Positions 1-28,718 of a stretch of DNA of 28,718 nt are shown here, piece by piece; the stretch's first letter is position 1, and every line of letters starts with the position of its first letter. The stretch is from IMG/VR virus record IMGVR_UViG_3300032073_000170, positions 1 through 28,718 of that record; one strand, given 5' to 3'. The notes beneath the pieces were generated by a model. The model did not search any database. It was not told the DNA's origin and saw nothing but the letters and a program-made list of their open reading frames with translations. The DNA is from a virus. Both the position numbers and the translations under genes were made by a program.

Positions 1-48
1 AGTGTTCTTGGATTGTCTTCGGTTTTACAGAACGGTACGCGAAGATGA
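1..48 (+). CDS. 3' end of an upstream gene (partial)
   Basis: The first reading frame is open from base 1 and ends at TGA 46-48, giving the tail SVLGLSSVLQNGTRR. The stop overlaps the next gene's ATG as ATGA (45-48), the same coupling used by many genes in this window, which is the main reason to call it. The product cannot be identified from 15 residues. Confidence 0.4.
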   Translation, partial: SVLGLSSVLQNGTRR

Positions 49-347
49 ATCTGCACGAAGCCCCTCCAATGTATGAGCGAGTAATCCACTATAATCAAGA
101 ACATGAAGTTCAAATACGGTTAAGTGTAAATTCTTTTAGAGGTGTAGAGTACCTACATCTAAGAAAGTATTATCTCGATTTTGAAGAAGAATGGAAGCCC
201 TCCTCCGATGGAGTAGCTATGCCAATTGATTTTAAAAATTCCAGGGAACTTTTTATAGGACTCACAGAAATTTTATCATTGGCAGAAAGTAAAGATATTC
301 TGGAAGAACACTTTTCTGACATTGTTCGAAACCTATACATAAAATAG
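45..347 (+). CDS. PC4/YdbC-like ssDNA-binding protein
   Basis: This 100-residue protein reads like a PC4 (transcriptional coactivator p15) domain. A strand-rich segment at about residues 21-45 contains 'VQIRLSVNSFRGVEYLHLRKYY', here abbreviated to the key part FRGVEYLHLRKYY. It is followed by an acidic turn, 'EEWKPSSDGVAMP' (about 48-60), and a C-terminal helix with ELFIGLTEIL. The family pattern is R-x-S-x-x-x-F-R-G, then I/L-R-x-Y-Y, then W-x-P-x-x-x-G-x-x-x-P. Family members bind ssDNA as dimers through the beta-sheet, and phage members are thought to act in replication or transcription. The start at 45 is chosen because it overlaps the upstream stop as ATGA; there is no strong ribosome site. 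The stop TAG (345-347) lies inside the conserved block upstream of the next promoter. The fold assignment is by motif only. Confidence 0.65.
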   Translation: MNLHEAPPMYERVIHYNQEHEVQIRLSVNSFRGVEYLHLRKYYLDFEEEWKPSSDGVAMPIDFKNSRELFIGLTEILSLAESKDILEEHFSDIVRNLYIK

Positions 348-350
348 TTC

Positions 351-379
351 TTGACTTTTCTTTCTTCTTTCTGTATAAT
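351..379 (+). promoter_or_regulatory. sigma70-type promoter P1 for ligA
   Basis: TTGACT (351-356) and TATAAT (374-379) are separated by 17 bases. The -35 is preceded by AAAATAGTTC and the -10 is followed by ATAT. This is one of four near-identical plus-strand promoters. Transcription should start near 386, leaving a leader of about 17 bases before ATG 403. Confidence 0.85.
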
Positions 380-402
380 ATATGGTCTGAGTGGGAGAAA
401 TT

Positions 403-1347
403 ATGAAAGATTTTTTTGAAAAATGCGAAGCCGCATACTTCTCGGGCTACCCGATAATCTCGGACGAAGAGTATGATGCGCTTGTAGCAAAGTGGAATCA
501 TAAAGCACTGGGCCATACCGTCACAGACGGTGTGCCTCATTTGTATAAAATGTATTCCCTACAAAAATACTTTGAACTTAACGACGCCCCTAATACTACA
601 GAGTATGTTTGTACTCCAAAGTTGGACGGGGCCGCAGTGTCTTTACTGTATGTAAATGGACACTTTGCACTTGGATTGACACGAGGGGACGGTAACTTAG
701 GCCGAGATGTTACCCTAAAATTAGAAGAACTAGTACCTTGTACTATTCCTATGAAAGGATCGGTACAGATTACTGGTGAAGTAGTTTTACCCTCGTCCGT
801 CACCAATGCTCGCAATGCTGCAGCGGGGTTGTTAAACGTCAAAGACATTAAAGAGTTTCGAGATCGCTCTCGAGACTTGGTCTTTGTCGCTTACGACCTC
901 CAGTTTGAAAAAGACTACTCAGACTATAAAGCAGCAATGCATGCATTGGCCCATGAAGGTTTCAATGTAGTGACAGACTTCGACGCTACTAATTATCCTA
1001 CGGATGGTTTAGTATACCGCCTGCGCTCTCAGAGAGCCTTTCAAAAAATGGGACATACAGCCCACCACCCTCGCGGCGCTTTTGCGCTCAAAGAGCAGAA
1101 GGAGGGGGTGCATACAGAATTACTCGATGTTGTGTGGCAAGTAGGTAAGTCGGGCGTAGTCAGCCCTGTTGCTCTACTTGCTCCAGTCGAAGTAGAAGGT
1201 GCTCTCGTGGGCAGGGCAACTCTACACAATATCGAGTACATTCGCTCCCTGGAACTAGAAATTGGTTGTACTGTAGAGGTAATACGTAGTGGGGACATCA
1301 TTCCGAGAATCGTTCGGAGAGCAGACATCCCAAAAAATAGTTCTTGA
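403..1347 (+). CDS. ligA: NAD+-dependent DNA ligase, N-terminal (adenylation + OB) subunit
   Basis: This is the catalytic half of a bacterial-type LigA, 314 residues long. In order: a shortened domain Ia with 'ISDEEYDAL' (about 19-27), the nucleotidyltransferase motif KLDG with the adenylated lysine near K73, a TGEVVLP segment, 'NARNAAAGLL', 'DGLVYRL', and 'FALKEQKEGVHTELLDVVWQ' leading into an OB fold that ends 'SGDIIPRIVRR'. The Asp-Tyr-Asp of the NMN pocket is visible (D21, Y24, D25), but the upstream Tyr-His pair of E. coli LigA is not obvious. The protein stops just before the zinc finger, which is encoded by the next gene; together they cover a whole ligase (314 + 262 residues against about 670 in E. 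coli). ATG 403 is preferred over GTG 391 because GGGAG (393-397) sits 5 bases upstream. Phage T5 also has a two-gene NAD+ ligase. Its role is nick sealing after replication. Confidence 0.9.
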   Translation: MKDFFEKCEAAYFSGYPIISDEEYDALVAKWNHKALGHTVTDGVPHLYKMYSLQKYFELNDAPNTTEYVCTPKLDGAAVSLLYVNGHFALGLTRGDGNLGRDVTLKLEELVPCTIPMKGSVQITGEVVLPSSVTNARNAAAGLLNVKDIKEFRDRSRDLVFVAYDLQFEKDYSDYKAAMHALAHEGFNVVTDFDATNYPTDGLVYRLRSQRAFQKMGHTAHHPRGAFALKEQKEGVHTELLDVVWQVGKSGVVSPVALLAPVEVEGALVGRATLHNIEYIRSLELEIGCTVEVIRSGDIIPRIVRRADIPKNSS

Positions 1348-1372
1348 CTTTTACCTCAGTTTTTCGTATAAT
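1344..1372 (+). promoter_or_regulatory. sigma70-type promoter P2 for ligB and the HTH protein
   Basis: TTGACT (1344-1349), a 17-base spacer and TATAAT (1367-1372) followed by ATATT. The upstream block AAAAAATAGTTC matches the other copies. The TGA stop of ligA (1345-1347) lies inside the -35 hexamer, so the last ligA codons (N-S-S-stop) are promoter sequence. Confidence 0.85.
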
Positions 1373-1399
1373 ATATTCTACATTTTCGGAGAAGTTTAA

Positions 1400-2188
1400 A
1401 TGCTAAGAGAAATCGTGCCACCAACGGAATGTCCTTCCTGTGGTACTGAGCTTACTGTTGTCAATGATTTGTTCTACTGTTACGGCAGTAACTGTTCAGC
1501 GCAGAAGCAAAAGAAGATCGAGCATTTTGCAAAGACTCTGAAGATTAAAGGGCTTGGCCCTGCAACAATAGAGAAGCTGAATATTACAGACTTTGATGAA
1601 GTCTATATGTGCGACAAAGAAATACTTTGTGAGAAGTTGGGTGAAAAGCTCGGTACAAAATTGTACAATGAGATTGATAACTCTGCTTCAGCTCCTCTTG
1701 ATTTAGTGTTACCTGCTTTTGGTATACATTTAATCGGAAAAACGGCAACGAAGAAGCTGTCTGAGACTGTTACTTACTTACATGAAATAAATGCAGACAC
1801 TTGTGAGCGTGCCGGATTAGGCCCAAAAGCAACAGAGAGTTTATGTACTTGGTTAAAAAAAGACTGGTATGGTTTCTATGATGGGTGCCTTCCCTTCGAT
1901 ATGAAGTTTACACCTCCTGGCGTACTGCCAGTCCCTATGGATAGAGGCGTTGTCTGTATAACCGGAAAGCTTAAGAGTTTTAAGACTAAGGCTCAAGCAG
2001 GCACAGCACTCGTTAATCTTGGCTATGTAGTAAAGTCTAGTTTAACTAAAGATGTAACAATTCTCGTTAATGAGAGCGGCATTGAATCCGCTAAAACTAA
2101 ACAGGCCAGAGATTCTGGCATTGAAATAATCACGGATTTACAATCCTATTTGGAGAAAAAATATGGCACTTCCCAAGTGGACGGATGA
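1400..2188 (+). CDS. ligB: NAD+-dependent DNA ligase, C-terminal (Zn finger-HhH-BRCT) subunit
   Basis: This 262-residue protein carries the C-terminal domains of LigA. A four-cysteine zinc finger (about residues 11-33) has CPSCG followed by 'CYGSNCSAQ'. Helix-hairpin-helix segments follow, starting with 'IKGLGPATIEKLN'. A C-terminal BRCT domain starts at 'GVVCITGKLKSF' and ends 'IEIITDLQSYLE'. It has no nucleotidyltransferase motif, so it should act only with the ligA product, giving DNA wrapping and non-specific DNA affinity. ATG 1400 has GGAGAAG 5-11 bases upstream. The gene starts with P2 about 20 bases from the likely transcription start and overlaps the next gene by 26 bases. The gene name follows the two-subunit ligase usage of T5 and does not refer to E. 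coli LigB. Confidence 0.88.
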   Translation: MLREIVPPTECPSCGTELTVVNDLFYCYGSNCSAQKQKKIEHFAKTLKIKGLGPATIEKLNITDFDEVYMCDKEILCEKLGEKLGTKLYNEIDNSASAPLDLVLPAFGIHLIGKTATKKLSETVTYLHEINADTCERAGLGPKATESLCTWLKKDWYGFYDGCLPFDMKFTPPGVLPVPMDRGVVCITGKLKSFKTKAQAGTALVNLGYVVKSSLTKDVTILVNESGIESAKTKQARDSGIEIITDLQSYLEKKYGTSQVDG

Positions 2189-2888
2189 GCGCACTGCTCA
2201 ACTGACAGCTTTTGTGGGGTCTGAAAGCCCCGTGTCTCAAGATACTGTTGCTGATGCAGCAGAAGAGCTTGAGACTTCTACTCGTTCTATCTCTAGCAAG
2301 CTGCGAAAGATGGGCTACGAAGTAGAGCTCGCTTCTTCACGATCTAACCGCGCTTTCAGTGCAGATCAAGAAGCAACTCTTGCAACTTTTGTGCAAGATA
2401 ACAGCGGTGAGTATACTTATGCTCAAATCGCTGAAAACTTTGAAGGTGGAGCTTTCTCTGCCAAGTCTATCCAAGGCAAGATTTTGTCTATGGAATTGAC
2501 CGATCATGTAAAACCTGCTCCTAAGGTTGAGACTGTTCGTACTTACTCTCCCGACGAGGAAGTAACTTTTATCAATATGGTAAATGATGGTGCGTTCGTT
2601 GAAGCTATTGCAGACGCTCTTGATCGCTCTGTAAACTCTGTTCGTGGTAAGGCTCTTAGCCTTCTTCGATCAGGTGAAATTGACGCTATTCCTCGTCAAG
2701 AGCACACCAAAGGTGGCGCTAAGGAAGATCCCTTGGCTGACCTCGGTGATGTGTCAGGAATGACCGTTGAAGAGATCGCAGAAGCAATCGGCAAGACTGC
2801 TCGCGGTGTCAAGACTATGCTCACTCGTCGTGGCTTGTCAGCTTCTGACTACGACGGTGCAGCTCGAAAAGAAAAGGCCGCTTCCTAA
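2163..2888 (+). CDS. multi-HTH DNA-binding protein (T5 D5-like position)
   Basis: This 241-residue protein is built of four repeats that look like small helix-turn-helix (Myb/homeodomain-like) units. They run about 4-55 (WTDERTAQLTAFV...STRSISSKLRKMG), 62-113 (FSADQEATLATFV...SAKSIQGKIL), 125-172 (YSPDEEVTFINMV...SVNSVRGKALSLL) and 190-230 (MTVEEIAEAIGKTARGVKTM). Each ends in a recognition-helix-like S-x-x-S-[IV]-x-x-K. Codon use is richer in GCT, CGT, CTT and GAA codons and higher in GC than its neighbours, as for an abundant protein. GGAG (2152-2155) lies 7 bases before the ATG, and a terminator follows the stop. In T5 the equivalent place holds D5, an abundant DNA-binding regulator; that link is by position and type, not by a checked alignment. 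It is a plausible ligand for the repeated upstream promoter block. Confidence 0.7.
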   Translation: MALPKWTDERTAQLTAFVGSESPVSQDTVADAAEELETSTRSISSKLRKMGYEVELASSRSNRAFSADQEATLATFVQDNSGEYTYAQIAENFEGGAFSAKSIQGKILSMELTDHVKPAPKVETVRTYSPDEEVTFINMVNDGAFVEAIADALDRSVNSVRGKALSLLRSGEIDAIPRQEHTKGGAKEDPLADLGDVSGMTVEEIAEAIGKTARGVKTMLTRRGLSASDYDGAARKEKAAS

Positions 2889-2904
2889 GTAGTTTTTCTT
2901 TTCC

Positions 2905-2936
2905 GCAACCGTGGTATTTACTGCGGTTGCATTTTT
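2905..2936 (+). terminator. rho-independent terminator after the HTH gene
   Basis: GCAACCG (2905-2911) pairs with CGGTTGC (2924-2930). Up to three further inner pairs (two wobble) leave a six-base loop, and ATTTTTAT follows. It lies 17 bases after the stop and closes the ligB-HTH unit. Confidence 0.8.
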
Positions 2937-2952
2937 ATGTTTCGGGGAATAA

Positions 2953-4305
2953 GTGAATATATCTAGCGCATTAATCAAACAGATTATTATGCTCCAGGAT
3001 GCTGATACCTGGAGTTACTTGCGCAAGCATTATCTTCCTACTGAGTACCATACCCTCTTTTCTATAATTGATGGACATTCTCAGAAATTTCATAAAGTTC
3101 CCACGTTTGAGGATCTTAAGTTTGAAATCCGAGACACAGCTTCGCGGGATAAACTTCTCGCCATTGAAGCACTTGATGTTGAGGCAGACCCTTCGATGCT
3201 GCTTCAGTATCTCAAGAATGAGTATACTCAAAAAGAGATTCTATACTCTCTTGAAAAATATATTGACTCCTCTATTTCTTTTGAAGATGCAGAAGAGTCA
3301 GTATCCCATCTGCACCAGATTGTTCTAGACATCGAAGAAAAAGTAGAACTAGAACAGCCGCAGGAAAGTATGCAACGTATTTCCCTGTTCCCGCCAGATG
3401 AGGAATTGGATAAGTACTTGCCCTTAGGTCTTAACACCGCCTTTGATGAAGAGTTTAAGTTTTCTCCCCGAGACTTGATTCTTGTCGGGGGTCGACGCGG
3501 GGCAGGAAAATCCATTACATGCTGTAATATAGCTAATAGTGTATTTGAAAGTGGAAAGTCGGCAATCTATTTCACCATTGAGATGGATAGTCGTGAAATT
3601 TTACAAAGATGTTGTGCCATTGCCACAGGTATTGCTCACGATAAACTTCGTAAGCGAACGCTCAGTGTTAAGGAGTGGGAAACTGTAGCAGCTTGGTGGG
3701 CGAATCGTTTCGTCGATGCAGATGAAAAACTGAAAGAGTATCACGACCATCGTGACTTTGAGAGATTACATTACGAACTTAAGACTAACTATGAGCTTCT
3801 CCCGACTCAACAGTTAGATGTAGTTTATGATGCTTCTCTTACAATTTCAAAGATTCGTGCTGAGTTGGATAAAAAAGTAAAAAGTGCAATGGATGTTGGA
3901 GTAGTTATTGTAGACTACATCAACCAAGTAAAACGTTCCAACCTACCATCTCGCGCAGGACAGTATGACTGGACTGAGCAGATAGAGGTAAGTAAAGCAT
4001 TAAAGTCTATGGCCCAGGAATATGAAGTTCCAATTTACAGTCCGTATCAAATTGATGCAACAGGTGAAGCTCGCTTTGCTAAAGGTATTCTTGATGCGGC
4101 AGATGCAGCTTTCACGATTGATACGTGGAAGACTGAAGATGCAGTTATGTCTTTTAATTGTACTAAAATGAGAAGTGGTAAAATGGGAACATTTACTTCT
4201 ACAATGAACTGGGAAAGCCTAAAGATTGGGCCAGATACAGCTCTTACACCAGATGAAAGAGAACAAGAAGAACATAAAACTGGCGAAGAAATAAACGACA
4301 TCTAA
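2953..4305 (+). CDS. DnaB-like replicative DNA helicase (SF4)
   Basis: This 450-residue RecA-fold helicase would unwind DNA ahead of the fork. An N-terminal helical part of about 160 residues precedes the motor domain. Walker A is GGRRGAGKS (179-187), the H1a-type acidic strand is 'IYFTIEMD' (about 205-212), Walker B is VVIVDYIN (Asp near 321), and a DnaB motif-4-like KSMAQEYEVP segment follows with an SPYQ in place of the usual polar Q motif. A charged C-tail ends the protein. It starts at GTG 2953 with CGGGGA a few bases upstream. The primase gene lies three genes downstream. No promoter is visible between the terminator at 2936 and this start, so expression may rely on read-through or on a promoter inside the preceding gene. 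Its TAA (4303-4305) lies in the AT-rich block upstream of P3. Confidence 0.88.
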   Translation: MNISSALIKQIIMLQDADTWSYLRKHYLPTEYHTLFSIIDGHSQKFHKVPTFEDLKFEIRDTASRDKLLAIEALDVEADPSMLLQYLKNEYTQKEILYSLEKYIDSSISFEDAEESVSHLHQIVLDIEEKVELEQPQESMQRISLFPPDEELDKYLPLGLNTAFDEEFKFSPRDLILVGGRRGAGKSITCCNIANSVFESGKSAIYFTIEMDSREILQRCCAIATGIAHDKLRKRTLSVKEWETVAAWWANRFVDADEKLKEYHDHRDFERLHYELKTNYELLPTQQLDVVYDASLTISKIRAELDKKVKSAMDVGVVIVDYINQVKRSNLPSRAGQYDWTEQIEVSKALKSMAQEYEVPIYSPYQIDATGEARFAKGILDAADAAFTIDTWKTEDAVMSFNCTKMRSGKMGTFTSTMNWESLKIGPDTALTPDEREQEEHKTGEEINDI

Positions 4306-4314
4306 AAATATTTC

Positions 4315-4343
4315 TTGACACTCCTGCTATTTTTTGGTATAAT
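4315..4343 (+). promoter_or_regulatory. sigma70-type promoter P3 for the primase-polymerase unit
   Basis: TTGACA (4315-4320), a 17-base spacer and TATAAT (4338-4343) followed by ATATC. The upstream block is AAAAATATTTC. The -10 lies in the loop of the inverted repeat at 4320-4364. Transcription should start near 4350, inside the loop or at the foot of its right arm. Confidence 0.85.
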
Positions 4344-4369
4344 ATATCTTCAAATGGCAGGAGTTTTTT
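4320..4369 (+). terminator. hairpin terminator with a promoter -10 in its loop
   Basis: ACTCCTGC (4320-4327) pairs with GCAGGAGT (4357-4364), and the stem continues with T4328.G4356 (wobble), A4329-T4355 and three T-A pairs (4330-4332 with 4352-4354), giving 13 pairs. The 19-base loop (4333-4351) holds the TATAAT of P3, and T4364-4369 forms a U-tract. The start codon of the next gene follows at 4370. Its ribosome site AGGAG (4359-4363) is in the right arm. RNA reading through from the helicase gene can form the whole hairpin; RNA begun at P3 lacks the left arm. Confidence 0.6.
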
Positions 4370-4666
4370 ATGGGGATTTTGTATGGATCGTTACGCCATG
4401 ATGTCACGGGAAGAAAGAAGCGTAATTATGCGCGAAAAACTAAGGTTAGCACGAGAGGGAGTATTCATGAGCCTCAACGAGTTAATTACCGCAGGTGTAT
4501 GCCTGAGTACCCCTCAGCTACCGACACAGCTGGAGTTGCCGCTAGGGTGGAAAGCCCACGTTATACGGGAACCCTCGTTAAGGGTATCGGAACCATGCAT
4601 AAATCCAATGCGATACCAATTATCAACGAAGAAGAAATGAAAGATTTAGCAAGGATGAGAAGATAA
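4370..4666 (+). CDS. small basic conserved phage protein, function unknown
   Basis: This 98-residue basic protein has an N-terminal RKKRNYARKTK-like patch (about 15-26), a middle 'YPSATDT' and a C-terminal 'GIGTMHKSNAIPIINEEEM' ending DLARMRR. From memory, similar C-termini occur in other phage replication modules, but I know of no assigned function. AGGAG (4359-4363) lies 6 bases before ATG 4370, and the TAA overlaps the next start as TAATG (4664-4668). This decides against the overlapping 85-codon frame starting at 4383. The basic patch suggests nucleic-acid contact. Confidence 0.75.
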   Translation: MGILYGSLRHDVTGRKKRNYARKTKVSTRGSIHEPQRVNYRRCMPEYPSATDTAGVAARVESPRYTGTLVKGIGTMHKSNAIPIINEEEMKDLARMRR

Positions 4667-4899
4667 TGCACGACGCACTTATGGAACATTGGAATACTCG
4701 TGATACTTGCCCCAACTGTGGAGAATATATGATAGGGGACGGATATAGTAATGGCAATCCTGTACGATGTCCTAATGCTCTAGAAGAAGACTGGTGGTAC
4801 TCCGAACCGGACAGCGGACCGTGGCTGTGTAGTATTGATGATGATTATGAGGAGCCTACCGAAATGGATGAGTGGGCTTCTTTTGACCCGGACTGCTAA
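4666..4899 (+). CDS. small acidic protein with possible zinc knuckle
   Basis: This 77-residue protein has CPNCG (about 15-19) followed by a further Cys near residue 35 in 'VRCPN' and another in 'WLCSIDDD', which could form a zinc ribbon. The C-terminal half is strongly acidic (DDDYEEPTEMDEW). It is coupled at both ends by TAATG overlaps, with the gene before at 4666 and the primase after at 4899. Its place directly before primase suggests a replication accessory role, but the sequence does not show one. Confidence 0.7.
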   Translation: MHDALMEHWNTRDTCPNCGEYMIGDGYSNGNPVRCPNALEEDWWYSEPDSGPWLCSIDDDYEEPTEMDEWASFDPDC

Positions 4900-5732
4900 T
4901 GAACGTAGAAGAGTTATTACAATCTAAGCAGGTTCCGTTTATACCGAAAGGTAAGGACTATGTAGTATCGTGTCTAAGTCCTGAGCACGACGATAGTAAC
5001 CCAAGTATGCGGGTTGATCAAATTACAGGCATATTTCATTGTTTCTCTTGTGGATACAAGGGAAATCTTTTTGTGCATTTTGGAGAAAAGGCAAGTTTTC
5101 TACACTTACGCAGGGAACTTATAAAGAAAAAAATTCGTGAAAAGAGAGCTGAAAGTGTGGGCTTGCCTTTTCCCCGAAGTGCATTACCTTATGTGGGTAA
5201 TTGGAGAAATATTAAGCCAGAAACCTATCGTAAGTTCGAAGCATTCCAAGAACATGAAAGTTTTATAGGCAGAATCGTATTTCCTATTCGTGATATGTCT
5301 GGGCGGATAGTTGCTTTCAACGCACGACATATGACAGGAGGTACCCCAAAGTATTTAATTAGCCCGCCTGGGGCACGAATGCCCCTCTTTCCGGCAAAGA
5401 TAGATTCTATACAAGCTAGTGTTATTCTTGTGGAAGGAATCTATGATATGCTTAATTTACATGACAAAGGGCTTACTAATGCGGTTTGTTGTTTTGGTAC
5501 TCGCAACATCAACGAGGAAAAACTATCAATTCTTCGGCTCCAGGGTATAGAAGAAGCCATCGTATTCTTTGATGGTGATGAAGCGGGTCAAACAGCCGCA
5601 ATAAAAGTTCAAGAGATGTGTGAGAATGTAGATTTGCTAACACGAAATATTAATATAGCAGATATAGACCCTGGCGCTCTTACTGAGAATCAAGTGGAGA
5701 AGTTAAAAAGTAAACTCTATAAAGGAGTATAG
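4899..5732 (+). CDS. DnaG-type DNA primase (CHC2 + Toprim)
   Basis: This 277-residue primase makes RNA primers for lagging-strand synthesis. An N-terminal CHC2 zinc site has C25, H30, C48 and C51 (CLSPEHDDSNPSMR, then FHCFSCGYKGN). The Toprim core has the conserved glutamate in 'VILVEGIYD' (E179) and DGDEAG with D225 and D227. There is no C-terminal helicase-binding or helicase domain, and it is much shorter than bacterial DnaG. It starts by TAATG overlap with the preceding gene and is followed by the polymerase after one base. Confidence 0.9.
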   Translation: MNVEELLQSKQVPFIPKGKDYVVSCLSPEHDDSNPSMRVDQITGIFHCFSCGYKGNLFVHFGEKASFLHLRRELIKKKIREKRAESVGLPFPRSALPYVGNWRNIKPETYRKFEAFQEHESFIGRIVFPIRDMSGRIVAFNARHMTGGTPKYLISPPGARMPLFPAKIDSIQASVILVEGIYDMLNLHDKGLTNAVCCFGTRNINEEKLSILRLQGIEEAIVFFDGDEAGQTAAIKVQEMCENVDLLTRNINIADIDPGALTENQVEKLKSKLYKGV

Positions 5733-5733
5733 T

Positions 5734-8004
5734 ATGACGAGCTTAAAGGTTGCTCTAATAGAAACCAAACCAAGTAGAACGAATTTCAAACAAGAATTTG
5801 ATGGTGCTTTTGAGTTTGATCAATTTCAACTCTGTTCAGACCCAAGTATTAAAAAAGTACTCAAGCGAGACTGTGATATTGATATTGACACAGACTTATA
5901 TGATTGGGTTATTTTAGTAGGGTCAGACGCACTTAAGTATTTTACTAAAATTAATTCCGTAACAGAATATTCTGGAAAGAAGGTAGAAGAAAAGTTTCTG
6001 CCTGTAATCAATCCATCAATGCTTGCTTTTAAACCGGAGGCCCGCAATACTTGGGAATCCTCAAAAGAAAACATCATTGCATATATTCGAGGAGAAATAG
6101 AAGAGGTCATTATCGATGATTCTATCGCCTTTGGTATTCAGGATACAGAGGAAGCTATTGCATTTCTCAAGAAAGCTATCAAACACCCCAGTACCTTTAT
6201 CGCACTGGACTCAGAAACTACTGGACTCTACCCTCGGGACGGTCATATGTTGGGTATTAGCCTTTGCTATGACGGGGCTACTGGGGCTTATATTGATACT
6301 GAATGTTTTGATGACAGAGTTGAGCAATTATTGGCAGAGCTATGCCGTAAAAAGACAGTAGTATTTCATAACGCAAAGTTTGATATTGCATTTTTTGAGT
6401 ATCACTTTGATATAGAATTTCCAAGTTTTGAAGATACCATGCTGCTTCATTACTTGATTGATGAAAACCCTGGCACACATGGCTTGAAACAACTATCGCT
6501 AAAGTATACTCCCTATGGAGATTACGAGAAGCCCATGTATGACTGGATTGATGAATATAGAAAAGAGCGGGGCATATTGAAAGCAGAGTTTCAGTGGGGC
6601 TCGATTCCTTTTGATGTAATGAAAACTTATGCTGCAATGGATGCCGTATGTACATCAATGATCTATCAAAAGTTTGTTAAGATCAAGCAGAATAAGAAGT
6701 TAGCATGGGTATACGATAACATTCTTATCCCAGGTTGCCGCTTCTTGATTGATACACAAGACAACGGAGTACCTTTTGATGCAGGACGACTACAAAAGTC
6801 TCAGTACCTTATGCAACACGACATTGATAATGCTATCATTTCTTTGTATGAGAATCCAAAGATTCGTCAGTTTGAGAAGTCAAATGATGGAGAATTTAAT
6901 CCAAATAGTACTGTTCAGCTTCGTAAGTTACTATTCGATTATCTAGGATTAAGGCCAACAGGCAAGAAAACAGGAACAGGCGCAGACTCAACAGATGCAG
7001 AAGTACTTAAAGCATTGGAGTCACAATCAGAGGTACCCGGACTTATTCTGGATATTCGACAAAAGTCAAAAATCAAGAACACTTACTTAGACAAGATTAT
7101 TCCACAGCTAAATAAAGATAGTCGTCTAAGAACAAATTTCAATCTACATGGCACTACTTCCGGCAGGTTGTCCAGCAGTGGTAAGTTAAATATGCAGCAG
7201 TTGCCTCGTGATAATCCTATTGTAAAAGGATGTATTAAAGCAGCTCCAGGTCATAAGATTGTAGCAATGGACTTGACTACTGCAGAAGTATATGTTGCAG
7301 CAAAACTTGCAGAAGATAATGCTCTAATGAATGTATTTCGTAGTGGTGGTAATTTTCACAGTACAATTGCAAAAACAGTTTTCAAATTATCCTGTGAAGT
7401 AGAAGAGGTAGCAGAGTTTTATGGAACACAAAGACAGGCTGCAAAAGCAGTAACATTTGGTATTATGTATGGCGCAGGGCCAAAGAAGATTAGTGAGCAA
7501 GTTACTAAGGATTCGGGCACTTACTTTAGCCAACAAGAGGCAAAAGAAGTTATTGATGACTATTTTGATTCCTTCCACAAACTAAGAAAGTGGATTGACA
7601 ACAATCAAAAATTTATTGAAGCAAATGGATTCATTTATAGTTTCTTTGGCCGGAAAAGGAGGTTGCCTAATGTTAAATCGTCAGACGCAGGCATCAAGAG
7701 TCATAGCATTAGGTCTGGTCTTAATTTTCTGGTGCAGTCTGCTGCTAGTGATATCAACTTGCTCGGTGCCATAGATATGGGACAGTTCATCAAGAGTCAA
7801 AGAATGAAGGCAAGAATCTTTGCTTTAGTACACGACTCAATTCTAGCAGAAGTTCCAGAGGATGAGATTGAGTTCTATTCAGAAATGTTACAGAAGTTTA
7901 TACAGATGGATAGAGGTATATCTATTCCAGGCGCTCCGGTTGGTTGTGACTTTGAAGTCGGAGAGGATTACTCAATGGGTAAATATGAGAAGTTCTATCT
8001 TTGA
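5734..8004 (+). CDS. polA: family A DNA polymerase with 3'-5' exonuclease
   Basis: This 756-residue replicative polymerase has three parts. Residues 1-125 resemble the uracil-DNA-glycosylase-like N-terminal domains seen on some phage polymerases ('YDWVILVGSDALKYF', then 'LPVINPSMLAFKPE') but lack recognisable catalytic motifs; this is a weak inference. The 3'-5' exonuclease has ALDSETTGLY (D159, E161), 'HNAKFDIAF' and 'YAAMDAVCT'. The polymerase domain has 'GTTSGRLSSSGKLNMQQLP' (about 473-491), motif A MDLTTAEVY with catalytic D513, motif B RQAAKAVTFGIMYG (R567, K571, F575, Y579) and motif C VHDS (H700, D701). Motif A differs from the usual DYSQIELR. F575 aligns with E. coli Pol I F762. AAAGGAG lies 8-10 bases upstream of the ATG. 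The stop overlaps the next start. Confidence 0.95.
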   Translation: MTSLKVALIETKPSRTNFKQEFDGAFEFDQFQLCSDPSIKKVLKRDCDIDIDTDLYDWVILVGSDALKYFTKINSVTEYSGKKVEEKFLPVINPSMLAFKPEARNTWESSKENIIAYIRGEIEEVIIDDSIAFGIQDTEEAIAFLKKAIKHPSTFIALDSETTGLYPRDGHMLGISLCYDGATGAYIDTECFDDRVEQLLAELCRKKTVVFHNAKFDIAFFEYHFDIEFPSFEDTMLLHYLIDENPGTHGLKQLSLKYTPYGDYEKPMYDWIDEYRKERGILKAEFQWGSIPFDVMKTYAAMDAVCTSMIYQKFVKIKQNKKLAWVYDNILIPGCRFLIDTQDNGVPFDAGRLQKSQYLMQHDIDNAIISLYENPKIRQFEKSNDGEFNPNSTVQLRKLLFDYLGLRPTGKKTGTGADSTDAEVLKALESQSEVPGLILDIRQKSKIKNTYLDKIIPQLNKDSRLRTNFNLHGTTSGRLSSSGKLNMQQLPRDNPIVKGCIKAAPGHKIVAMDLTTAEVYVAAKLAEDNALMNVFRSGGNFHSTIAKTVFKLSCEVEEVAEFYGTQRQAAKAVTFGIMYGAGPKKISEQVTKDSGTYFSQQEAKEVIDDYFDSFHKLRKWIDNNQKFIEANGFIYSFFGRKRRLPNVKSSDAGIKSHSIRSGLNFLVQSAASDINLLGAIDMGQFIKSQRMKARIFALVHDSILAEVPEDEIEFYSEMLQKFIQMDRGISIPGAPVGCDFEVGEDYSMGKYEKFYL

Positions 8005-8492
8005 TACTAAACTATAGTAATTTAACAAAAATAACATTTCCTGTCTACAAGATTCCCAACAGTAACTGGGAGCTTGTAGACGGGCTCTTATTTTTAGATA
8101 ATGAAGTTTTAGATGACAGAAATCAAAAAGGAAAAACTCTTGGTATAAGGCGTGCACAAACTTCATTTGATTTATTTCCGTTGAAGCATTCAATAGCCAG
8201 TCTTACAGGTATTTTAAAGCAGAATGATAAAACTTTTATAGATACAAAAGGCACCCCTTTTATCTATCAAAAAACAAGAAATTCTGCTTTAAAGTATTAT
8301 AAGATAAGAAAAGTAGAGCAGAAAGGAGTAGTTTCCATATTGTGGCTAAAAGATATTAAGTCGCCATTTACAATTCCTCGTCCCCCGCCTTTGGGAATGA
8401 CTTGGGCGGGTGTTTTACATATCGAATCTTGGCCGTGGATTTTATACTGCTACTCCGAAACGTATCAAAAACCAACGAGAAGAAAAATATGA
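8001..8492 (+). CDS. conserved hypothetical protein between polymerase and helicase
   Basis: This 163-residue protein is read from TTG 8001, which overlaps the polymerase stop as TTGA (8001-8004). Its N-terminal half has 'LDDRNQKGKTLGIRRAQTSF' followed by 'LFPLKHSI'. The C-terminal half has a Pro- and Trp-rich segment, 'FTIPRPPPLGMTWAGVLHIE' followed by 'WPWILYCYSET', and ends PTRRKI. I recall related proteins with 'RPP...WAG...PWLLYE...DTRRK' endings in other phages, without a known function. It has no signal peptide. Coupling on both sides (TTGA before, ATGA after) supports its being real. Confidence 0.7.
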   Translation: MILNYSNLTKITFPVYKIPNSNWELVDGLLFLDNEVLDDRNQKGKTLGIRRAQTSFDLFPLKHSIASLTGILKQNDKTFIDTKGTPFIYQKTRNSALKYYKIRKVEQKGVVSILWLKDIKSPFTIPRPPPLGMTWAGVLHIESWPWILYCYSETYQKPTRRKI

Positions 8493-8557
8493 GACTGTCT
8501 CAGCAACTAGATATTATAGTTATAATTTTAGTAATATTATATGTGTGTACCGCGTGA
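8489..8557 (+). CDS. 22-residue hydrophobic mini-protein, coupled on both sides
   Basis: An ATG at 8489 overlaps the preceding stop as ATGA (8489-8492), and the TGA (8555-8557) overlaps GTG 8554 of the helicase as GTGA. The peptide starts MRLSQQ and continues LDIIVIILVILYVCTA, a single predicted membrane-like segment. It fills exactly the gap between two genes. It may be a real membrane mini-protein or a ribosome-carrying coupling ORF that feeds the helicase start, which has no ribosome site of its own. Confidence 0.4.
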   Translation: MRLSQQLDIIVIILVILYVCTA

Positions 8558-9837
8558 AAGCAGTAATTAGTAATCGTATATATTTAGAATGCAATCGTGA
8601 GCTTAGAGAAACGCTCTCTAAAGAACTTACATATAAAATTATGCCTCGAAACCCTAATGATCCTCCGATCATTATTAAAAATATGTCACGGGTACGAGAA
8701 AATTTAGTAACAATGCCCATCGGAAGAACGGATCTTATACCTAATCATTATGAAATTGTTGACAAGAGGACTGTGGTTCCTGTTGATTTTCCTGAGTTTA
8801 AGTATGTACTCCGCGACTCTCAACAAGCCGTCTACGAAGAACTCGACGATAACTGTATCATCAATGCGTGGGTAAGTTGGGGAAAGACCTTCACCGGGCT
8901 AGCAATAGCTGGAAAATTGGGGCAAAAAACATTAGTAGTTGTCCATACCGTGCCACTGCGAAATCAGTGGGCAAAAGAAGTAGAGAAAGTATATGGGTTT
9001 ACCCCTGGAATCATAGGAAGCGGTAAATTTGATATTGATGCTCCAATTGTAATTGGAAATACACAGAGCCTTTATCGAAACATTCCAAAGATTCAGAAAG
9101 AATTTGGTACAGTTATTCTTGACGAAATGCATCATGTAAGTAGCCCCACTTTTTCTAAAATTATTGACACAAGCTACGCAAGATACAAGATAGGCTTATC
9201 GGGCACTATTGAAAGAAAAGATGGTAAGCACGTAGTATTTCGTGATTACTTTGGAAGTAAAATATTTAAACCGCCAAAAGAAAATTTTATGACACCTAAA
9301 GTCCATATAATCAAATCAGATGTTCGTTTTATGGATGGAGCTAGAATACCTTGGGCAAATAGAGTAACAAGTCTTGCAAATGATGAGGAGTATAAACATA
9401 TGATTTCTATGTTATCTTCTTTTTATGCTGCAAAAGGACACAAAGTATTAGTAGTTTCAGATCGAGTTAGTTTTTTAAAAAACTGCTCTGCCTTAGTTGG
9501 AGAAACTGCAATTTGTGTAACAGGAGAAGTACCCCATGAAGAACGTGAAACCCTTCTTGATGAAATTAACTACGGAAATAAAAACATACTGTTTGGTACT
9601 CAAGCGATATTTAGTGAAGGAATTTCAGTCAATTCCCTCTCTGTCCTTATACTCGGTACCCCTATCAACAACGAACCCCTTCTTACCCAGCTCATCGGAA
9701 GAGTTATCCGAGAGCAAGAAGGAAAACCCACCCCTGTAATAATAGATATTCACTTAAAAGGAAATACTGCTCGAAAGCAGGCTTCAAATAGAATGGGTTA
9801 CTATATAAAGCAGGGTTGGAAAATAACTCAAACATAG
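8554..9837 (+). CDS. SF2 ATP-dependent DNA helicase (T5 D10-like)
   Basis: This 427-residue DEAD/DEAH-like helicase is probably used in replication restart or recombination. After an N-terminal domain of about 80 residues, the Q-like 'LRDSQQAVYEEL' leads to motif I AWVSWGKTFTG (K111; SWGKT replaces the usual GxGKT), motif Ia VVVHTVPLRNQW, motif II DEMHH (190-194) and motif III GLSGTIERKDG. The second RecA domain has motif V 'FSEGISVNSLSVLILG' and motif VI QLIGRVIREQEG. The long frame is open back to ATG 8410, but that start would overlap the previous gene by 83 bases and add shadow-like sequence. GTG 8554, overlapping the mini-ORF stop, gives a clean N-terminus (VKAVISNRIYLE). It is the last gene of the P3 unit; its stop lies just before P4. 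Confidence 0.85.
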   Translation: MKAVISNRIYLECNRELRETLSKELTYKIMPRNPNDPPIIIKNMSRVRENLVTMPIGRTDLIPNHYEIVDKRTVVPVDFPEFKYVLRDSQQAVYEELDDNCIINAWVSWGKTFTGLAIAGKLGQKTLVVVHTVPLRNQWAKEVEKVYGFTPGIIGSGKFDIDAPIVIGNTQSLYRNIPKIQKEFGTVILDEMHHVSSPTFSKIIDTSYARYKIGLSGTIERKDGKHVVFRDYFGSKIFKPPKENFMTPKVHIIKSDVRFMDGARIPWANRVTSLANDEEYKHMISMLSSFYAAKGHKVLVVSDRVSFLKNCSALVGETAICVTGEVPHEERETLLDEINYGNKNILFGTQAIFSEGISVNSLSVLILGTPINNEPLLTQLIGRVIREQEGKPTPVIIDIHLKGNTARKQASNRMGYYIKQGWKITQT

Positions 9838-9848
9838 AAAAATAGTTC

Positions 9849-9877
9849 TTGACAATAACCTTAATTTTTAGTATAAT
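9849..9877 (+). promoter_or_regulatory. sigma70-type promoter P4 for the long recombination-RNR unit
   Basis: TTGACA (9849-9854), 17 bases and TATAAT (9872-9877) followed by ATATG. The upstream block AAAAATAGTTC matches the other copies. The -10 lies 2 bases from the ATG at 9880. Confidence 0.85.
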
Positions 9878-9879
9878 AT

Positions 9880-10290
9880 ATGCTTCTATATGACTGGCAA
9901 AAAATCTTTACCGCAGCATCGGGTAAACCAAGTACAATCTTCTTAATCTTTGAGATGCTTGTAAAAAAGTCTATACCGGAAAATAGGTTTGATCCTACTT
10001 ACCGTTTTTCTGACTTAAACTTTACAGGCGATTCGTTCTTGGCACATCCCGATGTTCTTTTGTATAATTCATTTAGACACCCTCGTCGTGATGTTGCTCT
10101 CTACTTGGCCTTGGCTAGTATGAGGTCTTTAGCAGAGTTTCTTATTAACGACAAAACAACGCTAGATCTCTTGGAATGTCCACTAGATCCTTTTGAACAC
10201 TTAGAAGACGATAGGCTACTTTATATCGAAGATAATGAAATACATTTTCTATATGAAGAAGTCCCAAAGGAGAAAACACAATGGCATTAA
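9880..10290 (+). CDS. small protein of unknown function, first gene after P4
   Basis: This 136-residue frame starts 'MLLYDWQKIFTAASGKPST' and contains 'FLAHPDVLLYNSF', 'VALYLALASMRSL' and a C-terminal 'LLYIEDNEIHFLYEEVPKEKT'. No function is recognised. The start is uncertain. ATG 9880 lies upstream of the transcription start expected from P4 (about 9884), so it could only be used on read-through or atypically started RNA, and no ribosome site precedes it. The next in-frame ATG is 9955, giving 111 residues and also lacking a clear ribosome site. The frame overlaps the next gene by 10 bases. Confidence 0.65.
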   Translation: MLLYDWQKIFTAASGKPSTIFLIFEMLVKKSIPENRFDPTYRFSDLNFTGDSFLAHPDVLLYNSFRHPRRDVALYLALASMRSLAEFLINDKTTLDLLECPLDPFEHLEDDRLLYIEDNEIHFLYEEVPKEKTQWH

Positions 10291-10910
10291 GCTTTAACAA
10301 GTCAAAGGGCGCTGCCCAAAAATCTAACATCACCACTTTTGGCTATCAAGATGGTGACAACTCAGTACGTCTCGTAGGCGATATTCTTGCTCGATATGTA
10401 TACTGGGTTACAGGTGAAAACGATAAGAATATTCCTCTGGAATGTATGTCGTTTGATCGTAACGAAGAACGTTTCAACAATAAAGAAAAAGATTGGGTTC
10501 GTGAGTACTACCCTGATCTGAAGTGTGGCTGGAGCTACGCGATGCAGTGCATTCACAATGGTGAAGTCAAAGTAATCAATCTCAAGAAGAAGCTGTGGGA
10601 GCAAATTCTTACTGCTGCAGAGGATCTTGGAGACCCTACTGACCCTGAGACTGGCTGGGATGTTAAGTTCAAGCGAGTTAAGACTGGTCCGCTGGCTTAC
10701 AATGTAGAGTATCAACTTCAAGTATTGAAGTGCAAGCCCCGCACTCTGACTGATGAGGAAGCGGAACTTGTAGCCTCTCTGAAGTCTATGGACGATGTTA
10801 TGCCTCGTCCTACTCCTGATGCTCAAAAAGAGCTGTTGGATCGTATTCGACAGCCCGCAACAAATGAAATCGACGAAGAAGCACTTGATGCGGAGTTTGC
10901 TATTTCATGA
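10281..10910 (+). CDS. putative ssDNA-binding protein (T5 D11 position)
   Basis: This 209-residue protein has an N-terminal basic segment (FNKSKGAAQKSN), a strand-rich core beginning 'DNSVRLVGDILARYVYWV', a middle 'VKVINLKKKLWEQIL' followed by 'PETGWDVKFKRVKTGPLAYN', and an acidic tail ending 'NEIDEEALDAEFAIS'. The order (interaction tail, compact strand-rich core, acidic C-terminus) and the place beside the recombination nuclease resemble gp32-type SSBs, but no diagnostic motif or zinc site is present. AAGGAG (10267-10272) lies 8 bases before the ATG, the best ribosome site in this unit. Codon use is rich in CGT, CTG and GAG, as in the HTH gene, suggesting high expression. It overlaps the next gene by ATGA. 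Confidence 0.5.
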   Translation: MALSFNKSKGAAQKSNITTFGYQDGDNSVRLVGDILARYVYWVTGENDKNIPLECMSFDRNEERFNNKEKDWVREYYPDLKCGWSYAMQCIHNGEVKVINLKKKLWEQILTAAEDLGDPTDPETGWDVKFKRVKTGPLAYNVEYQLQVLKCKPRTLTDEEAELVASLKSMDDVMPRPTPDAQKELLDRIRQPATNEIDEEALDAEFAIS

Positions 10911-11866
10911 TTCTTTTTACGGCAGACTGGCATTTAAAGCTAGGTCAAAAGAATGTTCCACGCGAGTGGGCACTCAACCGTTATAAAATGTTTTTTGAGC
11001 AAGTTCACAGTCTTGAAAAACAATGCAATATGCATGTCATAGGTGGAGACCTTTTTGACCGTCTGCCAAACATGGAAGAGCTGGAGCTGTACTTCTCGTT
11101 TATTCGGGAAGTACAGATTCCCACTCTTATCTATGATGGCAACCACGAAGCTACGAAGAAAAACAAAACATTTTTTACTCAACTAAAGCAGGTTAGTAGA
11201 GATATTAATCCTTTAGTACAAATAGTGGATATTTCCTATCATGATTCCGATTTTGGTTTTGGCGTTCTTCCTTACGCCGACTTACATAGAAAAGGAAGCA
11301 TTGAAAAATTTATACAAACAGAACCACTCTTTACTCATGTACGAGGAGAGATACCTCCGCACGTCAAGCCAGAGGTGGACTTAGACAGATTTGAGGATTT
11401 TCCAATCGTCTTCGCAGGCGATTTACATGCACATAGTAACACCCAAAAAAATATTGTATATCCTGGGTCGCCTATGACTACTTCTTTTCATAGAACAGAA
11501 GTAAAGACAGGCTGTATCTTGATTAATCCAAATGATTGGTCATGGATATGGGAACCGTTTGATCTACCACAGTTACTTCGTAAAACTGTATCTGATCCAA
11601 GTGAAATGATTCCTACAGACTTTCATCATACAATCTATGAGATAGAAGGAGATATTCAGGATCTAGCGGCTATTAAGAATAGTGAGCTGTTAGATAAAAA
11701 AGTTGTAAAGCGTAGTAGTGAAGCAACTTTAGTAATAGAAAAAGATATGAGCATCCAAGAAGAGTTGGCAGAATATCTTGCATACATCTTGGAATTAGAA
11801 GAAGATAAAATACAAAGTATAGTAGGTACTTTTAATGATTACGCTCAAAAAGTTGCAGTGGGATAA
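10907..11866 (+). CDS. sbcD: SbcD/Mre11-like recombination nuclease subunit (gp47/D12-like)
   Basis: This 319-residue metallophosphoesterase would form the nuclease of an SbcCD/Rad50-Mre11 complex with the next gene. Motif I is FTADWHL (D7, H9), motif II GGDLFDR (about 46-52), motif III DGNHEA (about 82-87), and the later ligand motif GDLHAHS (about 171-177) is followed by YPGSPMTTSFH, a hallmark of the family. The start overlaps the previous stop as ATGA, and the gene overlaps its partner by 32 bases, as expected for subunits made together. T4 gp47 and T5 D12 are the phage counterparts. Confidence 0.92.
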   Translation: MILFTADWHLKLGQKNVPREWALNRYKMFFEQVHSLEKQCNMHVIGGDLFDRLPNMEELELYFSFIREVQIPTLIYDGNHEATKKNKTFFTQLKQVSRDINPLVQIVDISYHDSDFGFGVLPYADLHRKGSIEKFIQTEPLFTHVRGEIPPHVKPEVDLDRFEDFPIVFAGDLHAHSNTQKNIVYPGSPMTTSFHRTEVKTGCILINPNDWSWIWEPFDLPQLLRKTVSDPSEMIPTDFHHTIYEIEGDIQDLAAIKNSELLDKKVVKRSSEATLVIEKDMSIQEELAEYLAYILELEEDKIQSIVGTFNDYAQKVAVG

Positions 11867-13631
11867 TTGTTTTAGCTATGGCTCTAACAATATATTAGAC
11901 CTACAAGAAAATACAGTAACTCAAATTATTGGCACTAACGGTATGGGGAAGTCCTCTATACCGTTAATTATTGAGGAAGCCTTATTTAATAAAAACTCAA
12001 AAGGTATTAAAAAGGCAGACATTCCGAATCGTTATGTAAACAATGGCTATCACATCTATTTGGAGTTTTCCAAAGATACGGATGAGTATAGTATCGAAAT
12101 TGATAGAAAGTCAAGTATAAAAGTCAAGCTAGTAGAAAATGGAGACGATATTTCTAGTCATACAGCTACAAACACTTTTAAAACAATTCAAGATATTCTT
12201 GGTGTTGATTTCAAAACTTTCTCTCAACTAGTCTATCAAAATACAAATGCCAGTCTACAGTTTCTTACGGCTACTGACACGACTCGTAAAAAGTTTTTGA
12301 TTGACTTACTACACCTGGAAGAGTATGTAGAACTATTTGAAGTATTTAAAAATACCTCAAGAGAGCTTTCAAATGAAATTGCAGGGATTCGATCAAAGAT
12401 AGCAACAGTAGAAAAATGGTTGACAGATAATAAATTAGAGGATACCAATATACTGCCAATGTTAAAAATTGAAAATGATACGGCAGAACTTGAGAAGGAT
12501 TTCCGTTCTTTAACGATGGGAATTGAAAATATTTCCGAAAAAAATAAAAAAATCTCAAAAAATAATCAGTACATAAAGCTGTTGAAAGATATTGATATTG
12601 ATAAAGTTCAGAATATCGAAATTAATGAAAAACAATCCTATGATGGCTTACAAGCAGACTTAGGAACCTTAAACGGGGTCGTAACGGGGTCACGAAAACT
12701 TATTAAAAAGTTGCACGACTTAGAAGATAAATGCCCAACTTGTGAGCAAACAGTTCCAGAAACTTTTAAACAAACACTGATTGCGGAAGAGACGGGTAAG
12801 ATTTCTTACGCACAGGAGAAAATGAGTGACATTACAACAAGAATTGAAGAAATTAAGCGACAAAATGAGCAATTTGAATATAAAACAAAAATGCAGCGAG
12901 ATTGGGAAGATCTCTACCGAAGTGTTGACCGAACTCTCCCAGTGGCCCTCGTGGATAAAGGAGAGCTCGAAAGGCGCTTGGAGAGAGTACGAGCTGACTT
13001 GGTTTCGGTGCAAGAGTGTATATCGAGCACGGCAAAGGAAAATGAAAGACGAACTCGACAGAACACACGCATCCAAGTAATTCAAGAGCAAACAGACGAA
13101 TTTATCAATCAATTAAATGAAGCAGAGAGTAGTCTCTCTAACTTAGATTCTTTGTACTCAAACTTAGAAGTATTGAAAAAAGCATTTAGTACAAACGGTC
13201 TCATTGCATATAAAATTGAAAATCTAGTCAAAGAGCTAGAAGAGCTTGTAAATACATACTTAGCGGAGCTATCAGATGGCCGATTCACTTTGGAGTTTGT
13301 TGTGTCAAACGATAAACTCAACGTTCAGATCACTGATAATGGCAACATTGTGGATATCCTTGCTCTTTCTTCTGGCGAGCTTGCTAGGGTAAATACAGCT
13401 ACTCTTATAGCTATTCGTAAACTTATGAGTAGCATATCGAAGTCCAGAATAAATATACTCTTTCTGGACGAAGTTATAAACGTACTCGACGAAACAGGTA
13501 GAGAAAAGCTGGTAGAAGTTTTACTTGAAGAAGACAACTTAAATACTTATGTAGTAAGTCATGGTTGGACTCATCCTCTTCTTGAAAAAATCGAAGTCGT
13601 TAAGCGAGAAAATGTGAGCGCACTAGAATGA
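11835..13631 (+). CDS. sbcC: SbcC/Rad50-like ATPase subunit (gp46/D13-like)
   Basis: This 598-residue SMC-like ATPase has Walker A GTNGMGKSS (33-41), two long coiled-coil arms (about 160-295 and 310-455) joined by a zinc hook CPTC (C300, C303), then ABC signature LSSGE (511-515), Walker B ILFLDEV (D545, E546), D-loop LDETG and H-loop VSH. It is shorter than E. coli SbcC (about 1,050) and near T4 gp46 in size. With the SbcD subunit it should process DNA ends for recombination-dependent replication. The start lies 32 bases inside the partner gene. Confidence 0.92.
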   Translation: MITLKKLQWDNCFSYGSNNILDLQENTVTQIIGTNGMGKSSIPLIIEEALFNKNSKGIKKADIPNRYVNNGYHIYLEFSKDTDEYSIEIDRKSSIKVKLVENGDDISSHTATNTFKTIQDILGVDFKTFSQLVYQNTNASLQFLTATDTTRKKFLIDLLHLEEYVELFEVFKNTSRELSNEIAGIRSKIATVEKWLTDNKLEDTNILPMLKIENDTAELEKDFRSLTMGIENISEKNKKISKNNQYIKLLKDIDIDKVQNIEINEKQSYDGLQADLGTLNGVVTGSRKLIKKLHDLEDKCPTCEQTVPETFKQTLIAEETGKISYAQEKMSDITTRIEEIKRQNEQFEYKTKMQRDWEDLYRSVDRTLPVALVDKGELERRLERVRADLVSVQECISSTAKENERRTRQNTRIQVIQEQTDEFINQLNEAESSLSNLDSLYSNLEVLKKAFSTNGLIAYKIENLVKELEELVNTYLAELSDGRFTLEFVVSNDKLNVQITDNGNIVDILALSSGELARVNTATLIAIRKLMSSISKSRINILFLDEVINVLDETGREKLVEVLLEEDNLNTYVVSHGWTHPLLEKIEVVKRENVSALE

Positions 13632-13822
13632 GTCGACAGTCTTCAGCTAGAAGAATATGGTTACTATCAAAACAAAAGGAAGAAGAAAATGAAAACACTG
13701 ATACTGGAAGCCCTCCAAGCGAAGTACTTCGGGAAGATCAAGGAAGCTCAAGCAAATATCGAGATATATCTGGAAAACCCAGTTGGTATTGGAGAGCACC
13801 CCGAAATACTCGACGCCATTGA
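13628..13822 (+). CDS. possible small ORF overlapping the next gene
   Basis: ATG 13628 overlaps the sbcC stop as ATGA, and the frame stays open for 64 codons (MSRQSSARRIWLLSKQKEEE..., then Ser/Pro-rich). The N-terminal 25 residues look like a basic-then-charged helix. From 13689 on it overlaps the better-supported gene in another frame, where its composition (GSPPSEVLRED, SWYWRAPRN) looks like a shadow. It may be genuine only in its first part, or may serve to carry ribosomes on. Confidence 0.3.
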   Translation: MSRQSSARRIWLLSKQKEEENENTDTGSPPSEVLREDQGSSSKYRDISGKPSWYWRAPRNTRRH

Positions 13823-13895
13823 TACACAAGTAGCAAAGCTCGCAGAAGCCCAAGAAAAGTTTGACGTATTAAAAGAGTTTACCGATGGTGGATAG
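13689..13895 (+). CDS. small acidic helical protein, function unknown
   Basis: This 68-residue protein begins MKTLILEALQAKYFGKIKEA, continues with 'IYLENPVGIGEHPEILDAID' and ends in a helix 'KLAEAQEKFDVLKEF'. It looks like a helical hairpin. AAGGAAG (from 13676) precedes ATG 13689, which is why this frame is preferred over the overlapping one. It overlaps the nuclease gene by 11 bases. I recall small proteins with 'ENPVGIGEH' motifs in other phages but no function. Confidence 0.75.
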   Translation: MKTLILEALQAKYFGKIKEAQANIEIYLENPVGIGEHPEILDAIDTQVAKLAEAQEKFDVLKEFTDGG

Positions 13896-14334
13896 TAGAG
13901 CAAAAGGTGCTCGTGGTGAGTATTTAGTACGAGATATGTTAAGAGAGTCGACAGGACTTCAGTTTGAAAGAGTCCCTGCTTCTGGGGCGCTAGAGTATCT
14001 GAAAGGAGACTTGTATGTGCCTCACGAAAAAAACAGATTTTGTATCGAAGTAAAAAACTATTCAGAGTCGCCTCTCAATGATAAAATTTTCACAGCAAAA
14101 AAGACAAATAATCTTATACGCTGGTGGAACAAAGTAAAGCAGCAGGCAGAGCAAGGGAATCAAGAACCACTACTATTTTTTAAATATAATAGATCACCAG
14201 TATTTGTAGTATTTGAGGACACGCCTCAAGCAACTACAGATCGTTGGATTCGTATAGAGTGGTTAAATTGTTTCGTAATGCTTGCAGAAGAATGGCTAGA
14301 AAAAGAAGAGCCGAGGTTTTTAAATGGCATTTAG
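13885..14334 (+). CDS. PD-(D/E)XK nuclease, probable Holliday-junction resolvase
   Basis: This 149-residue protein has the layout of a small resolvase or endonuclease. 'AKGARGEYLVRDML' near residue 6 holds the first-helix Glu, 'RVPASGALEYLKGDLYVP' (about 34-51) includes the catalytic Asp, and FCIEVKNYSES (about 56-66) is the ExK strand. Holliday-junction resolvases of the Hjc type share this E...GD...E-x-K pattern. It sits between the SbcCD pair and the flap exonuclease, where T5-like phages have D14; that equivalence is positional. Frames overlap the neighbours by 11 bases on each side. Confidence 0.7.
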   Translation: MVDSRAKGARGEYLVRDMLRESTGLQFERVPASGALEYLKGDLYVPHEKNRFCIEVKNYSESPLNDKIFTAKKTNNLIRWWNKVKQQAEQGNQEPLLFFKYNRSPVFVVFEDTPQATTDRWIRIEWLNCFVMLAEEWLEKEEPRFLNGI

Positions 14335-15160
14335 TTTTGAAGAAAAGTTAAATATAGAAAACGGCACCCTAATTGTAGATGCACTCAATCTTGCTTTTAG
14401 ATGGAAGCATCAAGGACGTACTGACTTTCGATATGAATATGATAGTACAGTAAAAAGCTTAAGGAAATCCTATGAATGTGAACGAGTCATATTGGCAGCA
14501 GACTGGGGCTCTTCTACCTACCGTAAAGGGATCCACCCAGCGTATAAACAAAATAGAAAAGACAAGTTCGCTGAACAATCAGAGGAAGAAAGAATCGCTT
14601 TCGAAGAGTTCTTCGAAGAGTACGAAGCATCCCTCGAAGTCGTGGGAGATAACTTCCAGGTACTTAGATATAAGGGTGTAGAAGCAGACGATATTGCTGC
14701 ACATTTAGTAAAACAAAAAGAAAAGTACGAATTAGGTAGTATTTGGTTAGTATCTAGTGATAGAGACTGGGATCTACTGATTCAAGAGGATGTAAGCAGA
14801 TTTTCTTATGTGACGAGGAAGGAAGTCACGCTAGAAAATTGGAATACTCACTATGAATGTTCTCCAGAGGAATATATTTCTTTAAAATGCCTCACAGGAG
14901 ACAAAGGTGACAATGTTCCGGGCATACCTGGAATTGGCCCCAAACGAGCTGTACAGTTAATAAAAGAATACGGGAATGCTTTTAGTATTTATGAAGCCGC
15001 CCCTATTCCTAGTAAATACAAATTCATTCAGTCTTTAAATGAGAATGCAGAACAGATTTTACAAAACTATGAGCTTATGGATTTAATGACTTTTTGCGAT
15101 GATGCAATAGGCACTGATAATTTATCAGACATTGAAAGGAGAATGACAAGTGTCATTTAA
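14324..15160 (+). CDS. 5'-3' exonuclease / flap endonuclease (T5 D15-like)
   Basis: This 278-residue FEN-family nuclease removes RNA primers and 5' flaps. The metal ligands are visible in order: IVDALN (D19), LAADWG (D60), VEADDIA (E120, D122, D123), SSDRDWD (D146, D148), and GDKGDNVPGIPGIGPKRA (D193, D196), which runs into the helix-three-turn-helix DNA-binding motif. The basic segment 'YKQNRKDK' (about 74-81) follows the second ligand, as in T5 D15 (291 residues). It overlaps the genes on both sides by 11 bases. Confidence 0.93.
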   Translation: MAFSFEEKLNIENGTLIVDALNLAFRWKHQGRTDFRYEYDSTVKSLRKSYECERVILAADWGSSTYRKGIHPAYKQNRKDKFAEQSEEERIAFEEFFEEYEASLEVVGDNFQVLRYKGVEADDIAAHLVKQKEKYELGSIWLVSSDRDWDLLIQEDVSRFSYVTRKEVTLENWNTHYECSPEEYISLKCLTGDKGDNVPGIPGIGPKRAVQLIKEYGNAFSIYEAAPIPSKYKFIQSLNENAEQILQNYELMDLMTFCDDAIGTDNLSDIERRMTSVI

Positions 15161-16931
15161 TGTAACAGTAGATTATCGACGAGACAGATATCTGTCGGAG
15201 TTTAGTAAAAAAACTCTTGAAGATCGGTACATGATTGACGGGGAAGTATCTCCCCAAGACGCTTTTGCACGAGCGGCAAAAGCCTTTGCAAATGATGAGG
15301 AACATGCTCAAAGACTATACGACTATGCTAGTAAACTCTGGTTTATGTTTAGTACTCCTATACTATCTAATGGTGGAACCACCCGCGGCCTTCCTATTAG
15401 CTGCTTTCTTAATTTCGTGGAAGACAGTCGAGAAGGGATTACAAATCACTACACAGAAAATGCTTTTCTCAGTAGCGTTGGTGGTGGTGTTGGTGGCTGC
15501 TGGAATAGCATACGAAGCGTAGGTAGTAAGACATCTAACGGTTCTGAAAGTACTGGCGTAATTCCTTTTATGAAAGTTGTAGACGCTGAGATGCTTGCAT
15601 TCTCTCAAGGCGTCACTCGACGAGGTAGCTATGCAGCGTACCTCGATATGTCTCACCCTGAAATTGAGGAGTTTTTAGATGTTCGCAAACCTACTGGAGG
15701 GGATATTAACCGCAAGTCTACTAATCTTCATCACGGAGTGGTTGTTTCAGATCACTTTATGGCCCTTATAGAAGGTGCCACCAGGGAAGAGGGTTTTGAT
15801 GATTCCTGGGATTTGAAGGATCCTAATTCTGGTAGAGTTGTAAAGACTGTATCCGCAAAAACACTTTGGGTAAAACTTATTCAGAATCGTGTAGAAACTG
15901 GTGAGCCTTATATTATGTTTGGTGATACAGTGCAGAATGGATTGCCTGAGTGTCAGAAAGAGAAAGGATTAAAAGTAAATCATTCAAATTTGTGTAGCGA
16001 GATTACTCTTGCCACAGATGAAGATCGTACCGCAGTATGTTGTCTTTCAAGCGTAAATCTAGAAGAGTTTGATGAGTGGCAACACGATCCGAATTTTATT
16101 CCGGATTTAGTAAATATGTTAGATAATGTGCTTAGTTACTTTATTGAGAACGCTCCGAGAGAATTATGGAGAGCTGCATATAGTGCAATGCAAGAAAGAA
16201 GTATTGGTCTAGGTGCAATGGGGTTTCATGCATACCTTCAAAGACATCATATGCCTTTTGAAGGTGTAATGGCAAAGAGTGCAAACATGAGAATGTTTAG
16301 GCATATAAAATCGGAGGCAGAAAATGCAACTCGTAAACTTGCTGAAGAACGCGGTGAAGCTCCTGATGCTGTCGGCTATGGAGTTCGTAATGTGCATCTC
16401 TTGGCTGTTGCTCCTAATGCTAGCTCTAGCATTATATGCGGTAATACTAGTCCCAGTATTGAACCTTATCGGGCTAATGCATTTACTCAAAAAACTAAAT
16501 CAGGCTCTAGCTTACAAAAGAATGAGTACTTAGAGCATATTTTGCAGGAGTTAGGAGAAGATAATGATGAAGTATGGAAAGGAATTATTACTAACGGCGG
16601 CTCAGTACAGCATTTGGACTTTTTGGATGATTGGACGAAAGACGTATTTAAAACCGCAGTTGAAATTGACCAAAGATGGGTTATTGATCTTGCAGCCAAT
16701 AGACAAGAATATATCTGTCAAAGTCAATCCCTAAATGTCTTTTTTCCTGCAAATGTCTCAAAGCAAGAACTTCATGCCATTCATATGATGGCTTGGAAAA
16801 AGAAAGTAAAAACTCTGTACTATTTGCGTAGTGAAGCGTATAAAAGGGCAGAAAATGTATCGGACGAAGCACTTCGTCAGTATATCTTCGATAGTATAGA
16901 AGAAGACGCGTGTTTAGCGTGTGAAGGATAA
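15150..16931 (+). CDS. nrdA: class I ribonucleotide reductase, large subunit
   Basis: This 593-residue alpha subunit reduces ribonucleotides to deoxyribonucleotides. The redox cysteine C85 lies in LPISCFLNF. The active site NLCSEI has N280, C282 (thiyl radical) and E284, and the second redox cysteine C297 is in AVCCLSSVNL. Other family features are 'VAPNASSSIICGNTSPSIEP', the radical-relay tyrosines in TLYYLRSEA, and a C-terminal CLACEG that re-reduces the active site. There is no N-terminal ATP cone and the protein is about 170 residues shorter than E. coli NrdA, so dATP feedback through a cone is absent. The start overlaps the exonuclease gene by 11 bases. nrdB follows after 3 bases. Confidence 0.94.
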   Translation: MSFNVTVDYRRDRYLSEFSKKTLEDRYMIDGEVSPQDAFARAAKAFANDEEHAQRLYDYASKLWFMFSTPILSNGGTTRGLPISCFLNFVEDSREGITNHYTENAFLSSVGGGVGGCWNSIRSVGSKTSNGSESTGVIPFMKVVDAEMLAFSQGVTRRGSYAAYLDMSHPEIEEFLDVRKPTGGDINRKSTNLHHGVVVSDHFMALIEGATREEGFDDSWDLKDPNSGRVVKTVSAKTLWVKLIQNRVETGEPYIMFGDTVQNGLPECQKEKGLKVNHSNLCSEITLATDEDRTAVCCLSSVNLEEFDEWQHDPNFIPDLVNMLDNVLSYFIENAPRELWRAAYSAMQERSIGLGAMGFHAYLQRHHMPFEGVMAKSANMRMFRHIKSEAENATRKLAEERGEAPDAVGYGVRNVHLLAVAPNASSSIICGNTSPSIEPYRANAFTQKTKSGSSLQKNEYLEHILQELGEDNDEVWKGIITNGGSVQHLDFLDDWTKDVFKTAVEIDQRWVIDLAANRQEYICQSQSLNVFFPANVSKQELHAIHMMAWKKKVKTLYYLRSEAYKRAENVSDEALRQYIFDSIEEDACLACEG

Positions 16932-16934
16932 ATA

Positions 16935-17894
16935 ATGAATTTACTAACAGAAAGAGAATACTATAAGCCCTTTAATTATCCTTGGGCTTACGAACACTAT
17001 AAGACTCAACAACATATGCACTGGTTACCTGATGAAGTTAATCTTGCAGATGATTTACGAGACTATAGAGATAAGTTGACTCCTGAGAATCGTCGACTTA
17101 TTAATCAAATTTTTAGATTCTTTACTCAAGCTGATGTAGATGTTTGTTGTGGATATGCCAAGCATTATCTTCCAACATTTAAGCAGCCTGAAGTAAGAAT
17201 GATGCTGTCTGCTTTTGCAGCAATGGAAGCAGTACATCAAGAAGCCTATTCACTTTTACTAGAAACTCTTGGCTTTGGGGACGACGAGTACCAAAAGTTT
17301 TTTGAGCATAAAGCAATGATGGATAAGCATGAGCATCTATCCAATTTTGGTATGGATACTCCTATAGATATTGCAAAAACTTTAGCAATTTATTCTGGAT
17401 TTACAGAAGGAGTACAGTTATTTAGTAGTTTTGCAATTTTATTAAACTTTCCAAGACATAACTTGATGAAGGGCATGGGACAGATAGTAACATGGTCAGT
17501 TCGTGATGAGACATTGCACGTCGAAGGCATGAGCCAACTATTCCGTACATTTATTCAAGAAAACCCGCAACTATGGAATGATGATCTAAAGTATGAAATT
17601 TATTGTGCAGCAGAGCGCACAGTAGAATTAGAGGATGCTTTTATTGATCTATGTTTTGAGGGCGCAGAAGTGCCCGATCTAACAGCACAAGAGATAAAAG
17701 AATATATTCGCTATATTGCAGATCGTAGACTTCTTGGTTTGGGTATGAAAAAGATTTTTGGAAGCGAAGAGAATCCTCTACCTTGGCTAGACTATATGTT
17801 AAACGGGGTAGAGCATACTAACTTTTTTGAAAACCGTGCTACAGAATATGCCAGAGCAAGCACTACTGGAAACTGGCAAGATATATTTAAATAG
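16935..17894 (+). CDS. nrdB: class I ribonucleotide reductase, small (radical) subunit
   Basis: This 319-residue R2 protein supplies the tyrosyl radical. The di-metal ligands follow E. coli spacing: D67 (QADVDV), E98 and H101 (MEAVHQEAY), E158 (FTEGVQ), and E192 with H195 (RDETLHVEG). The radical tyrosine is Y105, four residues after H101. All ligands are present, so it looks like a normal metal-dependent class Ia-type subunit. The gene follows nrdA after 3 bases. No thioredoxin or glutaredoxin gene is in the window, so reduction may depend on the host. Confidence 0.94.
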   Translation: MNLLTEREYYKPFNYPWAYEHYKTQQHMHWLPDEVNLADDLRDYRDKLTPENRRLINQIFRFFTQADVDVCCGYAKHYLPTFKQPEVRMMLSAFAAMEAVHQEAYSLLLETLGFGDDEYQKFFEHKAMMDKHEHLSNFGMDTPIDIAKTLAIYSGFTEGVQLFSSFAILLNFPRHNLMKGMGQIVTWSVRDETLHVEGMSQLFRTFIQENPQLWNDDLKYEIYCAAERTVELEDAFIDLCFEGAEVPDLTAQEIKEYIRYIADRRLLGLGMKKIFGSEENPLPWLDYMLNGVEHTNFFENRATEYARASTTGNWQDIFK

Positions 17895-17902
17895 GAATAA
17901 AT

Positions 17903-18067
17903 ATGAATGAAAGTATAAAACTTGATCTTTCTTTAGATGAAGTAAATATGGTATTAAATGCTTTAGGAGAATTGCCAGCAAAAACAAGTATGGCAGTTAT
18001 TTCGAAAATTCAATCACAGGCTCAACCTCAAGTTACACCTGAGCCGGTATCTGAAGGGGCTGAATAG
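17903..18067 (+). CDS. 54-residue conserved-looking small protein after nrdB
   Basis: ATG 17903 follows nrdB after 8 bases, with AGGAA about 8 bases upstream. The protein begins MNESIKLDLSLDEVNMVLNA and continues LGELPAKTSMAVISKIQSQA, then a short Pro/Gln/Glu tail. The pattern 'L-x-L-x-E-V-N-x-V-L-x-x-L-G-x-L-P...I-x-K-I-x-x-Q-A' resembles small proteins I recall at the end of other phage replication modules, with no known function. Its TAG (18065-18067) lies in the terminator hairpin. Confidence 0.7.
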   Translation: MNESIKLDLSLDEVNMVLNALGELPAKTSMAVISKIQSQAQPQVTPEPVSEGAE

Positions 18068-18077
18068 CCCCTTTTTT
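18054..18077 (+). terminator. strong rho-independent terminator of the replication module
   Basis: AAGGGGCT (18054-18061) pairs with AGCCCCTT (18066-18073) around a GAAT loop, followed by an unbroken T run to 18077. The opposite direction lacks a T-tract after the stem, so it stops mainly plus-strand RNA. The convergent tail gene ends one base beyond, at 18079. Confidence 0.92.
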
Positions 18078-18078
18078 A

Positions 18079-19587
18079 TTAGAAAGTAATACTGCCCGTG
18101 CCCGCTGTGAATGTATAAACATGATACCCGGACCTACTGCTAGTATCTAGACTATAAGTTCCTGAGACACTTGCGGCGGCTTGCTGTGCTGCAATAATTA
18201 CTACACCAGAACCACCCGATGGGCCAGCCACTCCCCGACCATTGCCACCACCGCCACCGCCAGTATTAGCTGTACCTGCCGTTCCAGAAGCTGTACCGCC
18301 CGATGGAGGTGCGCCTGCACCACCTCCGCCAGAGCCGCCACTGCCCGGACTTCCGCCGGCATTGGACCAAGTAGAACCGCCGCCACCGCCTGCACGGGTT
18401 ACAGAAGTACCTGTTATAGAAGAAGCTAGACCAGCACCCCCGGCACCACCGGCACTTGATGTACCATCTGCTCCTGCACCACCAGCACCGCCTCCGCCAC
18501 CAGATCCTCTGGCATTGGTTTGGGTGGAGTCACCACCATCATTACCTTGCGACGGCGACGTGCTGGGGGTGTTACCACTACCTCCAGCGCCTCCATAACG
18601 GCCACCACCCCCGGATCCGCCATCTAGTCCAGGCCCTGAATATGAAGGGCTTGCATTTTGCGGGCCAGTACCCGCTCCTCCACCGCCTCCTGCAGCTGTA
18701 ATGGTAGAAAACACAGAGTTACTTCCATTAGAAGCGTTATTGTTGTCAGGGCTTGTACTACCCGCGCCACCTGCGCCTACAGTAATGGAGTAAGACGTGC
18801 CGCCATTTAAAGCAAGAGTGCCTGTACGATAACCTCCAGCTCCGCCTCCACCACCGGCCGCTGACCCGGCTCCACCACCGCCACCGCCTCCGATAACTAA
18901 GTATTCTACACTTACACTAAATGACAGAGTAAACTGAGAAACTGCGGAAGCAATATTTACCCCATCACTTGCCCTAAATGTGAGGGAAAAGTTCCCTGCA
19001 TTAGATTGACTCGTGCTTGGAGTAATTGTAAATACATTTGTATTTGAGCCAGTTCCCTGAGTGACAGCCGCAACACTGCCTGAGGTATCTGAAGCAATAC
19101 TATAAGTAATCGGCAGCCCCTCTGCATCAGTCCCCACCATTGTAACTACAGTTGCGGTACCGTCTTGCGCTAGTGAATAACTAGAATTAACCCCGCTGAT
19201 AGTAGGCGTTGTGTTGACTATCGCAATATTGTACCAACCATTGTCGCTCTGAATATATAAACGATTTGTAGAATCAACTAGAGCCATGGAGCCTTCTGAT
19301 ACAGAAGAGGGGGCGGGTAAGTTGTCCAGAGTAGAGTATACAGTTACACCAGCGCCTGAGCCTCCTGCATTATTATCAACATAGTCTTTAACAGCTGCAG
19401 AGGTAGGTAAAGTAGTATCATTATCATTATTTCCAATACCTTCTGATTCAGTAACTAATGAAGCAGGAGCTAGTTTTGATGAAGTAATAGTTGAATCCGC
19501 AATTTGAGATGCGGCATCTGCTAACTTACCGTCGCTATTAAGTCCTCTTAAAAATTCTGCAACTAGTCTGCCTTTTGACTTTGACAT
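18079..19587 (-). CDS. glycine-rich tail-fibre adhesin (receptor-binding protein)
   Basis: This 502-residue protein is the last gene of the tail module. Residues 1-75 are an N-terminal helical/attachment part ending 'TSAAVKDYVDNNAGG', about 127-226 form a cadherin-like/Ig-like segment ('YSLAQDGTATVV', 'GLPITYSI', 'FRASDGV'), about 232-461 are an extended region dominated by runs of glycine, and 'GSGVVIIAA' leads to a 35-residue C-terminal tip. Polyglycine-rich adhesins such as Salmonella phage S16 gp38 pack glycine helices and carry the receptor loops; similar glycine-rich fibre domains are common in phages. Its place next to a fibre chaperone gene fits. GGAG (8 bases) precedes the ATG. Which loops contact a receptor cannot be read from the sequence. 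Confidence 0.8.
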   Translation of the reverse strand: MSKSKGRLVAEFLRGLNSDGKLADAASQIADSTITSSKLAPASLVTESEGIGNNDNDTTLPTSAAVKDYVDNNAGGSGAGVTVYSTLDNLPAPSSVSEGSMALVDSTNRLYIQSDNGWYNIAIVNTTPTISGVNSSYSLAQDGTATVVTMVGTDAEGLPITYSIASDTSGSVAAVTQGTGSNTNVFTITPSTSQSNAGNFSLTFRASDGVNIASAVSQFTLSFSVSVEYLVIGGGGGGGAGSAAGGGGGAGGYRTGTLALNGGTSYSITVGAGGAGSTSPDNNNASNGSNSVFSTITAAGGGGGAGTGPQNASPSYSGPGLDGGSGGGGRYGGAGGSGNTPSTSPSQGNDGGDSTQTNARGSGGGGGAGGAGADGTSSAGGAGGAGLASSITGTSVTRAGGGGGSTWSNAGGSPGSGGSGGGGAGAPPSGGTASGTAGTANTGGGGGGNGRGVAGPSGGSGVVIIAAQQAAASVSGTYSLDTSSRSGYHVYTFTAGTGSITF

Positions 19588-19590
19588 TTA

Positions 19591-20091
19591 TTACTCCGGT
19601 TTTGTAGGCCAGGTTATGTTATTTGGAAACTCTGACTGCTGCGGCACATCTCGAAGTGCTTGTCTGTATGTTTTCATTGCATCTGCCATTGTTACGTCTG
19701 AAAGTGCAAAATGGTCTGTTTCTTTGAGTAAGTTGTCTCGTGTAGAGCGTTCTTGAATTCCTTTTTCATTGTTTATTCTAGCTGTATGCGCTGTTTGTTG
19801 TGCAGATACAGTTTGTACATTCCCTTCTTCATCTGTGTATTCTGTAAACATTTCTCTCTCAGCCCACGCATACACCCAGTTTCCATTAGAATCTTGTACT
19901 GCCCCATTTCTGCCAACTACTTTAAATTCTCCGCTCGGGGTCGGAGCGGGTGCAGCAAGCACAGGATCAATTCCTAAAGCTTCAAATACATTTGTATTCC
20001 ATACTTTTGGAAAAGAAACATTTCTATTCTCAAGTCGGAGATCTGTTTCGGATTTGAGCTCTCCGCTTGCTCGTACTCTGTATTCGCTCAT
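19591..20091 (-). CDS. tail-fibre assembly chaperone-like protein
   Basis: This 166-residue protein ends with a signature of the phage tail assembly chaperone family (Phage_tail_APC/DUF4376-like): YRQALRDVPQQSEFP followed by NITWPTKPE. The N-terminal part is acidic and mixed; a central segment has 'WVYAWAEREMFTEY'. Such proteins are usually encoded next to fibre genes and help them fold. It lies 3 bases from the glycine-rich adhesin downstream, its likely client. AGGAGAT lies about 6 bases before the ATG. Confidence 0.75.
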   Translation of the reverse strand: MSEYRVRASGELKSETDLRLENRNVSFPKVWNTNVFEALGIDPVLAAPAPTPSGEFKVVGRNGAVQDSNGNWVYAWAEREMFTEYTDEEGNVQTVSAQQTAHTARINNEKGIQERSTRDNLLKETDHFALSDVTMADAMKTYRQALRDVPQQSEFPNNITWPTKPE

Positions 20092-20101
20092 TTTTTATCT
20101 C

Positions 20102-22045
20102 CTATGCGATTGCGTAAAATATATATGTGCCGCCAGAGGTATTAAGTGCCGCAGGCGCTGATGATGTCACCGTAAAGCCACTGGCTAGTGGGTCAACGTA
20201 GTCTGTGTTAGTAATGTGGGCCGCTGTACTATTCAGTAGTAAGTATGGATCGTTGCCAGCCACAATGCCTCGTGAAGAATCCCAAAGATACCAATCGCCA
20301 GTAGAGTCTGTACGCTTGACCAACACGAACCTAGCGCCAGCACTGAAGCCGCAGTCTACGTTTAGGTCATTACCTGTGCCTGTATAGCTACCAACTTTTG
20401 ATATTCCTGCGACTGTTGCAAATAAATAGGCTATGTAATTTCCAGAAGTGCTACTTATACCATTCTCATTGCCATGCAATTTTATTTGCGTTGCTGTTTG
20501 TCCCGCCGTTGTATCAAACATATTGTAATTAAGCGTTCCATTAGCATAAGTATTATTAAGGCTTAGCGTATTGGCATTGATACCAAGTATGTCTGGCGCT
20601 CCAACGGCCCAATGCCGATTATTGCTATTAATAGCGTTTCTTTGTTTAATAATTACAAGCTCAGGTTTAACGCCTAAATTATGCTTTACAACCCCACTAC
20701 TTACGCCTTTATAAGCCACAGCATCAAAGAACCCCGGCGAGCGCCTCCACATCCATCCATATTCATCAGCGTTAGTTGACGAACCACCCTCTTTGAAGCC
20801 GGTGCTGTAGTCATATTCAGGGCTACCTTCTTCAGCATCACTAGCCGGTGTATACATTTGTTTACCAGTAAGACGAGACGATAATGCAGTATATCCCGTT
20901 TCATCTACAGTGTTTGCAAGGCCCATATCAACAGGAAAACCACTAACAAAGTTGGGAAAACCTGCTGATGTTGATGTTGTGTTATTGTCTACTGCAAACA
21001 AATCAGTAGCCGCAAACTCTGATGCTGGCTTGTGGGGTCTGCGGATTGCTACATAAATAAAAGTATGACCATTAGAATTAGTATTTGTGTTAGACCCTGT
21101 AACTGTAAAACCTGATGATGTGGGATAAAACTCAACTGTTCCATTTTCTGCCGCAGATGAGTCTGCTCTTATATATCTTGCATTAGTACCGGATGGCATA
21201 CCACGCATTACGTCGTAGATTTCCCAATTCCCAGCCGCGTCTATATTCTTGACTAAAACCCATTGAGGTTCAAATCCAAGATCAACATCGTGATTTGCAT
21301 TTGTACCCTCATAACTCCCGCACTTAATAATTGCTTCGTCTTCGTCTGTGCCAAAGTCTTGGGCGTCGTGGGCGAATAGGTAGGCGACGTAACTATTTCC
21401 GTTCTCATTGGTATTGGCACTAGTTCCTACACTAAAAACTGTGCTTGTGGGGGTTGCATTCCAAATGGCTGTATTGTTGTAACGAGAGTCTGTGTTGTTT
21501 AAATGGTTATAGTAATTATACCCGCCCATACCATTATGATAGACAGTCCAGTTATATGCTCCACTTAAGTTTTTAACAAGAATCATTCCCGGAACTGAAC
21601 CAAGATTATGGCTTATTGTTCTAGCAGAGCCATTCCCTGTATACGTTACAACATCAAAAAACCCCGGTTGCTTGCGGAATGTCCAAGAAACATAACCGCC
21701 GCCGCCTTCATTTACACCGCCCTCACTACCTAGTGAAAAACCGTTGGAATTAAAAGCAGTTACGGAGTTTACTGTATTCTGCGGCGTAATATCCCTGTCT
21801 GAACCTAAGGTTTGATTAACGCCCCTTGCGGTGTCTACCAAAAAGTGATTTCGGTTTTCGTCTCGTTTTTTAATCCAAACCAAACCACCTTCTCCAGAAA
21901 GGTCTATGCCGTTTGTAATGCTCGTCGTAGAACCAGTCGATCCATCGCCTGTATACAAGTACGTTGAAAACACATCGTCAACGTAAACAGGGTCACCACC
22001 AGCATTACCAGCCGCCGCCTGCTGTAAAAACCTACCTACGCTCAT
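20102..22045 (-). CDS. large modular tail-fibre protein (DUF7483-like repeats)
   Basis: This 647-residue protein is built of about five related modules of 95-110 residues. Each combines a 'GF.P..VLVK...NW..YD..RG' segment (for example 'DLGFEPQWVLVKNIDAAGNW') with a 'SGFTVT...N..G..YIYYAI'-type ending. Modules lie about at 25-125, 127-230, 238-335, 436-540 and 545-647, with a linker-like region between the third and fourth that has 'GFPNFVSGFPVDMG' and 'LTGKQMYTPASD'. It resembles DUF7483-containing fibre proteins of marine phages; this is from memory. No enzymatic motif is seen. The start overlaps the preceding stop as ATGA (22045-22042), with no clear ribosome site. Confidence 0.75.
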   Translation of the reverse strand: MSVGRFLQQAAAGNAGGDPVYVDDVFSTYLYTGDGSTGSTTSITNGIDLSGEGGLVWIKKRDENRNHFLVDTARGVNQTLGSDRDITPQNTVNSVTAFNSNGFSLGSEGGVNEGGGGYVSWTFRKQPGFFDVVTYTGNGSARTISHNLGSVPGMILVKNLSGAYNWTVYHNGMGGYNYYNHLNNTDSRYNNTAIWNATPTSTVFSVGTSANTNENGNSYVAYLFAHDAQDFGTDEDEAIIKCGSYEGTNANHDVDLGFEPQWVLVKNIDAAGNWEIYDVMRGMPSGTNARYIRADSSAAENGTVEFYPTSSGFTVTGSNTNTNSNGHTFIYVAIRRPHKPASEFAATDLFAVDNNTTSTSAGFPNFVSGFPVDMGLANTVDETGYTALSSRLTGKQMYTPASDAEEGSPEYDYSTGFKEGGSSTNADEYGWMWRRSPGFFDAVAYKGVSSGVVKHNLGVKPELVIIKQRNAINSNNRHWAVGAPDILGINANTLSLNNTYANGTLNYNMFDTTAGQTATQIKLHGNENGISSTSGNYIAYLFATVAGISKVGSYTGTGNDLNVDCGFSAGARFVLVKRTDSTGDWYLWDSSRGIVAGNDPYLLLNSTAAHITNTDYVDPLASGFTVTSSAPAALNTSGGTYIFYAIA

Positions 22046-23757
22046 CCCAGTGCTTGCCCCGCTGTAAAGCCGTACCAGTTGGCGCCACCGTCATAGGTGT
22101 AGAACACGAATTGATCTACGGCATTTGCTGTAGCTGTCAGGGTGGGCGCTGTAGCCGCAGGCCAATCAACAGACGTAGGCCACGTTACAGTGTATCCAGA
22201 GGCTCCAGAGTCTTGGATAACCTTGAGTGACATTGCGTAGGCTGTGCTGTCCGTAGCTGTTCCTGCCGCTGGCGGGTTGCTAAAGACTACAGTGGTGTTT
22301 GCGCTTAATACGGTTTCAAAGACGTTAGCGTTTTCGCAGTCAAAGGTTGTGCTGTGGGCTGTAACGCTTGTTGAGTACTCATGTACCTTTACACTTGAAT
22401 GGCCTATAATAAACATCTTTCCGCCGTTAGAACTAAAACGTATCCCAGTAGGAAAAGTTTCTTTAGCGGCTATTGAAAAGTTCCTAGTATAAGAAGCCGT
22501 ACTAATATTAAACCCCGTGGTTAAAGTGTACTCATACACGGAATCATTAGTCCTTCCAATAACAAACATTTTAGTTCCGTCGCTATTAAAATCTAATCCA
22601 GTAGGAGTAAGCTCTTGGGAAGCTACTGAGAAATTCCTAGTATAAGAGGCTGTACTAATATTAAATCCCGTAGATAGGGCATACTCATTTACCTCATCAT
22701 CGGTGCGCCCCACAATAAACATTTTAGTTCCATCGTTATTAAATGTTATTCCTTCTGGGGCGGCTTCTTGGGACGATACAGAAAAGTTTCGAGTATAAGA
22801 CGCAGTGCTTATGTTAAATCCCGTACTCAAAGCATATTCATTTACATCTGTACCCTCATTCCCCAAAACAAACATTTTAGTTCCATCGTTATTAAATGTT
22901 AATCCTTCTGGCTGTGTGTCTTGAGATGATACAGAAAAACTGCGAGTAAAAGACGCAGTGCTAAGATTAAATCCGGTAGATAAAGCATATTCGTTTACTT
23001 CATCATCGTTATACCCAATAACAAACATTTTAGTCCCATCAGAGTTAAACGCTAGATCATTAGGGGAAGGCTCTTGAGAAGACACTGAAAGCTCTCTTGT
23101 ATGAGAGGCACTAGCAATCTGATAATAACTAACAGAAGAAACACTAGAAACCTTTTTAAAAGTCTCGTTGTAACTATCAACCAGCAGTTCGCCTGTGATG
23201 TTTACGTCGCCTGTGTAGTTAGCTCCTACCTTAGAATCAAGCTGTGTCTGGATCGCTGACGTAACGCCGTCTGTGTAGTTGAGTTCTGCTGTAGTGCTTG
23301 TGACTCCATCAAGAAGATTAAGTTCAGTAGCTGTTGCCGTAACTGCTACATTCTCGTTTATTTTAGGAGATGTTAAAGTTTTGTTAGTCAGTGTATCTGT
23401 TGTTGCACGACCCAGCAGAGTGTCAGTAGACGCAGGTAGTGTTAGTGTTACATTACCACTATAAGCACTATGAGCGGCAGACTGTAGTTGAGTATAGTGT
23501 GCATTACTAGACTCACAATAAAATTTAATATTTGAAACGGAACCTGAATTTTTAAGTACAATTTCTCCAGATTGAATATCTACGTTACCATCGAGGCGTA
23601 CAAGACCGCTACCGTTTGGAGTAATTGCAATATTACCATTTGATACACTAACTAATCCATTTCCATTTACATCCAAATCACCACCAAGTTGAGGAGTAGT
23701 ATCGCCTACTAGCTCTCCTACTATTGCAGTTCCTGGCTGTATGCCAATAAAAGCCAT
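22042..23757 (-). CDS. tail-fibre protein with five beta-propeller-like repeats
   Basis: This 571-residue fibre begins with 'GDTTPQLGGDLDVNGNGLV', a trimeric-fibre N-terminus widespread in marine phages. It continues with 'TDTLTNKTLTSPKINENVAV' and 'TELNLLDGVTST', then five 51-residue repeats (about 220-472) and a C-terminal domain ending 'GGANWYGFTAGQALG'. The repeat consensus is F-S-V-S-S-Q-E-x-x-P-x-G-L-x-F-N-x-D-G-T-K-M-F-V-x-G, then E-Y-x-L-S-T-G-F-N-I-S-T-A-S-Y. It resembles NHL/WD-type propeller blades and suggests a receptor- or glycan-binding head. It overlaps its upstream neighbour by one base (TAATG), with GGAG before the start. Confidence 0.8.
   Translation of the reverse strand: MAFIGIQPGTAIVGELVGDTTPQLGGDLDVNGNGLVSVSNGNIAITPNGSGLVRLDGNVDIQSGEIVLKNSGSVSNIKFYCESSNAHYTQLQSAAHSAYSGNVTLTLPASTDTLLGRATTDTLTNKTLTSPKINENVAVTATATELNLLDGVTSTTAELNYTDGVTSAIQTQLDSKVGANYTGDVNITGELLVDSYNETFKKVSSVSSVSYYQIASASHTRELSVSSQEPSPNDLAFNSDGTKMFVIGYNDDEVNEYALSTGFNLSTASFTRSFSVSSQDTQPEGLTFNNDGTKMFVLGNEGTDVNEYALSTGFNISTASYTRNFSVSSQEAAPEGITFNNDGTKMFIVGRTDDEVNEYALSTGFNISTASYTRNFSVASQELTPTGLDFNSDGTKMFVIGRTNDSVYEYTLTTGFNISTASYTRNFSIAAKETFPTGIRFSSNGGKMFIIGHSSVKVHEYSTSVTAHSTTFDCENANVFETVLSANTTVVFSNPPAAGTATDSTAYAMSLKVIQDSGASGYTVTWPTSVDWPAATAPTLTATANAVDQFVFYTYDGGANWYGFTAGQALG
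22342..23100 (-). repeat. five tandem 153-bp in-frame repeats in the fibre gene
   Basis: Repeat units start at residues 220, 271, 322, 373 and 424, an exact 51-residue (153-bp) period. At DNA level the motif CATCGTTATTAAATGTT recurs at 22731 and 22884, 153 bases apart. Units 2-4 are the most alike; units 1 and 5 have diverged. Confidence 0.85.
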
Positions 23758-24092
23758 TATGTAATCTCCATAATACCAAGAGTTGCATCAAGTGCTGACC
23801 CGGTTCCTGCTTTTACACGCAGAACATCTGTAGCTTCAAGAACATACTTTTGCCCGCTCAGCAATTCTAAAGACGTCCTGGCAGGTATACTAACTGTATC
23901 GATTACCTGAAAATCTGCATTTGAAGCTGAAGTATCTTGAAACTGAACTGTTGCAGTTACAGAACTCGCTGTTTTATTGCAAAGAGTTAACCCAAGAACT
24001 ATTGTAGTCGTGGAAGCAGGAACAGTATACAAATCTACAAAAGAAGAGTTGCTTACGCTTGCTGCAAAAGCATTTTTAAAAGTATTTGCCAT
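23757..24092 (-). CDS. small conserved tail protein, beta-rich
   Basis: This 111-residue protein is strand-rich, beginning 'FVDLYTVPASTTTIVLGLTL' and containing 'ATVQFQDTSA' and 'ATDVLRVKAGTGSALDATLG'. It has the look of a small single-domain jelly-roll-like virion protein, of a type I recall between fibre genes in marine phages; the exact role is unknown. AGGAT is about 8 bases upstream of the ATG, and the stop overlaps the next start by one base. Confidence 0.65.
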   Translation of the reverse strand: MANTFKNAFAASVSNSSFVDLYTVPASTTTIVLGLTLCNKTASSVTATVQFQDTSASNADFQVIDTVSIPARTSLELLSGQKYVLEATDVLRVKAGTGSALDATLGIMEIT

Positions 24093-24096
24093 AATT

Positions 24097-24798
24097 TTAT
24101 CCTAAAGCAATCGCCAGTGCGGTTGCATCGTCCAATACAGAATTTACAGTTAGTTTTCTTCCTAAATCTATTATATAATCAATTACGTCGCCAGTAGCAA
24201 GAGCTGGAGCAAATGTAATTGTTGACCCAGATATAGTAAAAGAGTCTCCAGGTTCTTGTGTTACACCATTTATTGACACAATCAATGCATTTTGATGTGA
24301 CGGAGTATAGGCAGCACTACTTACTGTCATAGAGTATGCCGCTTGATTATTAACAGTACTAATAGCATCCAGCTTTGTAGGAGTAACACTATCTACCGTG
24401 CTTCCAAAAGTTAAAATGCGAACTTCATCATTTGCAGCTAATGCTGTCGTAAATACTACGGAAGTTCCATTTGTAGCAGTATAGTCCACAGAATCATCTT
24501 GTAATATTCCATTAAGAAATACCATAATAGATCCAGCTGTATATATTAAACTTTGTGATCCTGTATCATTACCACTAAAAGTTGTTTGACTGCCACTGGC
24601 CGTATATTCAAATTCTTTAATAGCAACCGTAGAGCTTGATAAAAGAGCCCCAGAAGTTCCTAACTCTTTTATTGTACCAGAATCATTTATAAAAAGTTTT
24701 TGTGCAGAAGTATCTACAGCAACTTCACCACTAGCAATATTACTAGTAGTAGGAGTACTGGTACCTCTTTTTAATTTTATTACTTGATTCGTTGCCAC
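24097..24798 (-). CDS. tail-fibre protein with Mtd-like N-terminus (first copy)
   Basis: This 233-residue protein is read from GTG 24798, with AAGGAG about 8 bases upstream. Its N-terminus 'VIKLKRGTSTPTTSNIASGE' then 'VAVDTSAQKLFIND' matches the type of short N-terminal domain found in the major tropism determinant of phage BPP-1 and many marine fibres. The rest has two similar beta-rich segments, 'TLSGNDTGSQ'-like and 'FLNGILQDDSVDYT' / 'SINGVTQEPGDSFTISGSTI', the second resembling the first, so the body may be an internal duplication. Confidence 0.7.
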   Translation of the reverse strand: MATNQVIKLKRGTSTPTTSNIASGEVAVDTSAQKLFINDSGTIKELGTSGALLSSSTVAIKEFEYTASGSQTTFSGNDTGSQSLIYTAGSIMVFLNGILQDDSVDYTATNGTSVVFTTALAANDEVRILTFGSTVDSVTPTKLDAISTVNNQAAYSMTVSSAAYTPSHQNALIVSINGVTQEPGDSFTISGSTITFAPALATGDVIDYIIDLGRKLTVNSVLDDATALAIALG

Positions 24799-24809
24799 TA
24801 TACCGCTCC

Positions 24810-25853
24810 TTAGTAGGTGCCGCCATCAATTGTATTTAGAGTGACTGCCCCTGTTGATACATCAAATTGTCCAGAATCAAAAGACGCCACGCCTTTTGTA
24901 GAAGCAGTTGCAGTTGCAACAGTTACTTGGCCGTTTGAGGCCGTAACATTCGTTCCAGAAATGCTAGAAATGAAATCTACAATTGATTCTTTTGCAGAAG
25001 TACCAGAAGCACCTCCATCAAAGAAAAATAAGTAATCAGTGTTAACAGCGGCAGTTGCCTCCGTAATACTAGCAGCATCTAAACCCGCAGCATTCGCATC
25101 GAGAATACCAGTACTGCCACTGAATACTTCTGAAGAATTTGTAGCATCCGGAATAAAAGTAAACTTACCTGTGCTATCATCAAATCCAAAGAAACCTAAT
25201 TTTGCACCTGATCCAGTATGATATCGAAATTCAATACCACGATCTTTATTATCATCAGATCCAGGCGCAGAATCGCCGCCAAGAGTAAATACTGGGTCAT
25301 CTACAGTCGTGGTAGTAGAGTTTACAGTAGTTGTAGTCCCATTTACCGTAAGATTTCCAGTTACAGTAAGACCCCCAGCCATTGTAATAGTAACATCTGT
25401 ACCATCACCAATAGTAGTGCTATCACTAATTGCAGTAAGTCGAGTACGCAAATTTGCAACACTTACGTCCACATCCGAAGTAGAAACGCTTCCAAAAGAT
25501 AATGTACCACTACCATTTGTTTGTAATACTTGAGTGTTAGAACCGTCTGAAGTCGGTAAAGTAAAAGCACTTACAAAAGAGGCTAAGTTTGCATCATGTA
25601 CTAGAGTATCTACTCCAGGCTCTATATCGAGCAGTTGTTGAATCTCGCCTTTTGTAATACCTGTTGCAAGTACAGGAGCTCCCGCATTATTTTTAATTGC
25701 ACCGCCTACGGCAATTGGAGTATTTGCTGCTCCCGGGTCTCCGATATAAAATGTATCCGTTCCTTTTGAATAAGCAAGCTCACCTGAAGCCAACGTAGAC
25801 GGGGCCGAAGAGCCGGTAGAACGTTTAATTTTTATGGTTTGTGTGGATGCCAT
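24810..25853 (-). CDS. tail-fibre protein with Mtd-like N-terminus (second copy)
   Basis: This 347-residue fibre starts 'TIKIKRSTGSSAPSTLASGE' then 'LAYSKGTDTFYIGD', a paralogue of the N-terminus in the next gene. A middle part has 'DGTDVTITMAGGLTVTGNLT' and Thr-rich 'VNGTTTTVNSTTTTVDDPVF', typical of thin trimeric shafts. A domain 'DNKDRGIEFRYHTGSGAKLG' follows, and the C-terminus is 'VTLNTIDGGTY'. The ending 'DGGxY' is shared with the preceding gene. AGGAA precedes the start. Confidence 0.75.
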   Translation of the reverse strand: MASTQTIKIKRSTGSSAPSTLASGELAYSKGTDTFYIGDPGAANTPIAVGGAIKNNAGAPVLATGITKGEIQQLLDIEPGVDTLVHDANLASFVSAFTLPTSDGSNTQVLQTNGSGTLSFGSVSTSDVDVSVANLRTRLTAISDSTTIGDGTDVTITMAGGLTVTGNLTVNGTTTTVNSTTTTVDDPVFTLGGDSAPGSDDNKDRGIEFRYHTGSGAKLGFFGFDDSTGKFTFIPDATNSSEVFSGSTGILDANAAGLDAASITEATAAVNTDYLFFFDGGASGTSAKESIVDFISSISGTNVTASNGQVTVATATASTKGVASFDSGQFDVSTGAVTLNTIDGGTY

Positions 25854-25871
25854 AATTTAAATTCCTGTGGC

Positions 25872-26282
25872 TTAGTAAAGCCCTCCATCTAATGTGTCTG
25901 AGTCTGCGGCTCCGATTGCTATGGGTTGCCATTCAAATGTACCCGGCGAGACCTCTCTGTAGATGTATAAAGTTTCTGTATCAGTTTCGTACCAAATGTC
26001 CCCTTGCTCCACTCTATCACCGCTAGGTGCAGAAGTGCCACGAAAACTTTGGTCAGCTAAAATCTTTAGTGCCTCGTCTAAGAATCCAGACGGGATTGTA
26101 TTGTGTGCTTGTACTGTTACACTGGAAGCGTCTATCACTCCAGGAACTGCCGTAGGCACTGCTAAATTATATGCTTGAATAGTAGTAACGTCGTCAGTAA
26201 GATTTATAGATATTTGGTCGCCTGTTGCAGCAATTTCTGACACACTTTCAGTTACTTCAATTACTGTAGAAACTGTGGACAT
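25872..26282 (-). CDS. short tail-fibre or baseplate-like protein
   Basis: This 136-residue protein has a Thr/Ser/Val-rich N-terminal half, then 'GDRVEQGDIWYETDTETLYI' and 'YREVSPGTFEWQPI', a segment widespread in phage fibres, and ends 'DSDTLDGGLY'. The C-terminal D-G-G-x-Y is the same as in the following gene. The start overlaps the preceding stop by one base (TAATG). Its exact place in the virion is unknown. Confidence 0.65.
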   Translation of the reverse strand: MSTVSTVIEVTESVSEIAATGDQISINLTDDVTTIQAYNLAVPTAVPGVIDASSVTVQAHNTIPSGFLDEALKILADQSFRGTSAPSGDRVEQGDIWYETDTETLYIYREVSPGTFEWQPIAIGAADSDTLDGGLY

Positions 26283-26653
26283 TATCTAGTAACCTCAGGA
26301 TTTATTGTAGCATTTCCTTGAATTATTCTTTTTACTACCGCATCACTGCTTGTAAATATTTCTACATCATATACATATTGACCAGCCGGTATATCTTTTG
26401 AACCACTTCGAGTAACGCCCGAAGAATCTGTCCAATTTCCATTCGGAAGCTCCACTTTAAGAGACCCCGTAGAAGCATTAGTTACTGTAACTTTAAGATA
26501 CCCCGAAACGGCAGTCGCTGTATGAGACGAGCGCAGCTGTCCACGACCTGCGTAGTTAGATAAATTTTTAGCAGTTCCCGATTCTTTGATTACTAAATCA
26601 ACCGCAAAGTCGGATCCTTGGTCAATGAATAAGTTGTAAGTAGCTGCGCTCAT
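26282..26653 (-). CDS. small tail protein (BppU/fibre-support-like)
   Basis: This 123-residue protein begins 'YNLFIDQGSDFAVDLVIKES' and ends 'GQYVYDVEIFTSSDAVVKRI' followed by IQGNATINPEVTR. The pattern QGSDF near the start, then L-S-N-Y/L-T-G, then 'G-x-Y-V-Y-D-V-E-I' and 'G-x-x-x-I-x-P-E-V-T-R' at the end is common to many small phage tail proteins that resemble the N-terminal module of baseplate upper proteins. It is the first gene after the minus-strand promoter, with GGAGA 8 bases before ATG. Confidence 0.7.
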   Translation of the reverse strand: MSAATYNLFIDQGSDFAVDLVIKESGTAKNLSNYAGRGQLRSSHTATAVSGYLKVTVTNASTGSLKVELPNGNWTDSSGVTRSGSKDIPAGQYVYDVEIFTSSDAVVKRIIQGNATINPEVTR

Positions 26654-26673
26654 TTAAAGTTCTCCATGATGAA

Positions 26674-26702
26674 ATTATAACAAAAGGGACATTTTATGTC
26701 AA
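26674..26702 (-). promoter_or_regulatory. sigma70 promoter with extended -10 for the tail-fibre unit
   Basis: On the minus strand, TTGACA (26702-26697), a 17-base spacer and TATAAT (26679-26674) with TGT directly before the -10 form a full consensus promoter with an extended -10 (TGnTATAAT). The leader before ATG 26653 is about 14 bases. It lacks the AATAGTTC block of the plus-strand family. Confidence 0.88.
26688..26700. promoter_or_regulatory. possible operator: perfect inverted repeat over the -35
   Basis: GACAT (26688-26692), TTT and ATGTC (26696-26700) form a perfect 5+3+5 inverted repeat covering most of the -35 hexamer and the start of the spacer. A repressor or activator bound here would block or affect RNA polymerase. 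A match of this size can also arise by chance. Confidence 0.35.
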
Positions 26703-26723
26703 GTGTTATTTTTTTGGTGGTTA

Positions 26724-28718
26724 TTAAAGTTTTCCAAGTATTACTCTATTTCGTGAGCCATCATTAATTACAATTCTTTGATTAGCGCCCTCTATAGTAA
26801 CAGACCCATTGCCACTTCCAACGGTTAAAGAAGAGCTCATAGTACTTGTTTGACCTATACTTATTCCTCCAGAAAAGTGACCTACACCACTTGTATCTAC
26901 TCTAAAGGCTCGTGTAGCTATAACTCCATTGGTTAAGTTAATATAACTACCAGCACTAGTAAAAGCATTACCATTTGCTGTGAAACTCGTACTACCAGCA
27001 ACTGCAGTTCCATTAGCTTTTATTGTGCCTGTTGTTATTGTACTACCATCAATTGCTGTAATATCAAAAAGATTATTACCTCCAGACTGAAAATTATTAC
27101 TAGCAAAAGTAACAAGACCTGTAAAACTTGTTCCTGTTTGCACACTTCCGAACTGAATATTGTTACCACTTCCTGTGCCTGTTGGCTCATTATTAGAATT
27201 AACATTTTCTGTGACAGTATATCTAGCATAATAAATAATATTATTTGTACTATTAAAAGTTGGAGGATTCTCTGTCCAACCATTTGTTAAATTAGAAAAG
27301 CCCGGGCTTGTAGGATTAAAGCTATAGGAAGCTGCAGTTGGGTTATTAGCATCACTTGTATTATAAACAAATCCTGTTGCAACTTTAGGAGCATTATTTC
27401 CGTCTTCTCCGTCTCCTATAAATTTTACATAGGTTGCTTGATGCATTGCGGCAGTAAGAGTGCTACTAGTGGGTTTAGTACCTGTGTACTCAAAAAAAGT
27501 AACATACTGATTGTTGCCCGGGACAAGGGAAAGATGGGCAGTACTAGTAGGATCTGCTCTATCCGAATAAATCGGAATGATAGAAGCTCCAGAGTCTCCT
27601 GTAAATCTTACAAATCCAGTATTATCTGTAGTAGTGGGAGCATCTCCAGTATACTCTACGTATTTTATAAAGTCGTTGTCTCCTGGAGTAGTAGATATAG
27701 TGCCCCCGCTAGCAGCATCAGAATAAAATACTTTTACTCCTGCTCCATCATCAATGGTCATGGAAGTACCATCAGAAAAAGTAACAGTAGTAACTCCATC
27801 TGTTGTACTTGTATTTGTAACAGTAACAGAGGCTCCTACGAAAGGAACAAAAGTCGCTTGATGCATTTCAGCAGTAAGAGTAGTAGGCTTAGTACCTGTG
27901 TACTCAAAAAAAGTTACAAATTTATTAGTTCCAGAAGCGAAGGAAAGATGGTCAGTACTAGTAGGATCTGCTCTATCCGAATAAATCGGAATGATAGAAG
28001 CTCCAGAGTCTCCTGTAAACTTAACCCAAGTTCCTGAGATATCATTAACGTTTGTAGGTTTAGTGCCTGTCCATTCATAATAAAGAACGTACTCTAAGTC
28101 TCCTTGATTAAAATCCTTATCCGCACCACTAGAGTTACTTGCGTATACAACTACTACACCTTCAGAAGTGCCGGGGTCCCCATCATCAATGGTTATAGAG
28201 GTACCATCAGAAAAAGTAACAGTAGTAACTCCATTTGTTGTACTTGTATTTGTAACAGTAACAGAGTCTCCTTTTTGATTTATATTCTGAAGAACCGGAG
28301 CGCCCCAAGTTAACGTTTCACTAGATCCCTTACCACTAGCTGTGCCCAAAATTACATATAATTTATCTTCTTCATTTTGTAATTCAGAAGGATAGTTGCT
28401 CCAACCAGTAGGAACAGTAAAAGTACTATTTGTAAAGTTAAAAGTAGTATTACCGACGGCGGCGCCGGGATCCCAAGCATTTGGCGCACTTGCCAAACGA
28501 ACTCTATAAGCATAAACTTCGGCAAACCCATTTCCATCTTCTCCTTCTATAGGTTTAGGCTCTCCCCATGTAAATACGCTTTGTCCACTAGCTTTTGTAC
28601 CAATCGACATGTAAAGTTTACCAGAGCCGGTAACATTTGCTACATTGGTAAACCAACCGGTAGGAGTACCTGCACTAGGAGATGGCGCACTTATGGTGCC
28701 AGTAGCTCTTTTAAATAT
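26724..28718 (-). CDS. tail-tip/fibre protein with internal repeats (5' part missing)
   Basis: The frame runs off the right edge of the window; the first in-window ATG (28610) lies inside it, since the codons upstream encode related sequence ('SAPSPSAGTPTGWFTN') that continues the domain pattern. At least 664 codons are visible. The N-terminal visible part repeats a 'W-G-x-P-x...A-Y-R-V-R-L-A' and 'P-x-G-W-x-x-x' motif. The centre repeats 'VTNTSTT.GVTTVTFSDGTS' and 'PIYSDRADPTST', and the C-terminus is 'GSVTIEGANQRIVINDGSRN' then RVILGKL, an ending like those of central tail-fibre (lambda J-type) and tip proteins. It probably carries host-recognition modules. It lies upstream of the promoter at 26674. 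Confidence 0.75.
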   Translation of the reverse strand: MFKRATGTISAPSPSAGTPTGWFTNVANVTGSGKLYMSIGTKASGQSVFTWGEPKPIEGEDGNGFAEVYAYRVRLASAPNAWDPGAAVGNTTFNFTNSTFTVPTGWSNYPSELQNEEDKLYVILGTASGKGSSETLTWGAPVLQNINQKGDSVTVTNTSTTNGVTTVTFSDGTSITIDDGDPGTSEGVVVVYASNSSGADKDFNQGDLEYVLYYEWTGTKPTNVNDISGTWVKFTGDSGASIIPIYSDRADPTSTDHLSFASGTNKFVTFFEYTGTKPTTLTAEMHQATFVPFVGASVTVTNTSTTDGVTTVTFSDGTSMTIDDGAGVKVFYSDAASGGTISTTPGDNDFIKYVEYTGDAPTTTDNTGFVRFTGDSGASIIPIYSDRADPTSTAHLSLVPGNNQYVTFFEYTGTKPTSSTLTAAMHQATYVKFIGDGEDGNNAPKVATGFVYNTSDANNPTAASYSFNPTSPGFSNLTNGWTENPPTFNSTNNIIYYARYTVTENVNSNNEPTGTGSGNNIQFGSVQTGTSFTGLVTFASNNFQSGGNNLFDITAIDGSTITTGTIKANGTAVAGSTSFTANGNAFTSAGSYINLTNGVIATRAFRVDTSGVGHFSGGISIGQTSTMSSSLTVGSGNGSVTIEGANQRIVINDGSRNRVILGKL
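27539..27605 (-). repeat. 67-bp direct repeat, copy 1
   Basis: These 67 bases are identical to 27953-28019, 414 bases away. They encode the SIIPIYSDRADPTST-type segment twice in the tail-tip protein. Such perfect identity in a diverged protein points to recent duplication or gene conversion. Confidence 0.9.
27953..28019 (-). repeat. 67-bp direct repeat, copy 2
   Basis: This is the partner of 27539-27605. A second near-identical pair, around 27749-27834 and 28184-28269 (offset 435), encodes the 'TTVTFSDGTS' segment, so two modules were duplicated together with different spacing. Confidence 0.9.

Follow-up and report, generated by a model that had tools for sequence, protein, structure and literature searches.

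Late promoters lying within hairpins that sequester a ribosome-binding site have been described for T4 gene e, soc, 49, I-TevI, Aeh1 mobE and segB, and these hairpins are conserved across relatives (PMC3014915, PMC2988022). In this T4 type, RNA reading through from upstream folds into a hairpin over the Shine-Dalgarno sequence, and RNA started at the nested promoter lacks the 5' strand of the hairpin and is translated. The same behavior is predicted for the element analyzed here, which lies between a helicase gene and a gene of the phrog_27048 family in an IMG/VR virus record of a marine T5-like phage (the window, i.e. the whole stretch of 28,718 bases); its Shine-Dalgarno is computed to be paired in the read-through RNA and free in the RNA of the nested promoter. 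The promoter of the T4 type is a phage late promoter (TATAAATA, gp55-dependent) with a timing logic, whereas that of our locus, P3, is TTGACA-17-TATAAT, a perfect sigma70-type consensus of the same type as P1, P2 and P4 and common to its sister promoters. Moreover, no U-tract terminator is described in the accessible portions of the T4-type reports, whereas here the stem abuts a T-run in front of the ATG. The P3 element would work like the T4 type but is not a member of it by promoter type, and the U-tract makes its hairpin appear terminator-like.

Like intrinsic (Rho-independent) terminators, the element has a stable stem with a G+C-rich base (4320-4332 paired with 4352-4364) directly followed by a U-tract (T4364-4369). 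Unlike them, it has a 19-nt loop that holds a complete -10 and it is placed upstream of, and overlapping, the ribosome-binding site of the next gene. The loop exceeds the limit of the simple terminator scan that we used, which missed the hairpin because only loops of 3-8 nt were allowed; an inner helix of 5 bp does, however, lengthen the stem. In the fold-back inhibition of IS10, transposase expression from outside transcripts is prevented by a structure that is absent from the element's own transcript, and the leader of IS200 carries a terminator and hairpins masking the ribosome-binding site as separate structures. To our knowledge, neither has a promoter nested in a terminator loop. Both are analogous in purpose to the P3 element, theirs being the protection of a mobile element; no transposase is guarded here, the downstream genes being that of phrog_27048, then primase and PolA. 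A literature search of partial coverage, mostly of papers open without subscription, returned no direct precedent for an intrinsic terminator that holds a complete promoter in its loop. The translational half of the arrangement is already known (T4 gene e, I-TevI, mobE); what appears to be new is that it is combined with a U-tract terminator and with a promoter of the host type, and that the combination recurs.

The left part of the window is a T5-type replication module in which a split NAD-dependent DNA ligase, a D5-like regulator and a DnaB-like replicative helicase (2953-4305, plus strand; phrog_19, E 2e-48, Pfam DnaB_C) are followed by the phrog_27048 gene (ATG at 4370, 4370-4666), a small ORF (4666-4899), primase (4899-5732) and PolA (5734-8004), all four on the plus strand, and by a D10-like helicase. 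The 64 bases separating the helicase from the phrog_27048 gene hold promoter, stem, AGGAG and T-run. P3 matches the consensus at 12/12 positions, with TTGACA at 4315-4320, a spacing of 17 bp and an extended -10 (TGG TATAAT, 4335-4343) whose TATAAT occupies 4338-4343. The hairpin stem, beginning 14 nt past the helicase stop codon, consists of 13 pairs between a left arm in the -35/-10 spacer (ACTCCTGCTATTT, 4320-4332) and a right arm (AAATGGCAGGAGT, 4352-4364), in the order A4320-T4364, C-G, T-A, C-G, C-G, T-A, G-C, C-G, the wobble T4328.G4356, then A-T, T-A, T-A and T4332-A4352. TATAAT lies within the 19-nt loop (4333-4351), where the RNA fold adds the inner helix (4336-4340 with 4344-4348). 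The Shine-Dalgarno AGGAG (4359-4363) is part of the right arm, and the six T residues at 4364-4369, five of them free since the first pairs with A4320, form both the proposed terminator U-tract and the spacer between Shine-Dalgarno and ATG. The initial annotation had read this inverted repeat, its wobble, the six T and the position of TATAAT exactly to the base, as well as the sharing of A4320 between the -35 and the left arm. From the position of the -10, the P3 RNA would start 7-9 nt further on, at 4350-4352 (the first purine being A4352), in either case past the whole left arm. Since the left arm is accommodated in the promoter spacer, the right arm in the leader with its Shine-Dalgarno, and the U-tract in the gap before the ATG, a complete unit boundary fits into 64 bases. 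No weight was given to a short palindrome inside the loop at the -10: in the sister promoters as well, the -10 consensus and the ATATAT after it are by themselves close to palindromic.

Folding of the RNA from 4310 to 4375, one of the checks proposed in the initial annotation, gave -21.2 kcal/mol (z -5.75), and 0/200 dinucleotide shuffles were as good; when only the spacer was shuffled, 0/200 reached the observed pairing energy. The annotation had also supposed that the AGGAG is hidden in read-through RNA and escapes in RNA started at P3, and folding predicts the same, with a probability of the window's Shine-Dalgarno being unpaired of 0.0002 in the former and 0.69 in the latter. Among relatives, it was computed to be fully paired in the read-through RNA of 47/47 distinct elements with stem and T-run (median unpaired probability 0.00), and in their P3 RNA the median was 0.44 with a minimum of 0.17, i.e. 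some are only partly free. A classical stem/tail terminator score was positive in 45/47 of these elements and in 0/36 others.

Relatives were fetched through the helicase and the downstream protein separately, ignoring the structure, and loci from a promoter-pattern scan were added. The 126 rows obtained after deduplication by helicase, which remain partly redundant as several differ only slightly in this protein, comprise 66 with stem and T-run, 3 with the stem alone, 41 with neither and 16 without such a promoter. Counted as distinct junction elements (93), stem and T-run occur together in 50, the stem only in 3, the T-run only in 1 and neither in 39. The promoter spacer is 17 bp in all 110 promoter-bearing rows. 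On the helicase tree the state with stem and T-run needs at least 4 changes, and the starred branches force at least 2, which would fit either an ancestral element that some clades have lost or an element gained more than once. Stemless relatives have an ordinary spacer between Shine-Dalgarno and ATG (e.g., GGAGGCTTTATG, GGAGAAAGCAAATG), and the 41 relatives with promoter and without stem show that the hairpin is not essential to the junction. In three stemless relatives (L037, L039 and L054), the -35 of the junction after the helicase sits in a short palindrome (TGACAT..ATGTCA, TTGACA..TGTCAA), which could be an operator.

In the stem-bearing relatives the arms diverge while remaining complementary. 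Relative to the window, L006 (ACTCCTGCTGATT/AATTGGCAGGAGT) shows a swap of T-A to A-T, and the arms of L278 (TCCTCACTGATTG/CAATCAGTGGGGA), L279 (ATCCCCGCTGATTG/CAATCAGTGGGGAT) and L065 (CCTCCTCTA/TAGAGGAGG) are more examples of changed sequence with pairing kept. RNAalifold recovered the same stem de novo from 40 distinct orthologous elements, an alignment that covers the stem variants upstream of the homologous protein and includes the poorly folding L256. In this alignment 91.9% of the cells are paired, compared with 86.3% after shuffling and 40-54% in slid registers, and 22 cells show a double change compared with 7.2 in shuffles (0/500 as high); both values are lowered by MAFFT, which places a few divergent stems one base out of register. 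When 49 elements were anchored on the stem, the three pairs beyond the search seed were paired in 49, 48 and 46 of them, against 39, 36 and 37 in shuffles, with 16, 8 and 18 double changes, respectively; the sequences share ancestry, and the shuffle counts therefore overstate their independence. Sequence change that keeps pairing across deep branches would be hard to explain otherwise than by a constraint on pairing. These data, which bear out the compensatory changes at constant promoter that the initial annotation had proposed to look for, indicate that evolution maintains the structure, through the pairing and not the sequence of the arms.

The structure does not follow the promoter type. 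The P3 consensus, composed of an A-rich stretch, TTCTTGAC, a T-rich spacer and GTATAATATAT, is found also at 351-379, 1344-1372 and 9849-9877 of the window, and these three sister promoters have neither stem nor T-run. At other junctions of the fetched loci (ligase 1, ligase 2, the 9880 gene and others), stem and T-run occur together in 0/174 distinct promoters, and only 5/174 have a strong stem. Given these unstructured promoters, the hairpin is not tied to the promoter type and belongs to the junction between helicase and phrog_27048. The three sisters carry AAAAATAGTTCTTGAC-N-GTATAATATAT as in P3 and are located at or next to the end of the upstream gene. Another perfect TTGACA-17-TATAAT, at 26674-26702 on the minus strand, lies between two minus-strand ORFs and is apparently outside the plus-strand set.

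Anatomy, conservation, compensation, the stem/T-run association and the predicted Shine-Dalgarno switch are computed for this junction, and on that basis we consider it probable that the element is a fused terminator and promoter that spares its own transcript, upstream RNA being terminated, leakage being untranslatable and P3 RNA escaping both. A polymerase arriving from the helicase gene would transcribe both arms, and the stem with its abutting U-tract would halt most of the polymerases immediately ahead of ATG 4370. Transcripts that escape this stop would have their AGGAG hidden by the stem, which would leave the downstream gene untranslated. The P3 RNA, beginning in the loop without the left arm, would form no hairpin and would be elongated and translated. 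With a 19-nt loop and 5 free T, the terminator would be a modest one. E. coli terminators located 17-18 bp from a stop codon have efficiencies of about 0.12-0.8, trailing ribosomes interfering (PMC4824070); because the stem here begins at 14 nt from the helicase stop codon, leakage is likely, and we infer a two-lock logic in which leakage past the terminator is caught by masking of the Shine-Dalgarno. The insulation of the two units put forward in the initial annotation would apply to the downstream RNA, which the element would protect, but not to P3 itself, which is not shielded from upstream polymerase since the stop point lies downstream of it. The polymerase of the host is assumed from the perfect match to read the sigma70 consensus. 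Promoter use, termination, translational block and the biological purpose of the element are likewise what we infer from comparison, which supports the mechanism well; the element itself is real, conserved under a pairing constraint and unusually recurrent.

Among the alternatives, the one that survives best is that the stem does no more than mask the Shine-Dalgarno from ribosomes, as is the case for T4 gene e and I-TevI, the T-run serving as an AU-rich spacer and little or no termination taking place. It would be in agreement with the predicted Shine-Dalgarno switch, with relatives in which the stem covers the Shine-Dalgarno without a T-run (L126 and L040/L083) and with the T4 precedents (PMC3014915, PMC2988022). 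However, a T-run of at least 5 nt abuts the stem in 50/53 stem-bearing elements of the helicase/phrog_27048 junction and is present in 1/40 stemless ones, and it is retained even where the ATG is thereby pushed at least 10 nt from the Shine-Dalgarno. At a different junction, on the minus strand of L138 (around 5271), a promoter lies in the loop of a stem GTGCCCA/TGGGCAC followed by T5 and the Shine-Dalgarno AAGGAG is outside the stem, i.e. a terminator-only variant. We thus hold masking alone to be unlikely. From the co-occurrence of stem and T-run and from the stem/tail score, termination is argued to be part of the function, in line with the terminator reading of the initial annotation.

The opposite simplification is that stem and U-tract only end the helicase unit, the overlap with promoter and Shine-Dalgarno reflecting compaction without a translational role. 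The stem/T-run association and the L138 layout point in this direction, as does the occurrence of another terminator-like hairpin upstream of the helicase in the same operon. This reading is quite unlikely in our view, as the Shine-Dalgarno is at the stem base in 47/47 distinct elements with stem and T-run and as some related phages keep the stem over the Shine-Dalgarno without any T-run. Another pairing of a promoter spacer with the leader is seen in L186 (minus strand, 1851; ATCTTCAATACA/TGTATTGAAGAT) and L150 (plus strand, 4201), where the Shine-Dalgarno is just outside the stem, no T-run follows and the products start with MRKPMGDRFY and MREPMGDRFY, respectively.

It is very improbable that the repeat acts as DNA, either as a cruciform or as a promoter-overlapping operator to which a dimeric regulator, for instance the D5-like protein, binds. 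The inverted repeat does overlap the promoter and some stemless relatives (e.g., L037, L039) have short -35 palindromes, but the complementarity of the arms is conserved and their sequence is not, G.U pairs are common, the T-run is strictly one-sided and the sister promoters lack the repeat. Both DNA readings were rejected on the ground that pairing, G.U included, is kept and arm sequence is not; the DNA cruciform at the -10 that the initial annotation had added as a further possibility found no specific support, frequent G.U pairs and a T-run fitting RNA and not DNA. Hardly credible, finally, is that the stem stabilizes the 3' end of the helicase RNA, or serves there as an RNase III site, and is irrelevant to the downstream gene; hairpins of this kind exist in phages, but they would explain neither the U-tract nor the constant placement of promoter in loop and Shine-Dalgarno in arm.

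The layout is not restricted to this family of phages. IMG/VR was scanned twice and the GTDB genomes once for a pattern consisting only of CTCC or CCTCC, TATAAT, then GGAG and a T-run. Among the matches listed, outside the window's family, strong stems were found in 56/61 cases with a -35 of at least 5/6 and in 45/165 with a poorer -35, and the six positions beyond the seed were paired at 73-87% and 45-59%, respectively. When these listed matches are counted by downstream-protein cluster, a good -35 remains associated with a strong inner stem (Fisher p ~1e-4 to 1e-3). At least about 25 downstream-gene clusters outside the family show the layout, mostly in unrelated phages, this figure being approximate as the proteins are short, linkage is by blastp and some clusters may be related phages. 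The layout precedes a metallophosphoesterase-like gene in L398 (TTGACAAAATCCTCCTAAGACGCTATAATGGCTGTCTTAGGAGGATTTTTTATG), an RNA ligase-like gene in L436 and an HNH endonuclease-like gene in L427 (minus strand, around 3156). The HNH case brings to mind the homing endonucleases that hairpins control in T4-like phages. In larger records of outside-family phages, the layout is found at one or a few junctions among several similar promoters. On balance, we lean towards the view that a compact boundary part has arisen repeatedly in phages: a complete sigma70-type promoter lies in the loop of an intrinsic terminator, the right arm carries the Shine-Dalgarno of the next gene, and the part stops and silences all upstream RNA but spares its own. 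Such parts would be common, and annotations would often miss them owing to the loop-length limits of terminator finders.

If true, the element would be a very small insulator of natural origin, with a single stretch of 55 bases ending a unit, blocking translation of leakage and starting the next unit, and it would show how compact genomes reuse the free bases of promoter and leader. Operon prediction in phages would be affected, as standard terminator scans miss the element, and a ready-made boundary part would become available for synthetic circuits. Since the layout recurs in front of unrelated genes, cultivable phages offer a direct test of the claim. For the window itself, near-identity and distant DNA searches of phage records returned essentially nothing, i.e. 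no cultured near relative. In the Vibrio T5-like phage VPT02, helicase and primase overlap, with neither the small gene nor the element, and homologues of the downstream protein in Delftia phage PhiW-14, phage C48C1 and a Synechococcus phage are in other contexts. Rfam gave no match at the gathering threshold in the window, and the tRNA scan was empty.

A second strong terminator-like hairpin (GCAACCG...CGGTTGC followed by T5) is located at 2905-2935, between the D5-like gene and the helicase, and no consensus promoter follows it. A strong hairpin occurs at this position in 20/20 relatives inspected, with a diverged stem sequence, so that expression of the helicase may come from polymerase passing a leaky terminator that is conserved.
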